Positions 1-64,000 of a stretch of 64,000 bases of DNA are shown here, in pieces. The position numbers and the translations under genes were made by a program. The stretch is from a virus. The stretch lies in IMG/VR virus record IMGVR_UViG_3300032516_000001, positions 124,001 to 188,000 of that record; one strand, given 5' to 3'. The notes under the pieces are model-generated. The model was not told the origin of the DNA. It saw only the letters and a list, made by a program, of their open reading frames with translations, and made no database searches. Position 1 is the first letter of the stretch. The number at the start of each line of letters is the position of its first letter.

Positions 1-357
1 TCCAGCTCGGACATATAACCCATCTTTGTCATTCGGATTAGCTATGCCCTCAGATCCAGCAGTCAAACCCGAAAATGGTCCTAAAAATCCACCAGTTGTA
101 TGGGATGCTGATATTGTATCGAGTTCATCAGGCCATATGAATTCAACAAATCCACCATATGTCATAACAACATTCTTACTTTTGGTGAATTTCTCGCCAA
201 AACTCTCCGGATTCGTATGTAAAGCCAACACATAACCAAAGATCGGACGGCCGATTGGATCGGTTATTTGAAACAGCATAGGGCGGCCACGCCGACTACC
301 GCGCCCAGCTTGGAGTGTATCACCAACAAACGGATTTGGGGTATATGGTAATGGCAT
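1..357 (-). CDS. Virion structural protein, partial (runs off left edge)
   Basis: An open frame starts at ATG 355-357 and stays open for 119 codons to base 1, so the C-terminus lies outside the window. The product begins MPLPYTPNPFVGDTLQAG and contains NPESFGEKFTKSK followed by a short Gly-rich stretch. I do not recognise a named family. The gene lies directly downstream of the tape measure gene, separated only by an HNH endonuclease gene. In myoviruses that slot normally holds baseplate or tail-hub genes, so a baseplate/tail role is inferred from position. No catalytic motif is visible. Confidence 0.6.
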   Translation of the reverse strand, partial: MPLPYTPNPFVGDTLQAGRGSRRGRPMLFQITDPIGRPIFGYVLALHTNPESFGEKFTKSKNVVMTYGGFVEFIWPDELDTISASHTTGGFLGPFSGLTAGSEGIANPNDKDGLYVRAG

Positions 358-361
358 CTAA

Positions 362-1156
362 TTACTCATACTTCAAGATTGATTTATTATCTTGAATTGA
401 TTTAGCACGACATGTGGTCCTAATGCGATGGCAGTTTGCACATACTAACTCACATTTCGCGATCTCTGCCATCAATTTTTCTCTCGATTGATGTACCATC
501 GAACCAACACTACGAACTTTAGGTACCATGACATGATCAAAGTCCATCTGGCATGGTTCAAAAAATTCAAGGCAATCTATACATGGATTACTTCGTTTCA
601 ATTTATCTAGAAATAAACGGTTTCTGATCTTGGTTTCATTGTTATTTTTACTCGGTTTATTTGTACGAAGTCTATGACAATTGGCACATATAACATCGCA
701 TTTCTGAATTTCATTTAATAACTTCAATAGTGATGAGTGATAAACCATACGATGTATGTCACATGTCTTAATTTTATGACCACGATGATGGAAATCGATT
801 GCACAAACTGGAAATATTTTTCCACAATCAACACACGGGACAGATTTTAATTTGCGTATTAAATTTATTCTTTCAGATTTTTGTTTTAAATGTGATCTTC
901 TTTGTACTTCACGAGTTCTATTGGTATTCTTCGTTTTAATCCAACGTTCATGTCGTCTGTCTTTATGATTTAACGAATATTTATTAGCTGCAGCTCGACT
1001 TGCTTCTGGTGACTTCCGACGTTTCGGTAATTTAATTGACTCGTAATATTGATGATCATACGCCTTAAAACAATTATCACATCGTCTATCTCTAAATTTT
1101 AGACGTTTAAAAACAACATCAGGTTCGGATAAACCACATTTAGTACAAACAGTCAT
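362..1156 (-). CDS. HNH homing-type endonuclease with two HNH cores
   Basis: This 264-aa basic protein has an N-terminal CxxC zinc knuckle (CTKCG, then CDNC, residues 4-29) and two HNH cores. Core 1 spans residues 107-163 (PCVDCG, DFHH, CANCHRLRT). Core 2 spans 190-245 (PCIDC, MDFDH, CANCHRIRT). HNH proteins of this type nick or cut DNA, and free-standing phage copies usually act as homing endonucleases. It is inserted between the tape measure gene and the next tail gene with only a few bases on each side. The start is ATG at 1154-1156 with AGGA nine bases upstream, inside a small hairpin. Whether both cores are active is unknown. Confidence 0.85.
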   Translation of the reverse strand: MTVCTKCGLSEPDVVFKRLKFRDRRCDNCFKAYDHQYYESIKLPKRRKSPEASRAAANKYSLNHKDRRHERWIKTKNTNRTREVQRRSHLKQKSERINLIRKLKSVPCVDCGKIFPVCAIDFHHRGHKIKTCDIHRMVYHSSLLKLLNEIQKCDVICANCHRLRTNKPSKNNNETKIRNRLFLDKLKRSNPCIDCLEFFEPCQMDFDHVMVPKVRSVGSMVHQSREKLMAEIAKCELVCANCHRIRTTCRAKSIQDNKSILKYE

Positions 1157-1163
1157 ATTATGT

Positions 1164-1178
1164 GATCCTATAAGGATC
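1164..1178 (-). promoter_or_regulatory. Hairpin covering the SD of the HNH gene
   Basis: On the minus strand GATCCT-TAT-AGGATC forms a 6-bp stem with a 3-nt loop. The AGGA that would be the ribosome binding site of the downstream HNH gene (nine bases before its ATG) lies in the 3' arm. This resembles the translational repression hairpins known for some phage homing endonuclease genes such as T4 I-TevI. A regulatory role is inferred. Confidence 0.35.
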
Positions 1179-1182
1179 CTAT

Positions 1183-4100
1183 TTAGGATTTCCTAGCATG
1201 CCTATCCATCGCGCCGTATACTGCGTGTTCTAGTTGTTGTGGGCTTAGATCAGTTCCATTTATAGTTATATTATAAACGTTTCCTCCTCCACCTCCGCCC
1301 CCACCAATTCCTCCACCAGTTGTTGGCATTACCCTTTCACCACGATGCATCATATATGATCCAGTAGCTGGGATTATGCCACCAGTTGCTTTTCCGCCCA
1401 AAACATCCTTTTGTATTCTGCCCTCCGGTCCTCCCCAATCCCCCCCATGCCAAGGAAGTTGCACTATCTTATCTATACCAACTCCCGCTTCAGATAAAGC
1501 TTTCCCATTTTCAGTAAGAGCATCCCTGACCTCGGAATTCTCTATTGCAGCCATTAGTATTACATGTTCGAGTAATGCGATTCGCAAAACATCAAGCGTC
1601 ACATCTCTGTATTTCTTGAAGTATTTGGTGAAAAAGGTGCTTTTGAATACTATGCCGTCTCTGAGAGATCCAGAGACATCTACCATTGAATCAGCGGATT
1701 CACGCGTATTCTTGGCGGTTTCACCTGAACTTTCTACTTGTTCTACAGCAGCCTCCATTATTTGTTCATCTGTTGAAGCTGCGGCTATTTCAGCTGCAGG
1801 CGGTGCTCCAGCTGCAGGCGATGCTCCTCCACCACCCCCAAACATTCCAAGCATTGGGAATGTTTTTCCCAATAATTTTTGAGCTCCCTCTTTTTCTATA
1901 TCAGCCGCTGGTGATGCTCCTCCACCACCCCCAAACATTCCAAGCATTGGGAATGTTTTTCCCAATAATTTTTGAGCTCCCTCTTTTTCTATATCAGGGG
2001 CTGGTCCTGCGGTAGCACCAGCTAGAACTGCGCCCTTCGCTCCCCCTTTTTTAGCTTCTTCTTCCGCCCTCTTCTTCGCTATTTCTGCCTGTTTAACTTC
2101 AATTTTTGCAGCTTTATCCAAAAGCTTATTTCTATCCTCTTCAGTTTTAGCTTTCGCAGCATCCTGTCTAATCACTCGAGTATCTATATCAGCAACTTTT
2201 GTTGCTGCGGCTTCCGCAAGCTGCTCTTCTTTTTTCTTCTGTTTACGTACTTCTACTGGTTCTGCTCCTGGTCTGACACCAGCTTTAGCATATCCGGCTC
2301 GTTTTACAGCCTCTTCTGATACACCGCGCCCATGTGTAACAAGTTTCGCTTCCATTGCCGATAATGATTCAGGCATGCTGCTCAAAAGTTCCATAACCTT
2401 CTTCTGATCACCAGCTGCAATGGCCTTCTTGAGATTGTTAACGGCTTCCCCAAGAGCATCGGTTGGTAAGCCCCCAGCTGTGAATATATCAGCCATTTCT
2501 TGATTACTCAAAGTTGATACATCTTCTAATGAAGGTAAATATTTTTCGACTGCTGCCGCTAAATCAGTTCCTGTCTTCCCAGATTTAACGGCTTCTTGTA
2601 ATGATTGATTAAACAATTTCATTTGTTCGCCCCTTTCCGGAGCAAGATCTTTGAATGCTTCAGCAACTTCATTTGTAGAATCTGTCATTCTAGCGAACAT
2701 TTTTTGTTGATCTTTATCACCAGTTATCCAACTCCAGAGATCATCCAATAAACCTAATATTGGTTGTAAAACACTGTATAACTTCTCAAGTAAAAATGCT
2801 ATGATATTCGATATTTTGTCAGATATCGATAAGGTTGCATCAACTTGTTCTGCGGCCAAATTTGAAGTTATCTCTTGAACATCCATAGCCGCATCTTGTT
2901 TATTTGATAATTCAGCTGCTTGAAATAATTGTTCATCAGTGGCATTTCTCATCGCTTCCTGTACCTGAGCATCACTCATGTCTTCTTTACCTTGTTTTAC
3001 AGTCTCCTCCAATGCTTTATTCATTGATTTGCTGGAAGTCCGCCCATACATCTTCAATTCGGCACGTTGCGCCTGAAGCGTTTGAGATGTAGTACGTAGC
3101 ATTTCCTGTTGTTCTTGGGAAATGCCTAATGATGTCATGACCTGTTCGCTTATACCATCAAATCCATTAGTAAGAGTTCCTCCCATCTTCGATAAAATTT
3201 GATATGTTCCATATACCCCAGCTCCTTTAAGAGCCGTGGCCATCGATAATGCATCGCCCTTGGCCCTGGCAGCCTCATACCCAGCTAATTTCATAGCATC
3301 GGCTATATCAGCTGGATTTAATTGTTCTCCCTCCGCAGCAGCGCCACCTCTAGCTTTGGCAATAAGTTTGGCCATCGCCCCTTCCCCGCCCTTCATGGCG
3401 GCAATCATATCATCTTCACTAACTCCGTATTTTTTAAAATTTTTAGCCATGGTTTTGGCTTTAATATTGAAATCCTTCTGTAATGCCCCACTAACAAATT
3501 CGGTTCCAGCAACCAATACAGTCTTTAGTCTTTGTTTAAAATCGACAGTTTTAAATCCTTTAGCGAAAGCATCCATGAATTTCTGAACATCTCGAGGACT
3601 CATGGTTCTCGAGAGCAATTTAATGGTGCCAGTTAATTCTTCTAATCTATTCTGATAAAGTTCAACATCGGGTAATACTGATCTGAATATACCCATAAAT
3701 TTTGTCATCGGCATATTAGCAGTAGCGGCAGCCTTTACAATGTTCTCCATCGACAATTGGACATTTTCTGCCGTTATTCCTATCTCACTGACCATCTTGC
3801 CCATCATTCCGGCAGCTTCCTCGGCCTCCATTCCGAGTGCTTTCCCGTATGCGATAGCACTAATGGTAAATTTCTTCACGCCTTCATCTAAAGTTCCTCC
3901 CATATCGATCAAAGTGCTTTGGGTCTTAATCAACGATCCGGTAGACTCCATTGCGAATTTATTAATGACTTTAGCAACAGTTTCGGAAGTAGCCCCATAC
4001 TGCAATAAGTCACCAGCTGCATTGATAGAAGATTGACGTAAATTGTCTATGGCACCGCGGTATGATTTAGCATCTGAAGTAAAGTCATTAGCAGTAGCCG

Positions 4101-4893
4101 ACCCTGCAACTATTGCCTTATTCAATTTGGTCATGTGTTCGCTAGCTGCGCTAAGAACTTGCCAAAATGCTGCAAAAATTCCAACAGCCGCTGTTAATAT
4201 TGGTAGGAATTTGGCTATTGTCCCCATAGCTTGGGCCATAGCACCAGCAGCCCCGGGCCCGGCCCCTTCAGCTCCCAGTCCACCTGCACGAGTAGCTGCA
4301 CCAGCAGCTCCTTTACCCAATGCGTCCGTTAGTCCTTTTCCAATGGCCGCTGGACCGCCGCCTTTACCAAAGGATGCACCGATTCCCTTAATAGCATCCA
4401 TCACTCCAAACTTGGCGGCGTTCCCTAGTTTTTCATATGATTCAGATACTTTATTTACTTTAAGTCCGTGAGCCTTATATTTCTTTTGTGCATTCTCGAT
4501 CTCATTATTCAGCCCTTTGATTTTCTCTTGAACTCCTTTGAAACTCTTGCCTAATTCCTCTTCCTCCTTAGATCCCCCTTGTGCTGATTTCAATCCTTTT
4601 TTTAATGCTTCAGCTTCGTCTAATGCGTCATTTAATTTATCACTTAATTTTCCTAATTCTTTGCCTGATGCTTGTACTCCACTAGATAATGCTTTGCTGT
4701 ATTCTTTTGTTGCTTTCGCTATGTCAGCAAGAGATTCAACGGATATTTTGGTTTGTTTAGATATTTTATTCCATTCAATTCTCGATTTTTGTAATTTCTT
4801 TTGGAATTCACTGAATTGATTTATTGCATCCTGGACGGCTTTTGGATCCATCTCAGGAGTAATAAGCAACTTCACGACGTTTTCGCGTGCCAT
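1183..4893 (-). CDS. Tail tape measure protein
   Basis: At 1236 aa this is the second-longest gene here. The product has a lysine- and glutamate-rich coiled-coil N-terminus (about residues 20-150), then an Ala/Gly-rich section and a hydrophobic segment around 224-250. A long helical body follows, with a second hydrophobic stretch (IIAFLLEKLYSVLQPILGLL). The C-terminus is Gly-rich and ends in NITINGTDLSPQQLEHAVYG, a style of ending common in tape measure proteins. Tape measures set tail length and occupy the tail tube lumen. The gene follows two probable tail-assembly chaperone genes and the tube gene, which is the usual order. No peptidase or muramidase motif was noticed. A perfect internal duplication is listed separately. 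Confidence 0.85.
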   Translation of the reverse strand: MARENVVKLLITPEMDPKAVQDAINQFSEFQKKLQKSRIEWNKISKQTKISVESLADIAKATKEYSKALSSGVQASGKELGKLSDKLNDALDEAEALKKGLKSAQGGSKEEEELGKSFKGVQEKIKGLNNEIENAQKKYKAHGLKVNKVSESYEKLGNAAKFGVMDAIKGIGASFGKGGGPAAIGKGLTDALGKGAAGAATRAGGLGAEGAGPGAAGAMAQAMGTIAKFLPILTAAVGIFAAFWQVLSAASEHMTKLNKAIVAGSATANDFTSDAKSYRGAIDNLRQSSINAAGDLLQYGATSETVAKVINKFAMESTGSLIKTQSTLIDMGGTLDEGVKKFTISAIAYGKALGMEAEEAAGMMGKMVSEIGITAENVQLSMENIVKAAATANMPMTKFMGIFRSVLPDVELYQNRLEELTGTIKLLSRTMSPRDVQKFMDAFAKGFKTVDFKQRLKTVLVAGTEFVSGALQKDFNIKAKTMAKNFKKYGVSEDDMIAAMKGGEGAMAKLIAKARGGAAAEGEQLNPADIADAMKLAGYEAARAKGDALSMATALKGAGVYGTYQILSKMGGTLTNGFDGISEQVMTSLGISQEQQEMLRTTSQTLQAQRAELKMYGRTSSKSMNKALEETVKQGKEDMSDAQVQEAMRNATDEQLFQAAELSNKQDAAMDVQEITSNLAAEQVDATLSISDKISNIIAFLLEKLYSVLQPILGLLDDLWSWITGDKDQQKMFARMTDSTNEVAEAFKDLAPERGEQMKLFNQSLQEAVKSGKTGTDLAAAVEKYLPSLEDVSTLSNQEMADIFTAGGLPTDALGEAVNNLKKAIAAGDQKKVMELLSSMPESLSAMEAKLVTHGRGVSEEAVKRAGYAKAGVRPGAEPVEVRKQKKKEEQLAEAAATKVADIDTRVIRQDAAKAKTEEDRNKLLDKAAKIEVKQAEIAKKRAEEEAKKGGAKGAVLAGATAGPAPDIEKEGAQKLLGKTFPMLGMFGGGGGASPAADIEKEGAQKLLGKTFPMLGMFGGGGGASPAAGAPPAAEIAAASTDEQIMEAAVEQVESSGETAKNTRESADSMVDVSGSLRDGIVFKSTFFTKYFKKYRDVTLDVLRIALLEHVILMAAIENSEVRDALTENGKALSEAGVGIDKIVQLPWHGGDWGGPEGRIQKDVLGGKATGGIIPATGSYMMHRGERVMPTTGGGIGGGGGGGGNVYNITINGTDLSPQQLEHAVYGAMDRHARKS
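1820..1997. repeat. Perfect 85-bp direct duplication inside the tape measure gene
   Basis: Bases 1820-1904 and 1913-1997 are identical over 85 bp at an offset of 93 bp (31 codons). In the protein this makes two adjacent copies of a 31-residue unit running from DIEKEGAQKLLGK through a GGGGG turn to ASPAA. The lack of any difference, including at third codon positions, indicates a very recent tandem duplication. Confidence 0.9.
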
Positions 4894-4924
4894 ATACTGA
4901 TCCCCATAATGGGAAGTCTAGATA

Positions 4925-6112
4925 TTATTTCTTATTAGCAGTCTGCGTATAATCCATCGGATTTGGCAAATCCAGATTGACCTTTTCGAATTGTTTAACT
5001 CGTTCCAAGTCTATCTGTTGCCATCTATCTCTATATGCCTCTGCTTCAACGCGCCCACCACCCAAAATTCTAGATCCACCAGCTAATGGGAGTGATTTAG
5101 ATTCCGCTGCCTCATCTAAAATTGGGGGTCTCGCATACAGCTGCTTCCTGTATTTATCAATAGATCTAGCCCGTCTACGTAGTTCTTTTTGTTTAATCTC
5201 AATAACCTTATCGTGATAGTCTTTTTCATCTGATAACGCGGCTGATAACTGATTCGCAAGCTCTTCCACTGACTCAGCCCTGAACAATTTCTCAACCGTG
5301 GCCATCCGGCCATCCGGAAGCGTGACTTGTTTCGGCGCAACGTCTTCAGGACCAGCATCGCGATTCAAATACCTAAACAGAACCTTAGTTTTAAGATCAT
5401 ATAAATCCAACTTCTCTTTTTCTTTTCGTCCTTTGTCTTTTTCTTCAACAGCTCTAATACCTTTACCAGCAAAACACCCGCCCATAAATTTGGTATTGGA
5501 CCAATCCGCCTCCAATTGCTCTCGGTTGTCCAATAATCTATTTAATGCAACCCACATCTGTTGACAATAGTTCGCACCCAGTTCATCTGTACCTTGAATT
5601 CCTGTGTTTAATGGTGAATTAATTGGGGAACTTTGCATATGTAACCATTTGAATCTTGATCTATTCTCATGAGCATATACTTCAGTCAATGGATATAATC
5701 TATTAGCTCGAGCATTTAATGAACCAAGATTCCCAGTCATTTCTTCTTGGACTCCGGCTGGGATTTTAGATATTGTCGATATCAATCTACGAATATGTCT
5801 CATTCTATCATATAATGTATTTTCCCCATCAATATATAATATACTATGAGCAATGAATGATGCCCTAAAAGAGGCTCTCACTTCTGTGGATGATTTGCGT
5901 AATAATTTGAAATAATCTAAATTTCGAACTTCATGATGGTTCAATGTCTTGAATATAAACGTTCTGTCTAATATATAAGCTGAACTAGTCAAAAATCCAG
6001 TAAACAGATATTTCTCTAATTCCTCCCAAACATTTTCATCTATCTTTTTATAGTAATCAGGTACACTGATTTCAATACGTCGCTTCTTAACTGGAGCCGT
6101 ATTATCCGTCAT
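4925..6112 (-). CDS. Tail-module protein of unknown function
   Basis: This 395-aa charged protein has a basic N-terminus (VKKRRIEISVPDYYKKID), a mainly helical N-terminal half and an Arg/Lys-rich C-terminal quarter (KQKELRRRARSIDKYRKQL). It sits immediately upstream of the tape measure gene and 23 bp downstream of the 317-aa gene. This is where tail-assembly chaperone or other non-virion tail assembly proteins are found, so an assembly role is inferred from position only. No Shine-Dalgarno sequence is visible before its ATG. I do not recognise a family. Confidence 0.6.
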   Translation of the reverse strand: MTDNTAPVKKRRIEISVPDYYKKIDENVWEELEKYLFTGFLTSSAYILDRTFIFKTLNHHEVRNLDYFKLLRKSSTEVRASFRASFIAHSILYIDGENTLYDRMRHIRRLISTISKIPAGVQEEMTGNLGSLNARANRLYPLTEVYAHENRSRFKWLHMQSSPINSPLNTGIQGTDELGANYCQQMWVALNRLLDNREQLEADWSNTKFMGGCFAGKGIRAVEEKDKGRKEKEKLDLYDLKTKVLFRYLNRDAGPEDVAPKQVTLPDGRMATVEKLFRAESVEELANQLSAALSDEKDYHDKVIEIKQKELRRRARSIDKYRKQLYARPPILDEAAESKSLPLAGGSRILGGGRVEAEAYRDRWQQIDLERVKQFEKVNLDLPNPMDYTQTANKK

Positions 6113-6135
6113 CCACAGATTATTCTAATGACAGT

Positions 6136-7089
6136 TTATCGATTAGGTTTACTGAATCTGGGATTCTTACTTTGATTGGCAGGATTCTTATTTATTTGAG
6201 GAGGGGATACAGGAGGCTGTCCGGATACTCTCTGATCTAATACTTCATTATTAACAGATGGCAATCCAACCAATGGTTTCTCGGGGGTACTTTGAGGTGC
6301 ATTGTGTTCCAGTATATTAGTTTGAGATGTTTTTCTCTGGGCTATGGCCTGCTCAATAGGACTCATTTTGCTCATATCTGGAACTGGTAGGGAGGTCACC
6401 GGCTCTGGGATAGTCGGTGGAACCTGGTTCTGGATATAGCCTTCCTGGCTTTCCTCGGGCTCAGAAAGGGTTTTAAATGGGTCGAAAGCTACAGAGGTAG
6501 CTTTTGGCTCAAGAGAGGCTTCCGAGCCCGAAGAAGCGGGCTCTTCGGTCTTGTCTCCAGATTCCATAAGCGGGCGTAAATGTAGTTGCTTTCGAAGGTC
6601 GGCCGCCTTCATTTCTAGTTCAACTAGCTCCTCATGGGGATCCTGAGCATTTTCAAATTTAATTTTTGCCTTATTTCCTTTATTGAATGACTCCATCAAG
6701 TCAGCAAAAATATCGAATGTAGTATCCATCCAATCAGTACTCCAATTTGCCATCTTATAATATACATATTTAGATAAATCTACCCTTATCATTTCTCCTG
6801 GTTTTCTGGGATCCGGAACAGTAAATATTTCTCCTTTATCCCGATAAGGTCTCAAATCTATTTCATCTATTCCAACTATCGCATGAGAAAGACTGACCCT
6901 TTTACTTTCCGCTATAAGGAAGGCTCCTGAGACCCCCTCAGTAGTTATTGTCTCAGTGACTTTAAGCTGGGCTGTGTATGAAATAGGGGATAACCATACG
7001 ATTCTCCCACCGACTTCTCTTTTCCAACACTCATCCCTACCAACGTTAGATATTTGTTCGTCTAATTGTGCTAGAAAATCGTTATCCAT
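6136..7089 (-). CDS. Probable tail assembly chaperone
   Basis: The first 170 residues of this 317-aa protein look folded and the last 140 are low-complexity, rich in Pro, Ser and Glu. The N-terminal part (CWKREVGGRIVWLSPISY, then AIVGIDEIDLRPYRDKGE) and the position between tail tube and tape measure fit a tail assembly chaperone, which binds the tape measure during tail assembly. No programmed frameshift into the next gene was identified, because that gene starts after this stop. The assignment is positional and of moderate certainty. Confidence 0.5.
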   Translation of the reverse strand: MDNDFLAQLDEQISNVGRDECWKREVGGRIVWLSPISYTAQLKVTETITTEGVSGAFLIAESKRVSLSHAIVGIDEIDLRPYRDKGEIFTVPDPRKPGEMIRVDLSKYVYYKMANWSTDWMDTTFDIFADLMESFNKGNKAKIKFENAQDPHEELVELEMKAADLRKQLHLRPLMESGDKTEEPASSGSEASLEPKATSVAFDPFKTLSEPEESQEGYIQNQVPPTIPEPVTSLPVPDMSKMSPIEQAIAQRKTSQTNILEHNAPQSTPEKPLVGLPSVNNEVLDQRVSGQPPVSPPQINKNPANQSKNPRFSKPNR

Positions 7090-7124
7090 ATATGGATACA
7101 GTACCGAAGTTGTTCATTCCGAAG

Positions 7125-8924
7125 TTATGGACGCCATACCCATCGTTTCTTACCAAGATCCCATATTTTACTGAAACCCTGTTGTGTCCGTAATTCTTCT
7201 TCCGTAGTTAATGATTTTTTCTCGTTTCCTTTTTTCCGAAGGCCCGATTTGTGGTATCTTTTGTTTGCCTTTACCCAATAATAATCTGGAAGTACTTCCC
7301 CATCCAACTTAAATCCAAGTTTATTATATATCCTACCACTAAACAAACGATTATCAGAAAATGACACAATTGACGTTGGGTCATTTTGTTGTATGAAAAG
7401 ACCGAATATTTTCGACCATACACCATGAATTTTATACTCCGAATTAGAAACCATTCTGAGCAATTCCCAGGGATGAATAGATTGACGAGTTGGATACCCA
7501 AAGGAGATTGCGGCTATTATTTTATTATCTAGGAATACTCCATAATGGAGTTTAGCATTACAACTCCCTATGTAATGAAATTCATCATATAATGGTTTAA
7601 CTTCAGAATGTAAAACAGTCCGTATTTTGCATTCTGAAGGGCGGATAGATTGTGCTCCGGAAAGTGATAATCGATTTTTCAATAATTGTTCAACTTTTGT
7701 TCGTTTAAACGTCCATTCATCTTCAAACAAGGAAATGAAATCAAAACCAGCATTAATGGCGTTATTATATTTTTGTAAATCCCGTCGTTTTGCCCCGAGT
7801 CCACTATGCCAACGGAGTCCGTTATACTCAAGTAGAAAATTTTTACTAGGAATATAAATATCATATTTATACTTATCGATAGGGTGTTCCATTATAACTT
7901 CTAAACCGAGGCTTTCAAACCATGATGCTAAGTCCTGCTGAGCCATACTGATATGATTAGAAGCGCACCCGCAGGTAAGCGACGAACCTTTGACTATGTT
8001 ACCCCATATTGGATCATATCTTTCACCACAAGCGCCACATAAAGCTGGGAATGGCTCACAATATTTTTTTACATCTTCGAGTGGCTGAATCCATCCAGAC
8101 GGAATATCATTAACTGAAATCGGGGTCTTAAGGCTTCTTAGTAATTGTTCATTTTCTTTATACCATTTAACAGCTCTTGACTGACATAAACCACATCTGG
8201 TTGTTTTACCAGCGGTAACATCACATATAATGGACTCTAAAATCCCGCCACATTTACACTTCCATTTAACTTTCTTATTTGACCCGGGTGAGATGCTTTG
8301 CGGGTCAGACATTCTAAGTTGGCCAAATTCAGTATTGGTCCAGTATTCTAGGGATTTAACATTACATAATCCACAAGAAGAAGTGTGTCCTGATGTTACT
8401 AGCCAAATCGGTCTAACCGTTGTCTGTCCGCAATCACATTTCCATAACACTTCCGTATGAGAAGATGGATGAGATTCACATGGGTTGGCCATTTTAAGTT
8501 TGCCATATTTAGTAACCCGAAAATGTTCGGCAGATAATATTGAGCACTTTCCGCATGTTTTAGTGTGGCCCGAAGTAACAGAAGTAACTTGGATATCGAC
8601 TTCACGTCCACAATCACAAATCCAAGTGTGTTTTTTCTTGGATTTAGGCAATAAATCTTGTGGAAATTTTAGTCTTAAACTTCCGTATTTAATATTTTCC
8701 CAATAATCAGCGGTTAAAAGTCCGCATTTGCCGCAAGAAACAGTGCCGCCAGATACAACATCACAAACGGAAGCTATAACACTTCTGCCACAATCACAGA
8801 TCCATTCGACTTTGCGATGTGAACCCCGTGATGAGTCCGATGGACTCATCATCCGAAGTTTACCATATTTTATATTCTGAAAGTGATTGGCAGATAAAAA
8901 TGTAGTTGCAATTGTGTCCATCAC
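7125..8924 (-). CDS. Vsr/EDxHD-like homing endonuclease with four zinc repeats and a GNAT-like C-terminus
   Basis: This 599-aa protein has three parts. Residues 8-248 are four tandem repeats of about 60 aa, each with a YGxLxM..P core and paired cysteine motifs (CDCG, then CGxC) that should bind zinc and probably DNA. Residues about 325-425 resemble very-short-patch-repair or EDxHD nucleases (ASWFESLG, YDIYIPSKNFLLEYNGLRWH). Residues about 435-560 look like an acyltransferase fold (HYGVFLDNKIIAAISFG, then IVSFSDNRLFSGRIYNKLGF). The gene separates the tail tube and tail chaperone genes. Its start is GTG at 8924 or ATG at 8921, both buried in a 17-bp stem. Related nucleases such as I-Bth0305I are phage homing endonucleases. 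The C-terminal assignment is less certain. Confidence 0.75.
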   Translation of the reverse strand: MMDTIATTFLSANHFQNIKYGKLRMMSPSDSSRGSHRKVEWICDCGRSVIASVCDVVSGGTVSCGKCGLLTADYWENIKYGSLRLKFPQDLLPKSKKKHTWICDCGREVDIQVTSVTSGHTKTCGKCSILSAEHFRVTKYGKLKMANPCESHPSSHTEVLWKCDCGQTTVRPIWLVTSGHTSSCGLCNVKSLEYWTNTEFGQLRMSDPQSISPGSNKKVKWKCKCGGILESIICDVTAGKTTRCGLCQSRAVKWYKENEQLLRSLKTPISVNDIPSGWIQPLEDVKKYCEPFPALCGACGERYDPIWGNIVKGSSLTCGCASNHISMAQQDLASWFESLGLEVIMEHPIDKYKYDIYIPSKNFLLEYNGLRWHSGLGAKRRDLQKYNNAINAGFDFISLFEDEWTFKRTKVEQLLKNRLSLSGAQSIRPSECKIRTVLHSEVKPLYDEFHYIGSCNAKLHYGVFLDNKIIAAISFGYPTRQSIHPWELLRMVSNSEYKIHGVWSKIFGLFIQQNDPTSIVSFSDNRLFSGRIYNKLGFKLDGEVLPDYYWVKANKRYHKSGLRKKGNEKKSLTTEEELRTQQGFSKIWDLGKKRWVWRP

Positions 8925-8957
8925 TACATAATATCACAACGTAGTGATGGACACAAT
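8911..8957 (-). promoter_or_regulatory. 17-bp perfect inverted repeat over the endonuclease start codon
   Basis: ATTGTGTCCATCACTAC at 8911-8927 is the exact reverse complement of 8941-8957, with a 13-nt loop. In the minus-strand mRNA it begins seven bases after the tail tube stop codon, and its 3' arm contains the GTG/ATG start of the next (endonuclease) gene. There is no U-run after the stem, so it is a poor intrinsic terminator. A hairpin that blocks translation of the endonuclease from read-through transcripts is more likely, as known for T4 I-TevI. This function is inferred. Confidence 0.6.
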
Positions 8958-8964
8958 ATTAAAA

Positions 8965-9675
8965 TCAGCCAAACACGCCTTGGAACAGGGTAGATCCCAT
9001 TCCTGGAAGAAGAATCGGATTATTACCAGCATCAAGTAAATCACCATAATTATCTGGTGACTCACCATACACCGTAGCCCCATCCGTTACATCGGTCACA
9101 GTTGCCGAAGCATCTTCTGCTACAATTGCTGAATCTGACGGGAAACTCGCGCTGATGCTGTTGAGCCAGCAAGCTTGATAAAATGTGATGAGTGCGAGAT
9201 TCCCAGAACCGTCACTAGCCGTTACTGGAGCTCCATAAATCTTAGTATCATTAGCATTCGTCACGAGTTCCGAAAACACTAATTCTGATTTGATATCAAA
9301 TGGCCATTTGTGTTGACGAAGACTTCTTACCAGACCATCAACACCACCACGATAACCAACTTCCTGAGCAATACCAGCGGTGTAGAGCAAAGTGCGGTTC
9401 AGGGTCAGCGTCATCGGCTCAGTGACACTGGGCACGAGTTCCTGAATCTTATCCCCGAAACCAACACCACGCACCGGATCGATTGTACGAGCTTCATTCC
9501 AGTCAAAAGTCGAAAGAACACCTATCTGTCTCTCAACTACTGGATCAGCACCCGGGTAGGGCTTGGAAATAACCCGGTTCTTCTGCGAAATCGCTACGCG
9601 CGTATTTGGTGAAGAACCACGCTGGTAGATGTAATTGTTTGCTGGAGCTGCCATATTTTCATAAGACACAAACAT
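8965..9675 (-). CDS. Probable tail tube protein
   Basis: The product has 236 aa from the first ATG, or 229 aa from the second at 9654 (MAAPANNYIYQ). Neither start has a convincing ribosome site. The protein is Thr/Ser/Gly-rich with few charged clusters, as expected for a beta-rich virion protein (PVRGVGFGDKIQELVPSVTE, then LTLNRTLLYTAG). It lies between the sheath module and the tape measure gene, and its size fits a myovirus tube monomer. The identification rests on size, composition and gene order, since no sequence signature is decisive. Confidence 0.65.
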   Translation of the reverse strand: MFVSYENMAAPANNYIYQRGSSPNTRVAISQKNRVISKPYPGADPVVERQIGVLSTFDWNEARTIDPVRGVGFGDKIQELVPSVTEPMTLTLNRTLLYTAGIAQEVGYRGGVDGLVRSLRQHKWPFDIKSELVFSELVTNANDTKIYGAPVTASDGSGNLALITFYQACWLNSISASFPSDSAIVAEDASATVTDVTDGATVYGESPDNYGDLLDAGNNPILLPGMGSTLFQGVFG

Positions 9676-9740
9676 TCAAAAATTAATTTATATGTAAATC
9701 AATAATATAATAAACTGATTATTTGAGTGTAATTTATCTT

Positions 9741-11345
9741 ATGCCAATTAGAACCAAGGAGGATAAAGAACAAAGAAAAATAATGGAAGCAAACAAAACT
9801 GAAGAGTATAGAATCTTTTATGGTAATAATCAAAACTTAATACAAGAATGCAAATTATGTCACGACAAAAAACCTCTAAATGAATTCGTTTCTAATTATT
9901 CATTCAGATTCAGATGTAAAAAATGTCACCGTACGAAAACATATAGATGGAGAAATGAGAATAAACCAGCCTTCATAGAAATCAGACAACGTAGAGGAAA
10001 AAGATCTGCAGCATTCATCAGATCATTAAAAGAAGGAAAATCTTGTTGTCAATGTGAAAAACCATTTCCTCCGCATGTTTTGGATTTCCATCATTTATTC
10101 GATAAAGAATGGACAATTTCTCAGCTATATGGGAAAAGTCATGATAGAATACTGAAAGAAATAGGAAAATGTCAATTATTATGTGCTAATTGTCATAGAG
10201 ATACGACTCAAAACGAAATTTCTAAGATACCTATTCTAAAAAACAGATATTATGCCTCTGCATTAACTGATACCGAGATTAATATAGGAGATGCAACCAA
10301 GTTATGTATAAAATGTAACAAAACTAAACATATTAATGACTTTACTTTATTAAAGATAGGTAAACGTTTCACATATTGTAGAATGTGCATGAGAGAATAT
10401 AATACTACCCTATCTAAAAACAGAAAAAACAGAGCAGCAAAAGAAACTGTTAGAAATGAAAAAGATATGGCAGTATGCGTAGATTGTGGTAATAAATTTC
10501 ATTATTGGATATTTGACACTGATCATATAGGAGAAGACAAAATTGGAAATATAAATATTCTACAAAACGGATCGATACATGAAGTCAAAGATGAATTGAA
10601 TAAATGCGACATAATTTGTGTTAATTGTCATAGAAAACGAACTTGGCAATGGAGGAAAAATTCAGAACCATGTATATGCGGGTTTAAACCAAGAAGTGCA
10701 TCAGAAAAATCAAAACACATTAAAGATTGTCCGCTCCAAGAAAAACCAATCATAAACGAGTCAGAAGTTGATACCTTCATACAAAAAATAGAATCATTCA
10801 GAACAAATAACTTAGAAGAATCTCATGCAATACTCGATAAATATCATTATGCTAAATTTGGTAGATCAGCCTACGTTGTATATAAAGCATTATATGATAA
10901 TGAAATAGTAGCTATCGTGAAATTCGCTACCCCAGTGAGAAAAGAAGTTGCCACGTCTTTAGGGTGGAATTACTCAGAAGTATTGGAGTTAGATAGATTT
11001 TGTATCCTGCCTAAATTTCAAGTAAAAAATTTAGCGTCTAAAGTTATGGCACAAGTGATAAAGTTAGTAAAATCAGATTTTCCGCATATAGTGTTATTAG
11101 TATCATTTGTCGATCCAGAACAGGGGCATATCGGGACTATATATAAAGCATCCAATTGGACATATATTGGAACTACGGCCAATTCCTATACGTATATAGA
11201 TGAAAAAGGCGACGAAATTAATAAAAAAACCATTTACAACAGAGCAATAAGTAATAACATGAAGGAGAAAGAATATGCAGAGAAAATGAATTTGTCGAAA
11301 GTAAAAATAGGAGTAAAGGATAAATATGGGTACGAACTTAATTGA
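9741..11345 (+). CDS. HNH endonuclease fused to a Mom-like acyltransferase domain
   Basis: The product has 534 aa from ATG 9741; an in-frame TTG at 9723 is less likely. In numbering that counts from that TTG, CxxC zinc knuckles are followed by HNH core 1 (107-160: CCQCEKPF, DFHH, CANCHR), more knuckles, HNH core 2 (250-305: CVDCG, DTDH, CVNCHRKRT) and a C-terminal domain (365-510). That last domain has YHYAKFGR, LELDRFC, SFVDPEQGHIGTIYKASNW and GTTANSY. The pattern resembles phage Mu Mom-type adenine-modification proteins of the GNAT fold. The gene is on the opposite strand to the tail genes around it. It shares its last domain with the 39244-40818 protein. What the acyltransferase domain modifies is unknown. 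Confidence 0.75.
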   Translation: MPIRTKEDKEQRKIMEANKTEEYRIFYGNNQNLIQECKLCHDKKPLNEFVSNYSFRFRCKKCHRTKTYRWRNENKPAFIEIRQRRGKRSAAFIRSLKEGKSCCQCEKPFPPHVLDFHHLFDKEWTISQLYGKSHDRILKEIGKCQLLCANCHRDTTQNEISKIPILKNRYYASALTDTEINIGDATKLCIKCNKTKHINDFTLLKIGKRFTYCRMCMREYNTTLSKNRKNRAAKETVRNEKDMAVCVDCGNKFHYWIFDTDHIGEDKIGNINILQNGSIHEVKDELNKCDIICVNCHRKRTWQWRKNSEPCICGFKPRSASEKSKHIKDCPLQEKPIINESEVDTFIQKIESFRTNNLEESHAILDKYHYAKFGRSAYVVYKALYDNEIVAIVKFATPVRKEVATSLGWNYSEVLELDRFCILPKFQVKNLASKVMAQVIKLVKSDFPHIVLLVSFVDPEQGHIGTIYKASNWTYIGTTANSYTYIDEKGDEINKKTIYNRAISNNMKEKEYAEKMNLSKVKIGVKDKYGYELN

Positions 11346-11646
11346 AGTCACGAATAACTATGCCGAACTTCGTAAAAGACAAATATTACGACGACGGTTC
11401 GAAACACGAGAATTCATTATAAGTCTTAAACAACAACCATGTACTGATTGTGGCGGTACATTCCATTACTGTCAAATGGATTTTGTTGCTAAAAATGGCA
11501 ATGAACCATTCAAAATAAGCAATTTTCTCAATAGGTCGAGAAAACGTATAATACTAGAAATTAATAAACGTGATTTGGTTTGCGCGAATTGCGGCAGGCT
11601 TCGAACCTGGAATACGCAACGAGCTAAAAGATCGGGGCCTACTTAA
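11326..11646 (+). CDS. Degenerate HNH protein, probably inactive
   Basis: This 106-aa frame overlaps the end of the preceding gene by 20 bp. It clearly belongs to the HNH family of this phage (PCTDCGGTFHYCQMDF, then INKRDLVCANCGRLRT), but the key positions are altered. The expected D-H after MDF is VAK, and the final His of CANCHR is Gly (CANCGR). Without both histidines it should not cut DNA. It could be a decaying copy or a DNA-binding remnant. The reading frame is intact, so it is listed as a CDS. Confidence 0.6.
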   Translation: MGTNLIEVTNNYAELRKRQILRRRFETREFIISLKQQPCTDCGGTFHYCQMDFVAKNGNEPFKISNFLNRSRKRIILEINKRDLVCANCGRLRTWNTQRAKRSGPT

Positions 11647-11956
11647 TGATTCTAGCTGCTATGCGACGAAGAGTGGAAGCCGTCTTTTCTTCGGTTCCAG
11701 TTTCTTTTTCAAATTTAGTCTTGGACTCTGAAACTTCTTCTTCCGATTCAGTAGCCTTTTGGGCCCACTGTGATCCATCAGGCATTTCAAAAACCGCAGA
11801 TTTGTAACCTTGAATAGTCAAATATCCTGAAAACTCAGATTCCCTAACCACCTTCTCCGGGATTTCTTTTATTCCCCAATTCCCGTCCGGTTGTAAATAA
11901 AATCCGGTGCCTTTAGATAAACTTGGATCCGCAGCATAAGCACCAGCGTTTCTCAT
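11639..11956 (-). CDS. Small tail-module protein ending in an IAARI helix
   Basis: This 105-aa protein has a folded-looking first half (GTGFYLQPDGNWGIKEIP) and an acidic, flexible second half that ends in STLRRIAARIIK. That short amphipathic tail recurs at the ends of several other proteins here. The gene follows the collagen-like gene, with a GC-rich hairpin between them. It converges with the degenerate HNH gene, whose last eight bases it overlaps. Function is unknown; a minor virion component is plausible from position. Confidence 0.55.
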   Translation of the reverse strand: MRNAGAYAADPSLSKGTGFYLQPDGNWGIKEIPEKVVRESEFSGYLTIQGYKSAVFEMPDGSQWAQKATESEEEVSESKTKFEKETGTEEKTASTLRRIAARIIK

Positions 11957-11968
11957 ATTAAATACCTT

Positions 11969-12003
11969 TTTCCCCTGGCCACAGATGAAGTAGCCAGGGG
12001 AAA
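11969..12003 (-). terminator. Hairpin after the collagen-like gene
   Basis: TTTCCCCTGGC at 11969-11979 pairs exactly with GCCAGGGGAAA at 11993-12003 (11-bp stem, 13-nt loop). It lies just downstream of the collagen-like stop codon on the minus strand. It could attenuate or terminate transcription or protect the 3' end of the transcript. The U-tract is weak in both directions, so the terminator call is tentative. Confidence 0.45.
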
Positions 12004-12024
12004 TATTGATTCATCAGTATCTGT

Positions 12025-12597
12025 TTATGGTCCAGGACCAGTGGGTCCAGTAGCGCCCGCAGGACCAGTTGCTCCAGTAGCGCCCTCAGGACCAGTGGGT
12101 CCAGTAGCTCCAGTAGCGCCCTCAGGACCAGTGGGTCCAGTTGCTCCAGTAGCGCCCTCAGGACCAGTGGGTCCAGTAGCTCCGGTGACGCCCGCAGCTC
12201 CCTCAGGACCAGTGGGTCCAGTAGCTCCGGTGACGCCCGCAGCTCCCTCAGGACCAGTGGGTCCAGTGACGCCTTGAACACCAGTGGCGCCTTGAACACC
12301 AGTGGCGCCTTGAACACCAGTGGCGCCCTGTGGCCCTGTGGCACCCATCGCTATTACTGTTAGCGCACCAGTATTATATTCAGGATCTCCAGTCCATTTA
12401 TAGATGAGCCCAGTTGTTAACCGCTGAGCTTCAAGACTTGTGAATTGCGCCCCAGTACAAACAGTTAGCTCGCTAGTTATGTCGAAAGCCGGACCACGAG
12501 CCGGCGGAGCGGAACTCTTCGGAATTGTTCGGGCAGGGTGACCGGCAGCCATTGTTATGGCACTACCAACGGTGTTGTACACATAAAGTGGTGGCAT
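12025..12597 (-). CDS. Collagen-like virion protein
   Basis: The product has 190 aa. About 85 N-terminal residues form a globular-looking head, and these are followed by 35 uninterrupted Gly-X-Y triplets ([12 protein letters not shown] style), ending in GPTGPGP. Collagen-like repeats form trimeric rods, and in phages they occur in tail fibres and decoration proteins. The repeats lie at the C-terminus with no distal binding domain, so the rod would be a tip or linker. It is surrounded by tail genes and is probably a virion component. Other long frames across the repeat DNA are by-products of the 9-nt periodicity. Confidence 0.8.
12028..12345. repeat. GC-rich 9-nt periodic repeats encoding Gly-X-Y
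   Basis: The 3' part of the collagen-like gene is a hierarchical repeat. The basic unit is nine bases (one triplet), arranged in 36- to 45-nt higher-order units such as [12 protein letters not shown] and [15 protein letters not shown]. The stretch is much richer in GC than the flanking genes. Such arrays change length by slippage or recombination. Confidence 0.85.
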
Positions 12598-12621
12598 TGT
12601 AGTTCTCCCTATCCCTACCTA

Positions 12622-13047
12622 TTAGGTCAAGGCTCCCATGGCATTGTGCCAAGCTACCCCATCTGAATAATTGTAGGCATTATCATCTGTATTCCAGATT
12701 CCAGCGCCTACGGGATAGAGATTTGCATTTGGCCGAGACACATCGTCGTATTCCTCTGGCTTTAGGTACATCAGGGCTGTTATCAGCCCTGCAGCCACGA
12801 GTCTACGGATGGCACCGTTCTCATATGAAATCAGAGATTTCGAGGAAGCGGTGACATCAATATATCCGGCAGTCAATGGAGGAGCAGGAGGTGATGGTAG
12901 GTACCTCGGGACGTACACCGGCACTTTCCGATATTGGTATTCATAACCAACATCAAGATCCGGTACTAATACCGGACCGGTGTTTACACGACCGTCCTGG
13001 AGGAGCCCAGTGTGTGTGAGCCGAATGTAAAGACGCGGTGTTGCCAC
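12622..13047 (-). CDS. Virion-module protein of unknown function (GTG start)
   Basis: This 141-aa protein has a Pro-rich middle (RYLPSPPAPPLTAG) and many aromatic residues. The start is GTG at 13047 with AGGG seven bases upstream, and no suitable ATG is nearby. It lies directly upstream of the collagen-like gene in the same transcriptional direction, so the two may form one structure such as a fibre and its adaptor. No family was recognised. Confidence 0.6.
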   Translation of the reverse strand: MATPRLYIRLTHTGLLQDGRVNTGPVLVPDLDVGYEYQYRKVPVYVPRYLPSPPAPPLTAGYIDVTASSKSLISYENGAIRRLVAAGLITALMYLKPEEYDDVSRPNANLYPVGAGIWNTDDNAYNYSDGVAWHNAMGALT

Positions 13048-13078
13048 GGTTAAACCCTATTGTCTGGTTAGTTTGCGT

Positions 13079-13594
13079 TTACTTGTCGTAGTCGTATCGT
13101 CTCGGATGATTCTTCAAGTTTTTGCGCTCGAAATAGTACGTGCTATTTTTGCTCTGATCCTTGTAAATAGCAGCAACAGCTTTTTCAATCTGCTCGAGCG
13201 GCTTATCTAAATCGGCTGTAGTGTCAACCTCTGCGAATACCCCAGCCATCTTCTGTACTATGGTAGCTATATGGGGACGTACTGCAGCATTCTGAGGACG
13301 TGCGGCAAGCTTATGAATTGTTTCGACACCCTCGAGAATTTTAATGATTCTCTGATAATTCTTTAAGGGGATCTTAGCGGCGCTCTTCAATTTACTAATC
13401 TGATCGCCAATAAATTCAATATCGTCTTTCATAGACTTTTCGCCCCATGATCCTTTGGTGTCTTCTCGCGCCTGCTCCCCAAGCTGCTTTGCCTGTTCCT
13501 GTAAATCAGTAACTATCTGTTTGACGGCCTCATCATGGGGGTCCGTCTCAGCCAGCCGCTTGGAGGTTGCAATCAAGTTTTTGAGCGCGTCCAT
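13079..13594 (-). CDS. Helical protein of unknown function
   Basis: From ATG 13594 (preceded by GAGGA) the product has 171 aa; a GTG at 13603 is an alternative start. It is almost entirely predicted helix, rich in Lys, Glu, Gln and Ala (VTDLQEQAKQLGEQARED), with a basic, tyrosine-rich tail (KNHPRRYDYDK). It sits between the AAA+ ATPase gene and the small structural genes. No family was recognised. Confidence 0.6.
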   Translation of the reverse strand: MDALKNLIATSKRLAETDPHDEAVKQIVTDLQEQAKQLGEQAREDTKGSWGEKSMKDDIEFIGDQISKLKSAAKIPLKNYQRIIKILEGVETIHKLAARPQNAAVRPHIATIVQKMAGVFAEVDTTADLDKPLEQIEKAVAAIYKDQSKNSTYYFERKNLKNHPRRYDYDK

Positions 13595-13636
13595 TTGTAC
13601 CACTGTCCTCTTCTATGGCCCGGCATGAAGGGTCTA

Positions 13637-15124
13637 TTACTGTGATACTAATCTAACATTAGCATCCACATTAACATCGTGATGTTTCTTGACCTTTTTT
13701 CCGATGTTGTAGTTACGCATGACCTGTTCTGAAGCAGACATTAAATCGTCGGAATCAAAGGTTGCTCTATTCTTAGTGACCCTACCATTTGCTACCGCAT
13801 GAATAACTGTGCATTTAACCAATTCTTTTATATAATCTCCTGTAAATCCTTCTGTAATTTCTATCATATTATTCCAAGTATCCTTGGTTATGGACGAATC
13901 TGGAAATGCATTAACGGCCTTAAAGAATGATTGTATCATTTTGGCCCTGTCCTCAACATCAGGATAGGGAATCTCAACCTTTAGATTGAATCTCCCGGGT
14001 CTATTGATAAGGGCTTCATCCATTGAAGCCACGTTATTCGTAGATGCTAATATGACAACCCCAGCGTTAAGTTGGGTCCCGTCCAATTGAGTTAAAAATT
14101 CATTTAAAACCTGGCTAAACCCACCAAGTCCAGACCTGTCCTGCCCGAATAAATCCATATCCTCGATAAATACTATGGTGGGGGCCAGAGTCCTGGCGGC
14201 TTCAAATAATGAGGTGACATCCTCCGGACATCCTATGGATTTACCAGTACACCAGACCCTGGTTACTTCATTCGATAACTCATTTGATATGGCCCTAAAC
14301 ATGGTAGTTTTGGCCATTCCAGGAGGGGATATTAATATGACATTACGATTTGGACACATTCCGATTGAAGCCAAAGCCTCAATATTTTTGAGAATGCCTA
14401 CTGAGTTGTCCCTGATAATATTTTTGATATTATCCTTCAATATGACATCGTTCCAATTTGTAGACGTTATTTTAATAAAATCCAGTCTTCCTTTATCAAA
14501 CATTAGACATTTTTTGTAATAAATGTCGTTAAGTCGAATTGATGCCTCGAGATCCTGGATGAATTTTTCGGCTATTGTTTGATACTTTGGATTGGATCGT
14601 ATCGATATAGTACAAATTCTCTCATAAAAACAAAAATCGAAGAACACTACTAATGGGATATTCTCAGACTTGCTCTTGATGAAAAATGTTCCATGAATTG
14701 GAAGTGTGACCTCCATCCCAAGATCTATTGATACCTGCTCATATTCAATCTTGATCTTATAATCATCCAAAAGATAATCTCTATGTTTGTATGTCTGTAA
14801 AAATGGATGTATTTCATACTGGGCTTCTGGACCACCATATTGAGTAAATAATTTGGAAAATGCCCAAGCATTCAGATTACGGGCAAAAGATGGATATGAT
14901 CTATTGATATTTATAGCTGTATGATATTCACATCCGAGCCATTTCTCCTGAATATCAGCTGATGGATTCTTAGGTAGAATATCTCCAAGTTTTCTTAACT
15001 GTTCCTCTTTGGAAAAGAATGAATCGATAAAGTAGTTAATCGCTCCAGAAATTTGAATTGGTATACCGTATTGTTCAGGGGACAATCCTTTAAGATATGC
15101 CGCAGTTCTATGTATAATACCCAT
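13637..15124 (-). CDS. AAA+ ATPase with an altered Walker A
   Basis: In this 495-aa protein residues 1-240 form a mixed N-terminal domain without a recognised fold, and 255-480 are an AAA+ module. The module has Walker A SPPGMAKTT (266-274), Walker B TIVFIEDMD (316-324), sensor 1 STNN (361-364) and an arginine-finger region INRPGRF (373-379). The arrangement resembles FtsH/BCS1-type ATPases. The last Gly of the usual GPPGxGKT loop is Ala, which is unusual but need not abolish ATP binding. No protease or helicase domain is attached. Sitting among tail genes, it may remodel proteins during virion assembly or act on the host. Confidence 0.8.
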   Translation of the reverse strand: MGIIHRTAAYLKGLSPEQYGIPIQISGAINYFIDSFFSKEEQLRKLGDILPKNPSADIQEKWLGCEYHTAININRSYPSFARNLNAWAFSKLFTQYGGPEAQYEIHPFLQTYKHRDYLLDDYKIKIEYEQVSIDLGMEVTLPIHGTFFIKSKSENIPLVVFFDFCFYERICTISIRSNPKYQTIAEKFIQDLEASIRLNDIYYKKCLMFDKGRLDFIKITSTNWNDVILKDNIKNIIRDNSVGILKNIEALASIGMCPNRNVILISPPGMAKTTMFRAISNELSNEVTRVWCTGKSIGCPEDVTSLFEAARTLAPTIVFIEDMDLFGQDRSGLGGFSQVLNEFLTQLDGTQLNAGVVILASTNNVASMDEALINRPGRFNLKVEIPYPDVEDRAKMIQSFFKAVNAFPDSSITKDTWNNMIEITEGFTGDYIKELVKCTVIHAVANGRVTKNRATFDSDDLMSASEQVMRNYNIGKKVKKHHDVNVDANVRLVSQ

Positions 15125-15188
15125 GTCTAACTCATACCAAAGGAAGTTTATTATCGTAAATTTATTTTCAAAGAAAGTATTTAATTTT

Positions 15189-15506
15189 ATGACACACCAA
15201 ATCGCGTCGAAATTCTATAGACTAAAGATGACGGATGATATCCATAATCTGATATTGAGCATTCCATTTAGAAATTTAGAAGAGATAACCGTAAGAGAAC
15301 AAGTATACCGCGCCTATGGAGAGATTCAAGTTGGGTCTAAATATCATCCTGTCGATGTCAGAATTTGGTTACAAGACGGGGCTCCTAAGCTTGAAATTAA
15401 ATCTAAGCAGGCCCAAATCTATGCCGTATATCCATTCAACACCAGAAATGAGCAAGAGGAAGCTAAAAATGACCTGAATAATCTGTTGTTAAAATGGTGG
15501 AACTAG
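15189..15506 (+). CDS. Hypothetical protein
   Basis: This plus-strand gene is divergent from the AAA+ gene. The frame opens at 15123; ATG 15189 (preceded by AAAGAAAG) is the most reasonable start and gives about 105 aa, and ATG 15228 (MTDDIHNL) is also possible. The C-terminal two-thirds look like a small alpha/beta domain (YHPVDVRIWLQDG, KLEIKSKQAQIYAVYPF). It is followed at once by a broken small cysteine-rich gene. Function is unknown. Confidence 0.5.
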   Translation: MTHQIASKFYRLKMTDDIHNLILSIPFRNLEEITVREQVYRAYGEIQVGSKYHPVDVRIWLQDGAPKLEIKSKQAQIYAVYPFNTRNEQEEAKNDLNNLLLKWWN

Positions 15507-15707
15507 ATGCGCATAGAATGTGCCTGTTACATGTGCTATAACAATCCGACCCGTTGATTTAAGCTTAGAAATAATACTGAGCTGGAGCCAAGAATTTCTG
15601 CCGCCTGTGAAAAACATTTCCGTTATATGACGGAATATACAGTATTCGACACTTATGAAGAACTAACTTCGAATGAAATTGAAGTCCTTAAAATCATGCA
15701 TTACTAA
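15507..15707 (+). pseudogene. Small CxxC protein interrupted by TGA
   Basis: A 67-codon frame starts at the ATG right after the upstream stop codon and ends at TAA 15705-15707, but has an in-frame TGA at 15555-15557 (codon 17). The part before the stop (IECACYMCYNNPTR) and the part after it (CEKHFR ... SNEIEVLKIMHY) together match the layout of the small cysteine-rich proteins at 34808-36566. All of these end in a similar E-x-x-V-x-x-V/I-M tail. TGA serves as a normal stop elsewhere here. This is most likely a nonsense-mutated copy; read-through or a sequencing error cannot be excluded. Confidence 0.6.
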
Positions 15708-15751
15708 ATATTCAGATGAAATTTTTATAATACCGTGCAAATTGCCTAAAT

Positions 15752-16405
15752 TCAATCTCTAGGATCACATTTCTTAGTTTTTGGTAGCGGAACAACTGCT
15801 GGGGCGGGCCATTGGGGGTCAAAATAAAAAATAACAACTTGATATTTAACCATCTTCACACTATCGATCCCGCCACAATTTGAATCATAAACTGTGTCAA
15901 ATTTATAATAGTCAGTTATTTGTGTGCCACAAAGTCCGTTAATTTGGGCGGATTCAACGCATCTGCCCTGGTTACAAAACCCAGTTTTTACTACCCATTC
16001 ATCACGGCCATCATCGTTCACATCAATTACCTTAATTACAACACCTTCTGAATCAGCATCTAAAACTATCTTTCCATTTCGAACAATATAGACTCGAGTC
16101 TTGCCGTAATTATTGTAATGGGCTGAAGAACAATCCACAAAATGGACTGTGTAGAGTTGCTCCTTTCTACCCTTTTCGGTAAATGATCCATTAGCAATAC
16201 TGGAAACATGTGGTACGGATCCATTATAGTCTGTACACTTAACCTGGTGCTTTCCAAGAATTTTAGATAATATAACTGATTCCTCAATTTTCGAGGGTAT
16301 GACAGGTTCCATGTATGGTTGATAAATTGTAACTGGTTTGTATGATTCGGATTTTGTTAACGGAGCGAATAGTATAGATACAGCAGCTAACAAACCTGTG
16401 ATCAT
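15752..16405 (-). CDS. Secreted protein with signal peptide
   Basis: The 217-aa product begins with a hydrophobic signal sequence (MITGLLAAVSILFAP) followed by an exported, cysteine-containing domain. It has a calcium-loop-like segment DVNDDGRDEW near residue 132, as in FG-GAP or EF-hand-like repeats, and a Pro-rich C-terminus. It probably acts in the host periplasm or at the cell surface. No enzymatic motif is visible and the role is unknown. It lies in the same direction as the tail genes. Confidence 0.6.
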   Translation of the reverse strand: MITGLLAAVSILFAPLTKSESYKPVTIYQPYMEPVIPSKIEESVILSKILGKHQVKCTDYNGSVPHVSSIANGSFTEKGRKEQLYTVHFVDCSSAHYNNYGKTRVYIVRNGKIVLDADSEGVVIKVIDVNDDGRDEWVVKTGFCNQGRCVESAQINGLCGTQITDYYKFDTVYDSNCGGIDSVKMVKYQVVIFYFDPQWPAPAVVPLPKTKKCDPRD

Positions 16406-16434
16406 ATCATATTATACATAGAAAATCTTTGAAT

Positions 16435-17163
16435 TTACGATACTTTCAGCTTCAATACTCCATCCACAACTGAGTGGCTATTGGCTCTTACCCAATCAAA
16501 AAATGCCCCTTCATTTATTTTGTTTTTATTCATGAACGGGCCTAATTTAACCCAAGCAGCATTTTCGACAGCTTTGCTTGCTGGTTCGAATATTTTTGTA
16601 ATAGGATCAAAATCTTTAACACCCATGCTAGAAGCTATTTCGTCCCATCTCTGATCATTGGCCAGACTTTCGAATTTATCGTTTTTATTCTTATTGGTCA
16701 ACACCAGGGTTTTGAACACTGCACCGTTCAAATTGGTGGTGACATCCATGTGTACTTCGGTCAATTCAGGATTAGAGAAATGCATCTCAATGCTAAGTGA
16801 TTCCTCTTGTTTTACATCATTATATTCATACTTGTCTATATTATATCTAATATTATCGACGGTTCCTGTATTAGGAACAAACTGTAATTTTCCACCCATT
16901 TTCTTCAATATTGCGAATTCATCTATGGCTTCATTTAGATCTTTATATTGAATACCATTCATCTTCGGTTTCATTGATGGATCAACATCAACATCGGTAA
17001 CTTCTAATTCATATCCCTTTTCTATTTCTCCTTTGTAATTATTGGTACCCGGAACTTGACGCATAAATGGTGGATATATTCCTTTATCGTTGAAAGCTTT
17101 GTCTATCATGAGCAACGTATCGCTGCGAACAGCTACCCGGGCAGCAATCTGTAGAAAATTCAT
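16435..17163 (-). CDS. Unknown protein with an N-terminal IAARV helix
   Basis: From ATG 17163 the product has 242 aa; a TTG at 17181 would add six residues. It begins MNFLQIAARVAVRSD, a short amphipathic helix similar to those at the ends of other proteins here. The body is mixed alpha/beta with a beta-rich middle (EESLSIEMHFSNPELTEVHM). A compact 75-bp region separates it from a divergent HNH gene. No family was recognised. Confidence 0.55.
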   Translation of the reverse strand: MNFLQIAARVAVRSDTLLMIDKAFNDKGIYPPFMRQVPGTNNYKGEIEKGYELEVTDVDVDPSMKPKMNGIQYKDLNEAIDEFAILKKMGGKLQFVPNTGTVDNIRYNIDKYEYNDVKQEESLSIEMHFSNPELTEVHMDVTTNLNGAVFKTLVLTNKNKNDKFESLANDQRWDEIASSMGVKDFDPITKIFEPASKAVENAAWVKLGPFMNKNKINEGAFFDWVRANSHSVVDGVLKLKVS

Positions 17164-17238
17164 AATAATATGATCAAACAAATGGTTTAATACTTCATTT
17201 TATATTACAAATGATGTATTCAAGTGGTAAAGTAAATT

Positions 17239-17709
17239 ATGAACACCAAAAAATGTATCAAATGTGGAAAAACAAAAAGTATAGAAGAATTTGGTCATTT
17301 TAAAGTAAAAAAGAAATATGACTATGTAAGAAAGATATGTACACGGTGCATGTCAAATGCCAGAATTGTATATAATAAAAACCATCGATTTAAACAAACA
17401 TATCAAAATTGTGTTAAATTCAATAAGTTATTTGGAATAAAATGTGATTTCAGTCCGGAATTCGTAGAAAACATAATTAACCAGCCCTGTGCATATTGTG
17501 ATGATAATGAAGTGAAGATTGGACTGGATCGAATTGATAATGATAAACCATACTCAAAACATAACATTGTTCCATGCTGTATTAGATGTAATTATATAAA
17601 AAGGGATATGCCAACCCGAGCATGGAATATGTTGCATCCTGAAATCAAGAAAATAAGAGAACAAGGATTGTTCGGTAGTTGGTGTCCAAGAGGGTTGAAA
17701 TTAACATGA
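17239..17709 (+). CDS. HNH endonuclease (tandem copy 1)
   Basis: This 156-aa protein has N-terminal zinc knuckles (CIKCG, CTRC) followed by an HNH module of the PCAYC / GLDRIDND / NIVPCCIRCN type. The ending PTRAWNMLHPEIKKIREQG is shared with the next gene. It lies on the strand opposite to the sheath gene, next to that gene's 3' end. Its stop (TGA) overlaps the ATG of copy 2, so the pair is translationally coupled. Presumed to be a homing endonuclease. Confidence 0.8.
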   Translation: MNTKKCIKCGKTKSIEEFGHFKVKKKYDYVRKICTRCMSNARIVYNKNHRFKQTYQNCVKFNKLFGIKCDFSPEFVENIINQPCAYCDDNEVKIGLDRIDNDKPYSKHNIVPCCIRCNYIKRDMPTRAWNMLHPEIKKIREQGLFGSWCPRGLKLT

Positions 17710-18200
17710 GAATTTGTAGAATTTGTAAAGAAGAAAAATTATTAAATGAATTTTATTCACAAATTATGAAGTTGGCCAGTGGGCCGAAAAGAATGTATAG
17801 AACAGAATGCAAAAAATGCACTGATAAAACCTCAAGGAAATATCATCAAAATCATAGGGACAGAATGATATTGGATAATTCGAGAAGGGAAGACAAGAGG
17901 AATAATTTAAAAACAGAAATTACCAGAGAACAAATTTGTGAATTAATAAATAAACCATGTCATTACTGTGGAGAAACGTGCATTCCGATCGGAATCGATA
18001 GAGTCGACAATAATAAGGGCCACACCAATAATAATATTGTTTCATGTTGTATTAGATGCAATTCACTTAAAAGTGATATGCCAACACAAGCATGGATGAA
18101 GTTAGTACCCACTGTTCGAAGAATTCGAGAACTGGGATTCTTCGAACAGTGGGTTGGTCACAATCTGGGATCTAGAAAATTAGGTATCAGACATCGCTAA
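17706..18200 (+). CDS. HNH endonuclease (tandem copy 2)
   Basis: This 164-aa paralogue of the preceding gene starts at ATG 17706 in an ATGA overlap. It shows CRICKEEK, PCHYCGET, GIDRVDNN and NIVSCCIRCNSLK in the same order, and the shared PTQAWMKLVPTVRRIRELG ending. The last codons contain a 17-bp perfect inverted repeat. The two genes must have arisen by tandem duplication and then diverged substantially. Two overlapping HNH proteins could act as separate enzymes or as a heterodimer. Confidence 0.8.
   Translation: MRICRICKEEKLLNEFYSQIMKLASGPKRMYRTECKKCTDKTSRKYHQNHRDRMILDNSRREDKRNNLKTEITREQICELINKPCHYCGETCIPIGIDRVDNNKGHTNNNIVSCCIRCNSLKSDMPTQAWMKLVPTVRRIRELGFFEQWVGHNLGSRKLGIRHR
18107..18154. 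repeat. 17-bp perfect inverted repeat in the end of the HNH gene
   Basis: Bases 18107-18123 (ACCCACTGTTCGAAGAA) are the exact reverse complement of 18138-18154, with a 14-nt spacer. The repeat lies inside the last 32 codons of the second HNH gene and is absent from its paralogue. A shorter palindrome (ACTGAACA, AA, TGTTCAGT, 18202-18219) lies at the convergent junction with the sheath gene. Neither has a T-tract. Confidence 0.6.
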
Positions 18201-18218
18201 TACTGAACAAATGTTCAG

Positions 18219-21200
18219 TTATATACGGATCCTTATCTGACTTGTATGAACCACGTACTCTAGGGGAAACACCGGGACATAGATGCACTCAGTTCTCATG
18301 ATCGTCGGATCATCTTCATCAACCGATGCCTTGATGCCGGCGACCTTGGCAACAATCTGCTGTTGAATCAGATTTTGGAACATGCCCAACAAGGCGGTTT
18401 CTGAAGACTTCAGAAGTTGTGGCGTGAACTTCTGCCCGATCATCGGATCGAGGACTTTACGGACCGTCTGTTGAACGAGTTGAATGGTCAAAATGACTGA
18501 CGGAGTCCGGGTGATGACCGAACTCATATTAGTCGTAAGACCATGCCGTACTCGCATCACAGTATCGACTTGCTCGATAACAGTGACACCACTAACAGCA
18601 GTCTGATTTGCTTCAGTCGGGTCAAGAACGCGTCCAAGTTTCTTGAACCCCAAGACTTGGCGACGAGTCAGTGGAACCGCCACGTCCGAAGCCGGATTTG
18701 TCAATATACCAGAAAGAGCTGCCGCCATGTAGGAGGCGTCAACCAACTGGTCAAAGACGTTGCCAAGATCGTCCTGGACGCTCATGACGTATCTATCAGG
18801 ATACGTGACGATCATCATCTCAGACTGGAGTGCAGTTGCGACGGTTCGCGCACCAGTCGGAGTTGTTCCGGCCGCTGTTCCAACGATTCCGATCCGCTCA
18901 CCTTGCTGCCGTGGTGCGCTCATGAAAACGCAATGCTGGTTCAGGTAAGCGAATATGTTTGGATCCGTTCCCAGTGGAACAATAATGTCGGGCTTGACAC
19001 TACCCTCAATCGGTCTCCTCTGTTCATCGATAGCCGCAGTGAACGACCCTACTGCAGCCTGACCGGAACCGGGGGCCTTCAGAACTTGTTTCATTCCAAG
19101 AAGCACTGCACCATTCAGCAAAGCCAAACGGGCTGCGAGCGCGAGCGGGAATTCAGGAGTTGGAGGACCGAAATTCTGCTGAATCTTCTTGAGATCCTGG
19201 AACAGTCCAGTGTCGAGATCCGTCTTTTGGTACTGGTAGCTGATATAATAAACGTCGCCAATTGCTGGTTCAGATCCACCCTTGTTAAAGGTCTGTACTA
19301 AAGCAGTCGAATCGACGTTGATATTCAATGTATTGAATACCGTCAATTCCAGACCTGGGATGCTCTTGGATGGGATCGCAGCGTCAGCCGTCCAAATTGA
19401 ACCCACAATTAACGTAAATTTCCCGGCGGTCGAATAGGTCCCGGCCGAAGCAGGAAGGATCGTGAATCGTAGACCAGTTACTGCATCTGTATAGGTCTGT
19501 CCAGGAACCCCGGTGCCAGATGACCCATTCGGATTGGACGATATGACCGTATACCCAGCCGTAGCAGCTTCACCAGAATCTCCGCTGGTGCCCACCACGA
19601 TTCCAAGACCAGTCTCTGGAATAAACGCAGTGTTAACAACAGCGGTGAATGCTATCGTCGAAGTCGTGCCAGTAGTTAACGAGCACATCTTGACGAATGA
19701 GCCGAGACCAGATACGAGAGCTGGCCAAGCAGCTGCTGCTGCTTTGAAGTTGGTGTCATTATTCAATGCACCGGCAACTGCATCAGCAGTCGGCTGCCAA
19801 CGTCCTACTGAATCACCAGAAGTGAATCCAAGAACGTCGAGAGCCGTGCTAGTGTTATTAATACCGACTAGCGAAGACACCGTATTGGTTCTCGATGTCA
19901 ACACCAATTTATTGATATTGAGACCGAGTCCAGTATGGGCTACGAGCTGCGAAATCGTCAATACTGATGTATTGACAGCATCCGCGATTAGATGGAATGC
20001 CAGACCTGCAATGTGCGCAGTGTACTTATCACGGATTTCAATCGCTAAAACGATAGCTGATTGAAGATCAGTAGCATCAGCTGCCGTTACGATATTTACC
20101 GTGTCAGGTCCAGTGGCAAAGGTGCTATGCCATGCACCACCAGTATTTGAAATGTGTCTATTGTACTTTGTTTTAATATCATTAACTAAAGTGATTAATG
20201 CAGGCAAAGCAGCTGCAGCTGCGGCTGTAACGTCATTGACGTTATCAAGTACGCCGTGGAATACCCCACCAACGCTCGAGTGGTGACCGGCACCAATAGT
20301 GCCATACTTGGTTCTGAGATCATTGGCCAACGCTATCGCATCAGCTAATAATGTCGCTGAATCAGCTGCCGGGCCATTATTGGCGTACGCAGCCTGGACA
20401 TAATCGGCGACTTGGTTCAATGTGATGGCGGGGCCAGCCGGAAGATACAGGCTGTAGTCTGTTCCATCGATATTGATACTGAAGAAATCGGTTACGCCAG
20501 CTTGGATGACGAATGGACCATCCTTAGTACCGACCAACGCCGCTGGATGATTCAGTGCGCTATACTGACCATAGGCAACTTGATTGGGCTGCAAACCAAC
20601 CTTAGCCGCAGCATTAGTCTGTCCAACCGTAGTGGGGGTTAGTACCTTTACATTCGAAGAATAACCATTGGTGGCGGTCTCCGTGTTACGACCAACGATC
20701 TTCAGGATTTCCTGAGTTCCGTAGGTCACAACAGTCGCCGGTACATAGCCACCAATCGGGTTGAATGCCGCAGTACCGTCTGGATGGACTTGGACATCCG
20801 CCCCTACTACAGCATTGATTGCAGCCGCCACTAAAGTCAAGGTGACAATACCCGTCATGGCGATCGGGGCCAGAATGACATCGTCGATTTGAAGGACTAG
20901 ATAGTCCGTCGTGGCGAAGGCCGTTGTTGGACTAACCGGCTGTCCAAGAAGATTGGCCGGGAATCCAGTGGTCATGTTCACCGAGAATGCCGCAGCACCA
21001 TCAACCTTCACACCACCAAACGAACGTGAAGCGGTGTAAAGATCGTATGGCTCAGCTCCCGGAGTCGTGAAACAGGCATGAGTCGCCGGAAGTAACGCCG
21101 AACTAAATTCGATTGTTACAGTTTCGGAAACGGGTGTGCCGCCATAATGGATGGCATCAGGAACAGTCTCTACGCCGGATGGCCACTGCACGATCTGCGG

Positions 21201-22922
21201 AAGAGCCGATTTCGTACCGAATCTAGTCTGGAACAACGGAGCATTGTTGTTCAACTCCGACGTAACGGTGAATTTCCCGATCCCGCTTGGGCCGGGGGTT
21301 ATCACCTTTAGTGTATAGGTATCGTCAACCAATCGGCTATACCAGAAAGTAGCATAGACCTTGGAATCAGCTGTCACCGCATTCTTGAGAGTAATAGTGT
21401 TAGTTGACGAGTCTACTCCCAATACTGCCACAGCAGGCCGTGAATAGGCATCTCGAAAACTGGTACCGACATAGACCGTCACAAGATCCGGCCGATTGGT
21501 CGGAAGATCAATACGGCTGTTGGTGACAGTCTGATAAAGTGACAATCCAAGTGGGGTGTCACGACCATTTCCGGTAGTCGGAGTTAATGGGAGAGTGAAT
21601 TTGGTAGCTGAAGCCGTGTTAGTTATCGGGTCAGTATAACGGGTAGCTTCGACACCGAAAATACGGTCATCAACTAACAGTCCGTAAATTTGTACTGAAT
21701 CGAATGAGACGGTTCCGGTTACCAGACCAGAACTGATCTGGAATGCCGACCCCCAATAGATCTTGGATTGATCACCTTCATTCACGACTGTGAAATCGGG
21801 ACCATTGAGATAATCCCTCCGACCTGGGGCTATACCAACATTCCCCATCGTGATTATGTTGCTATTGGGCAGATAGTCGAAGGTATCTTGCCAAGTATTG
21901 AAATAATATTGGATTGTTATCGTTGCCGTCTCAGCAGGAGCCGATGCTAAAGTAACAGTGCTATTGGCACCATCGACCCCTGATGGGATTACTTGAATCC
22001 CATTAACTAGAACGGTGACCTTTGATGTATCGGTGGTAGTAATTCCACCACCGGATCCATCAACGATAGGTCCATTAAATACGCGGAATGCCCGATTGCG
22101 ATTGGTGTAGTCACCAGGATTGAATCCAAATGCCCCATTGGCATTACCAGATCCAATGAGAATATTTCCATAAGCCATAAGCTGGATGTGATACAGACCC
22201 TGATTGTCAGTATCGACTGCAGCTGTAAGCCCGGCGATGGCCGCTAGATTCACATCATTTGCAATATCAGTAGCCGAACGTGTGCCAGAAGTTAATGTGA
22301 TCGCTACCGGCGCAGTCGAATCATCCAAGTAAACCTGGAGCGTATCACTAGTTCCAGTAACGATTGTATAGGTTTCGGCCTTCGGAGAAATCAGTATTGC
22401 CCGACCAACAGTAATCTGACTAGAAACATTATCCGTGACACGGGTGTCACCACGATGGAAAAAGTAATTAACCGATATCGCATCAGTTGGACTTGGAGGA
22501 ACAAGAAGAGTGATCAGACCATTTGCCCCGTCGACAGCCGCCACGACAACTGGTTCACCATTGACAGTGACAGATACCCTATTCGTTTCATACGTGGTTT
22601 TGCCAATCCCAGTTCCATCCACGATAGGATAATTACGAACCCTTAACTGGAACCGATTCCCATCCTGGAGTCCAATAGTAGGATTGGAGGCTGTGCCACC
22701 AGTGACCCAACGACCAGTTGGATCCTCACCAAATATGGGTGTATCGGCTACGCTGCTCGACCCACGAATCATCTCATAATCGGATTGAGTCAAACTTTCC
22801 TGACCCACCCCAATCAACAGTGGGACCCTGAGACCGTTCAGTAATTGGCCGACAACCGGCTCAATAACAGAGCGAGTGTAAACACCAGGAGGAGCATATG
22901 TAGTGAATGGTCCAATACCCAT
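18219..22922 (-). CDS. Tail sheath protein, greatly enlarged
   Basis: This 1567-aa protein has a typical sheath N-terminus (TTYAPPGVYTRS) and a conserved C-terminal third (from about residue 1235) that ends FPLEYVVHTSQIRIRI. Usual myovirus sheaths have about 450-700 aa. The extra length contains Ig-like beta repeats (about 100-156, 286-342 and a looser one at 462-529; core VTVLVNG ... VDGANSTVTL ... YYF). It also contains three helical repeats with a TKYxxH / DKYTAH core (about 861-901, 905-948, 952-998). The sheath contracts around the tube to drive DNA delivery, and the insertions should project outward. A good ribosome site (AGGAAAC) precedes ATG 22922. Confidence 0.9.
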   Translation of the reverse strand: MGIGPFTTYAPPGVYTRSVIEPVVGQLLNGLRVPLLIGVGQESLTQSDYEMIRGSSSVADTPIFGEDPTGRWVTGGTASNPTIGLQDGNRFQLRVRNYPIVDGTGIGKTTYETNRVSVTVNGEPVVVAAVDGANGLITLLVPPSPTDAISVNYFFHRGDTRVTDNVSSQITVGRAILISPKAETYTIVTGTSDTLQVYLDDSTAPVAITLTSGTRSATDIANDVNLAAIAGLTAAVDTDNQGLYHIQLMAYGNILIGSGNANGAFGFNPGDYTNRNRAFRVFNGPIVDGSGGGITTTDTSKVTVLVNGIQVIPSGVDGANSTVTLASAPAETATITIQYYFNTWQDTFDYLPNSNIITMGNVGIAPGRRDYLNGPDFTVVNEGDQSKIYWGSAFQISSGLVTGTVSFDSVQIYGLLVDDRIFGVEATRYTDPITNTASATKFTLPLTPTTGNGRDTPLGLSLYQTVTNSRIDLPTNRPDLVTVYVGTSFRDAYSRPAVAVLGVDSSTNTITLKNAVTADSKVYATFWYSRLVDDTYTLKVITPGPSGIGKFTVTSELNNNAPLFQTRFGTKSALPQIVQWPSGVETVPDAIHYGGTPVSETVTIEFSSALLPATHACFTTPGAEPYDLYTASRSFGGVKVDGAAAFSVNMTTGFPANLLGQPVSPTTAFATTDYLVLQIDDVILAPIAMTGIVTLTLVAAAINAVVGADVQVHPDGTAAFNPIGGYVPATVVTYGTQEILKIVGRNTETATNGYSSNVKVLTPTTVGQTNAAAKVGLQPNQVAYGQYSALNHPAALVGTKDGPFVIQAGVTDFFSINIDGTDYSLYLPAGPAITLNQVADYVQAAYANNGPAADSATLLADAIALANDLRTKYGTIGAGHHSSVGGVFHGVLDNVNDVTAAAAAALPALITLVNDIKTKYNRHISNTGGAWHSTFATGPDTVNIVTAADATDLQSAIVLAIEIRDKYTAHIAGLAFHLIADAVNTSVLTISQLVAHTGLGLNINKLVLTSRTNTVSSLVGINNTSTALDVLGFTSGDSVGRWQPTADAVAGALNNDTNFKAAAAAWPALVSGLGSFVKMCSLTTGTTSTIAFTAVVNTAFIPETGLGIVVGTSGDSGEAATAGYTVISSNPNGSSGTGVPGQTYTDAVTGLRFTILPASAGTYSTAGKFTLIVGSIWTADAAIPSKSIPGLELTVFNTLNINVDSTALVQTFNKGGSEPAIGDVYYISYQYQKTDLDTGLFQDLKKIQQNFGPPTPEFPLALAARLALLNGAVLLGMKQVLKAPGSGQAAVGSFTAAIDEQRRPIEGSVKPDIIVPLGTDPNIFAYLNQHCVFMSAPRQQGERIGIVGTAAGTTPTGARTVATALQSEMMIVTYPDRYVMSVQDDLGNVFDQLVDASYMAAALSGILTNPASDVAVPLTRRQVLGFKKLGRVLDPTEANQTAVSGVTVIEQVDTVMRVRHGLTTNMSSVITRTPSVILTIQLVQQTVRKVLDPMIGQKFTPQLLKSSETALLGMFQNLIQQQIVAKVAGIKASVDEDDPTIMRTECIYVPVFPLEYVVHTSQIRIRI

Positions 22923-22931
22923 TTTAGTTTC

Positions 22932-23018
22932 CTACCGTTCGAGCAGATTGAGTGTGAGTATCTGGTCTACGTATAAAGGAGCACAAAACAAGTCTATGTA
23001 TTTGTATGGGTCTTCCAT
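22932..23018 (-). CDS. Possible 28-aa leader peptide before the sheath gene
   Basis: In the 142-bp gap upstream of the sheath gene, an ATG at 23018 opens a 28-codon frame (MEDPYKYIDLF ... LNLLER). It stops at TAG 22932-22934, directly overlapping the sheath Shine-Dalgarno sequence (TAGGAAAC). The start lies in the 3' arm of a 7-bp hairpin (CCATGCT 23015-23021 with AGCATGG 23034-23040). Its position suggests a coupled leader peptide, but such a short frame may be chance. Confidence 0.25.
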   Translation of the reverse strand: MEDPYKYIDLFCAPLYVDQILTLNLLER

Positions 23019-23040
23019 GCTCGATTTCGAATAAGCATGG
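23015..23040 (-). promoter_or_regulatory. Hairpin between zinc-ribbon and sheath genes
   Basis: CCATGCT (23015-23021) pairs with AGCATGG (23034-23040) around a 12-nt loop. It lies 24 bases past the zinc-ribbon stop on the minus strand. There is no U-tract, so RNA processing or translational control of the sheath leader is as likely as termination. Confidence 0.35.
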
Positions 23041-23064
23041 ACATAGAGAGTTTATCGTATACTA

Positions 23065-23502
23065 TTATTCTTGTGCGGCTTTATCTTTGATCCGCTTAAA
23101 AGTTGTAAGAGCTTTCTCTCTAATTTGCATAGTATTATTATCTGCTGGAACGGGTTTTCCCGTACTAGGATCTATTGACAATGCATGAGTTCCGGCCTGC
23201 CTGCGTATTTTAGCCCTTTCTACTCTATCCGCATCATATGCTTCCCATTTTCGATTGGCAGAACGACCAACAGCAATATCTAATGAAGGATTATCGTGTG
23301 AACCAGTACTCCTTCTAGGAATTGGACCAGATTCACCCATATTGTTAAATTTGAAATTTGTGGCAGAAGGTATCCTAGGTACCAACTTCCCACATTTTTT
23401 ACACGGATGTTTTTCGGAATATTGCTTTATATCATCTGATGAGAGCAACAACTCTTCAAACACTATACGACAGTCATTACATTGATATTCAATGATCGGC
23501 AA
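23065..23502 (-). CDS. Zinc-ribbon (FmdB-type) structural protein, internal TTG start
   Basis: Inside the fused endonuclease frame, AGGAG (23511-23515) is followed eight bases later by TTG at 23500-23502, which would initiate MPIIEYQCNDC. FmdB-type zinc ribbons characteristically begin MPxYEYxC, so this is almost certainly the ancestral start of a separate 145-aa gene. Its first half holds two zinc CxxC pairs. Its second half (GRSANRKWEAYDADRVERAK) resembles a region that follows zinc ribbons in tail-module proteins of other phages. It lies directly upstream of the sheath gene. Whether the host still starts here, or only makes the fusion, cannot be seen from sequence. Confidence 0.65.
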   Translation of the reverse strand: MPIIEYQCNDCRIVFEELLLSSDDIKQYSEKHPCKKCGKLVPRIPSATNFKFNNMGESGPIPRRSTGSHDNPSLDIAVGRSANRKWEAYDADRVERAKIRRQAGTHALSIDPSTGKPVPADNNTMQIREKALTTFKRIKDKAAQE

Positions 23503-24396
23503 GGCCACTTCTCCTAATATACTATACTGATGATTTTTGAAGTTTTTTCTATGCCAATACTTCGACATATTCCGCGCATTCGTACAAATTTTGCACTCGA
23601 GAGAATCATTTCTACCTTTATGTTTATGGCGATAACAATCTGCAATGGGGATCAATCCGTGTTTTTTACATAATTTGTGTGTTTCAGTATAAGAAATAGA
23701 TTTGCTTCGGTAATTCGGATCCTGCCACAATATCTTTGCTGCAATAGAATTACTTATTCGTACTTTCTCACGATATTCCGGATTCTGCCACATCTTCAAA
23801 GTCGCATTGTGCATTTTCTCCTTGATTTCGGGTCGAGCAAAAGTTATCTTCTTGGTAGCTGTTGATTTAGCTATGGATTCCGGACTTGGGGGTTTTCCCA
23901 AACGTGCTTTAGCAATAACAACAGACATCTTTTCCCGGTATTCAGGATCTTGCCATAGTTTTTTCATTTCAGCAGATTTTTGTTCTGATGACATAAATAA
24001 ATAGTCTTTAAAATTGTCTAAGGATCGAGGCAGTGCCTTTTCACGATATTCCGGATTATTCCAGGGATTTTTATTTATATGTGGTTTGTGTTCACCACCC
24101 TTAGCCAAATTAAACCCGAACTGCGGATCTCTTGTATTGAAATGATTGATCCACTTCTCTTCAGCTAAATCGGCTGCTTCTAACGTATCGCAAATTTCTA
24201 GAATTCCATGAGTGAATGCGTCTTTCCCATATTTACGAATAGCATTCCAAAAATGGGCACAACCTCTGCCCCGCTTGTGTTTTGCATTCGCTATATGCTG
24301 ATTCCAACGCTTCATCATCGTTAATTTGGTTAACCCGATGTAACGACGTTGTGAATCAATATGTGTATGCGAATAAATCGTCCAGTGAAGTCCCAT
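23065..24396 (-). CDS. GIY-YIG endonuclease fused in frame to a virion zinc-ribbon protein
   Basis: In this 443-aa frame residues 1-105 are a GIY-YIG nuclease domain (WTIYSHTH, RRYIGLTKLTMMKRWNQH, FWNAIRKYGKDAF, EKWINHFNT). A stretch follows with repeated NPEYREK / DPEYREKM motifs and a KARLGKPPSPESIAKS element typical of NUMOD DNA-binding motifs. A CKIC knuckle comes next. From about residue 299 the frame becomes an FmdB-type zinc ribbon (PIIEYQCNDC ... CKKCGKLVPRI) plus a phage C-terminal region (AVGRSANRKWEAYDADR). The nuclease part has no stop codon of its own. The second half also has its own start and is listed separately. Confidence 0.8.
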   Translation of the reverse strand: MGLHWTIYSHTHIDSQRRYIGLTKLTMMKRWNQHIANAKHKRGRGCAHFWNAIRKYGKDAFTHGILEICDTLEAADLAEEKWINHFNTRDPQFGFNLAKGGEHKPHINKNPWNNPEYREKALPRSLDNFKDYLFMSSEQKSAEMKKLWQDPEYREKMSVVIAKARLGKPPSPESIAKSTATKKITFARPEIKEKMHNATLKMWQNPEYREKVRISNSIAAKILWQDPNYRSKSISYTETHKLCKKHGLIPIADCYRHKHKGRNDSLECKICTNARNMSKYWHRKNFKNHQYSILGEVALPIIEYQCNDCRIVFEELLLSSDDIKQYSEKHPCKKCGKLVPRIPSATNFKFNNMGESGPIPRRSTGSHDNPSLDIAVGRSANRKWEAYDADRVERAKIRRQAGTHALSIDPSTGKPVPADNNTMQIREKALTTFKRIKDKAAQE

Positions 24397-24441
24397 AAGG
24401 AACTTTACCAGACGATCTATTCAACCGATATTCGTAAGCCG

Positions 24442-25653
24442 CTAAATCACTCTCTCGTAGCCAATGTCCTTTCCAATCACAATTGCCATTCCTGCAATTT
24501 GGGATGGGTCACTCATAACTTGTAATTGATCCCAAGTATATGAACCATCAAGGAACCCCTTTTGCTGTTCCTCAGTCTTAGATATAGGATCGACTTGTGT
24601 CGAAGTAATGGGTAATGGAATATAAATTTCCCAGTCCACTCTCATTGAAAGCGATATTGCTCCATCATAATAATATGCATCCAATGTTTCATTATATATT
24701 TCTTCGCTTTCTCCACCAGGCGCGACATCAATCAACTCGAGCCCTTCGAATCCCCAATAATTCTGTCGTTCCAATATTTTATTTACTACATAATCACTGA
24801 GTTTTTCACGATCTTCAGCATCTCTAGAAAATACTATCAAATCAAAGTGGACTTCGAATTTTCCACCATAAATATCCGCAACTTCGGTCCTGCTTTCGGT
24901 TACTACTATTTCGATTTCATCGCATTCCTGGATTCTATCCCCGAATGCGAGAACAGCGCCAGGAATTGCAGTTAGGTTAGTAGTTTCAGCTTTAAACTGA
25001 AATGGACCCTGATCTTCGATCTTATATCTGTAATCAGCATATATAACGGAATCAATTGGTGTAGGCTTTAGGAAGGTTATTCCTCCTGTACCATAATCAG
25101 CAGTATAATCAACACCATTCGATAGCGGATGCTTTCCATCTATCCACAATCTAATTGAACCCGGATAGATATTCTCTCTAGACAACTGCCCGGTTGGATC
25201 AGATGATGTAACGAATTGGATTACTGGTTCGTCTGTAACTGTTAGATTTGGCTCGAGTATGAATGTTCCAGGGATATTGTGTGGTTCATCAGGAAGAGAT
25301 GTGACTTTGAGTAAATAAACGCCGGGTGGACTAGGAAATATATTTCGAGTCGAAGATACCTTCTCTAGATATAACTGGTTCTCCTTAATCCATTCTAATG
25401 AAGTACCGAGATGATTTTTAGCTGGCAAGTGTACTACGAATGACTTTAATCTACCTATATAGTTATTTGCAGATAACCTAACTCTATCAGCTGAAGTTCC
25501 GTTTATGATAACCCCCCTTTGAGGTCTTTCCTCAAAAGAGAATTTATTCTTCACATTTTCAGAATCAGAACGATAGCGTGGATGCTCATAAAGTATTCTT
25601 TTGAGCTCCCATATTATTCTTTTCTTGGTAGCCGATGTAAGAGAATTTTTCAT
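24442..25653 (-). CDS. Tail or neck structural protein with an Ig-like repeat
   Basis: This 403-aa protein contains a beta-rich segment (GSIRLWIDGKHPLSNGVDY ... GGITFLKPTPIDSVIYADYRY) of the same kind as the Ig-like repeats in the sheath. It is followed by an alpha/beta domain that looks like tail-completion or neck proteins (FEVHFDLIVFSRDAEDREKL, NKILERQNYWGFEG). It lies two genes upstream of the sheath, and its start overlaps the SAP-domain gene by ATGA. A connector or tail-terminator role is inferred from position. Confidence 0.6.
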   Translation of the reverse strand: MKNSLTSATKKRIIWELKRILYEHPRYRSDSENVKNKFSFEERPQRGVIINGTSADRVRLSANNYIGRLKSFVVHLPAKNHLGTSLEWIKENQLYLEKVSSTRNIFPSPPGVYLLKVTSLPDEPHNIPGTFILEPNLTVTDEPVIQFVTSSDPTGQLSRENIYPGSIRLWIDGKHPLSNGVDYTADYGTGGITFLKPTPIDSVIYADYRYKIEDQGPFQFKAETTNLTAIPGAVLAFGDRIQECDEIEIVVTESRTEVADIYGGKFEVHFDLIVFSRDAEDREKLSDYVVNKILERQNYWGFEGLELIDVAPGGESEEIYNETLDAYYYDGAISLSMRVDWEIYIPLPITSTQVDPISKTEEQQKGFLDGSYTWDQLQVMSDPSQIAGMAIVIGKDIGYERVI

Positions 25654-26012
25654 TTACCAGGGATAGCCCCAGCTTCTACTAAGCGTCTAGCTAGTTGAGC
25701 CTTGTTTCCAGTTACATCAAGCCCCGAATCCTGGGCTAATTTAATCAGCTCAGATTTCGTATATTGTTCAATAAATAAAGCGACAGCATCGGATTCAATC
25801 TCAGTTTCTCCATCTATAGATATAACCGGCACGTCAATCGCTGGCGGTGGAAACGGTGGAGGTGGCGGCATTACCGGCACTACCAAAGGAGGAGGCACTA
25901 CTGGAGGTTGTGGAGAAGGTAGTGTGGGAGACGCTGCTGGGATTTCAGCAAACTTCATTCCGTACGAATGCTCTAGCACATCGTTTTCGGTTAATAGAAC
26001 TTTCCGTTTCAT
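25650..26012 (-). CDS. SAP-domain protein with proline-rich linker
   Basis: The product has 120 aa. The N-terminal part is followed by a Pro-rich linker (TLPSPQPPVVPPPLVVPVMP) and a C-terminal SAP-like helix-turn-helix (TKSELIKLAQDSGLDVTGNK, residues about 80-117). SAP modules bind nucleic acid, and small phage proteins with such C-terminal modules are common near head-tail genes. The gene is coupled to the 403-aa structural gene by an ATGA overlap. Confidence 0.6.
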   Translation of the reverse strand: MKRKVLLTENDVLEHSYGMKFAEIPAASPTLPSPQPPVVPPPLVVPVMPPPPPFPPPAIDVPVISIDGETEIESDAVALFIEQYTKSELIKLAQDSGLDVTGNKAQLARRLVEAGAIPGK

Positions 26013-26038
26013 GTTTACACCATCCGATTAAAAGCTGG

Positions 26039-27049
26039 TTAGTCATTAGGCATTTGTGACAACAAAAGAAGGCCAGTGGCTACGGCTGTTATCGGATCTT
26101 TAGCAGGCCTAATATCCGATATTTGAATCGGGAATTTATCTTTATACACATTAAATCTAGATTCAAATTTATCTACGAAACCAGCGGCCAATGAAGTTCC
26201 GCCACTTATGATTATTGGTATGGATTGAGGAACATGGATGGTATCTTTAACTTTAGCAAAATGCTTGATTATATTTTCGATTGAATAATCAATCAGACCT
26301 TGAATAAAAACTGCCAATGCTTCGACTTCACGAGATTTAGGACTGTTTATATCGGCTCCACTTTCTTTGATAGCACACATTTTAGCGGCCGTGGTATTTA
26401 CAGCCTTGGCCGCATGAATATCTATCCAGTCCCCGCCTCTGGTCAAAGAGAATTCAAGCGCATTCATCGCATTATATGATAAACAAATGTTGGTCATACC
26501 GCTTCCGAATGATATCCCAATACCAGAAAAATCTGGTATGCATTCAGAGAATATGATAGCCTGTCCTTCATTGTGAGGAGACGCATCATATCCGTTCTCT
26601 GTAATAATTTTCTTTAAGATAGCAGTATGATATGCATTAGTGGAATCAGGAACATCAATAGCCGGGGCAGGAACAGAGAAACAGCATTTTTCATTCTCAA
26701 TCTGCGGCTTACCAAGAATTTGTTGTAATATTAGAGCTATTACTTGTTGAGCATCAATTTCCCCAGGAGATATCATGCCTTTAGACAAAGGACGACGAGC
26801 TTCTCTATTAAAAAGATTAGCCGTCTCCATCGCTTCATCACCAATAATCAGTAATCTGCCATCAAATTCTACATAACTCTTCTTAGACAGTCTTAAGAGT
26901 CGTTTGTTCTCGAGCGGAAGATCGATAAAAGCGTCCCTAATCCTAATAGTCTTTACATTACCCTTGCTAGTCTCACGGGCAGAAACTATGTTCATCGTGC
27001 CGAGATCCAGCCCAACACCAAAGGTGTCATTTTCCTCAATAGTCATCAT
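26039..27049 (-). CDS. Actin/Hsp70-fold ATPase (ParM/MreB-like)
   Basis: From ATG 27049 the product has 336 aa. The fold's motifs appear in order: phosphate-1 loop GVGLDLGTMNIVSARE, phosphate-2 loop ISFGSGMTNICLSYN and adenosine loop IPIIISGGTSLAAGF. The phosphate-2 loop has Ser in place of the usual Asp, which may reduce hydrolysis. Members of this fold make filaments (ParM, MreB, PhuZ-like roles) or act as chaperones. The start overlaps the stop of the upstream HNH gene (ATGA), so that element sits exactly at the 5' boundary of this gene. The role in virion assembly or DNA positioning is unknown. Confidence 0.7.
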   Translation of the reverse strand: MMTIEENDTFGVGLDLGTMNIVSARETSKGNVKTIRIRDAFIDLPLENKRLLRLSKKSYVEFDGRLLIIGDEAMETANLFNREARRPLSKGMISPGEIDAQQVIALILQQILGKPQIENEKCCFSVPAPAIDVPDSTNAYHTAILKKIITENGYDASPHNEGQAIIFSECIPDFSGIGISFGSGMTNICLSYNAMNALEFSLTRGGDWIDIHAAKAVNTTAAKMCAIKESGADINSPKSREVEALAVFIQGLIDYSIENIIKHFAKVKDTIHVPQSIPIIISGGTSLAAGFVDKFESRFNVYKDKFPIQISDIRPAKDPITAVATGLLLLSQMPND

Positions 27050-27909
27050 GCGGCCTTTCGACGTTCTACTGTGCGACTTACGTGACACCAACAGCATACG
27101 ACTTCGCATTTATTCAACTCCACCATAATTCTGGACAAACTAGCCTGACTACCAATTAGATTAGAAACATTATCAAGTTTTTCATCAATGTGATCCAGAT
27201 CCATTTGCCACGGATTGAACATGTTACCACAATCGATACATGGTTTACTTTTATACTGTCTTACTAAATCTAATCGTCTAGCTCGAAATCTAGCTAAACC
27301 AGCATAATGAATACATTTTTTACACCCCGGTTTATATACTGGTCTGTGCTCCTTACATGACGTTACATATTCAGATAGTCTATCATGTGATCTATTCCTA
27401 TGACATCCAACACAAACCAAATCACATTTTTCTAATTCATTTTTCAATTTTTCAAGACTAGCAGTTGGATGATTAACTAATCTATATATATCATATATCT
27501 TATCAGTACGATGATCAAATGTCATAGCTTCTTTCTGATATACATGACCACAATCAATACAAGGATTTGATTTTATTAAAGAAACATATGCACGTTTGGC
27601 TTCCCGACAAGAAGATCTTTTTATAGAAAGTTTTTCGGCATTGGTAGCTCTGTAATTAGAATTATATAAACTTCTACACCTCTTACACATTCCCTTATTG
27701 AATTCAGTAATGTGTTTTTCTTGATTACACAAACTACATTTCTTATGATTGATATCACACCCATGCTTTAATTCATGGATTTCTATTCGTTTTTGTTCCC
27801 TTAACCCTAAGATATCACGTGATTTCCAACTATTGCAATTACATCTATGACGTTTTAAAGTCGATAGTGAACTCGCAACATAACCGCATATACACATTAA
27901 ACCAATCAT
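27046..27909 (-). CDS. HNH homing-type endonuclease with two HNH cores
   Basis: The product has 287 aa from ATG 27909, which has AAGGA eight bases upstream; a TTG at 27942 is unlikely. Motifs are an N-terminal C2H2-like finger (CICGYVASSLSTLKRH), CxxC knuckles, HNH core 1 (PCIDCG, MTFDH, CVGCHRNR) and core 2 (PCIDCG, MDLDH, CCWCHVSRT). It is the same type as the 362-1156 protein. It is wedged between the 171-aa gene and the actin-like gene with almost no spacer. Confidence 0.85.
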   Translation of the reverse strand: MIGLMCICGYVASSLSTLKRHRCNCNSWKSRDILGLREQKRIEIHELKHGCDINHKKCSLCNQEKHITEFNKGMCKRCRSLYNSNYRATNAEKLSIKRSSCREAKRAYVSLIKSNPCIDCGHVYQKEAMTFDHRTDKIYDIYRLVNHPTASLEKLKNELEKCDLVCVGCHRNRSHDRLSEYVTSCKEHRPVYKPGCKKCIHYAGLARFRARRLDLVRQYKSKPCIDCGNMFNPWQMDLDHIDEKLDNVSNLIGSQASLSRIMVELNKCEVVCCWCHVSRTVERRKAA

Positions 27910-27943
27910 ATTATTTATCCTTAATTTCTTATCTTGTATCAAA

Positions 27944-28459
27944 TTACTTTACTGTTGATCTCAATTTCTTCAAAGCCTCTACTCCCTTACTTAAATCATT
28001 CTTGAATATTTTACCCTCACGCAACTTGATATCAGTTTCAGCTTTGTCGGGGGTTATCTTGGATGGAATAAACATCGGTTCCGGCGTCTCATCCGAATGG
28101 TTTGAACGCTCTTGAATTATTATGTGCTTCTCAGTAATTGATTCAGACTTCGGCTTAGATTCAATTTTAAGTAGAATATTTGCCAGCAGTGATTTAATTT
28201 CGTCCATATCTTTATGAACATCATTCGGAATTTGTGAATTATGTGGTTCCGATTTAGGTTTGACAAATGGCCATATTGGCATGACGTTCATTTCTCGAAT
28301 TTTATCTATTCGAATTAAATCACAGTTAGCAATAAGATCCTTAGACCTATCAGCAGTATTGGCATCTACGATAGCACTGCTACCTTTTCCAGCTAAGCGA
28401 ATACTCAAATCCTCTATTATTACATCAGCATTAACTATGTTTGTGATCCTATATTTCAT
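27944..28459 (-). CDS. Virion-module protein of unknown function
   Basis: In this 171-aa protein the first 65 residues look like a small beta domain (VIIEDLSIRLAGKGSSAIVD). The rest is a charged, flexible, Lys- and Glu-rich tail ending KKLRSTVK. The start overlaps the upstream gene by ATGA. Position in a run of neck/tail genes suggests a virion or assembly role. No family was recognised. Confidence 0.55.
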   Translation of the reverse strand: MKYRITNIVNADVIIEDLSIRLAGKGSSAIVDANTADRSKDLIANCDLIRIDKIREMNVMPIWPFVKPKSEPHNSQIPNDVHKDMDEIKSLLANILLKIESKPKSESITEKHIIIQERSNHSDETPEPMFIPSKITPDKAETDIKLREGKIFKNDLSKGVEALKKLRSTVK

Positions 28460-29121
28460 TCTCCGGCGTACTCTGCGATTATCTCGCCCAATTTTGGAAC
28501 AAAAGTATTCATTATAACTTTATCTAACTGATCCATGAATTTATCGATTATCCCTTGATTATCACCTTGTGGAAGTTGGATTCCGGTTTTTGTTTTTTGG
28601 ACCATTCGTCTTGTAGACACCGACAATTTACCTTCACTCGTTATTCTAGCAGAACGCGGCATAGTAAGAGCAACTTCGTGCTCTAAAGTCCGAATTTCTG
28701 CGGTCTTCTTATGACTTTGTAACTTCTTTCTGGCATCGATAGCGGGCTTTCTGGCGTCCTTTGCAGGCTTATTTTTGCTGACTAACCGCCTAGGTCCATG
28801 GCTACCCCATCCATATGTACGAGCCCTTTCTTCTAATTTCTGCTTGGCTTGCTTTTCAGCCAATTTTTCTTTAGCTATGTCCTGTTCAGTAACTTGATCA
28901 GCTGGGACCATAGCGCCTTCATCTAATATGATTTCAAATTCAACAGTATTACCATATGCATGAGCGAATATTTCATAATTTTTGAGAAATTCTGAATTTG
29001 GAAACCCAGCTGTATCAAGCGTCCTTTTTAATGCGATTAACCCCTCTTTTGCTATGACATCGATCGATTCATCGACGGCTCTGTGCATGGCCGCCCATAA
29101 AGTAGTAGCAATATCATCCAT
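28456..29121 (-). CDS. Probable neck or tail-completion protein
   Basis: This 221-aa protein has a helical N-terminus (MHRAVDESIDVIAKEG), an FE-rich strand pair near residue 60 and a long basic helical middle (KLAEKQAKQKLEERARTYG). The overall shape resembles HK97 gp10-type tail-completion proteins, but without a decisive motif. It is coupled to the next gene by ATGA and lies next to the fibronectin-like structural gene. Confidence 0.5.
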   Translation of the reverse strand: MDDIATTLWAAMHRAVDESIDVIAKEGLIALKRTLDTAGFPNSEFLKNYEIFAHAYGNTVEFEIILDEGAMVPADQVTEQDIAKEKLAEKQAKQKLEERARTYGWGSHGPRRLVSKNKPAKDARKPAIDARKKLQSHKKTAEIRTLEHEVALTMPRSARITSEGKLSVSTRRMVQKTKTGIQLPQGDNQGIIDKFMDQLDKVIMNTFVPKLGEIIAEYAGE

Positions 29122-29129
29122 AACTGCCG

Positions 29130-30455
29130 TTAGTAGATTATATTTTCGCCAGTCACACTGCTGCTTCGTAATTCACGCTCATCGGGAATATTCTTTTTCT
29201 CAGTCATCATCGGAGTGGCATCGCCTTCCCCGGGCTTGATGTAGCGCGTACGTGGGAACTCCATAAAATATGGATCCAGAATTGGAACCGTGTATCTGAT
29301 GTCAGGTTCGTCTAAATGGGATATTGTAAAGAATTGTTGTAATTGCATACCACGATTAGTCGGCATGCGTACCGGACCTAATCCGTATCTATCACCATTG
29401 AGTTTGACTATAAAATCTCTCTGTGAAAGCAAGGGAGTCGGAATAGTCCAGGTATCATAAGAATGTGTTAAAGATCTGCCTCTATTACTTTGGGCTATGC
29501 TACGTTCGGCATCATCGGGCGCAATTATAATATCGTATCCTCCATCGTAACCACCTATGATTCCGGTATTGAAGCAAGTGCGGCAGTCACTCTTTGCTTG
29601 TCCATGAGATTCCACGTAGCATCCACATTTTGGTCCAGATGTCTTGCGAATAAATACTTTTACGCGCTCTCCACCCTGATACAGAATCCAATGATTTCTA
29701 CGGATGGCTTCAGCCCAAATATAATCAAGCTTTTCGACTTCTTGACTATTAGTTTTGGCTGCTCGTTCTAATGGCGTTTCAATTAATTGCCGGTTCACAT
29801 CATCATATGCTACAGTAGTTAGCCGATAAAATACCCGCTTAGCTAAATTCGTTCTAACTTCATTCGTTACATATTTATACGTTGCCAAAACCACATCATT
29901 TGATGACTGTGGTAATACTGGTCCAACTGCCTTCTGTGATGCAACATCATAATATGGATAATTTCGTATCTCCACAGCTCCATCGACAGACCAAATTCTT
30001 TCAACAGGCGAATGCACCCCATTTACCGTGACCTGCACATTCAAATCCGTACAATTTGCAGCTCCAATAGATGGGTGTAATATTATTGGCTTGAATTTAG
30101 TACTGAAAATATATTTACCCTCTGGATCAGTCTCCGGCCCCATTTTAGTAAATGAATTAGATACATTTTCTTGGAGAGATAAAACCACTTGAGTCTTGTC
30201 TCTCCAAAACGTGGATCCAACCGGAATATTATTAATCCTGAACCATGGACCGAATTCTGAATCGAAACTTCGATAAATATTTACTCCGAGAACGTTGAAT
30301 TTAGCATTAGCAGATATTTGCCCCGGACATGTCCAACGTATATCTACAGTGCTCTTTTCTGGAACATAAGAAGATATATTGATTGGGGGATGTGGCGAAC
30401 AGGGGTAATCCTGCTCGAGTATGTGCGGATACCGATCTCGTGGTGCGGGAGACAT
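29130..30455 (-). CDS. Structural protein with fibronectin-III-like N-terminus and zinc motif
   Basis: This 441-aa protein opens with a probable FN3 domain (VDIRWTCPGQISANAKFNVL ... VNIYRS). The middle carries a zinc-type cluster (KCGCYVESHG ... DCRTCFNTG), and later segments are beta-rich (YDIIIAPDDAERS, DEPDIRYTVPILDPYF). Comparable proteins occur near the portal/neck of large myoviruses, so a neck or collar component is inferred. It lies upstream of the rest of the tail module. Confidence 0.6.
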   Translation of the reverse strand: MSPAPRDRYPHILEQDYPCSPHPPINISSYVPEKSTVDIRWTCPGQISANAKFNVLGVNIYRSFDSEFGPWFRINNIPVGSTFWRDKTQVVLSLQENVSNSFTKMGPETDPEGKYIFSTKFKPIILHPSIGAANCTDLNVQVTVNGVHSPVERIWSVDGAVEIRNYPYYDVASQKAVGPVLPQSSNDVVLATYKYVTNEVRTNLAKRVFYRLTTVAYDDVNRQLIETPLERAAKTNSQEVEKLDYIWAEAIRRNHWILYQGGERVKVFIRKTSGPKCGCYVESHGQAKSDCRTCFNTGIIGGYDGGYDIIIAPDDAERSIAQSNRGRSLTHSYDTWTIPTPLLSQRDFIVKLNGDRYGLGPVRMPTNRGMQLQQFFTISHLDEPDIRYTVPILDPYFMEFPRTRYIKPGEGDATPMMTEKKNIPDERELRSSSVTGENIIY

Positions 30456-30488
30456 ATCTCCCTATAATTCTCTAGTAAGAGGCGAAGA

Positions 30489-30779
30489 TTATTCGGGGCT
30501 AGTTGCTACTTCATCCGGCAATGATACAAAACGTACTTCACCATTTGGTAATACATTTATATTATCAATCTTATCGGCTTTGAACCCGGCCTTCTCTATA
30601 GTCTTCTTTATGAATTGCTCGCGAGACTCATAAAGACCAGCTAACTGAACTTCTAGCCCACGTACTCGTAAAGCAGTGAGTCCCAGCTCTCTGGACCAAT
30701 GAGTGATAGAATGTTCTATCTTGTTCAGATAATCTGTGGATTCTGGATCTAAATTGAATGAATGGCTAGTAGCGTCCAT
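30489..30779 (-). CDS. Small helical protein, unknown
   Basis: This 96-aa protein is mainly helical (YLNKIEHSITHWSRELGLT, GLYESREQFIKKTIEKAG), with a C-terminal strand pair (INVLPNGEVRFVSLP). It is co-directional with the structural genes and has short spacers on each side. No family was recognised. Confidence 0.5.
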   Translation of the reverse strand: MDATSHSFNLDPESTDYLNKIEHSITHWSRELGLTALRVRGLEVQLAGLYESREQFIKKTIEKAGFKADKIDNINVLPNGEVRFVSLPDEVATSPE

Positions 30780-30797
30780 CTATTGACTTTACTGTTG

Positions 30798-31178
30798 TTA
30801 CACTTCTTCCGTATCGGTATCTATGTCATCTTCGATAGCAGCTTGGTCATTGACAGCCAATTCCATATTAACAGCTTTGACCCGGGCAACGGTAGATTGT
30901 AAATCGAATTCCTCGGCAACTATCGTCATACCATTCTGTATAGCGGCAATTAGTTCACTCTGTATTTTCTTTTCCAATGCTTCTTTCGCAGCATTACCTT
31001 CAAAGTCAACAGTTATTGATAAGTCGATATGAGCTGAATATTCAGTTCTAGGGGTGGTAAAATCAGCCTTTGGCTTAGAAACACGTTTTGGCTTCTTAGT
31101 ATTCTTGGTATCTTTCTTACGCCTAGCCGCTTCAACACTAACAGAAGCTATGCGTTCAGCCAAAACCTTAAAATCCAT
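30798..31178 (-). CDS. Small protein with N-terminal LAERIA helix, unknown
   Basis: This 126-aa protein begins MDFKVLAERIASVSVEAARR followed by a very basic segment (KKDTKNTKKPKRVSKPK), a beta-strand region and an acidic tail (DDIDTDTEEV). The first helix belongs to the recurring IAxRI motif discussed in the findings. The charge pattern suggests a DNA- or protein-binding assembly factor; function is unknown. Confidence 0.5.
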   Translation of the reverse strand: MDFKVLAERIASVSVEAARRKKDTKNTKKPKRVSKPKADFTTPRTEYSAHIDLSITVDFEGNAAKEALEKKIQSELIAAIQNGMTIVAEEFDLQSTVARVKAVNMELAVNDQAAIEDDIDTDTEEV

Positions 31179-31204
31179 ACCAACCTATTTCAATGAACGG
31201 CTTA

Positions 31205-31495
31205 TTATTCATTCATAGTTATGTAGACTGTCCACAATGCCTTAAGTTCGTTTATAGCATTTCTAATCTCAGGGATATTTGGCATGTCTGGAGTTCCGAC
31301 CTCTATTATTTCTCCTAAGTGATCATCAAATATAAATTTGGATAACACTCTCCTACGATCATCCGCATGATATCTTATAAATAAATCGGCATGCTTATAT
31401 GTAGATTCAGGGTTCCCCTCCATAAGTTCAATAACATATAGACCGATAAATCTTCGCCAAACGTGCGGTTCGAATCTTTGGTGTCTAGTACACAT
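31205..31495 (-). CDS. Small protein, unknown
   Basis: This 96-aa protein has many His and Arg residues in its first half (RFEPHVWRRFIGLYVIEL) and a helical C-terminus (EIRNAINELKALWTVYI). It overlaps the end of the adenylosuccinate lyase gene by 11 bp. No recognised family. Confidence 0.45.
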   Translation of the reverse strand: MCTRHQRFEPHVWRRFIGLYVIELMEGNPESTYKHADLFIRYHADDRRRVLSKFIFDDHLGEIIEVGTPDMPNIPEIRNAINELKALWTVYITMNE

Positions 31496-32801
31496 CTATA
31501 TCTTCGATGATTTTATCGACATGTCGTAGTGCATATTTGGTCGAACAACGAGATGCTAAATCATCTTTATTGAGTTTTCCGTCGGATATCAACTCACGTA
31601 CTTTAGAATGATTAAGTAATACCCCCAATAACTCTCCGATTTGGGTTTTCGATGCTTTTAATACCATCTCTTGAACTATGTCATGCGATTCTTTCCTCGT
31701 TAACCCAGTAGAAATTAGAGTTAACAATATGGTCTCACTACACCAGAAACGACTGTTCACTAGGTTATCTTCAATCTGCTTCTCATCTATCACAAGATTC
31801 TGAATTAGTTTAATAGTTCTATGCAGCATGAATCCAACAGTCGAAGTAATATCCGGAGCTATAAATCTTTCCACCGATGAATGGGATATGTCTCTTTCGT
31901 GCCAGAGTATGCAATTCTCCAAAGCCGGTGCAACTATGCCGCGCACATATCGAGAAAGCCCACAGAGATTTTCACTCAGGATAGGATTCTGTTTGTGGGG
32001 CATTGCACTCGAACCCTTTTGCCCCGACGCAAAACCTTCGTGAATTTCCGATACTTCACTGCGCTGTAGATGTCTAACATTAATGGCTAATCGTTCGATA
32101 GCAACCGCGATCAATGATAATGTCATGAAGAATGCAGCATATCTATCACGGGCGATGACTTGAGTAGATCCAATTGCTGGGTTGAGCCCTAACGTTTCTA
32201 GGGCTATACGTTCAATTTTAGGATCAAGATGGGCATAAGTACCAACAGCACCGGATAATTTACCGACCGCAAAATCTGTCTTAGTATTCTCCAATCTCAA
32301 TATATTGCGTTTGAATTCAGCCAAATGTCTAGCCAACATAAGCCCAAGAGTGATGGGTTCAGCATGCATTCCATGCGTTCTACCAATCATAGCAATATTG
32401 GATGTTTCTTTAATTTTGTATCTTAAAGCATCAACTATTCCATGGAGATAGTTATTGATTATCCGATACGAGTTCAATAATGCTATTGAGAATGATGTAT
32501 CGACTATATCACTGGACGTAAGACCGTAATGCAGCCATCTGGCATCAGGACCTACCTTTTCTTCTATATATTGAAGAAATGCAACAAGATCATGCTTAGT
32601 TGTTTCTTCTAATTGTTCAATTTTGGAAATATCTATGATTGATGGTAATTTTGATACAATTTTCTCGGAAGTTCCAACTGGCACAATTCCAGCTGCCTCC
32701 ATGGCTTCACAAGCCATTACCTCAACTGTTAACCAATTCTCATATTTAGTTTTTTGAGACCAAATTACATCAAATTCCGGTAGGGAATAGCGCGAAATCA
32801 T
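31485..32801 (-). CDS. purB: Adenylosuccinate lyase
   Basis: This 438-aa protein has full length for the family. It carries the fumarase/lyase signature GSSAMPHKQNP (263-273) with the catalytic serine loop, the RTHG histidine motif (141-144), TSSD (95-98) and KHD (69-71). The enzyme splits SAICAR and adenylosuccinate to release fumarate in purine synthesis. A phage copy could boost AMP supply for genome replication. No other purine gene is in the window. It is followed by small uncharacterised genes in the same direction. Confidence 0.92.
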   Translation of the reverse strand: MISRYSLPEFDVIWSQKTKYENWLTVEVMACEAMEAAGIVPVGTSEKIVSKLPSIIDISKIEQLEETTKHDLVAFLQYIEEKVGPDARWLHYGLTSSDIVDTSFSIALLNSYRIINNYLHGIVDALRYKIKETSNIAMIGRTHGMHAEPITLGLMLARHLAEFKRNILRLENTKTDFAVGKLSGAVGTYAHLDPKIERIALETLGLNPAIGSTQVIARDRYAAFFMTLSLIAVAIERLAINVRHLQRSEVSEIHEGFASGQKGSSAMPHKQNPILSENLCGLSRYVRGIVAPALENCILWHERDISHSSVERFIAPDITSTVGFMLHRTIKLIQNLVIDEKQIEDNLVNSRFWCSETILLTLISTGLTRKESHDIVQEMVLKASKTQIGELLGVLLNHSKVRELISDGKLNKDDLASRCSTKYALRHVDKIIEDIDVY

Positions 32802-32814
32802 ATCATAACATACA

Positions 32815-33240
32815 TCAGATAAGTTTTTTGGCTATACGAGCGAGATGATCTTCCCCATGATTAAGAGCGAACGCTATCGCCATGCCATCTTCTCTACGGG
32901 ATTTGGGTAAAACATGATTAATAAATTCATCTGGCGGCTTCACATCGTGTGCTTCAAGATAATGGGCGAATCCTTGAGGCCAAACATAGGTTCCATCAGA
33001 CAGGCAACATGATCCGTTTCTTTGCCCACAGAATCTGCAACTTGACCACCCACGCCATCTAGCTACAACTCTTCCCTCATTTAGGTGCTGTATTATCGCA
33101 TTACGTTCTATCTGATCCCAATTCGGATCAACAAAGTTATGTGGATCAGGTAAATCGGCTTGATGTTTATTGTACCAATAGCCGATAGCTCGCATTCCGC
33201 GAGCCTCGACCGGACTATCAGGGTGTTCGTCTAATATCAT
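32815..33240 (-). CDS. Conserved phage-type protein with CxxC cluster
   Basis: This 141-aa protein has a central zinc-like cluster (CRFCGQRNGSCCLSDG) followed by YVWPQGFAHYLEAH, a combination that looks conserved. The C-terminus (HLARIAKKLI) fits the recurring IAxRI-type helix. It is coupled to the lipoprotein gene by an ATGA overlap. Biochemical function is unknown. Confidence 0.6.
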   Translation of the reverse strand: MILDEHPDSPVEARGMRAIGYWYNKHQADLPDPHNFVDPNWDQIERNAIIQHLNEGRVVARWRGWSSCRFCGQRNGSCCLSDGTYVWPQGFAHYLEAHDVKPPDEFINHVLPKSRREDGMAIAFALNHGEDHLARIAKKLI

Positions 33241-33548
33241 GGCGGTGGGATATTACAAACAGTTTCGATTTCTTCACACGTTGTAATTTGTGTCAAGCAA
33301 TCGGTATTCCAATATACACCGTTGTCATGCTGATAAATGCAAAATTCCTCACAGCTGATAGTCCCGCCATCAGCTGTGATCACAGGCTGAGATTCTTCAC
33401 ATGGTCCACCATCGGGGGCAATGATAGCCATGTGCGCGCAAGCTTCACCACATTTCTCAGCTCCGGGTACAGGGGTGACATGCGGCTCAGGTTCTCCGCT
33501 TCCACCACAACAACTGCAGATTATGACTAATGCCCATGCGTATTTCAT
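33237..33548 (-). CDS. Small cysteine-rich lipoprotein
   Basis: The product has 103 aa from ATG 33548, which has AAGGAG eight bases upstream. It begins with a short signal (MKYAWALVIICSCCGG) whose lipobox would lipidate one of the cysteines. The mature part has about ten further Cys residues, probably disulphide-paired. It lies directly after the papain-like protease gene and is likely exported. It could be an inner- or outer-membrane lipoprotein, for example in superinfection exclusion, but nothing in the sequence proves this. Confidence 0.55.
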   Translation of the reverse strand: MKYAWALVIICSCCGGSGEPEPHVTPVPGAEKCGEACAHMAIIAPDGGPCEESQPVITADGGTISCEEFCIYQHDNGVYWNTDCLTQITTCEEIETVCNIPPP

Positions 33549-34408
33549 GCTAATGCTCCTTTGGTAAGTACCCAAAAAGATTTTGTTCCTGAATAGTTGA
33601 TAATATAATCGGTGTGCATCCAGACGTAACCTTGATCACCCCAATATTTACTCCAAGAATTTCGTACCTTGAACGCAGATTTAGCTTGGGACCAACCCAC
33701 GATGACCATCGCATGTCGACCAACAATAGGAGTACTGGGCTTATGGGCAATACCAGATTTATAAGCCATGAAGGCTTCATCTACATCGGTACCAAAGATG
33801 ACACTATGACGAGCCGCCAAAGCCTGAAGGATTAATTGTAGTCTGTCATTTCCTGTTTCTTTAATAGAATAAAATGCAGCGTATGTGTGCGCAAAAGCTT
33901 CTCTATAAGACATTAAGGAAGGCCTGTGAGCAGCATTATCAGCAATATATGGCCACCGAACTTCAGTACAAATACCATGACGCAGCATGCCATCAAGGAT
34001 AAGCCGGTTGTAGCAACCGGATGAAGCATTATAACCCTGAGGTGGATCTATCAATTGTCGCCCATTGAACCAAGCGAACATGCGAGAAAGATCTGGAGTA
34101 GTACTAACTGCCTGACTCAGAGTCATCCCATCATCTATTTTGCCTATGATAACTTGGGATTCCCCCGCGTCAACTGCTGCATTAGCAGTACACGACGGAA
34201 ATGATAACTGGTCCGAGATAGGGCGGTAAAACGAAGACACGTCCATTTCGTTCTGGACTGCGCCTCCTAAAACGAGTAATTTTGAATCTTTAGCTAATGA
34301 AAGATCTTTTTTTCCTATGTCCGGTAGATCATCTATCCAACCGAACCGCGGGATCAATCGAATCTGTGTTACATTTGTCAGTGTGATCATGGTGTTGCCT
34401 AATTTCAT
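33545..34408 (-). CDS. Papain-like (C1-type) cysteine protease
   Basis: This 287-aa protein shows the three catalytic regions of papain-family enzymes. These are the Cys in QLSFPSCTANAA (near 93), the His in GRHAMVIVGW and the Asn in VRNSWSKYWGDQGYVW. No signal peptide or propeptide is apparent. The first ATG is at 34408, with another at 34390, and the gene overlaps the NADAR gene by 62-80 bp. Possible roles are virion-protein maturation or cleavage of a host protein. Papain-type proteases are not the usual prohead proteases. Confidence 0.75.
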   Translation of the reverse strand: MKLGNTMITLTNVTQIRLIPRFGWIDDLPDIGKKDLSLAKDSKLLVLGGAVQNEMDVSSFYRPISDQLSFPSCTANAAVDAGESQVIIGKIDDGMTLSQAVSTTPDLSRMFAWFNGRQLIDPPQGYNASSGCYNRLILDGMLRHGICTEVRWPYIADNAAHRPSLMSYREAFAHTYAAFYSIKETGNDRLQLILQALAARHSVIFGTDVDEAFMAYKSGIAHKPSTPIVGRHAMVIVGWSQAKSAFKVRNSWSKYWGDQGYVWMHTDYIINYSGTKSFWVLTKGALA

Positions 34409-34811
34409 CTCTAACTTGCATCAACAGCTTACCAAGCCAGTTCTTGCCCCTACCCCCAACCTTACCCCATGTAGTGTCGCCCCAAGTATTTCCCTCTATT
34501 AACGTAGCATTGCCCGTAGCCAGGAGTTTGTCTCGTAATTCTGGTATAGCGAATTTGATCCGAAGAATATCTAACATAATATTTATCTTGATAAATTCCC
34601 AGTCTGGCCGTAACGTAACTTCCTTGCCCATTCGTTTTGCCTTGCCAGGGCTAGAAGCGAAACGGATTTGTCGCCGTTCATTCTCATTCAATGTCTTGGC
34701 CGCCTGAAATACGTGCTCACTCGAATCATAAGTATGCCCATCATACGCAATTTTACACAAATGAAAATTACTTAGGAATTCATATTCATCATCAAACCTG
34801 TCAATAATCAT
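34329..34811 (-). CDS. NADAR-family (RibX-like) protein
   Basis: This 160-aa protein is a full NADAR domain: YEFLSNFH (10-17), YDSSEHVFQAAK (28-39), IEGNTWGDTTWGKVGG (about 105-120) and a C-terminal LGKLLMQVRDEI. Family members are N-glycosidases (riboflavin-pathway RibX type), or they remove ADP-ribose from guanine in DNA, reversing DarT-type toxins. In a phage, removing ADP-ribose from DNA would be a plausible counter-defence. That role is an inference and no ADP-ribosyltransferase is visible here. Confidence 0.85.
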   Translation of the reverse strand: MIIDRFDDEYEFLSNFHLCKIAYDGHTYDSSEHVFQAAKTLNENERRQIRFASSPGKAKRMGKEVTLRPDWEFIKINIMLDILRIKFAIPELRDKLLATGNATLIEGNTWGDTTWGKVGGRGKNWLGKLLMQVRDEIRQHHDHTDKCNTDSIDPAVRLDR

Positions 34812-35008
34812 ATGCGCATGACCTCGAATGCTAGAGCTTCTTCTTTGGTAACTTCAGATATGATTTCGGAAATCTTGCTGCGCCTACGGACATCTTTGGC
34901 GCATTCATCACAACAAATTACAATCCGCTTCAGATCGTATCCACTCAAGAAATAGGTAGTAGGTATGTCTCCACAAAATTCACAAGTATTGAAATCAGCA
35001 AATCTCAT
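34808..35008 (-). CDS. Small zinc-finger-type protein with EVM tail
   Basis: This 66-aa protein has CEFCG near residue 9 and CCDEC near 33, a treble-clef-like spacing, followed by a helical segment. It ends EEALAFEVMRI. The C-terminal E-x-x-V-x-x-V/I-M pattern is shared with several small proteins here. It is coupled at both ends by ATGA overlaps to the NADAR gene and to the next small gene. Function is unknown; small phage zinc proteins often target host machinery. Confidence 0.6.
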   Translation of the reverse strand: MRFADFNTCEFCGDIPTTYFLSGYDLKRIVICCDECAKDVRRRSKISEIISEVTKEEALAFEVMRI

Positions 35009-35289
35009 TCTGTCATTATTTCTTCAACAAGTTCGTCATCAAATGAAATGGTAGCATACTTAATAGAACCTTTCCCGTAAAGACCACAATTACTTTTGAT
35101 CAACTCTTTCAATCGTTTAACCGCGTCTTCTTCAGTCTCACCTGCAGAACGAAGTTGTGGGTTTGCGATACACACAGCTATGAACGGTTTTCCACTAGCT
35201 ATTGCAGTGGATATAGCGAAAGCATCGATAGGATCATGTGCACTATAACTAGCATTCATTATAACTATCGGAATTCTTGGGTATTTCAT
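35005..35289 (-). CDS. Small protein, unknown
   Basis: This 94-aa alpha/beta protein (IPIVIMNASYSAHDPIDAFA, FIAVCIANPQLRSAGETEED) contains a HicB-like spacing but no decisive motif. It ends DDELVEEIMTE, which resembles the tail of its zinc-type neighbours. It overlaps both neighbours by ATGA. Confidence 0.5.
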   Translation of the reverse strand: MKYPRIPIVIMNASYSAHDPIDAFAISTAIASGKPFIAVCIANPQLRSAGETEEDAVKRLKELIKSNCGLYGKGSIKYATISFDDELVEEIMTE

Positions 35290-35528
35290 TCGGACATCAC
35301 CTCTGTAACCACGACTTCTTCTTCGGATGAATCGTCAAAATTCTGTGCAAGTTCGCACAATCTAAAATTGTAACATGAATCACAAACAGCAATTATCTTT
35401 CCGCTAATAACATTTTTTAGAAATCTGTCTGATGGTCTCATACAGTATCTACATTCTCTATTATGAGCGGAGAAATGAATTGGAAATGAATTCAAATAGT
35501 TACTCGCTATCTGTTTTAGGTTGGACAC
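35286..35528 (-). CDS. Small zinc-finger-type protein with EVM tail (GTG start)
   Basis: This 80-aa protein has CRYCM near residue 26 and CDSC near 49, then an acidic tail SSEEEVVVTEVMSE. The start is GTG at 35526-35528, inside the end of the phosphoesterase gene (13-bp overlap). The N-terminus MSNLKQIASNYL is a possible IA-type helix. It belongs to the same small cysteine-rich group as its neighbours. Confidence 0.55.
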   Translation of the reverse strand: MSNLKQIASNYLNSFPIHFSAHNRECRYCMRPSDRFLKNVISGKIIAVCDSCYNFRLCELAQNFDDSSEEEVVVTEVMSE

Positions 35529-36088
35529 GGGAAATGTTTTCGTATTAGTTGCACTACTTCATCATACATCACGGGATAGAAATCCCAGGCGTCCACTCCA
35601 ACATGAATCATATTCTCGAACACCTGTTGGTTCTTGTGCGTATGACCATGGATTAAGATTTCGCCTTTCCTCCGTTCGGGTCGCTTTTCTAAAAATCTAT
35701 CATCCTCCCCTTTATTGTGTTCGACACCCGCATACGGATAATGACAAAAACGACAAATCCGACCGGCTATGGTCAAAGAGGCGCTATCCATGATTAGCGC
35801 AAAGCCTAAATCGGTCATAGACTTAACGCTTCTATCGTGGTTTCCCGGTATAAGGAATTTTATACCGTTCATCTGTCTTACAATTTCTCTGGCTCTTTCT
35901 TTATGACAGAGGAAAACGTCACCAAGCCAGAGAACGATATCGCTCATTCCTATTCGCTCATTATATCTACGGACAAGCTCCACATCCATTTCGTCAACGG
36001 AGTTAAATGGCCGATTCGCTAACTTACAAATATCCGTACGAGAGCTTTTGTGTCCAAAATGCGGATCACTATAATATGCGGTTATCAC
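35516..36088 (-). CDS. Calcineurin-like metallophosphoesterase
   Basis: This 190-aa protein (GTG start at 36088) has all the metal-binding motifs of the superfamily: DPHFGH (8-13), WLGDVF (around 55), PGNHDRS (around 82), HYPYAG and HGHTHKN (around 150). It hydrolyses a phosphomonoester or phosphodiester of unknown identity; small phage members may act on nucleotides or RNA ends. The gene is in the cluster of small accessory genes. Confidence 0.85.
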   Translation of the reverse strand: MITAYYSDPHFGHKSSRTDICKLANRPFNSVDEMDVELVRRYNERIGMSDIVLWLGDVFLCHKERAREIVRQMNGIKFLIPGNHDRSVKSMTDLGFALIMDSASLTIAGRICRFCHYPYAGVEHNKGEDDRFLEKRPERRKGEILIHGHTHKNQQVFENMIHVGVDAWDFYPVMYDEVVQLIRKHFPCPT

Positions 36089-36117
36089 AAATGACCATAC
36101 ATTCGATATTTAAAAAT

Positions 36118-36321
36118 TTACGACAACATGACCTGTAATACTATGAATTCTTCAATTGAAACAGCCCGCCTCTGGTAACAAAAACTCCCAAGACCAATAT
36201 TATCATAATCTTTGTGATCGTCACAAACTGGTATGCACTTTATCTTGGTATTAACCGGATCGATATAAAATAGTATTACTTGGGTAGCGTCATTCGCACA
36301 TACAGCCATATCACATTTCAT
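36118..36321 (-). CDS. Small cysteine-rich protein with QVM tail
   Basis: This 67-aa protein has an incomplete N-terminal Cys pair (MKCDMAVC) and VCDDHKD further on, forming a probable C..C..C..H zinc site. It ends SIEEFIVLQVMLS. It overlaps the next gene by ATGA and is clearly related in layout to the 82-aa protein upstream. Function is unknown. Confidence 0.6.
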   Translation of the reverse strand: MKCDMAVCANDATQVILFYIDPVNTKIKCIPVCDDHKDYDNIGLGSFCYQRRAVSIEEFIVLQVMLS

Positions 36322-36566
36322 TGAGCCATTACCTGCAAAACTTCATATTCATCAAGTGATAAATCCTGTTTGTAGGAAAAGGGCCATGGAATTTGGAAAT
36401 TCCTATGCTCATCGCATACAAAATATTGACCCCAATAAGGGCCAAGAGTCGACTCTTGTCTAAAAAAGATGACCCTTGTGACTTTGCCGTTACATTCTAC
36501 TTTTCTTCCATCCTGTGTCATTGTTGTGCACACAACATGATTTGTGTAAAAATTTATTAACTCCAT
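36318..36566 (-). CDS. Small cysteine-rich protein with QVM tail
   Basis: This 82-aa protein has cysteines at VVCTTM and VECNGK, and VCDEHRN that matches VCDDHKD in the adjacent paralogue. It ends SLDEYEVLQVMAQ. The two neighbouring copies probably arose by tandem duplication. Unknown function. Confidence 0.6.
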   Translation of the reverse strand: MELINFYTNHVVCTTMTQDGRKVECNGKVTRVIFFRQESTLGPYWGQYFVCDEHRNFQIPWPFSYKQDLSLDEYEVLQVMAQ

Positions 36567-36567
36567 A

Positions 36568-36843
36568 TCATGGCATCAATCTATGTATTATCCACCAAAA
36601 TACACCATCGAATACACGAACAAATATACTAGGTTTCTTGACATCACGATCTTGAACGATTTGCTTTATTGTACGACGCTTAGCAATCCAATTGCCATAT
36701 TCTACCGGCGTCATACCAAGATATTCATATAATGTAACGTCAGATTTCTCAAATCTATCGTGCCAATTCGCAATCCACCCGTCTATATCGTCCTCATGAA
36801 GGTCGCCAAGAACATAACCTTCCATGAAAGTTGGGTGCTGCAT
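36568..36843 (-). CDS. Small protein with YLGMT motif
   Basis: This 91-aa protein carries LYEYLGMTPVEYGNWI, a motif common in small phage and bacterial proteins of unknown function. The hydrophobic C-terminus (FVRVFDGVFWWIIHRLM) could attach it to a membrane. It is separated from the adjacent small gene by one base. Confidence 0.55.
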   Translation of the reverse strand: MQHPTFMEGYVLGDLHEDDIDGWIANWHDRFEKSDVTLYEYLGMTPVEYGNWIAKRRTIKQIVQDRDVKKPSIFVRVFDGVFWWIIHRLMP

Positions 36844-36865
36844 AATCTAAATTTACATATAAAGT

Positions 36866-37531
36866 TTATTTCTTACACAAATCGGCACAATGATCGGCTA
36901 GGCGTTTCCCGTAATTTGGATCACCAACGATTTCACCTTTCTTAATGTCACCCTCAGTTATTGGTGGAAGATTTTGCTTGGCACGTTCTGCATTCACCGT
37001 CTCGAGCATCAATGAACGCTCATGCTTGATCCAAGCTGGAGTGTTAGTACCGTCGTCATCAATCATGTGCTGGTACTTATCACGGTCTGCGCTTGCAGTC
37101 CATAATGCGTTGTAGAATCTCGCTGATAGTATATTGTTCATGTGGTCCTCACTATCGTTTCTTGATTTTACCAAATGAAAGTCTAATGTATACTTATTTA
37201 TGCCGTTTCCGATATCCTCGACATCAGTATTTAGAATCGATCCTATATATGATGAACAAGAGCCATATATTGATAATGGACTGAATGATATACCGCATAA
37301 TATTCCAGGACTATTTATTGCTATACGTAATCCAATCATAAGACCAATCCCAATAACTTTTGATATCAAATTTCGAGGAACACGATACACGATTGTCCAT
37401 CCCAATATAGCCAAAATGATGATTAGGGCAGACAATTTCTGTAATGATTCATTCAATTTTGGTAGTATGGCCCCAATCACTACCTTTTCCCATGCATTTC
37501 CATTTGGACCAATCACAGATACCATTGACAT
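36866..37531 (-). CDS. Two-pass membrane protein
   Basis: This 221-aa protein has two adjacent hydrophobic segments (LSALIIILAILGWTIVY near 33-49 and LISKVIGIGLMIGLRIAI near 55-72) that look like transmembrane helices. A soluble C-terminal domain of about 130 aa follows, with charged helices (NAERAKQNLPPITEGD) and a final CADLCKK. It lies immediately downstream of the structured RNA on the minus strand. Function unknown. Confidence 0.55.
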   Translation of the reverse strand: MSMVSVIGPNGNAWEKVVIGAILPKLNESLQKLSALIIILAILGWTIVYRVPRNLISKVIGIGLMIGLRIAINSPGILCGISFSPLSIYGSCSSYIGSILNTDVEDIGNGINKYTLDFHLVKSRNDSEDHMNNILSARFYNALWTASADRDKYQHMIDDDGTNTPAWIKHERSLMLETVNAERAKQNLPPITEGDIKKGEIVGDPNYGKRLADHCADLCKK

Positions 37532-37685
37532 TGACGAGAGAAAGAGAAATGAATTATTGCAAAAATTACGGAAAGACCTGAGCGATTGCTATAATGCAGG
37601 GATATCAGATAAAGAAATCCAACAGGTATGGGATTTCCAGTTAGTTGACAGTGTTCATCAGGAATAAATATCCAAATACACGAAA

Positions 37686-38031
37686 GCCACGGAATGAATT
37701 GCTCCACCCGTGGCCTCGCTGGTTCGCGGTTAAGCGAACCCGGTAGATGATGTAAACCCGAAAGCCTACTCCGCACTAGGTGCCCGCGCTACATCAACCG
37801 AAAGCGCGCTACCGTCTGAAGTGTTACCTTCACCCAAAACTAACTTGCGCCAACTTTGGGCCTTGCGGAACGGGAGCTCCAGGCAGCGTTTCCGCTGTCC
37901 TTTCCGGTTCATTGAGAACCCGAGGAAACCCCGGCCTCTCTCCACGGATGTTTACCTGGTGTTACCACCAGGAGGTTTCGGAGGGCTTGTCTCCGTACCG
38001 GTCGTTAATCCATTGCTGCATCAAACGACCG
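37686..38031 (-). ncRNA. Large structured RNA of unknown class
   Basis: The 525-bp gap between two genes has no credible ORF but is visibly richer in GC than its flanks and is packed with exact hairpins. Examples are 37686-37692/37708-37714, 37721-37727/37734-37740, 37749-37754/37790-37795, 37955-37961/37966-37972 and 37999-38006/38024-38031. On the minus strand three stems close with GNRA tetraloops (GCAA, GAAA, GUAA). The 37833-37860 stem pairs over 12 bp only on that strand, because four pairs are G-U. The last hairpin is followed by UUUCGUGUAUUU, like a terminator. I could not match RNase P, tmRNA, SRP RNA or a group I/II intron core. Ends are approximate (perhaps up to 38052). Confidence 0.75.
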
Positions 38032-38056
38032 AAATTCCAGAGTCATTAAAGGCCCA

Positions 38057-38437
38057 TTAAATAATTGAGGATTCAATAAATTCAACAAAATCGTCCATGG
38101 TTGATAATCCAAAGCTATCTATGTCTGAATCGGTAGCTTCATCCAAATCGATAAAATCTATTTTGCCTGAATCCACCAAATCAATCAACTTCCTTATATC
38201 ATCATCACCCTGCATTTCTATAACGCTAGGATCTGATCCCGAGTAAAGTATCTGATCGAGTGTAGGGTCAATTTCAACAGAATTCCTACCATCTGATAAT
38301 TTAACAAAAGTACGTGTAATCGTCTCAGTTTTAACCTTAGACTTGGGCTTAGTAAGTAATATAGCAATTTTCTCAAGATTCATGTTGGCAACTCCGGAAG
38401 TTCGCCTGCATAGGGTGGCAATCTTATTAAGATCCAT
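38057..38437 (-). CDS. Small acidic protein with IA-type N-terminal helices
   Basis: This 126-aa protein begins MDLNKIATLCRRTSG and continues NMNLEKIAILLTK, two similar short helices that look like an internal duplication. The rest is acidic (VDSGKIDFIDLDEATDSDID). It lies directly upstream of the structured RNA on the same strand, so both may be on one transcript. Function unknown. Confidence 0.5.
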   Translation of the reverse strand: MDLNKIATLCRRTSGVANMNLEKIAILLTKPKSKVKTETITRTFVKLSDGRNSVEIDPTLDQILYSGSDPSVIEMQGDDDIRKLIDLVDSGKIDFIDLDEATDSDIDSFGLSTMDDFVEFIESSII

Positions 38438-38465
38438 AACGGAATATAATACAAGAAACCTATAA

Positions 38466-38669
38466 TCAAACTCTGTCTATGTTATAAATAATTCCATAGA
38501 CACAGTCATCCTCTGGATGATACGGATAGATACTCGACATTAATACACCACATAATGGACAGTGACGTTCTAAAAGATCGAATCTCCTAGACTTAATATC
38601 CGCTATACTAATTGTAGATGTGGGAACATCAAATAAAGGAATGAAGACAAATTTGGGTTCCGGAATCAT
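38466..38669 (-). CDS. Small CxxC protein
   Basis: This 67-aa protein has one clear CPLCG motif and a later single Cys (DDCVYG). It is coupled to the upstream 186-aa gene by ATGA and probably binds zinc. It lacks the EVM-type tail of the 35-36 kb group. Unknown function. Confidence 0.5.
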   Translation of the reverse strand: MIPEPKFVFIPLFDVPTSTISIADIKSRRFDLLERHCPLCGVLMSSIYPYHPEDDCVYGIIYNIDRV

Positions 38670-39226
38670 GAATGGTGAACCATGAGAGAATGTATTTCAA
38701 CATCAATTTTAGATTTAATGTGTTGACTGATATCTGGTTCCAGTTCACGTTCATTTGATTTAGGCTGCCAGCATTCAATAACGCCGCACCAAATGTAACC
38801 CTTTGGAATAGCTCTCGACACATAAATCGGAGTATTCCACAATTTTCTGTTAAAATGGCCGATTAATCCACGTTTCAAGTCATTTCGATTCATGCAAGGC
38901 GTAAATTCTTTCATGTGCATTATTACCGATACATCGAACGAACTGATAGTAAATGGATCATCACCCAGAATGGATGAACAGAATTCTTCGGGTGTGGCGT
39001 CTAGTGTTGGAATCTCAGAAGGCGGCCACTCAACGGGAGGAAGTTCATAGCATAGAGACTGCCACATCTCTAATTCATAATAAGATGCTTCACGCGTTTC
39101 ACTCTTCCATCCTCTGTGTTCCGTAATATATCCGAATTTATCGATATGAAATGTTAATTGATGACGAGCAGCGACTCTATGATATTGATCCTGTTCTCGA
39201 TGTATTGGTTCTATCACGGAAAGCAT
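38666..39226 (-). CDS. Hypothetical protein
   Basis: This 186-aa protein has mixed alpha/beta character with several Trp residues (ELPPVEWPPSEIPTLDATPE, SRAIPKGYIWCGVIECW). No catalytic motif or known domain was recognised. It lies between the second HNH-Mom-type gene and the small CxxC gene. Confidence 0.5.
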   Translation of the reverse strand: MLSVIEPIHREQDQYHRVAARHQLTFHIDKFGYITEHRGWKSETREASYYELEMWQSLCYELPPVEWPPSEIPTLDATPEEFCSSILGDDPFTISSFDVSVIMHMKEFTPCMNRNDLKRGLIGHFNRKLWNTPIYVSRAIPKGYIWCGVIECWQPKSNERELEPDISQHIKSKIDVEIHSLMVHHS

Positions 39227-39243
39227 AGATCACGATACTAAGA

Positions 39244-40818
39244 CTAAAATCGATAAATATATTTGATCTTAGCCGGAATTGCAATCTTGGTCAAACCAAG
39301 CTTATCAACGTACTCACGTTCTTTTAATTTCAAATTACAAGCCTTATCATAAACAGATTTTTTGTTTATTTCATTTCCATCTTTATCAACGTAAACATAA
39401 CTAGAAGTAGTTTGACCAACTTCTTCCCAATTACTTGCTTTATATATGGTACCAACATGTCCAAATCGTGGATCGGCAAACGAAACAAGACATTTAATTT
39501 CGGGAAAAGCGCTAGACACCTTCTTAATAACTCTAGACATGAGATAAGAAGCAAAATTCTTCTTATGATAACTGGGATCAATACAGAATCTGTCTAATTC
39601 CAAGACTTCGCCATGATTTAAATCAAGTGTATGCGCTATACCTTGTCTAACAGGAGTAGCGAATTTAATAACAGCAACAACTAGTTCTTGAATTTTGGCA
39701 ACAAATATAACTTTAGATGCTCGGCCAAATCCAGCATAATGATACTTATCCAAAAATTCGGTAACATCTGGAGAATGGAGTACTTGGGAAATAACTATAG
39801 AATCAAAAGAAAAATCGATAACATCAATATTTGATCTGTTATGATAACAAACCCCATTTCCAATATACTTACTATAATTACAATTCCAGCACAAAAGCTG
39901 ATATTTTGACATTAACGATGGCTTTTTAACTAATTTTTTGTAAAGATCGATTCCAGATCCTTCACCTATCTTTCTACATGCTGAACCATCATTGTATTTA
40001 TGATCCAAAGTTAACTTATAAAGATCCTTCTCTCCACAACATACGCATTTTCCACCCAATAATGTTAAACAACTCTGTCTGAATTTATCAGTTATTATTC
40101 TACGGCAAGGCAGACATCTATTACTGCCATGAGACAACTGTGATGGGAATTCGTTAACGTCTTTTTCTTTTAAACAAATATTACAAATTTTGGTTATACC
40201 TGATGAAATAACTACTTTTAACTGATGTATTGGGTTAATTCTATATTTCTTATTATTACAATTGTGGCACAATACCTGATAACGTGTTTTATCTGACTCA
40301 CCGTTTAAAATCCTACGTTTCCAACCAAGACTGCCAAAACTACGTTCAGTATTACCATCGTTATTTACATGATCTATTGTCAGAAACTCTTTAATATCTA
40401 AACCGCATGTAACGCATTTTTGACCCAATAAATCAAGAACTTGATTAATAATTGACTGTCTGTACACTCTATGACTTTCAACTACATGTTCAGCGTTATC
40501 ATCAGTCCATTTTTTTATTCTTACCCTAATCTTATCAAGATTTTTCAATCTGTATTCTGATTTATTCTTTAGTATTGCTGCACGATTTTCTTTATAATAT
40601 TCATGTTTATCATTCAAAATTTGATCATGATTATCAGCATACCATTTCTTCCTGATAACTTTTAACTTTTCACTATTTTCTATTTCATATATTTTATTAT
40701 GTTTCTTTCTACATTCCTTACACTTTGAGTCTTTCCCGTTTTTCTTAATTGTGTTATTAAAATACTCAGAAAGCAATTTTTCAACACCACATTTAACACA
40801 AATTTGTGTTGCATCCAT
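39244..40818 (-). CDS. HNH endonuclease fused to a Mom-like acyltransferase domain
   Basis: This 524-aa protein has zinc knuckles (CVKCG, CKEC) at 7-36, HNH-type core 1 at 135-188 (KCVTCGLD, TIDHVNNDGNT, CHNCNNKK) and core 2 at 258-315 (CVCCGEKD, TLDHKYNDGS, CWNCNYSK). A C-terminal domain at 345-492 has YHYAGFGRASK, LELDRFC, SFADPRFGHVGTIYKASNW and TTSSYVYVD. That domain is closely similar to the one in the 9741-11345 protein, while the HNH halves differ, so the domain has been shuffled between nucleases. The acyltransferase part resembles phage Mu Mom-type DNA modification proteins; its target is unknown. Confidence 0.75.
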   Translation of the reverse strand: MDATQICVKCGVEKLLSEYFNNTIKKNGKDSKCKECRKKHNKIYEIENSEKLKVIRKKWYADNHDQILNDKHEYYKENRAAILKNKSEYRLKNLDKIRVRIKKWTDDNAEHVVESHRVYRQSIINQVLDLLGQKCVTCGLDIKEFLTIDHVNNDGNTERSFGSLGWKRRILNGESDKTRYQVLCHNCNNKKYRINPIHQLKVVISSGITKICNICLKEKDVNEFPSQLSHGSNRCLPCRRIITDKFRQSCLTLLGGKCVCCGEKDLYKLTLDHKYNDGSACRKIGEGSGIDLYKKLVKKPSLMSKYQLLCWNCNYSKYIGNGVCYHNRSNIDVIDFSFDSIVISQVLHSPDVTEFLDKYHYAGFGRASKVIFVAKIQELVVAVIKFATPVRQGIAHTLDLNHGEVLELDRFCIDPSYHKKNFASYLMSRVIKKVSSAFPEIKCLVSFADPRFGHVGTIYKASNWEEVGQTTSSYVYVDKDGNEINKKSVYDKACNLKLKEREYVDKLGLTKIAIPAKIKYIYRF

Positions 40819-40937
40819 GTGTAACTATACAACGAATTGGAATTCAGAAAACGTATTTGGAATTAAGAAGAGTTGTATTTGTAGCTATAAATTCAAATTG
40901 TCATTAAACCAATAACATCTGTAAGAAGTTATCTAAG

Positions 40938-41021
40938 TTTTCTGAACGTAGAAGATAATTTTCTGACCGTAGAAGGTATTTTTCTGACCGTAGAAGGTAT
41001 TTTTCTGACCGTAGAAAGTAT
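40938..41021. repeat. Four 21-bp tandem repeats in a gene-free stretch
   Basis: Bases 40819-41135 hold no credible gene. Inside lie four head-to-tail copies of a 21-bp unit (TTTTCTGACCGTAGAAGGTA plus T) starting at 40938, 40959, 40980 and 41001. Copies 2 and 3 are identical; copies 1 and 4 differ at a few bases. There are no spacers. They could be binding sites (iteron-like), slippage products or a recombination scar. Nothing else was seen in this gap. Confidence 0.85.
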
Positions 41022-41135
41022 CAGTATGGTGTAAACGTTCCCCCGTCCTACTTAGATACCAATAAGGGCAAATAACCCCAAAAAGACCATCATCATCAAG
41101 ATTCACATGCATATTTCATGTTACATTCTGTACCG

Positions 41136-42407
41136 TTAAACATTTACAGCCAAGAAATTTCGAACACGATCATCTAAAATTTGAAGATCATCCTTAAGTT
41201 CATGCTCCCATACAGTCAGACACTTTAGTCCAACCTCATTCCACTGATTGATAATCTTTCGCGCATGAACCTTGTTGCTTTCGCCAGTTTTATCTTTCCC
41301 GTGCCAATAATCACCAAGAATTTCAACGACATGAGTCACGCGTTTGAAAGATGGAGACCCGTCTTGTTTCGGATAAACAGGAAAACAAAAATCCGGATTT
41401 CGATTGTTCTGAACGGATGGAATAAGCTTCCAGAAACTCCCATTGCCAGAGAAACAAAAGAATGGGTATAACTTATTAAATGCCAACTCGGGCTTATTCG
41501 GACCAGCACGACGCGAATGCTCCAAATGCTTACGCGCATACTCCGGGTTCATCATCGGATGAGGCACACCATATTTCTTCATACATGTAGATCGGTACGA
41601 TTCTTCATTATGGGTCAAACTGTAAATCAAACGATTACTCTCAATGGACATAAATCGTCTTAGTGATTCATTCATCGATGATTTGGTCTTAGAGTCCTGA
41701 GTAGTCCACTCAACCCCGTAACGCACCAGATTAGTTTGTTTGATTTTTTCTTGGACTTCTGGCGCTTGCGCTGGGTCCGGTACACCGAATTGGGCGATAT
41801 TGGTTTGACGCCCCTTCTCACGAATTTCTGGAACTCGTAACGTTTGTTCATCACCATAACGCTCGAGATTGGTGGCGAGTTGTTTGGCCCTGATCTCAGG
41901 AACTTGAGACGGATTCTCTACACCGTATTTCTCAAGGTTTGTTTGACGAATCTTTTCCTTTATTTCGGGACGCGCAAAATTGTCCTTCGGGAGATGTGCG
42001 GTTCTATCTTTCCCGTCCCAATGTGATTGGACCTGTTTGTATAGAGTGGACTTCTTACAGAACACATTCTCGGCGCCATAACGTTCCGTTATTGTGGCCG
42101 CTTTCTTCTCAGCAGCACCCGGCACCATCAAAGCGTTTGTAACATCGTCCCCGTATTTCTTCTGGAATGTTGATTTGATCCGTTCAAGAGCAACGGCATT
42201 CTTATCTCTTGACTGCCAAGCCTGACAGTCTTTCCTATGGCGTTTCATCTGAGTCAGAGATGTGCTTTTATGACCGCAGAGACACGCTAACGGTTTTCTA
42301 TCTGGATTTGCTGCTAAAAACTCAGGGCACTTACGTTTATGTCCCGAAGTTACCGGCCTATCAAATTCTTTTCCACAGAATTCGCAATGAAAACTCACAA
42401 TCATCAT
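41136..42407 (-). CDS. EDxHD/Vsr-like homing endonuclease with YGVEN repeats
   Basis: This 423-aa protein has N-terminal fingers (HCEFCGKEFDRPVTSGHKRK, CLCGHKSTSLTQMKRH). Several repeats of about 33-38 aa follow, with the core YGVENPSQVPEIRAK / TNLERYG (about residues 85-280). A C-terminal nuclease domain has NPDFCFPVYP and HVVEILGDYWHG, the acidic/His pattern of Vsr-like enzymes. Such YG-repeat regions occur in phage homing endonucleases and probably read DNA. The gene appears more GC-rich than its neighbours, which suggests recent arrival. No ribosome site is obvious. Confidence 0.75.
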   Translation of the reverse strand: MMIVSFHCEFCGKEFDRPVTSGHKRKCPEFLAANPDRKPLACLCGHKSTSLTQMKRHRKDCQAWQSRDKNAVALERIKSTFQKKYGDDVTNALMVPGAAEKKAATITERYGAENVFCKKSTLYKQVQSHWDGKDRTAHLPKDNFARPEIKEKIRQTNLEKYGVENPSQVPEIRAKQLATNLERYGDEQTLRVPEIREKGRQTNIAQFGVPDPAQAPEVQEKIKQTNLVRYGVEWTTQDSKTKSSMNESLRRFMSIESNRLIYSLTHNEESYRSTCMKKYGVPHPMMNPEYARKHLEHSRRAGPNKPELAFNKLYPFFCFSGNGSFWKLIPSVQNNRNPDFCFPVYPKQDGSPSFKRVTHVVEILGDYWHGKDKTGESNKVHARKIINQWNEVGLKCLTVWEHELKDDLQILDDRVRNFLAVNV

Positions 42408-42469
42408 ACACTAAAGTATAACACATTTTCGGACTAAGCGCAAGTATTGGTGTTCTTATCCCAAACCGA

Positions 42470-43360
42470 CTAAATTCCCAAGAACCTTCTGGGTGTTAAT
42501 GCTCCACGCCCGACCGAAGGTCCGAATGACGACCTTATACCTATCCCATAACGTGACTGTTTCAAACCGCGTATTATTTTAACAGTTTCTTTTGCAGCAG
42601 TAACCATTGAATCAAACCGGGACTGTGCGTCTGATGCCAGAGATTGATATTTAGAAGATTTTTCAATAGATAGAGACACACCCCCTATGTTATAGTCGAA
42701 TTCATCCACGACCCAGTTAAGAGCCAATGCATTCACTGCATATATAGTAGCTCCAACCAGGCACAACGATCTCCAATTCCTATGCTGTGTAATTAACTGG
42801 TCTAAACTGGCATAGAACGTTTGCGGAGGATACATATTTAGTGCATCGTTTGATATGCGCAAGAATTCCAATAATTCCTCATCTTCCCAAATAAATCCAA
42901 ATACTCTATTATACTGATTAATCGTAGTTTCTCCCGCAGGTGGCGTGAAATGATAGTTGCGATCAGGATTGTTATCTCGTAACATTATTCTAAGACCATG
43001 AACTAAATCATATTCAATGGGTGTAAAATCAGTACAAGTTGTAACTGTTGGTTCAACAACATTAAATTCTTGTAATACTTCAACGAATTGACTATTTAGA
43101 TACTGTCTGAAATGCCATCGGATTCTATAGGGTCCGATATTAGCATCTGCCGGAATTATGAATGATGCATAATATTCCCCGATCGATGGATTTATTGGGA
43201 TACGATTTGCTGGCGATAACAACACTTCCACGCCAGTTGTATAATCGTATATGTCATATGAGACTTCAGCAGCATTTACTGGATTGCCACCTTTAGCTTT
43301 TAAGTATAAAGCAAGATCCCCACGGCAAAGCTCTTGACACCTCTTATATGCACAGCCCAT
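42470..43360 (-). CDS. Virion structural protein (neck/connector type)
   Basis: The product has 296 aa from ATG 43360; a TTG at 43369 is less likely. A cysteine-containing N-terminus is followed by a beta-sandwich segment (VSYDIYDYTTGVEVLLSPAN ... IGPYRIRWHFRQY) and a helical C-terminal half with LVHGLRIMLRDNNPDRNYHF. The arrangement fits the connector or neck proteins of large phages. The assignment is by composition and context. It is isolated from the main tail module by the accessory region. Confidence 0.55.
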   Translation of the reverse strand: MGCAYKRCQELCRGDLALYLKAKGGNPVNAAEVSYDIYDYTTGVEVLLSPANRIPINPSIGEYYASFIIPADANIGPYRIRWHFRQYLNSQFVEVLQEFNVVEPTVTTCTDFTPIEYDLVHGLRIMLRDNNPDRNYHFTPPAGETTINQYNRVFGFIWEDEELLEFLRISNDALNMYPPQTFYASLDQLITQHRNWRSLCLVGATIYAVNALALNWVVDEFDYNIGGVSLSIEKSSKYQSLASDAQSRFDSMVTAAKETVKIIRGLKQSRYGIGIRSSFGPSVGRGALTPRRFLGI

Positions 43361-43393
43361 ATAACACAATACATATTAATTGGCTATCACCGC

Positions 43394-44614
43394 CTAAATA
43401 ATCTGCATCTTCTGCTTGGCGAAGAACGGCGAGTCAAAAAGATCACGGACGTCTTCGTCTTTTGATAATTCAGCTAAAACTTCCGAAGGAGTTGAAGTAT
43501 TCCCCGCGACAAACCTTTTGACTACAGCATCTTTATCTTTCGCCAATTCGGCTAAAACTTCTGGAGGAGTTGAAGTATTCCCAGCAACACCAGATCTTAT
43601 ACTAGAATCTTCATTCTTTGCTAATTTAACTAAGGCTTCCACTGGAGTATCTGGATCGTAAATAATTTGGTATAGAACGTCATGATCAATTATATCTGTT
43701 AATTGGGGCATTAGATGCCCATACACATCATAAAATTCTTTCCGACCTTCCATGAATAATCCTTCTGTCGTTGCAAAATTCATTTCACGAAATACTTTAA
43801 GTACTTCATTATCATCTAGTTCACCTGATGTCATTCTGGTTAAAGGAGATTTCGGATAAGATTTGGTTATGGACTTAATTTTTGGCATTATCCCTGAAAA
43901 ATCTCTGCCGGTATACTTTTCCACTGTAGATTCTTCTATGTCATTGTCTTTAGCATCATAATACTCAATCTCATTTGGTTCATTATTTTCATCTCTTTGT
44001 ATCGAAATTGCTATTTTATATAATGAATTCTGCTCTTCGGGACTAAGTGTTTGATTTATATTCTTAGTTAGTATAAAGAAGAATACTACGTTATTCATAT
44101 CATAATCATCAAAATATGCTGCATCTTTCATACTGATGCACCACTTAGTACCAAGCCCGTAATGAGCCGCAGCTTCTTTATTCTTAACTTGTATCACTCT
44201 AAACTTTTCCGAATCATATACTTCTTCATAATCGCATTTATCAGATAATTTATATCTTTCTTCTACTTTTTCCTTTCTTTTGCCCTGTTTGTCTCTTATC
44301 TCGAACAATTTATCACGTAATTCGGTGAAATCCGTTGGTTCATACTGATTTATGTCTTTCTTCTCTAATTGTCTACCATGTTTATGGAATAGATCGGTAA
44401 CGTCAGCAATCTCTCGAGCGAGAGCCTGTTTAGATTGAAGAATTTTCATTTGCCAATCAATATATTTCAAAGAATGAGATGGGTCTCTAGAAATGAAATA
44501 CTCCACGTCCTTCTCATATTTTGGGTATTTCTTTAGTATCTCTTCTTTCCTTCCAGCTATACGTATAGCAATATTCGTAAGAACTATGTTAAATGCAATC
44601 CGGCGAAGATCCAT
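43394..44614 (-). CDS. Protein with WCI-type domain and LRV/HEAT-like repeats
   Basis: This 406-aa protein begins MDLRRIAFNIVLTNIAIRIA, a double IA-type helix. The middle has a domain seen in phage proteins (AAAHYGLGTKWCISMKDA ... NNVVFFFILTKN). The C-terminus carries three repeats of about 27-28 aa with the core TPPEVLAELAKDKDAVVKRF, preceded by the related TPVEALVKLAKNEDSSIRSG. These resemble leucine-rich-variant or HEAT repeats that form protein-binding solenoids. The partner is unknown. It lies between the structural gene and the plus-strand small genes. Confidence 0.6.
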   Translation of the reverse strand: MDLRRIAFNIVLTNIAIRIAGRKEEILKKYPKYEKDVEYFISRDPSHSLKYIDWQMKILQSKQALAREIADVTDLFHKHGRQLEKKDINQYEPTDFTELRDKLFEIRDKQGKRKEKVEERYKLSDKCDYEEVYDSEKFRVIQVKNKEAAAHYGLGTKWCISMKDAAYFDDYDMNNVVFFFILTKNINQTLSPEEQNSLYKIAISIQRDENNEPNEIEYYDAKDNDIEESTVEKYTGRDFSGIMPKIKSITKSYPKSPLTRMTSGELDDNEVLKVFREMNFATTEGLFMEGRKEFYDVYGHLMPQLTDIIDHDVLYQIIYDPDTPVEALVKLAKNEDSSIRSGVAGNTSTPPEVLAELAKDKDAVVKRFVAGNTSTPSEVLAELSKDEDVRDLFDSPFFAKQKMQII

Positions 44615-44642
44615 CTTAACCTCTAATTAATCAGCGTCCAAT

Positions 44643-44882
44643 ATGAGTCTAAAATGTAAAGTGGGTAAAATGAATAAATCAAGAAAATATCACAGAGATT
44701 CAGATTATCCTTTAGACAGGATCGAAGACAAGGATGATTGCCAATCCTATTCGAAATGCCTGAATGAAGCCGCTAAGAATACTAAAATTCTGAATCTACC
44801 ATGTATAGGTTGCGTCAACTATATAAAGATCGGATCGCAATTAGATGCTTGGAGAAAACGCCAAGACGGATATACGTGGTAA
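44643..44882 (+). CDS. Small cysteine-rich protein
   Basis: The product has 79 aa from ATG 44643, or 70 aa from ATG 44670 (MNKSRKYHRD). It carries DDCQSYSKCLNEAAKNTK and PCIGCVNYI, a four-Cys pattern that I associate with small phage proteins of unknown role. It is the first of three plus-strand small genes. The start is uncertain. Confidence 0.5.
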   Translation: MSLKCKVGKMNKSRKYHRDSDYPLDRIEDKDDCQSYSKCLNEAAKNTKILNLPCIGCVNYIKIGSQLDAWRKRQDGYTW

Positions 44883-45118
44883 AAGCTCATTTCTATAAAG
44901 ACATCAAATTTTATGAAGAAGGAGACCAACTCTGTTGGCTTTGTAGATCCAGTACTGCTTCGACGTATCTTCTCGTAGAGAACCATCTCTTGAAAATGGC
45001 AGAAATCTTCAAAATTTGTTCGAGGTGTGTACCTGCAATTTATTTCACTACCCTTGGTAGCATTCGCATTGAATTATCTAAAGATGAAGTAGAAGTATAC
45101 AAAATCATGGAAACATGA
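44876..45118 (+). CDS. Small zinc-type protein with KIM tail
   Basis: The frame is open from 44801, but the region before 44876 overlaps the previous gene, so GTG 44876 (about 80 aa) is the more likely start. It has CWLCRSS and CSRCVPA motifs and ends SKDEVEVYKIMET. This is the same C-terminal pattern as the small proteins at 34.8-36.6 kb and the broken gene at 15507. Confidence 0.5.
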   Translation: MVKAHFYKDIKFYEEGDQLCWLCRSSTASTYLLVENHLLKMAEIFKICSRCVPAIYFTTLGSIRIELSKDEVEVYKIMET

Positions 45119-45119
45119 T

Positions 45120-45386
45120 ATGCGATCCACTGAATTTGCTCGCTATCTACGCGCTTGGTTTCGTGACAAGAAGCATAATTTCCGTGCAGCAAATTTTGGG
45201 ATTACTGCAGCGAAGTGTACTAAATGTGGTCTAGTAGTTACTATTCGTGGACGAATTTTTAGTTCAACTCATACCTGGCTTCCCAACGATATCCGAAAAT
45301 TTGTTAATTTTAAGGCGAAACCGGGTTCCAAATTGTATCGAGTGTCACATTATCCCAAAAAAATTTTCTCCATCCCAACTTCATGA
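45120..45386 (+). CDS. Small CxxC protein
   Basis: This 88-aa protein starts just after the previous stop codon. It has one clear motif, KCTKCGLVV, a basic N-terminus (RAWFRDKKHNFRA) and no EVM-type tail. Unknown function; probably in one transcript with the two preceding small genes. Confidence 0.5.
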   Translation: MRSTEFARYLRAWFRDKKHNFRAANFGITAAKCTKCGLVVTIRGRIFSSTHTWLPNDIRKFVNFKAKPGSKLYRVSHYPKKIFSIPTS

Positions 45387-45433
45387 GATACTACAACCCA
45401 TACCGGATTGCGGCGTTGTAATTGTTTATGCAA

Positions 45434-46078
45434 TCACAGAATCTTGAATATGATTGCTGCCACGCGTTTAGCTATGGCTGCCAAATTCACGCTCATTCTA
45501 GAATACGTAATTCCAGTCAAATTATCCGCAATTTCTTCCATGGCATCCAGATCTTTATGTTTAGCAGCACTGGCTAAGCCGCCCATAAAGTCTTTTAAAG
45601 CAGCAGTGTCTAATATCTCATCGACACCAGGAGTTTTAGATATCTGGATCCCAAGATTTACAATAGATGAAACTAAAGAGGCATCACCGGTCTGTTCAAT
45701 TAAATCTGTAGCATTTAATATAGAATTCTTGAGAGCCATGATGGCCCCCTTGGAATTTCTGTTACTTATATTATTTCTTATTGAAGTTAAATTCTGTTCT
45801 ACCAACGTCCCGGGATCATAACCACTCTTGCGCTTCTTGCCCTTCTTCTTACCCTTTCCTTTCCCCTTCATGTGCTTGAAAGCTTCGACTTGCTGTAATC
45901 TTTTGCTCGCTTCTTCTTTAGTATCATAGCAGCCCCCATTCCAATCAGGGGATTTTTTTGACTTAACGCAATATTTACCATCTTCTTTCTTTATATATGC
46001 TAAGCGAGTACTTGTTTCAATAGCCAATTCGGATATCCTGGCAGCTATAGATGCATTCCTGAATACATAATTATCCAT
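45434..46078 (-). CDS. Head-associated-type protein with IA helices at both ends
   Basis: This 214-aa protein begins MDNYVFRNASIAARISELA and ends SVNLAAIAKRVAAIIFKIL. The middle carries NGGCYDTKEEASKRLQQVEA followed by a very basic linker (KGKGKGKKKGKKRK). The GCY-TKEEA-QVEAFKH motif is familiar from phage head-maturation-associated proteins, but I cannot name its function. It is divergent from the ligase gene. A scaffold or core role is a guess. Confidence 0.5.
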   Translation of the reverse strand: MDNYVFRNASIAARISELAIETSTRLAYIKKEDGKYCVKSKKSPDWNGGCYDTKEEASKRLQQVEAFKHMKGKGKGKKKGKKRKSGYDPGTLVEQNLTSIRNNISNRNSKGAIMALKNSILNATDLIEQTGDASLVSSIVNLGIQISKTPGVDEILDTAALKDFMGGLASAAKHKDLDAMEEIADNLTGITYSRMSVNLAAIAKRVAAIIFKIL

Positions 46079-46169
46079 GCTATTAATATATAATAAAAGG
46101 CCCGAAAATTCCAGACTGTCTAAAGTATGAAATTATATGCTGAATGGATTTACTTGGTGGAAATACGTT

Positions 46170-46778
46170 ATGAAACCGGTCTTGATTAATGAAAAAGTAT
46201 TTGAAGGACTGGATCCATTGAGTTATACAATGGAACCAAAATTCGACGGCTATCGAATCCCTACTATTGCAGGATCTGATCGAGTTTTCACTTTTACCCG
46301 ACAGAAGAACCCGTTGAAACTCCCCGCGACTCTCCAAGATGAACTCAATAGCCTTAATCTACCGGCCGGCACAGTCCTTGATGGAGAAATCTGGAGTCCA
46401 GCTAAACGAGGAGGATGGGATAATCTTCCACAAGGACAATGTAAATTATCCTTTTGGGACGTAATCCGGGAAGGGACTAAAGACGTTTCAAGTGAGTCAA
46501 TCGAAACCCGTCGTCAAATTCTTACTAATTTACTGTCTAATTCTACCCCGAATATCATGCAAGCGACTGTGTATGCTGTGTCATTTGAAAATTTGCGAAT
46601 GCTCGAGCAACAGGCACGAGAAGTTAGAGATGGCCAGGCACTACGTTCCGGCTTCATTCATGGTGTTGTGTTGAAGCGAAACGGGTCACCACGACGAGAT
46701 CATGCATGTAGATCTGTCGAACATCCTGATTGGCTTAAAATTGTGTACCGTGATCTCTCCGGATGGGCGCCAAGATAA
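46170..46778 (+). CDS. Minimal ATP-dependent DNA ligase (adenylation domain only)
   Basis: The product has 202 aa from ATG 46170 (GGTGGA eight bases upstream); an ATG at 46137 is an alternative start. It shows motif I EPKFDGYR with the AMP-accepting Lys, motif III VLDGEIW, motif IV GFIHGVVLKR and a motif V-like LKIVYRD. The OB-fold domain that normally follows is absent. ATP ligases seal nicks through a ligase-AMP intermediate. A lone adenylation domain is short even for small viral ligases, so activity may be low, may need a partner, or may be directed at RNA. Confidence 0.75.
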   Translation: MKPVLINEKVFEGLDPLSYTMEPKFDGYRIPTIAGSDRVFTFTRQKNPLKLPATLQDELNSLNLPAGTVLDGEIWSPAKRGGWDNLPQGQCKLSFWDVIREGTKDVSSESIETRRQILTNLLSNSTPNIMQATVYAVSFENLRMLEQQAREVRDGQALRSGFIHGVVLKRNGSPRRDHACRSVEHPDWLKIVYRDLSGWAPR

Positions 46779-47062
46779 TTTTTATTCCTAAGTTAAATGT
46801 GACCAAGGATTACGCACCTGATACTATTGATGCTGCCATAATCGCTACCTTAAAAATGCTCTTTAGAGGCAAAGCCGTTGTATGGCAGGGTGCTAGAATG
46901 TATACGGCTGGTGGTACTACATGTATAAATGGGAAACCAGTTGGTGATATGGTGAGTGCCACATTCGTGTGGTTCACACAATACAGCACAGCTGACCCAT
47001 ATAAGAGTCATTGGGGGGAATCATCGTCTTCTGTTGAATTTCTTAGGAGACGATTTACTTAA
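46763..47062 (+). CDS. Hypothetical protein
   Basis: This 99-aa protein overlaps the ligase gene end by 16 bp and converges with the oxidoreductase gene, overlapping it by 8 bp. It has an N-terminal strand (AKIIFIPKLNV) and a Gly/Thr-rich middle (ARMYTAGGTTCINGKPVGDM). No family was recognised. Confidence 0.45.
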   Translation: MGAKIIFIPKLNVTKDYAPDTIDAAIIATLKMLFRGKAVVWQGARMYTAGGTTCINGKPVGDMVSATFVWFTQYSTADPYKSHWGESSSSVEFLRRRFT

Positions 47063-47867
47063 TATCGGTCAAAATTTTCATGATATTCAAATTGAATTCT
47101 GGATCATATCTCCAATCGATAGTATTATTTACAAAGGAATGGATTACTTCTGATAATGGTAACGGTGAAGAAAATTCTATAGAGTTATTTAATTTCAAAC
47201 TTGGTATTAATCCATCATACATTATATATCCATCACTACCAATTACAGAAAATTTCCTTTCTTTACAGTTATGTCCGTTTCCAACTTTGATTGTGGCGTG
47301 AATCCCAACGAAATCTAACTCTAGAATATATATCTCTCCAGGATTTTTCTCCTCTTTAGTAATCTTAATTGAGTTTGGATAATTTTTAGTAACTCCAAAA
47401 CACATAGATAAATCATGTGGACCATAATCCAAAAGCGAAGAATATTCGCGGAACGGACCATGATTTAAACCGAATGATTCGATATTGAATGGGTGCTCCC
47501 AATTGGAAACCATGCTTCGTAATGCAACATAAGCCGGCGAAAATAGATGAGTATTATCAATTAAAATAGTTGTATTCTGCCTCTGCGCAGTATTAAAAAT
47601 AGCTTCGGCATCTCCTAGAGTCTCAGCGACTGGCTTTTCAAGTAGAACCGGTATCCCAGCCTCAAGAAAATGAGTGGCTATTTCCCAGTGAGTTGACGGC
47701 GGAGTAGCTATTATTACTTTATCTATTTTAGATATAATTTCACGGTAATCTGTAATCGGTCCCGTCTTGTCACATATAGCTACAAGCTCGGCGCTCGGGA
47801 CAGATTCGATAGTCTTTATGTAGTTCCTGCCCCAGGCCCCACACCCGACTAACCCCAATCTAATCAT
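47055..47867 (-). CDS. Gfo/Idh/MocA-family oxidoreductase
   Basis: This 270-aa protein has an N-terminal Rossmann motif LGLVGCGAWGRNY and VIIATPPSTHWE. It also has the EKPVAET motif whose Lys normally contributes to catalysis in this family. Such enzymes oxidise or reduce sugar hydroxyl/keto groups with NAD(P). It is the last gene of the sugar operon and overlaps the decarboxylase gene by ATGA, so it probably processes its product. Confidence 0.8.
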   Translation of the reverse strand: MIRLGLVGCGAWGRNYIKTIESVPSAELVAICDKTGPITDYREIISKIDKVIIATPPSTHWEIATHFLEAGIPVLLEKPVAETLGDAEAIFNTAQRQNTTILIDNTHLFSPAYVALRSMVSNWEHPFNIESFGLNHGPFREYSSLLDYGPHDLSMCFGVTKNYPNSIKITKEEKNPGEIYILELDFVGIHATIKVGNGHNCKERKFSVIGSDGYIMYDGLIPSLKLNNSIEFSSPLPLSEVIHSFVNNTIDWRYDPEFNLNIMKILTDIK

Positions 47868-50800
47868 TCAGCATATGCTTTTTCAGCCCATTTGAAGAAA
47901 CGGGTTAATCCCTCTCGTAATGAAATTTTCGGATTATATCCAATTTGACTCTGGGCTTTCGTGATATCTGGACAACGTCGATTCGGTTCATCAGCCGGAT
48001 AACTATCAGGATATTCGGCCACGTTATATTCTATTTTTCTATCCAATGCTCTTTCGATTTCTTTCACTAAATCAAGCACAGATATTTCGGGAGTTGGATT
48101 CCCAATATTATATGGTTCGCCAGGTACGCCATTAACCAACACCTGTAAGAACCCACGGATTGCATCCGTAGCATAACAGAACGTCCTGGTTTGATTACCA
48201 GTTCCATAAACTTGCAGAGGTTTCTTCTCTAAAACTTTGGCTCCAAAATTTGGCAAAACACGATAATCAGTCTTCTGCATACCCGGTCCATAACAATTAT
48301 GACACATGATTCCTAAATCGCCCCCAAAGAAATTTTCTGTTCCGGGAACCGTAAAATCATACACAAAACCATCAATGGTTTTGCGATCAATAGACTTAAT
48401 CTCCGCAAAAGCAATATCAGCATGGACGTCACTCCCATTCCTAGGAGAAAGCTCATGAAGTTTATCCACTTCAGTACCATTTACACCATGAACCTCAATT
48501 CGATGAGCCGTGACATAATTCTTGTGTTTGGCTGCTCTTGTTCTAAATGAGTGGACCGAACCAAGAAGCCCGAGGCGAAGAAGAAGAGCATTTAACCCCT
48601 GAATTACACCCCAATTTGAGTTATTAAAAAGAATAAACTTCCCAGTTGTTTTCGCGTCATGATTTCCATCCCCACACCAGAATCCATGAAGAAATTTTGA
48701 TATTCTATGTTTCGGTAATTTTAATACCCATCCTGGGACACACTTTGAACTTCCAGCCCCAGCCATGCCAAAGCTCTTGAAAAGTTCAACAAGGACTCTA
48801 GAATGAATAATCATAATAGGCGTTTTTGTCCTATCGATATTAATTAACGAATTTATACCAAATAACTCTTTAATGATGCGCGCCACTTTATCTAAATATT
48901 TTTTGTGTTTATCTGAATATTCAAGAGAATAAGATCCACCACTGTCACAAACATGACCATCAGCTAGGGTGTAGCCAAATAACCACAAAAGACTGTCAAT
49001 ATCCGAAATATAGTTACTGATAAATTTATCCGAACTTCTATAACATACAGATTCTTCCTTCACATGAGGAATTGATGCTGATTTAAAAATCCCAGCCGGA
49101 ATCCTATCATTTGAATCCCATTTTAAACAATTAGCAGAAAATAACCTTGATGCGACTCCGTAATCACCCGCTGCCTTTCTAAGAATGGGCGGACGGGATA
49201 AAATGACTTCTCTAATTACTTCCGAACGAAGAGATAAACCTTCATTTGGGATTTTGTCGGAAATGAAAAATGGAAGAAGATCGCTCTCTGGGATAGGCAA
49301 ACTCCGCGGAATCACGATTTTGTCACCAACATTCAAATCCTTCCCAGCTACAGCTCTGATTTCTCCATTTATAAAACGAAAAAGGTCATGATCCTCTGTA
49401 ACGGTAATAGACCTGCCCCACTTAGTATGGAAAGTAATAACTTCTTCGTTTACTTTGCGTCGAAGAATGGCCGATATAGAACGCATTATCACTCGCCCAT
49501 CAGTATTAAAAGACGGGACGGTAACTCCACCAGGAGATCCCCCAGTACGTTCATAGCACTTTTCAAAGCTTTCAAATAATAACTCTCCATCCTTTTCATA
49601 TAAAACTTTTTGATCCCCAGTCAAACAATTGAATGGACGGACTATCTTACCCTGCACCCCATAATGTTCATGGAAGATTTGAACAAGCGTCTCCCCCAAT
49701 CGCTTGCTTTCATCATAACAATTGCCGCACCAGACAGCTTTCCCATTACGACGAACACATATGATGTGGTTTTTCACATTGACACAATAAACACGCCCAT
49801 CATATTCATAACGTTTAATATTAGTTATTTTAGCATATCTCGGGCGTCTAATATTTACATGATAAAGACCTCTGACTGACTGACTTATGCAAGCAGCGTA
49901 ACCAACTCGTAGTGCTAATTCTTGTACATCATCAGCAAGTTTCTTAGACTTAGTGTAATAGATTATATGACCACCTTTCCTACCATTTTTTGCTTTTTTA
50001 ACGGTTCCATCTCCTAGTACCAAAGCATCAAGCAAAATTTTAGATTGACGAGGTGACAAATTCATATACTCACGTGGTACATATTTATCACCAGCTTTAC
50101 CAAGCGGTTTTAATAAATTAACCAAAAATTTACTACAAATTCTAAATTGATGATGATCTGAATCCATGTAATTTATACCGATACGATCCAGACAAGCAGA
50201 TATTTTTTTACGACCTTCAAGTTTAACTTGTGATATCAAGATATAATATCTTGATACATCATAAATTTTTCCATCTTCACTCATTTTAACAAAATGACAT
50301 CCACTCCGCTTTTCTTTGGTTTTTCTAGTATAAGCGCATCCTTCTGATATATAATAACCAAGAAATTCAAGCCAGTCATCCATACTTATTTTCTTCAAAT
50401 CTGGCCTAAATCGAGACGGATTTTCACTGAATTCCATCCATTTTTTCTCCGCTCCAGTAAAATTGGCCCCGGTCGGCACCCCCCAAGAGGGGCCGTATTT
50501 GATGTTACCAGCTTTGATAAATCGAAATTTCCCTATTTTATCTTTGACATATAAATTGTGATCTGGCGTAACATTTAAATCTGTTACTGTGCTAGAAAAT
50601 TGAACCATGTCACCTTTATGTTTGTACTCGATATATTCAGTCGGAACGTGATATTCAACTATTCCTTCAGGATTAAGTGTAGCAACACTAATTTCTTTTG
50701 TTAGTTTAGAAAACGATTCCCATCCGTTCTCAGTTAAAATCTCAGTTTTGTCGTCGTAACATGCCCGTTTGCCAAGAGAACTGACATTACCCCAATAGCT

Positions 50801-51301
50801 TTCAGCCGTCGGAACCCGTTTTGGATCCGGGTCCCCATAAATTTCACTGGAGCTAAAGAAAAGCAACTTAGCATTCGGTTGCCTTTTAGCTAATTCCAAA
50901 ACATTCGTTAACCCGGTGGTAGCGACCTGCAACGTCTCTAATGGGTATCTCCGATAATAGTAAGGACTGGCTATGCCGGCTGCATGTATTACAAAGTCCA
51001 CCGGTCTTTCTGGATAAAATGGTTTAATTATATCATGTTCAACAAATGCCATGTCCCGCGAAATAGGAACATCCTTACCTTTTTCGCCAGCAGTAATGAA
51101 ATTATCTAAAACAATGAGTTCACATAGCGGTTTCCCATTATCCCAGAATAAATTTTTGTTCAAATAAATAAAGACATCGCTGAAATATCTGCCGAGGAAC
51201 CCACGCCCACCGGTTATGAGTATTCTCTTTCCCGAGAACTCCCAAGCGAGATCGCCCAGGCTCTCAGCAATTTCTTCTATATCACTCTTCAATAAAAACA
51301 T
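47864..51301 (-). CDS. SDR-type nucleotide-sugar decarboxylase/epimerase with two inteins
   Basis: The precursor has 1145 aa. Removing intein 1 (181-527) and intein 2 (559-1002) leaves a 354-aa extended SDR enzyme: ITGGRGFLGRYF (29-40), SSSEIYGDP, catalytic CYDESK (Y529, K533), RPFN-CYGPGM and a C-terminal TRTFCYATD. The pattern fits UDP-glucuronate decarboxylase (UDP-xylose synthase) or a close dehydratase. Intein 1 interrupts the enzyme one residue before the active-site Tyr, and intein 2 sits at the conserved RPFN-CYGPG junction. In both cases the residue after the intein is Cys. The enzyme can only work after both splicing events. It lies in the sugar operon. Confidence 0.85.
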   Translation of the reverse strand: MFLLKSDIEEIAESLGDLAWEFSGKRILITGGRGFLGRYFSDVFIYLNKNLFWDNGKPLCELIVLDNFITAGEKGKDVPISRDMAFVEHDIIKPFYPERPVDFVIHAAGIASPYYYRRYPLETLQVATTGLTNVLELAKRQPNAKLLFFSSSEIYGDPDPKRVPTAESYWGNVSSLGKRACYDDKTEILTENGWESFSKLTKEISVATLNPEGIVEYHVPTEYIEYKHKGDMVQFSSTVTDLNVTPDHNLYVKDKIGKFRFIKAGNIKYGPSWGVPTGANFTGAEKKWMEFSENPSRFRPDLKKISMDDWLEFLGYYISEGCAYTRKTKEKRSGCHFVKMSEDGKIYDVSRYYILISQVKLEGRKKISACLDRIGINYMDSDHHQFRICSKFLVNLLKPLGKAGDKYVPREYMNLSPRQSKILLDALVLGDGTVKKAKNGRKGGHIIYYTKSKKLADDVQELALRVGYAACISQSVRGLYHVNIRRPRYAKITNIKRYEYDGRVYCVNVKNHIICVRRNGKAVWCGNCYDESKRLGETLVQIFHEHYGVQGKIVRPFNCLTGDQKVLYEKDGELLFESFEKCYERTGGSPGGVTVPSFNTDGRVIMRSISAILRRKVNEEVITFHTKWGRSITVTEDHDLFRFINGEIRAVAGKDLNVGDKIVIPRSLPIPESDLLPFFISDKIPNEGLSLRSEVIREVILSRPPILRKAAGDYGVASRLFSANCLKWDSNDRIPAGIFKSASIPHVKEESVCYRSSDKFISNYISDIDSLLWLFGYTLADGHVCDSGGSYSLEYSDKHKKYLDKVARIIKELFGINSLINIDRTKTPIMIIHSRVLVELFKSFGMAGAGSSKCVPGWVLKLPKHRISKFLHGFWCGDGNHDAKTTGKFILFNNSNWGVIQGLNALLLRLGLLGSVHSFRTRAAKHKNYVTAHRIEVHGVNGTEVDKLHELSPRNGSDVHADIAFAEIKSIDRKTIDGFVYDFTVPGTENFFGGDLGIMCHNCYGPGMQKTDYRVLPNFGAKVLEKKPLQVYGTGNQTRTFCYATDAIRGFLQVLVNGVPGEPYNIGNPTPEISVLDLVKEIERALDRKIEYNVAEYPDSYPADEPNRRCPDITKAQSQIGYNPKISLREGLTRFFKWAEKAYAE
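48296..49627 (-). mobile_element. Intein 2 with LAGLIDADG endonuclease
   Basis: This 444-aa intein covers residues 559-1002 of the precursor. It starts CLTGDQKVLY, has block-B-like TVTEDHDLFR and ends GIMCHN before Cys+1. The endonuclease carries two LAGLIDADG helices, LLWLFGYTLADG (771-782) and FLHGFWCGDG (870-879). Cys1, His-Asn at the end and Cys+1 are all intact, so splicing should work by the standard class-1 route. Confidence 0.9.
49721..50761 (-). mobile_element. Intein 1 with LAGLIDADG endonuclease, penultimate Gly
   Basis: This 347-aa intein covers residues 181-527. It starts CYDDKTEIL, has block-B-like NVTPDHNLYV and ends KAVWCGN before Cys+1. The endonuclease helices are WLEFLGYYISEG (310-321) and LLDALVLGDG (423-432). 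The residue before the terminal Asn is Gly where His is usual. Some natural inteins lack this His, but Asn cyclisation is often slower or depends on other residues. Confidence 0.88.
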
Positions 51302-52519
51302 CTAACACTCCTTGAATTCCGGAATCGGAATTATGAACTTTCCGCCCTTTTGATGAAACGATTCGTTTTTCTGCATTATCGGATCAGCGAAATTCCAGGC
51401 CAAAATCAGCATGTAATTCGGGTTAAAACTAACGGCTCCAACACTAGACATGATCGGTATGTCAGTTCCAGGAATAAATTTGCCTTGTTTTAATGGACTA
51501 TCATCAATAATGCATTTTATATGATCAGAAGTCAACCTGAATTGATGAACTAAGGTCGTTGCTTTAGCAGGAGCACCGTATCCTATAACGGTCTTATTCC
51601 TTAATTTTAACTCATCTAATTTATTTGAGAGTTTAACTCCTAAATTAATGATTTTTGATTCAAATTCAGTGAAATTCAAATTCTTTTCCATTGATTCCGC
51701 AATTTCGACATTCTTCGAAATTGGACGCATGCCAAGATCAACATAACATCGAATCGATCCCCCATGAGTGTTGATGAAATCAACATCAAATAACCTCATC
51801 CCGTGAACTTTGAAGAATGAGATCAAAGGACTAATAGTGTGATATGACAAATGCTCATGGTAGATTGTATCAAATAGCAAATTCTTCAGCACATCAACTA
51901 AGTATGACACCTCGAATACAAACACACCATCTGGTTTGAGTAGTATTTTTACTCCTGACACAATATCGTGTAAATCATCGATATGAGCAAAAACGTTATT
52001 AGCTGTAATTGCATCTACCTGGCCATGATTTTCAACCATCATAGTGGCTAACTGACTATTGAAAAATTCTGGTAAAGTCATCAATCCATCACGGGTAGCC
52101 TGTCTAGCTATGGCAAAAGCCGGATCTACACCAAAAACAGACGCCCCAATATTATGCAAGCATTTTAAAAGTGTCCCATCATTGCTTCCGATATCTACTA
52201 CTGTAGATTGGTAACCAATCTTGAATCGATTGGCCAACATATCAGCATATGATTCAAAATGTTTAACAAACACCGGGCTCGTACCAGATACGTACACATA
52301 ATCTCTAAATAATCTTTCTGGGTCTACAATTATAGGTAATTGTACGTGCTTGCATTTGTCACATTGAACTAGGTATAACGGGAATTTTTCCTGATTTTTG
52401 GATTTTTCAGGATCGCGCAGTAACTCATTGGCAAGGGGTGTAGAATTGAGTTTGATTTTGGGGTCAAGCTGGTCGTGTCCACACAGTCTACAGTTAAGTC
52501 TAATATGATAATCAGCCAT
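51302..52519 (-). CDS. Sugar C-methyltransferase-type SAM enzyme
   Basis: This 405-aa protein has three parts. An N-terminal zinc-binding segment (CRLCGH, then CDKCKHVQLP) is followed by a SAM-binding methyltransferase domain (TVVDIGSNDGTLLKC near 105). A C-terminal domain contains TVIGYGAPAKATTL. This three-part layout is that of NDP-4-keto-sugar C-methyltransferases (TylC3/NovU type). It lies next to the decarboxylase and cupin genes, so it likely acts on the same nucleotide sugar. Confidence 0.82.
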   Translation of the reverse strand: MADYHIRLNCRLCGHDQLDPKIKLNSTPLANELLRDPEKSKNQEKFPLYLVQCDKCKHVQLPIIVDPERLFRDYVYVSGTSPVFVKHFESYADMLANRFKIGYQSTVVDIGSNDGTLLKCLHNIGASVFGVDPAFAIARQATRDGLMTLPEFFNSQLATMMVENHGQVDAITANNVFAHIDDLHDIVSGVKILLKPDGVFVFEVSYLVDVLKNLLFDTIYHEHLSYHTISPLISFFKVHGMRLFDVDFINTHGGSIRCYVDLGMRPISKNVEIAESMEKNLNFTEFESKIINLGVKLSNKLDELKLRNKTVIGYGAPAKATTLVHQFRLTSDHIKCIIDDSPLKQGKFIPGTDIPIMSSVGAVSFNPNYMLILAWNFADPIMQKNESFHQKGGKFIIPIPEFKEC

Positions 52520-52552
52520 ATATGACTCTACTTCTTGTGATTTAGCTCTGTT

Positions 52553-53032
52553 TCAATACTTCTGTCGATTAGGGATCATGTCTTTTGTAATAAAACTAAC
52601 TCTTACCAAATCAGATTCATGGCTCTCGTGAGACCTAACATTCCTGGCCATAGTGATAAACGTAGTTTCTATCGGGAAATACATGGCATGTTCCATCATC
52701 GGTGGGGTGAAGAACATCTGTCCAGCCAAAAAAATCTGCGGTTTCGGTATTTCAATATCACCAATTTTTCTTTCAAAATATGTTATTCTACCTGATATTA
52801 TATATGCATAATGCATATCAGTTTTATGGTAGTGATTAGCACGGATAGTGTCGGCTTTACTAGTAATAACAGCTACGCTAGTAACCGGGCGTAAAATCAA
52901 ATTCTGTATAACTCCGGAGTCATTGATGAATGGCTGAGGTAATGGAACGAACCTTTCATTTGGCCAAATTCCACTATCTACGGCCGCAGTATATGCTTCG
53001 TGATCAATGCTACTGTTCATTTTTGATCCCAT
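52553..53032 (-). CDS. Cupin-fold protein (sugar epimerase/isomerase-like)
   Basis: This 159-aa protein is a small cupin: RANHYHKTDMHYAYIISG supplies the HxH and downstream motifs, and FFTPPMMEHAMYF the second His. It could be a dTDP-4-keto-sugar 3,5-epimerase-like or ketoisomerase-type enzyme, or a non-catalytic cupin. The start overlaps the glycosyltransferase gene by 16 bp, so the two are coupled. Confidence 0.65.
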   Translation of the reverse strand: MGSKMNSSIDHEAYTAAVDSGIWPNERFVPLPQPFINDSGVIQNLILRPVTSVAVITSKADTIRANHYHKTDMHYAYIISGRITYFERKIGDIEIPKPQIFLAGQMFFTPPMMEHAMYFPIETTFITMARNVRSHESHESDLVRVSFITKDMIPNRQKY

Positions 53033-55113
53033 TCAACCGGAGAAAGGCCTTCTTCCCCTCTAGTCAATAGACACTTCTCTAAATCGTTTGTTAACGTTGA
53101 CCATTCAAATTTTTTGGCGTGTTCTCTACAACCTTCAGCTAGTCGCCTTCTTGATTTATCATTTTTCAAAATATGAATAAGTTTCTCGACATATTCGTCC
53201 TTATACTGTGCAAACGGAGGCGGAACATTTAACCCAACACCGCCCCATAATTCAGCAAAAGCATCAGCCGTGCATAAGACCGGGACCGTTCCAGCCGCAC
53301 AAGCTTCTAGAACAGTGACTCCAAATGCTTCCGTGTAACGTACTGGATCACATGGATAGGCAAGAATTTCAGAAGTAGCCATCTCTTCTTGAATTCTCTG
53401 TCTACTAACTGACTGATAAGTATGGACACCCTTGTCCTTAAGTCTTTTCATTGCCTCAAGCATGTATCTGGATCTATTAGCAAGCTCCGCCATGAATCCA
53501 GTAGCATTCGTAAGACGCGCGAAGCCCTCTAGCCCACTGAAATTATAGAATATATGAAGAGTGGCGTGCGGCACAGCTTGCTTGATCTTTGGAAATGCCT
53601 CCAACATCCAATGCAATCCGCGGTCATGAGATGAGGCCCAGATCATTTTACCTGGCGTTTTCTCCTTCGGTTTGAAATCATCGGTATTCACGCCATTATA
53701 TAACACTTTCCATTTTTCGGCCGGAAAACCAGAAGCCGGCTTCATGAAATTAGCGTGAGAATGAGAAACCACAGCCAGTGTGTCAACATATGACTCCCAG
53801 CCGGGTTCGCAGAGACTGAAATCGGTAACCTGTTGATCAAAAAGCCTGAATTGGGTTGGGTTAGCTATTTTCAACGGTTCTGGAGTCATCCATGAACACA
53901 AAGCATCCCAATGTTGATCTTTATATATCGATGCCCATTCATCGTAATTGCAACAAACCACGCGTTCTAAATTAGCTGCTTTAGTAATTCCGGTAAATAT
54001 TGTTATCCAATGCCCCCTACGAGCCATTTCGAGGGCATACATGATAAATGTCATTTCAGAACCAGTAAGCCCACGGTCTGATGTCCATATATTATCTACA
54101 TCCATGGGTGCACGTATCTGAGACGGTGGGAAAAAGAACGCGCACCTAAGCTTTCTACTAGATGGCTGTATTGGATCTACTATTGGTTGTATTTGCTTTA
54201 TTTGCTCTCGAGTTCTCTTTATTTGCTCTCGAGTTCCTTTTAAATTCCAGTTATTTACAAGTGGATAACCAAGATTTCTCTTTTTATGCCAAATTGCTTC
54301 ATTTGAGGCATGTGATCTGGATTGCCGTGGAAGAGGAAAAACGCAATCCGCATTAACTACATATACGATATTTGATGGATTGTTAACCCATTGGATACCT
54401 TTATTAGTTAATCGATCAGCGACATTGCTATTTTGATAGGCATAAGCCCCATCTAAATCCTCATCCCAGCCATTGATATCGAGAATTGACGCCAATTTGC
54501 AGCTTTCATTTTTAGCATAGAAGAAAATAGATGAAATACCACCAATTGGCATAGACAACTTTGGATCATTATTGCCTTTAAGTGGATCTATCAGTAATGA
54601 ATCAATCGATTCGCATTCTTGATTTAGAATGCTCCACTTATAGTTGTTGAGCCTCCCGGATCCGATATCAGAAACATATTGATCGACTTGGTTTTCTTGG
54701 TATCTCGGAAAATCGGGGCTTAACTCCGGTAAACTCTTATATTGATTGGGACTTATTAATCCCGCGTTTATCCCATTAGCTTTATGGAACAAAGCATGTG
54801 TCTTTACACAATTTGACGGTAACCAAGTGTAATCATTGATAAATAAAACGACTTCACTATTGGCATGAACTAAGGCGGTATTTATATATCTACCAAGGCT
54901 GTCAAGAGGAAACGGATTACTGATTGGTTCAATATGTCTTACTTTAAAAGCATACAATTTTTGGATTTCTTCAACCTCATTCTTCCTATATTTATAGATT
55001 CCATCCGAAATAATGAGTTCGAAATCAGTGAAAGATTGTTGTGCTAAGCTATTAAATATGATATCAAGTCCACCAACTCGCATCGTTGGCAGAATAATTG
55101 AGATGTACGGCAT
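53017..55113 (-). CDS. Two-domain glycosyltransferase (GT2 + GT4)
   Basis: In this 698-aa protein residues 4-250 form a GT2-like domain (ISIILPTMRVGGLDIIFNSL, DFELIISDG). From about residue 320 there is a GT4-type domain (WKVLYNGVNTDDFKPKEK, ASSHDRGLHWMLEAFPKI) with the E-x7-E motif in EAFGVTVLEACAAG. Both domains transfer sugars from nucleotide donors. The DNA between the domains has a 21-bp direct repeat (54196-54236) that encodes TREQIK twice. Such fused enzymes build short oligosaccharides in phage and bacterial glycan clusters. Confidence 0.8.
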   Translation of the reverse strand: MPYISIILPTMRVGGLDIIFNSLAQQSFTDFELIISDGIYKYRKNEVEEIQKLYAFKVRHIEPISNPFPLDSLGRYINTALVHANSEVVLFINDYTWLPSNCVKTHALFHKANGINAGLISPNQYKSLPELSPDFPRYQENQVDQYVSDIGSGRLNNYKWSILNQECESIDSLLIDPLKGNNDPKLSMPIGGISSIFFYAKNESCKLASILDINGWDEDLDGAYAYQNSNVADRLTNKGIQWVNNPSNIVYVVNADCVFPLPRQSRSHASNEAIWHKKRNLGYPLVNNWNLKGTREQIKRTREQIKQIQPIVDPIQPSSRKLRCAFFFPPSQIRAPMDVDNIWTSDRGLTGSEMTFIMYALEMARRGHWITIFTGITKAANLERVVCCNYDEWASIYKDQHWDALCSWMTPEPLKIANPTQFRLFDQQVTDFSLCEPGWESYVDTLAVVSHSHANFMKPASGFPAEKWKVLYNGVNTDDFKPKEKTPGKMIWASSHDRGLHWMLEAFPKIKQAVPHATLHIFYNFSGLEGFARLTNATGFMAELANRSRYMLEAMKRLKDKGVHTYQSVSRQRIQEEMATSEILAYPCDPVRYTEAFGVTVLEACAAGTVPVLCTADAFAELWGGVGLNVPPPFAQYKDEYVEKLIHILKNDKSRRRLAEGCREHAKKFEWSTLTNDLEKCLLTRGEEGLSPVEWDQK

Positions 55114-55122
55114 GATATACCT

Positions 55123-56085
55123 CTATGTTGATCTTACTTGAGACTCGATCCATTTGTATGTCCGATTCATACCATCTTCAAAACCAATATGCGGTTCCCA
55201 TTTCAACACACTACGAAGCATTGAGTTATCTGAATTTCTGCCACGAACACCCTGTGGTTTTGATTCGTCATATCGCTTTCTAATAGTCTTTCCGGCAATT
55301 TTTGCTACAATATCACACAATTCATTAATGGACACTAAACGATCCGTTCCAAGATTGATAGGATCGTGGTGATCGGATTCCATCAGACGTATCAATCCAT
55401 CGACACAATCATCTATGAAACAATATGAACGTGTCTGTTTTCCATCACCCCAAACCTCTATTTCATCATTAGACTTCGCTAATGCTATTTTACGGCATAT
55501 AGCGGCGGGACTTTTTTCACGCCCACCATCATAAGTTCCCAGTGGACCGTATATATTATGGAACCGTACTACACGCGTATCGAAACCGAGATCTTCACGA
55601 TAATGACGACATATTCTTTCCATCGTTAATTTTTCCCAGCCATATCCATCTTCTGGTAATGCCGGGTATGCGTCCTCTTCACGCAGCGGAATGACGTTTA
55701 CTTGTTCCTGCATGCTTGTCGGATATATACATGCTGAGGATGAAAATAGAAGACGTTTCGCATTATGTCTGAATGCTTCCTCGATAACATTCAAGTTAAT
55801 ACGCGAATTATTCACTATTATTTGACATCTGTGGCTCTCAATGAAACCTATCCCCCCCATATCAGCAGCTAAATGATAAATTCTATCATACGGTTCATCA
55901 TCGAAAAACTTTTTCACAACAGATTCAGAGCGTAAATCAGTATTTGCGTAAAATTGGGTAGCAGTTGTCTTCCCAAATTCCGGAAATTTCAAATCCACTC
56001 CGGTAACTTCATGGCCATCATTAATTAACCTTGTAGTGAGATGACTCCCTATAAACCCGCCGGCCCCTGTTACCAGAATTCTCAT
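55123..56085 (-). CDS. GDP-mannose 3,5-epimerase-like SDR enzyme
   Basis: This 320-aa protein has an NAD-binding ILVTGAGGFIGSH and HLAADMGGIGFI. It also has SSSACIYP, YGWEKL with the catalytic Tyr and Lys, RFHNIYGPLGTYDGGREKSP and PQGVRGRNSDN. Several of these segments match plant GDP-mannose 3,5-epimerases almost word for word. The product could be GDP-L-galactose or a related sugar. It is adjacent to a nucleotide-sugar dehydrogenase gene. Confidence 0.82.
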   Translation of the reverse strand: MRILVTGAGGFIGSHLTTRLINDGHEVTGVDLKFPEFGKTTATQFYANTDLRSESVVKKFFDDEPYDRIYHLAADMGGIGFIESHRCQIIVNNSRINLNVIEEAFRHNAKRLLFSSSACIYPTSMQEQVNVIPLREEDAYPALPEDGYGWEKLTMERICRHYREDLGFDTRVVRFHNIYGPLGTYDGGREKSPAAICRKIALAKSNDEIEVWGDGKQTRSYCFIDDCVDGLIRLMESDHHDPINLGTDRLVSINELCDIVAKIAGKTIRKRYDESKPQGVRGRNSDNSMLRSVLKWEPHIGFEDGMNRTYKWIESQVRST

Positions 56086-56093
56086 TTTATCAC

Positions 56094-57275
56094 CTATAGA
56101 GTGCTCGGAATCCTTAGTGACAAATCTAAAACTTTGATCTTAGATGATTCAGCTAATCTATTACGAATATCAGGATAATCAACACAGAGTATGACAAAAT
56201 CAGCATTGTTCACAACGTAATCGATATTCGGCGCATGAATCCAAGATGGTTTGATTTCAAGAACAATGTTCTTAACAGTTGGGTCATAGACAATCGGGTT
56301 TAGTTTCTCAATAGCGTTGGCTATCGTCATACCAACAGCATCAGTTATATCAAGCGCATTGGGCTTATAACCTAAGCCAACAACTGCAATTTTACGATTC
56401 GTGACCTCATGTAATTTGACCCATTCAGTAGCTATTTTTGCATATTTATTGAGTGTCTGCGCGTGTGAATTCATCACAGCATCAGATGTAGGAGACTGAT
56501 GGATGTCGTTCCAGATCAAACTATCTCTAGGGAGGCAAGGCCCGCCCGGAGGAGGGCCGGGTAACATATAACTTGTTCCGCCAATTCTCGGTTCAAATCC
56601 AAGTGCTCTGAAAACAACATCGGCATCTGCTCCCAGTTTTGATAGCTTGGCATTGATATCGTTGCCCCACGCACCACGCGCTGACAAGGTTGCGTTTATT
56701 GCTAATTTGGCGCAAGCGATTGAAATGACATTGCCACGCACTTCATTTGCGCATTTATTGTTCCAAATTGATGCTAATTCATCCTGAAGCTCTTTGCTGT
56801 CGACGTCATCACAACCCAAAAACATAATATGAGCATGAGCAAAATCGTAAGCTACCTGCCCCAATCTGATGAGTGGAGGATTATAGATTATCCGAAGTTT
56901 ATTGTGACCATTACAAACTTCACGCGCATCGCGTGGGTCTAAAGTTGACACCACATTTACTTTATATTTATCAGAAACAATGCTGTCGATTTCATTAATG
57001 ATATTAGTTATGAATGCCGAAGATAGCGTTTTACCGGATAATGGAGTAGGTGCTATAACAAACGCCCACTCTGTTTTCTCTACAGCCTCGACAGATGAAT
57101 CTGCTAAATTGAAATTCCATTCTATATGCTCAAACAGCGGGTTTTCTTTCCGCCGTAGCTTTCGCATCAACTCTTTATTTACATCGTACCCCCATACTTC
57201 GTGACCTAAACATCCAAGGTGATATGCCATGGGAAGACCGACCTTCCCGAGACCAAAAACGGCAATGCTTGTCAT
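56094..57275 (-). CDS. UDP-glucose/GDP-mannose dehydrogenase-family enzyme
   Basis: This 393-aa protein has VFGLGKVGLPMA (NAD binding), VIAPTPLSGK, VSTLDP, and GPPPGGPCLPRDS with the catalytic Cys. Enzymes of this family oxidise UDP-glucose to UDP-glucuronate or GDP-mannose to GDP-mannuronate. It is slightly short for the family. It could feed the decarboxylase encoded further along the operon. Confidence 0.82.
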   Translation of the reverse strand: MTSIAVFGLGKVGLPMAYHLGCLGHEVWGYDVNKELMRKLRRKENPLFEHIEWNFNLADSSVEAVEKTEWAFVIAPTPLSGKTLSSAFITNIINEIDSIVSDKYKVNVVSTLDPRDAREVCNGHNKLRIIYNPPLIRLGQVAYDFAHAHIMFLGCDDVDSKELQDELASIWNNKCANEVRGNVISIACAKLAINATLSARGAWGNDINAKLSKLGADADVVFRALGFEPRIGGTSYMLPGPPPGGPCLPRDSLIWNDIHQSPTSDAVMNSHAQTLNKYAKIATEWVKLHEVTNRKIAVVGLGYKPNALDITDAVGMTIANAIEKLNPIVYDPTVKNIVLEIKPSWIHAPNIDYVVNNADFVILCVDYPDIRNRLAESSKIKVLDLSLRIPSTL

Positions 57276-57276
57276 T

Positions 57277-58584
57277 TCATTTTCCCTGTTTCAGTGCCTG
57301 CATTTTGAATTCCCACGCGTTATAGTGGCCCAATCTAGAAATATCAACAAACCCAATTTTTCTTAACAGTGACTCTAAGGATGACTCGGTGTATCCCCAT
57401 AAATGAAAATCGGCGTCATAAGTATTTCCACGCGTTCCCCAAATACATGTTGCCCATTCATCAACCATCCCATCAGCAATAATCCTCTTTAATGCGAATT
57501 CCATATCAGTTACCATTATATATAACGATCCACCAGGTCGTAGTATGCGTAAACACTCATTTAGAACTTTCTCGCCAGCCTCGGCTGACAAATGATTGAT
57601 CAGATGGATCATTTTAATCTTATCGGCGTGTCCATCGTGAAGTGGAATAATACCTTTGCTAAGATCACATACAATATCAACCCCTGGAATTGCCCTAACA
57701 TCTACATTGGGATGATAAACATCAGCAGAACCGCCACCCCCTAATTCGACCCACGTCGATTGCCCACACGTAGAACATGTCGGGCCAACACCCCCTGGTG
57801 GCGGCATCGGACCAATTGCTTGATACTGTCGTACGTCCATACTCCGCTTTACATCAACTTGGCTGGAGTACATCTCATCATCTTTGATAAATTTTGCCCA
57901 CATATAAGAATTACCATTGAAAATCCTGTAATGTTCGAGTTTCAATCCAAGCAGGGCTTGTAACTGTTCTATTGTATACCCTCTATTGTACGGACCTTCG
58001 TTAGTAAGTGCATTCTCATAAGGATAGTAAACTGTCGTATAAACCATGCAGAGAAATGTGCCACCGGGTTTAAGACATCGTTTAAATAATTCAACTACAT
58101 ATTGAACTTTTCCCGGTTGTATAGCATGCAAAACCCCATCCAAAAGTATTAAATCAAACATTCCTAACTGATTAATATCATCATATTCTTTAAGCAAAAC
58201 AGCTTTTGATGGATAACCTTCTAAAATTTTCGAGGTTAACTGCACATTTGAAGGAGTTATATCGACAGCAATAACATCCGCACCAGCTTGTGACATATAA
58301 AGTGAATCAACACCCATGCCACAGCCAAAATCCAAAACCCGCAAGCCTTTAAGATTTATAGCTAAAAGTTCTTCATAATAAATCTCACCTGTAAGAACTT
58401 TGTCCCAACGCATTCTGTTACGGAATTCCCAGTGTTCTTTAACATGTCGCTTTGTATCTTCGATATTATTAAGTGCGTCACTAGTTTTCTGAGCTGGTCC
58501 ATCATCCCAAAAACACGCGTCCCAATATGCTATGGAATCCCGACTGATTTGCGAATTTTCGTTCTTCATCGCATGGCCTTCCAT
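57277..58584 (-). CDS. Tandem SAM-methyltransferase protein
   Basis: This 435-aa protein contains two methyltransferase domains. The first has VLDFGCGMGVDSLYM (about residues 85-100). The second, after a zinc-type segment (CSTCGQSTWVELGGGG), has RAIPGVDIVCDLSKG and RILRPGGSLYIMVTD. The second domain's SAM loop is degenerate in this view. Such pairs probably methylate sugar hydroxyls. It overlaps nothing and is 1 bp from the dehydrogenase gene. Confidence 0.75.
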   Translation of the reverse strand: MEGHAMKNENSQISRDSIAYWDACFWDDGPAQKTSDALNNIEDTKRHVKEHWEFRNRMRWDKVLTGEIYYEELLAINLKGLRVLDFGCGMGVDSLYMSQAGADVIAVDITPSNVQLTSKILEGYPSKAVLLKEYDDINQLGMFDLILLDGVLHAIQPGKVQYVVELFKRCLKPGGTFLCMVYTTVYYPYENALTNEGPYNRGYTIEQLQALLGLKLEHYRIFNGNSYMWAKFIKDDEMYSSQVDVKRSMDVRQYQAIGPMPPPGGVGPTCSTCGQSTWVELGGGGSADVYHPNVDVRAIPGVDIVCDLSKGIIPLHDGHADKIKMIHLINHLSAEAGEKVLNECLRILRPGGSLYIMVTDMEFALKRIIADGMVDEWATCIWGTRGNTYDADFHLWGYTESSLESLLRKIGFVDISRLGHYNAWEFKMQALKQGK

Positions 58585-58586
58585 CT

Positions 58587-59333
58587 TTACACAAATTCAT
58601 TCGGAATGCATAGCAGATCAACACTGATAGGCGCACCGTGAGGTGAAATACTTGCTATGTCGCTAGGCGTAGTTAAATTATTGGGGACCCTTGATATCGT
58701 TGTTACTGAATAATTCTCATTTAAAAGAAGTTTTCCGAGTTCAAATGAAGAATCTCCGACTTTATCCATGGTATAATTACATACTTCAACTACCATAGAT
58801 GGCCTATATTTACGCAAACATTCTAAAGAACCACGTAATACGCGCAATTCCCACCCATCAACGTCAATTTTGATGAAAGTTGGCTCTATATTTAGAATTG
58901 ATACTATTTGATCTGTTGTTAACACCTCTACTGTAAATGGCTTTGCTTCCTTGAGTTCTACATAGGGTAAAAAATATTGGTTGTTCTTATTCAATTCATG
59001 ATCCGGTGATAATAATGTCCAATGTCCTTGATGAACTACACTAATTGGGTTGCATGTCCGGCAATCGGATAAAGCTGCCCTGATGCATGTAACATTATTA
59101 TATGTGAGATTTTGTACACGATTAACTAAACATGCGAATGCTTTAGGACCCGGTTCTACGGCTACGACTTTTCCATCGTGGGAAGCTTCTATAGCCAACG
59201 GAATGGTTAAATCTCCTACGTTAGCCCCTATATCAATGATTACACATTTACCAAATCTTTTGATATAATTACGAAATGATGACAACAAATCAGTCTCATT
59301 GTAATTAGAAGCTATTTCACTGATAATATTCAT
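58587..59333 (-). CDS. FkbM-type methyltransferase
   Basis: This 248-aa protein has VIIDIGANVGDLTIP, VVAVEPGPKAF and FIKIDVDGWELRVLRG, the three motifs of FkbM-type SAM methyltransferases. It probably O-methylates a sugar. It is one of five methyltransferase genes in the operon. Confidence 0.82.
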   Translation of the reverse strand: MNIISEIASNYNETDLLSSFRNYIKRFGKCVIIDIGANVGDLTIPLAIEASHDGKVVAVEPGPKAFACLVNRVQNLTYNNVTCIRAALSDCRTCNPISVVHQGHWTLLSPDHELNKNNQYFLPYVELKEAKPFTVEVLTTDQIVSILNIEPTFIKIDVDGWELRVLRGSLECLRKYRPSMVVEVCNYTMDKVGDSSFELGKLLLNENYSVTTISRVPNNLTTPSDIASISPHGAPISVDLLCIPNEFV

Positions 59334-59347
59334 AGTCTACTATCCAA

Positions 59348-60436
59348 TCATGGCGACTCTGGCCATATTTCACATCCCCAGTATTCTAAGTCACTAACGT
59401 CTATTGATTTTACCGGATGATTTCGCTCTTCTCTCCATAAATCTAAACGCGATGCGAGTTCATCCATAATGTAATTATTTTTAGCATGACATATTTTTGA
59501 ACGGTCATTTGACGCGTGTATTTCATTTCTACGCATCTCGTTGTAGTTCATTCCGTCTCTAAAACTCCACCTTCCTTCAATGCGTTCCTCCATGCCTCCC
59601 CATGGCAAAGATCCACAAATCCAGCGTGGATTTGGAACGATCGGGTCTTTCATTCTAGGTTCCCACCACAAATTGAGTCCAAGACCTTCAATCCTTATTG
59701 CAAAATCAGTATCCATCGGACCTTTCCCCCGTTCCAAACGTTCATCAAGGCCGCCCAATCTCCACAAGGTGTCACGCCTCATAGATTCATTTTTAACATG
59801 AATCCAACTAGGCGCCTTGGTACCCGGAACATTCCCAGACATAAGACGTCGGGAGTCTTGAATTTGATCCTGCCCGTGAACTTTTAAGGATGGAATAATC
59901 GAAGAATCGAAAGGTCCATCCTGGAATATAAACATTTCTGGTAAAATTCCGCCCTCGATTACTGGCGATGTAGTAACACAATGACCCGAATATCCAGATA
60001 AAGATGAATGGGCGTATTCCTTAGAAAAATCATAATCTCTCAGTAATTTTAATTTTGGAAGATCCGTATGCAGATATGGACCGATTAAATACAGATTATC
60101 TCTTTGTGAATGGTATTCAAGATGAGATTCGATCCACTCAGGATGACAATAACAATAATCCTGTAATATTAGGATGTATTCACCACGCGCAAGAGCAAAA
60201 GCAGTGTTCCACGCAGAACAGAACGTAGTCCATTTACCATTACGTCTATGTTCTGGTACGTGAATGCACTTAATTCCATATTTATTCGCTAAATCAATCA
60301 CTTCGGAATGACGCTTTTCATAACGGTTATCACATATGATTAATTCGAAATCTTTAAAATTCTGATCTCGCATGCCAGCAAGAGTAATATCTAAACCGCC
60401 AGGTCTAAATGTAGAAACGCATACCGAAACTTTCAT
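59348..60436 (-). CDS. GT2-type glycosyltransferase
   Basis: This 362-aa protein has VSVCVSTFRPGGLDITLAGM and FELIICDNRYEKR, the GT-A fold start, and ILILQDYC in place of the usual DxD-type segment. The C-terminus has aromatic, Gly-rich segments (PNPRWICGSLPWGGMEER). It has some resemblance to the N-terminal half of the 53017-55113 protein. Acceptor unknown. Confidence 0.78.
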   Translation of the reverse strand: MKVSVCVSTFRPGGLDITLAGMRDQNFKDFELIICDNRYEKRHSEVIDLANKYGIKCIHVPEHRRNGKWTTFCSAWNTAFALARGEYILILQDYCYCHPEWIESHLEYHSQRDNLYLIGPYLHTDLPKLKLLRDYDFSKEYAHSSLSGYSGHCVTTSPVIEGGILPEMFIFQDGPFDSSIIPSLKVHGQDQIQDSRRLMSGNVPGTKAPSWIHVKNESMRRDTLWRLGGLDERLERGKGPMDTDFAIRIEGLGLNLWWEPRMKDPIVPNPRWICGSLPWGGMEERIEGRWSFRDGMNYNEMRRNEIHASNDRSKICHAKNNYIMDELASRLDLWREERNHPVKSIDVSDLEYWGCEIWPESP

Positions 60437-60457
60437 GTGATTACTATACTATACGAA

Positions 60458-61150
60458 TTAAGTTATTGGGAAATAGAGGCTATGGGAAATAGGACCACAT
60501 GGAATAGTTGAAATCTCATTATATTTTACTCCAAATTTCCCACCAATAAGAGAATCTCGAATTTCTTCATAAATAGATGCACGTTTAAAAACATGGTTCT
60601 CAACTTGGATTTTCGGATGAAATTCAGATATAAGATTTTTTGATCCTTTTAAAACTTCTACCTCAGCCCCCTCAACATCTAATTTCATCCAATCCACGCG
60701 CGATAGATTAACCGAAGTCATCCATGAATCGATGATAGTCACCGGAATGATATAACCATCACAGATCCCGGGATCCATGGAGAAAAATTCTTGTGTCATA
60801 GTATGCAACCAACCATCACGATCATAGACTCCGGATTCAATGACACAACATTTATCGGACCACCCATTCAATGCTAAAGTTTTACGCAGTATATTTGCCT
60901 CTGATTCATCACCAGTTCCTTGAGGAGACCAGGCCCATACGTAAGAAGCTCCTTGCGCTAAAGCTGTAACTGTATATGAACCATAGGCTGCTCCGACGTC
61001 GAGGACGACATCCCCCGGGAGTATATGCCAATACGCCTCTCTAACAGACGCCTCATCTTCAAATGTGTACCAAGTCGGGTGTTTTGGAATATTATCTAAA
61101 CAAACGATTTTGTATGATTTTCCCCGAAACGTAAACTCTTTAATAGACAT
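60458..61150 (-). CDS. FkbM-like methyltransferase (tandem copy 2)
   Basis: This 230-aa protein shows VVLDVGAAYGSYTVTALAQG for SAM binding and WMKLDVEGAEVEVLKGSKN for the second motif. It is a close paralogue of the neighbouring 239-aa gene, which lies 4 bp away. The shared MTSVNLSRVDW section is identical over 38 bases. Probably a sugar O-methyltransferase. Confidence 0.8.
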   Translation of the reverse strand: MSIKEFTFRGKSYKIVCLDNIPKHPTWYTFEDEASVREAYWHILPGDVVLDVGAAYGSYTVTALAQGASYVWAWSPQGTGDESEANILRKTLALNGWSDKCCVIESGVYDRDGWLHTMTQEFFSMDPGICDGYIIPVTIIDSWMTSVNLSRVDWMKLDVEGAEVEVLKGSKNLISEFHPKIQVENHVFKRASIYEEIRDSLIGGKFGVKYNEISTIPCGPISHSLYFPIT

Positions 61151-61154
61151 GGAA

Positions 61155-61874
61155 TTAGATTATTGGGAAGTATAGACTATGGGAAATGAAATGATATGAA
61201 ACAGTCGAGATTTCCCTATATCTTATCCCCAGTTTTCCTTCAACAAGAAGATCATAAACCTCTTGATACAAAGATGCGCGTCTAAAAAGGTGATTTTCAA
61301 CGAGAATCTTTGGACAAAAATTAGATATTAGATTCTTAGCGCCTTTTATAACTTCTCCTTCGGCCCCCTCAACGTCTAACTTCATCCAATCTACGCGCGA
61401 TAGATTAACCGAAGTCATCCATGAATCGATCGTAGTTACCGGAATAACATCCAGAGGTAATCCGTTTGCCGGCCCATCCGGAATTGCGGGAGAGTCAGCA
61501 TAAAATTCTTGTGTATCAACGTTTAACCAACCATCACGATCATAGACTCCAGATTCAATAACACAACATTTATCAGCCCATCCATTTAGCGCTAAAGTCT
61601 CACGCATCAACTGTGCCCCGGTATCAATGACCCCTCTTCCCGTATAAGGAGACCAAGCCCATACATAAGAGGCCCCCTGAGACAAAGCCGGCATCGTGTA
61701 TGAGCCGTAGGAAGCCCCGATATCGAAAACAACATCATCCGGGAGTATGTGCCAATTCCTATCTCTAACGGATGACTCATCTTCGAATGAATACCAACTC
61801 GGGTGGTCCTTGGTTTCTGTAGTATAAGCGATCTTATACATCTTTCCTCGAAACGTGAGTTCTTTTATGAGCAT
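61155..61874 (-). CDS. FkbM-like methyltransferase (tandem copy 1)
   Basis: This 239-aa paralogue of the next gene has VVFDIGASYGSYTMPALSQG and WMKLDVEGAEGEVIKGAKN. It carries an insert of about nine residues near 130 relative to the other copy. The pair arose by tandem duplication. Different substrates are likely, but not shown by sequence. Confidence 0.8.
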   Translation of the reverse strand: MLIKELTFRGKMYKIAYTTETKDHPSWYSFEDESSVRDRNWHILPDDVVFDIGASYGSYTMPALSQGASYVWAWSPYTGRGVIDTGAQLMRETLALNGWADKCCVIESGVYDRDGWLNVDTQEFYADSPAIPDGPANGLPLDVIPVTTIDSWMTSVNLSRVDWMKLDVEGAEGEVIKGAKNLISNFCPKILVENHLFRRASLYQEVYDLLVEGKLGIRYREISTVSYHFISHSLYFPII

Positions 61875-61882
61875 ATGGCTAC

Positions 61883-64000
61883 CTAACTAGCTGCTTTATA
61901 CATAGGAACGATGTTTTGTTCGACATCCTTAATAATGTCGTATAACATTTTCTCCCAATCAACAGCAAGAGAATCCCATCCGAAATTATTCTTGGCGTAT
62001 TGTTGCAGGGATATTCTATCTTCGTTCCCAAATTTAGTCATTGCCTGTATAACAGCATTGGTCCATTTGTCTTGATAATCTTCTGAAAGCCAATCACCAG
62101 GAATCATATAACCACGCGGACCAACCGTTTCGTTCAAAGCGGCGATCGGTGACGTCACCATTCGTAATCCGGCCGCTTGTGCTTCCATAGCAGTAATACA
62201 GCTTGATTCGGAAAACCATGTCGAATATGCCCAAACACCTGAAGAAAGAAACTCTTTAGCTAATTCTATTTGGTTAATTCTGTCTTTGAAAAATATCCCG
62301 TATTTTTTACCATCTTCAAGTTGTTGCTTTAAACGAGCAATCAAAGCAAGTTGACCACGATCATTCATACTCGTGGCTGAAACCTCCCAATTTTTAAATC
62401 CATAAAATACATGTAATTCCGCATCAACAATTTTTTCACGAATCCTGGGCCAACAACACATAGCAACTTCAAGACCACGATCCGGGCTTGAACTATAAAC
62501 GGCTTTATGCGGGTTACGATCAATTTTGAAATTAAACCTATCTAAATCTATACCATTACGGGTAGTAATAACCTGAGATGGATGAACAAATTTGTGAACA
62601 GACAAGAAGAAATCGTGGTGCCACTCACTAAGAACCAAGAATCGGTCGATTTTCAACGCTCGTTCATGAGTAAGGGCGCCTCCAAGATGAATATCATGTA
62701 CCCAACAAAACGATACCTTATATTTGATATTATATTCACTATCCATTATATGTGGACGGCGTGAAGTAATGAATACGTCGCATTCTATGTTTCTACAATT
62801 AGTATGATGTATGTAATCAACACCATCATACTTCCCCTCAATTCCTAAACAATCCCCGTAAACACGTACTTTGTGTCCTTTAGCTGCCAGTCTCTTTCCC
62901 ATCTCGATGACAGCAGTTTCTGATCCGCCAATACCACCATCACGCATAGTTGCCGGCGTCCATGGTTCACAACTATTTCCTATATAGAATACTATATCCA
63001 GTTTTGGTGCGACAGAAGTTTCTAATTTTGGCGTAACAGGAGTATCTGACTGTGCGACGCTCGATCCAGACGTAGTTGAACAAACTTTAGGAATAGTCTC
63101 AGACTCACCTACAAACGAAATAGATGCTCTTCCATGAATAACGTTTATGACGAAACTTCTTACTTGTTCATCGATTACATTGCTATTCAATAACGTATTC
63201 AGACCCTGCTCTATTTTCTGTCGTGCAAAGAATTCTTCATATAATTTTTTGTTCAAAAGTAAACTGTCATCAGGTTTAATCAATAGTGCCTTATTCACAC
63301 TTTCAAGAGCACCGCCTACATCTCCTATTTTATTTAGAGCTAGATTTAGATAACGGTGAATATCAAAATCTCGTTCGATTGGATTAACAAACAGAATAGT
63401 TTTTGTAGGCGGAAGCTGTAGTCCTAATTTAGCAAAATGAACGCTTTTCTCCCAATTTCGGTGTTCATTTGGTCCGCCCCGCTGTGCTAGATAATAATAA
63501 CTCTTGGCTAGAGAAAAATAAGCTTCGGCCCAACCCTCGCGCACAGTTAACGCTTTAAGTGCCCATTCGACAGCATTATCATAGTCACCCCTATTTTGAT
63601 AATGCTTGGCAATCTCGAGACATGCTAAAAATTTTTCATCGTCCCATCCTGATAATTCAACATAACGCTTATGAAATTTGATAGAACTTTCTATATCACC
63701 ATTGTTTGCATACTCCAACCCAAGGTAATATAATTGTCGTATATCTGATTCGCCAACCTTTGCAAAATGAGCCTTGAGAATTCTTAAGTTTCTGCCGGAC
63801 TCAATAACCTTGCCCGATTGCATTCTGCGATGGATAATTGTTATACTGTCTTTTTGGTCCATCCATGTAGATCGTTTTGGTACTAACACTTCATGGACCG
63901 GGCCAGTCCATTTAAAAGCTTCTTTAGGAGTTACAATTCTTTCTCGATAGTGGTAGCAAGTAATATTGCCTTTTTCATCATGAGCATACTCATACGGTAA
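61883..64000 (-). CDS. TPR-containing glycosyltransferase, partial (runs off right edge)
   Basis: The frame stays open past the right edge: before the GTG at 63889 it reads LPYEYAHDEKGNITCYHYRE ... WTGPVHEVL without a stop, so the true start lies outside. That upstream sequence resembles the end of a GT2 domain. Next come tetratricopeptide-like repeats (about 90-220 aa downstream), then a GT4-type domain (YIGNSCEPWTPATM, GGSETAVIEMGKRLAAKGHK) with the E-x7-E motif in ESSCITAMEAQ. The protein probably transfers sugars to a peptide or glycan bound through the TPR. It is the first gene of the operon visible here. Confidence 0.78.
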   Translation of the reverse strand, partial: LPYEYAHDEKGNITCYHYRERIVTPKEAFKWTGPVHEVLVPKRSTWMDQKDSITIIHRRMQSGKVIESGRNLRILKAHFAKVGESDIRQLYYLGLEYANNGDIESSIKFHKRYVELSGWDDEKFLACLEIAKHYQNRGDYDNAVEWALKALTVREGWAEAYFSLAKSYYYLAQRGGPNEHRNWEKSVHFAKLGLQLPPTKTILFVNPIERDFDIHRYLNLALNKIGDVGGALESVNKALLIKPDDSLLLNKKLYEEFFARQKIEQGLNTLLNSNVIDEQVRSFVINVIHGRASISFVGESETIPKVCSTTSGSSVAQSDTPVTPKLETSVAPKLDIVFYIGNSCEPWTPATMRDGGIGGSETAVIEMGKRLAAKGHKVRVYGDCLGIEGKYDGVDYIHHTNCRNIECDVFITSRRPHIMDSEYNIKYKVSFCWVHDIHLGGALTHERALKIDRFLVLSEWHHDFFLSVHKFVHPSQVITTRNGIDLDRFNFKIDRNPHKAVYSSSPDRGLEVAMCCWPRIREKIVDAELHVFYGFKNWEVSATSMNDRGQLALIARLKQQLEDGKKYGIFFKDRINQIELAKEFLSSGVWAYSTWFSESSCITAMEAQAAGLRMVTSPIAALNETVGPRGYMIPGDWLSEDYQDKWTNAVIQAMTKFGNEDRISLQQYAKNNFGWDSLAVDWEKMLYDIIKDVEQNIVPMYKAAS

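Follow-up and report, generated by a model that had tools for sequence, protein, structure and literature searches.

The sequence analysed here (the window) comprises bases 124001-188000 of the 241,648-bp IMG/VR virus record IMGVR_UViG_3300032516_000001 (G000), a stretch of 64 kb, and positions refer to the window unless another sequence is named. Relatives of the tail sheath of this phage occur in Bacillus phage G, in a group of mycobacteriophages, in Tunturiibacter phage Tunturi_5 and at 45 IMG/VR loci; on the basis of these relatives, the phage is regarded as a jumbo-type myovirus. Two structural genes of the window (29130-30455 and 42470-43369) flank a segment of ~12 kb, whereas the same two genes lie only ~0.5-4 kb apart in the relatives examined. 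The segment is an accessory location. Within it, at ~161.7 kb of the whole record (G000), a stretch with a G+C content of 58%, compared with ~35-40% in its flanks, is predicted to encode a structured RNA. The features of the locus are the following.

38057 to 38437, minus strand: upstream open reading frame, 126 aa; its stop codon immediately precedes the RNA
37671 to 38055, minus strand: whole predicted structured RNA, ~385 nt according to the fold (outer limits)
37524 to 37664, plus strand: coding-like fragment without a clear start codon, codon score +0.07
36866 to 37531, minus strand: downstream open reading frame, 221 aa

The plus-strand fragment is antisense to the 5' end of the downstream reading frame and ends just short of the 3' end of the RNA. 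Protein searches with the neighbouring proteins found no relatives.

An earlier note on this DNA, made from the letters alone, had described the stretch as lacking a credible gene, and this is supported by all of the coding tests. Under the codon usage of this phage, all six frames and all open reading frames of the stretch have negative scores; the scores of the neighbouring genes are positive in nine of the nine tested. Pfam gives no match in the stretch, and its reading frames, used as protein queries against the viral and the genome (bacterial) collections, yielded no confirmed relative. A conserved protein reading frame through the region, which the note had named as a finding that would speak against an RNA, was thus looked for in both collections and none was found. 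The RNA also lies between genes and not inside a recognised one, as had been stated, because the upstream reading frame ends before the RNA.

The minus strand of 37660-38050 folds with a minimum free energy of -165.1 kcal/mol (z -6.15), and none of 100 shuffles was as good; z for the plus strand is -3.54. For 37671-38055, the z values are -5.4 on the minus strand (600 shuffles) versus -2.9 on the plus strand (200 shuffles). The proposal of a large structured RNA specific to the minus strand therefore holds, with z of about -5.4 to -6.2 against -2.9 to -3.5. As a yardstick, the phage's own tmRNA reaches a z of only -2.78 with the same tool. When the genome is scanned for folds in 200-nt windows with composition regressed out, the region ranks within about the dozen best 400-nt stretches but not first, and most of the stretches ranked above it are strand-symmetric palindromes. 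The fold extends from about 38055 to 37671, so the limits proposed at first (37686-38031) place the stretch properly and understate its extent.

The minus-strand fold of 37671-38055 contains 12 hairpin loops, five of which are GNRA tetraloops. Dinucleotide shuffles contain 0.16 GNRA tetraloops on average, and at least five occurred in none of 600. The earlier note had counted three such stems; their assignment to the minus-strand fold stands, and their number is raised to five. The elements of the predicted RNA are listed from its 5' end.

37998 to 38032, minus strand: 5' hairpin of 8 bp with inner helices of 4 and 2 bp and a GCAA loop (38016-38013), p ~0.9
37991 to 38042, minus strand: 5-bp helix lengthening the 5' hairpin, context-dependent
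37671 to 37982, minus strand: 6-bp helix UCCGAA/UUUGGA, an uncertain closure of the multibranch domain (p 0.77 for the RNA by itself, falling to 0 in longer contexts)
37955 to 37972, minus strand: 7-bp hairpin CCUGGUG-GUAA-CACCAGG with the GUAA loop at 37965-37962, p 0.97-1.0 under all conditions
37914 to 37940, minus strand: hairpin GAGAG...UUCUC with inner CCGGGG/CCUCGG, less certain, competing with another fold
37881 to 37901, minus strand: hairpin with CAGCG-GAAA-CGCUG, GAAA loop 37892-37889, p 0.92-1.0
37867 to 37880, minus strand: small hairpin GGAGC-UCCC-GUUCC, disappearing under another energy set
37832 to 37861, minus strand: 13-bp hairpin with five G-U pairs and a GCAA loop (37848-37845), p 0.84-0.95 at 20 and 37 C, 0.26 at 50 C
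37818 to 37831, minus strand: hairpin GAAG-GUAACA-CUUC, p 0.85-1.0
37741 to 37814, minus strand: three-way domain CGGUAG/CUACCG with hairpins 37808-37785, 37783-37773 and 37769-37752
37721 to 37740, minus strand: 7-bp hairpin GGUUCGC-UUAACC-GCGAACC, p ~1.0
37685 to 37715, minus strand: 3' hairpin of 9 + 4 bp with a GCAA loop (37702-37699), from the fold

The five GNRA hairpins and the hairpin at 37740 are robust to longer contexts and to another energy set; three alternative energy sets gave identical numbers and are counted as one. Across contexts and energy sets, the 5' hairpin (37998-38032) keeps a p of 0.76-0.92. The 13-bp hairpin, in which 37861-37849 pair with 37844-37832, weakens at 50 C. 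It had been described as a 12-bp stem with four G-U pairs at 37833-37860; the long stem, with G-U pairs that would be mismatches on the plus strand, is found, and its actual size is 13 bp with five G-U pairs. Three elements vary with the context or the energy set: the closing helix of 6 bp, the 37948/37903 helix and hairpin 37940/37914. In the loop of hairpin 37808-37785, GGUUGA is complementary to UUAACC, the loop of hairpin 37740-37721, and a 6-bp kissing contact between the two loops is possible. Alternatively, UGAUGU in the former loop may pair with ACAUCA, which would form a pseudoknot in the three-way domain. Such contacts should be taken as suggestions only, because short complementarities arise by chance.

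The density of GNRA loops may be assessed from the number of perfect hairpins with a GNRA cap and a stem of 5 bp or more (G-U pairs included) in the 3.09 Mb of this phage and its relatives. At least four such hairpins per 350 nt occur in only two places, this RNA and a site in the relative G016, and the latter is a class A RNase P RNA (RF00010, 259.4 bits, E 2.5e-85). Where checked, the places with three such hairpins are tRNA arrays or coding sequence. The GNRA density of the stretch is thus equalled only by an RNase P RNA, which points to a fold of ribozyme grade and not to chance. Of the sites ranking high in the fold scan of the relatives, those inspected are palindromes or coding sequence; for example, L098 14151-14650, at first a promising candidate, is mostly coding, and a 504-nt gap in the phage itself (G000:197296-197799) is unstructured.

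The stretch does not resemble a known RNA family. An Rfam search of both strands, at the gathering threshold and up to E 10, gave nothing relevant, and 4227 Rfam families searched against 441 bases of the stretch gave no match up to E 10; a few weak matches in the flanking sequence are of the snoRNA type and are ascribed to chance. The earlier note's failure to recognise RNase P, tmRNA, SRP RNA or group I/II cores agrees with the absence of Rfam matches on both strands. Compared with the tmRNA of the same phage (RF00023), the RNA is likewise a stand-alone structured RNA of similar length; it differs in that no tRNA-like domain or tag frame is found in the window by ARAGORN or Rfam. A group II intron was rejected, since Rfam gives no match and, by reading, no GNRA hairpin carries the 2-nt bulge of domain V.

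The nearest concept for the RNA is that of GOLLD and ROOL, and the likeness is plausible by analogy. Both are large RNAs with many hairpins, found in phages and prophages; their function is unknown, they are abundant or induced during lysis, and they form RNA-only cages with intermolecular contacts, as shown by cryo-EM; one ROOL example has 659 nt, many GOLLD RNAs exceed 800 nt, and both often lie near tRNA islands (PMC12286853). The RNA of the window is similarly large, multi-hairpin and encoded in a phage. However, it has only ~385 nt, neither model matches (1901 bases searched), and there is no tRNA in the 64-kb window, the only one found being at G000:15604. Because length, location and model match differ, the RNA is not filed as a GOLLD or ROOL member.

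Searches for homologues were equally negative. Among 50,697 phages and 72,556 plasmids, blastn found no match or a chance 26-mer. In all the loci collected, nhmmer (full sensitivity) and blastn with a word size of 7 returned only the stretch itself and chance matches of 18 to 24 nt. When viral contigs were scanned with a 17-mer, the one match lay within a coding gene. Two degenerate-pattern scans of the viral and genome collections gave 8 and 0 places, and the model search there was empty. Two covariance models, R1 (37721-37862) and R2 (37863-37983), were each built from one sequence and are therefore weak on distant homologues; on the relatives, phage G and Tunturi_5, they confirmed only the stretch itself, and R1 found nothing in 297 Actinomycetota genomes. 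A weak R2 match (E 0.28) lies inside the tape-measure gene of phage G and was discarded, and R1 gave a weak match in L125 at E 3.8. With no homologue in any sequence searched, in collections from which near-identical records may have been removed, the RNA is a credible but single-copy candidate.

The GNRA loops raise the question of a catalytic RNA, active or decayed: a new ribozyme, an RNase P RNA that has diverged strongly, or an intron like those of group I. Ribozymes typically have many such loops, and the sole comparable site in the 3.09 Mb is the RNase P RNA, which is similar to the stretch in length and carries GNRA-capped hairpins at the same density. The stretch also falls in the range of group I introns in being GNRA-rich and in size (250-400 nt), and parts of it loosely resemble P1, P7 and P9: the 5' helix with a U-G pair (38042-38038/37995-37991) recalls P1, the 13-bp hairpin with the short one after it, together with the CGGUAG/CUACCG domain, recalls P4-P6 and P7-P9, and a 6-bp UUCCGC/GCGGAG pairing, within an 8-bp complementarity, could play P3. 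These resemblances are not matched by the models, since neither RF00028 nor RF00010 nor any other Rfam family is found up to E 10; for RF00028 this covers the phage's own genome, with controls that gave matches, and for RF00010 the whole of G000, as against 259.4 bits in G016. By reading, J4/5, the terminal G, an exon frame and the core sequences of RNase P (ACAGAA and GAGGAAAGUC) are absent. Mapping a group I intron by hand likewise failed, as there is no J4/5 internal loop and no terminal G before a P10-competent exon; moreover, the flanking reading frame ends before the element, and no open frame crosses the supposed splice. A catalytic RNA of any of these kinds is therefore considered unlikely.

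Neither a promoter-like nor a terminator-like site was detected between 37600 and 38200, and a search for a shared phage promoter motif gave nothing usable. The terminal hairpin had been thought to look like a terminator, and this is not supported, for no qualifying U-tract follows it (the 3' tail is UUUCGUGUAUUU). In the absence of such signals at the ends, transcription would most simply be by read-through from the upstream minus-strand genes, and the reading frame 38057-38437 and the RNA probably share a transcript. This arrangement would also suit a cis-acting element, which could be a structured leader for the minus-strand genes downstream or a 3' UTR by which the upstream message is protected or ended: the RNA directly follows the stop codon of 38057-38437 and lies upstream of 36866-37531 on the same strand, and a promoter of its own is not seen. 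Against this, ~140 nt, partly occupied by the coding-like plus-strand fragment, lie between the RNA and the next minus-strand start codon, the size and the GNRA count are large for a leader, no arrangement masking a Shine-Dalgarno sequence or alternating terminator and antiterminator is evident, and no Rfam riboswitch matches. A cis-acting role is accordingly judged improbable, slightly more so than catalysis. A DNA-level element (an origin, or a site for packaging or recombination) or a G+C-rich patch whose inverted repeats are due to chance, which the clustering of inverted repeats and the raised G+C might suggest, is very improbable, since the stems contain many G-U pairs that the other strand could not form, and all five GNRA loops occur in the fold of one strand only and are not reproduced by shuffling.

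That the stretch encodes an RNA is well supported by these sequence features. As to its nature, the explanation preferred here, about evenly balanced between right and wrong, is that the stretch encodes a structured phage RNA that stands alone and acts in trans, one of the large and ornate kind, forming a family of its own that is represented by a single sequence. In favour of this reading are the minus-strand z of -6.15, the five GNRA loops and the lack of a coding signal, the G+C content, the accessory segment and the GNRA density shared only with RNase P RNA, and the occurrence of other stand-alone RNA genes in these phages (tmRNA, tRNA and, in one relative, RNase P RNA). Against it stand, as the chief weakness, the single sequence, and further the lack of promoter and terminator signals, the several long-range helices that are not robust and the rank below first place in the composition-regressed scan.

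Under the preferred reading of a stand-alone RNA, a non-coding RNA of ~385 nt would be transcribed along with the minus-strand genes around it and probably be cut out of the shared transcript. Its predicted fold has about a dozen hairpins, five of them GNRA-capped. GNRA loops normally dock into helices, and a compact tertiary fold is therefore probable; the GGUUGA/UUAACC loop-loop contact perhaps aids the packing. The RNA would work in trans during infection, most likely as a compact machine or scaffold, and may do so by self-assembly, as in GOLLD and ROOL, or with a protein partner; it could be a scaffold, a self-assembling particle or a ribozyme. It is an accessory gene of this phage, absent from the sequenced relatives searched.

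More tentatively, the RNA could be the earliest known representative of a class of large phage RNAs, catalytic or self-assembling, that is separate from GOLLD, ROOL, OLE, RNase P and self-splicing introns; such a status is regarded as possible but doubtful. Phages repeatedly prove to carry large structured RNAs of unknown function, and these fall into few known classes. The RNA would be a further, separate family and, being short, a construct suited to structural work; if truly catalytic or self-assembling, it would bear on the purpose of such phage RNAs.

Other RNA genes were seen in the phage and its relatives. The tmRNA of the phage lies outside the window at G000:82453-82791 on the minus strand (L132 2453-2791; RF00023, 106 bits) and has the tag ANDNAVRVAA; tmRNAs above the cut-off are also present in the relatives G004, G016, G034 and G035 and in phage G. 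The tRNA, also outside the window, is at G000:15604-15679 on the plus strand (L128; 64 bits), with an encoded CCA and the anticodon UUA, and appears suppressor-like, as an ochre suppressor would be. The long open frames of the phage end mostly in TAA (41 TAA, 33 TGA and 22 TAG). In G016 (IMGVR_UViG_3300044849_000004), the class A RNase P RNA gene (L118 1630-1970, plus strand) sits amid an array of 23 tRNAs and a tmRNA (tag ANDNATAYGLAA). The virus contig also carries a tail sheath gene, and a chimeric contig is possible; an RNase P RNA encoded by a phage looks unusual.

Some minor observations concern the rest of the window. Small cysteine-containing proteins are encoded in a row on the minus strand at 34808-35528 and 36118-36566, and, with their alike C-terminal ends (e.g. 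VLQVM), are possibly a tandem family. A sugar-nucleotide epimerase-like protein of 1145 aa (47864-51301, minus strand) has, by reading, two apparent intein-like insertions. HNH-like motifs precede similar acetyltransferase/Mom-like C-terminal parts in two proteins (9723-11345, plus strand, and 39244-40818, minus strand), and relatives of the latter are present several times in G004. Strong strand-symmetric inverted repeats occur at window 8801-9000 and at L137 6201-6400 (fold scan z -4.6 and -6.7, respectively).
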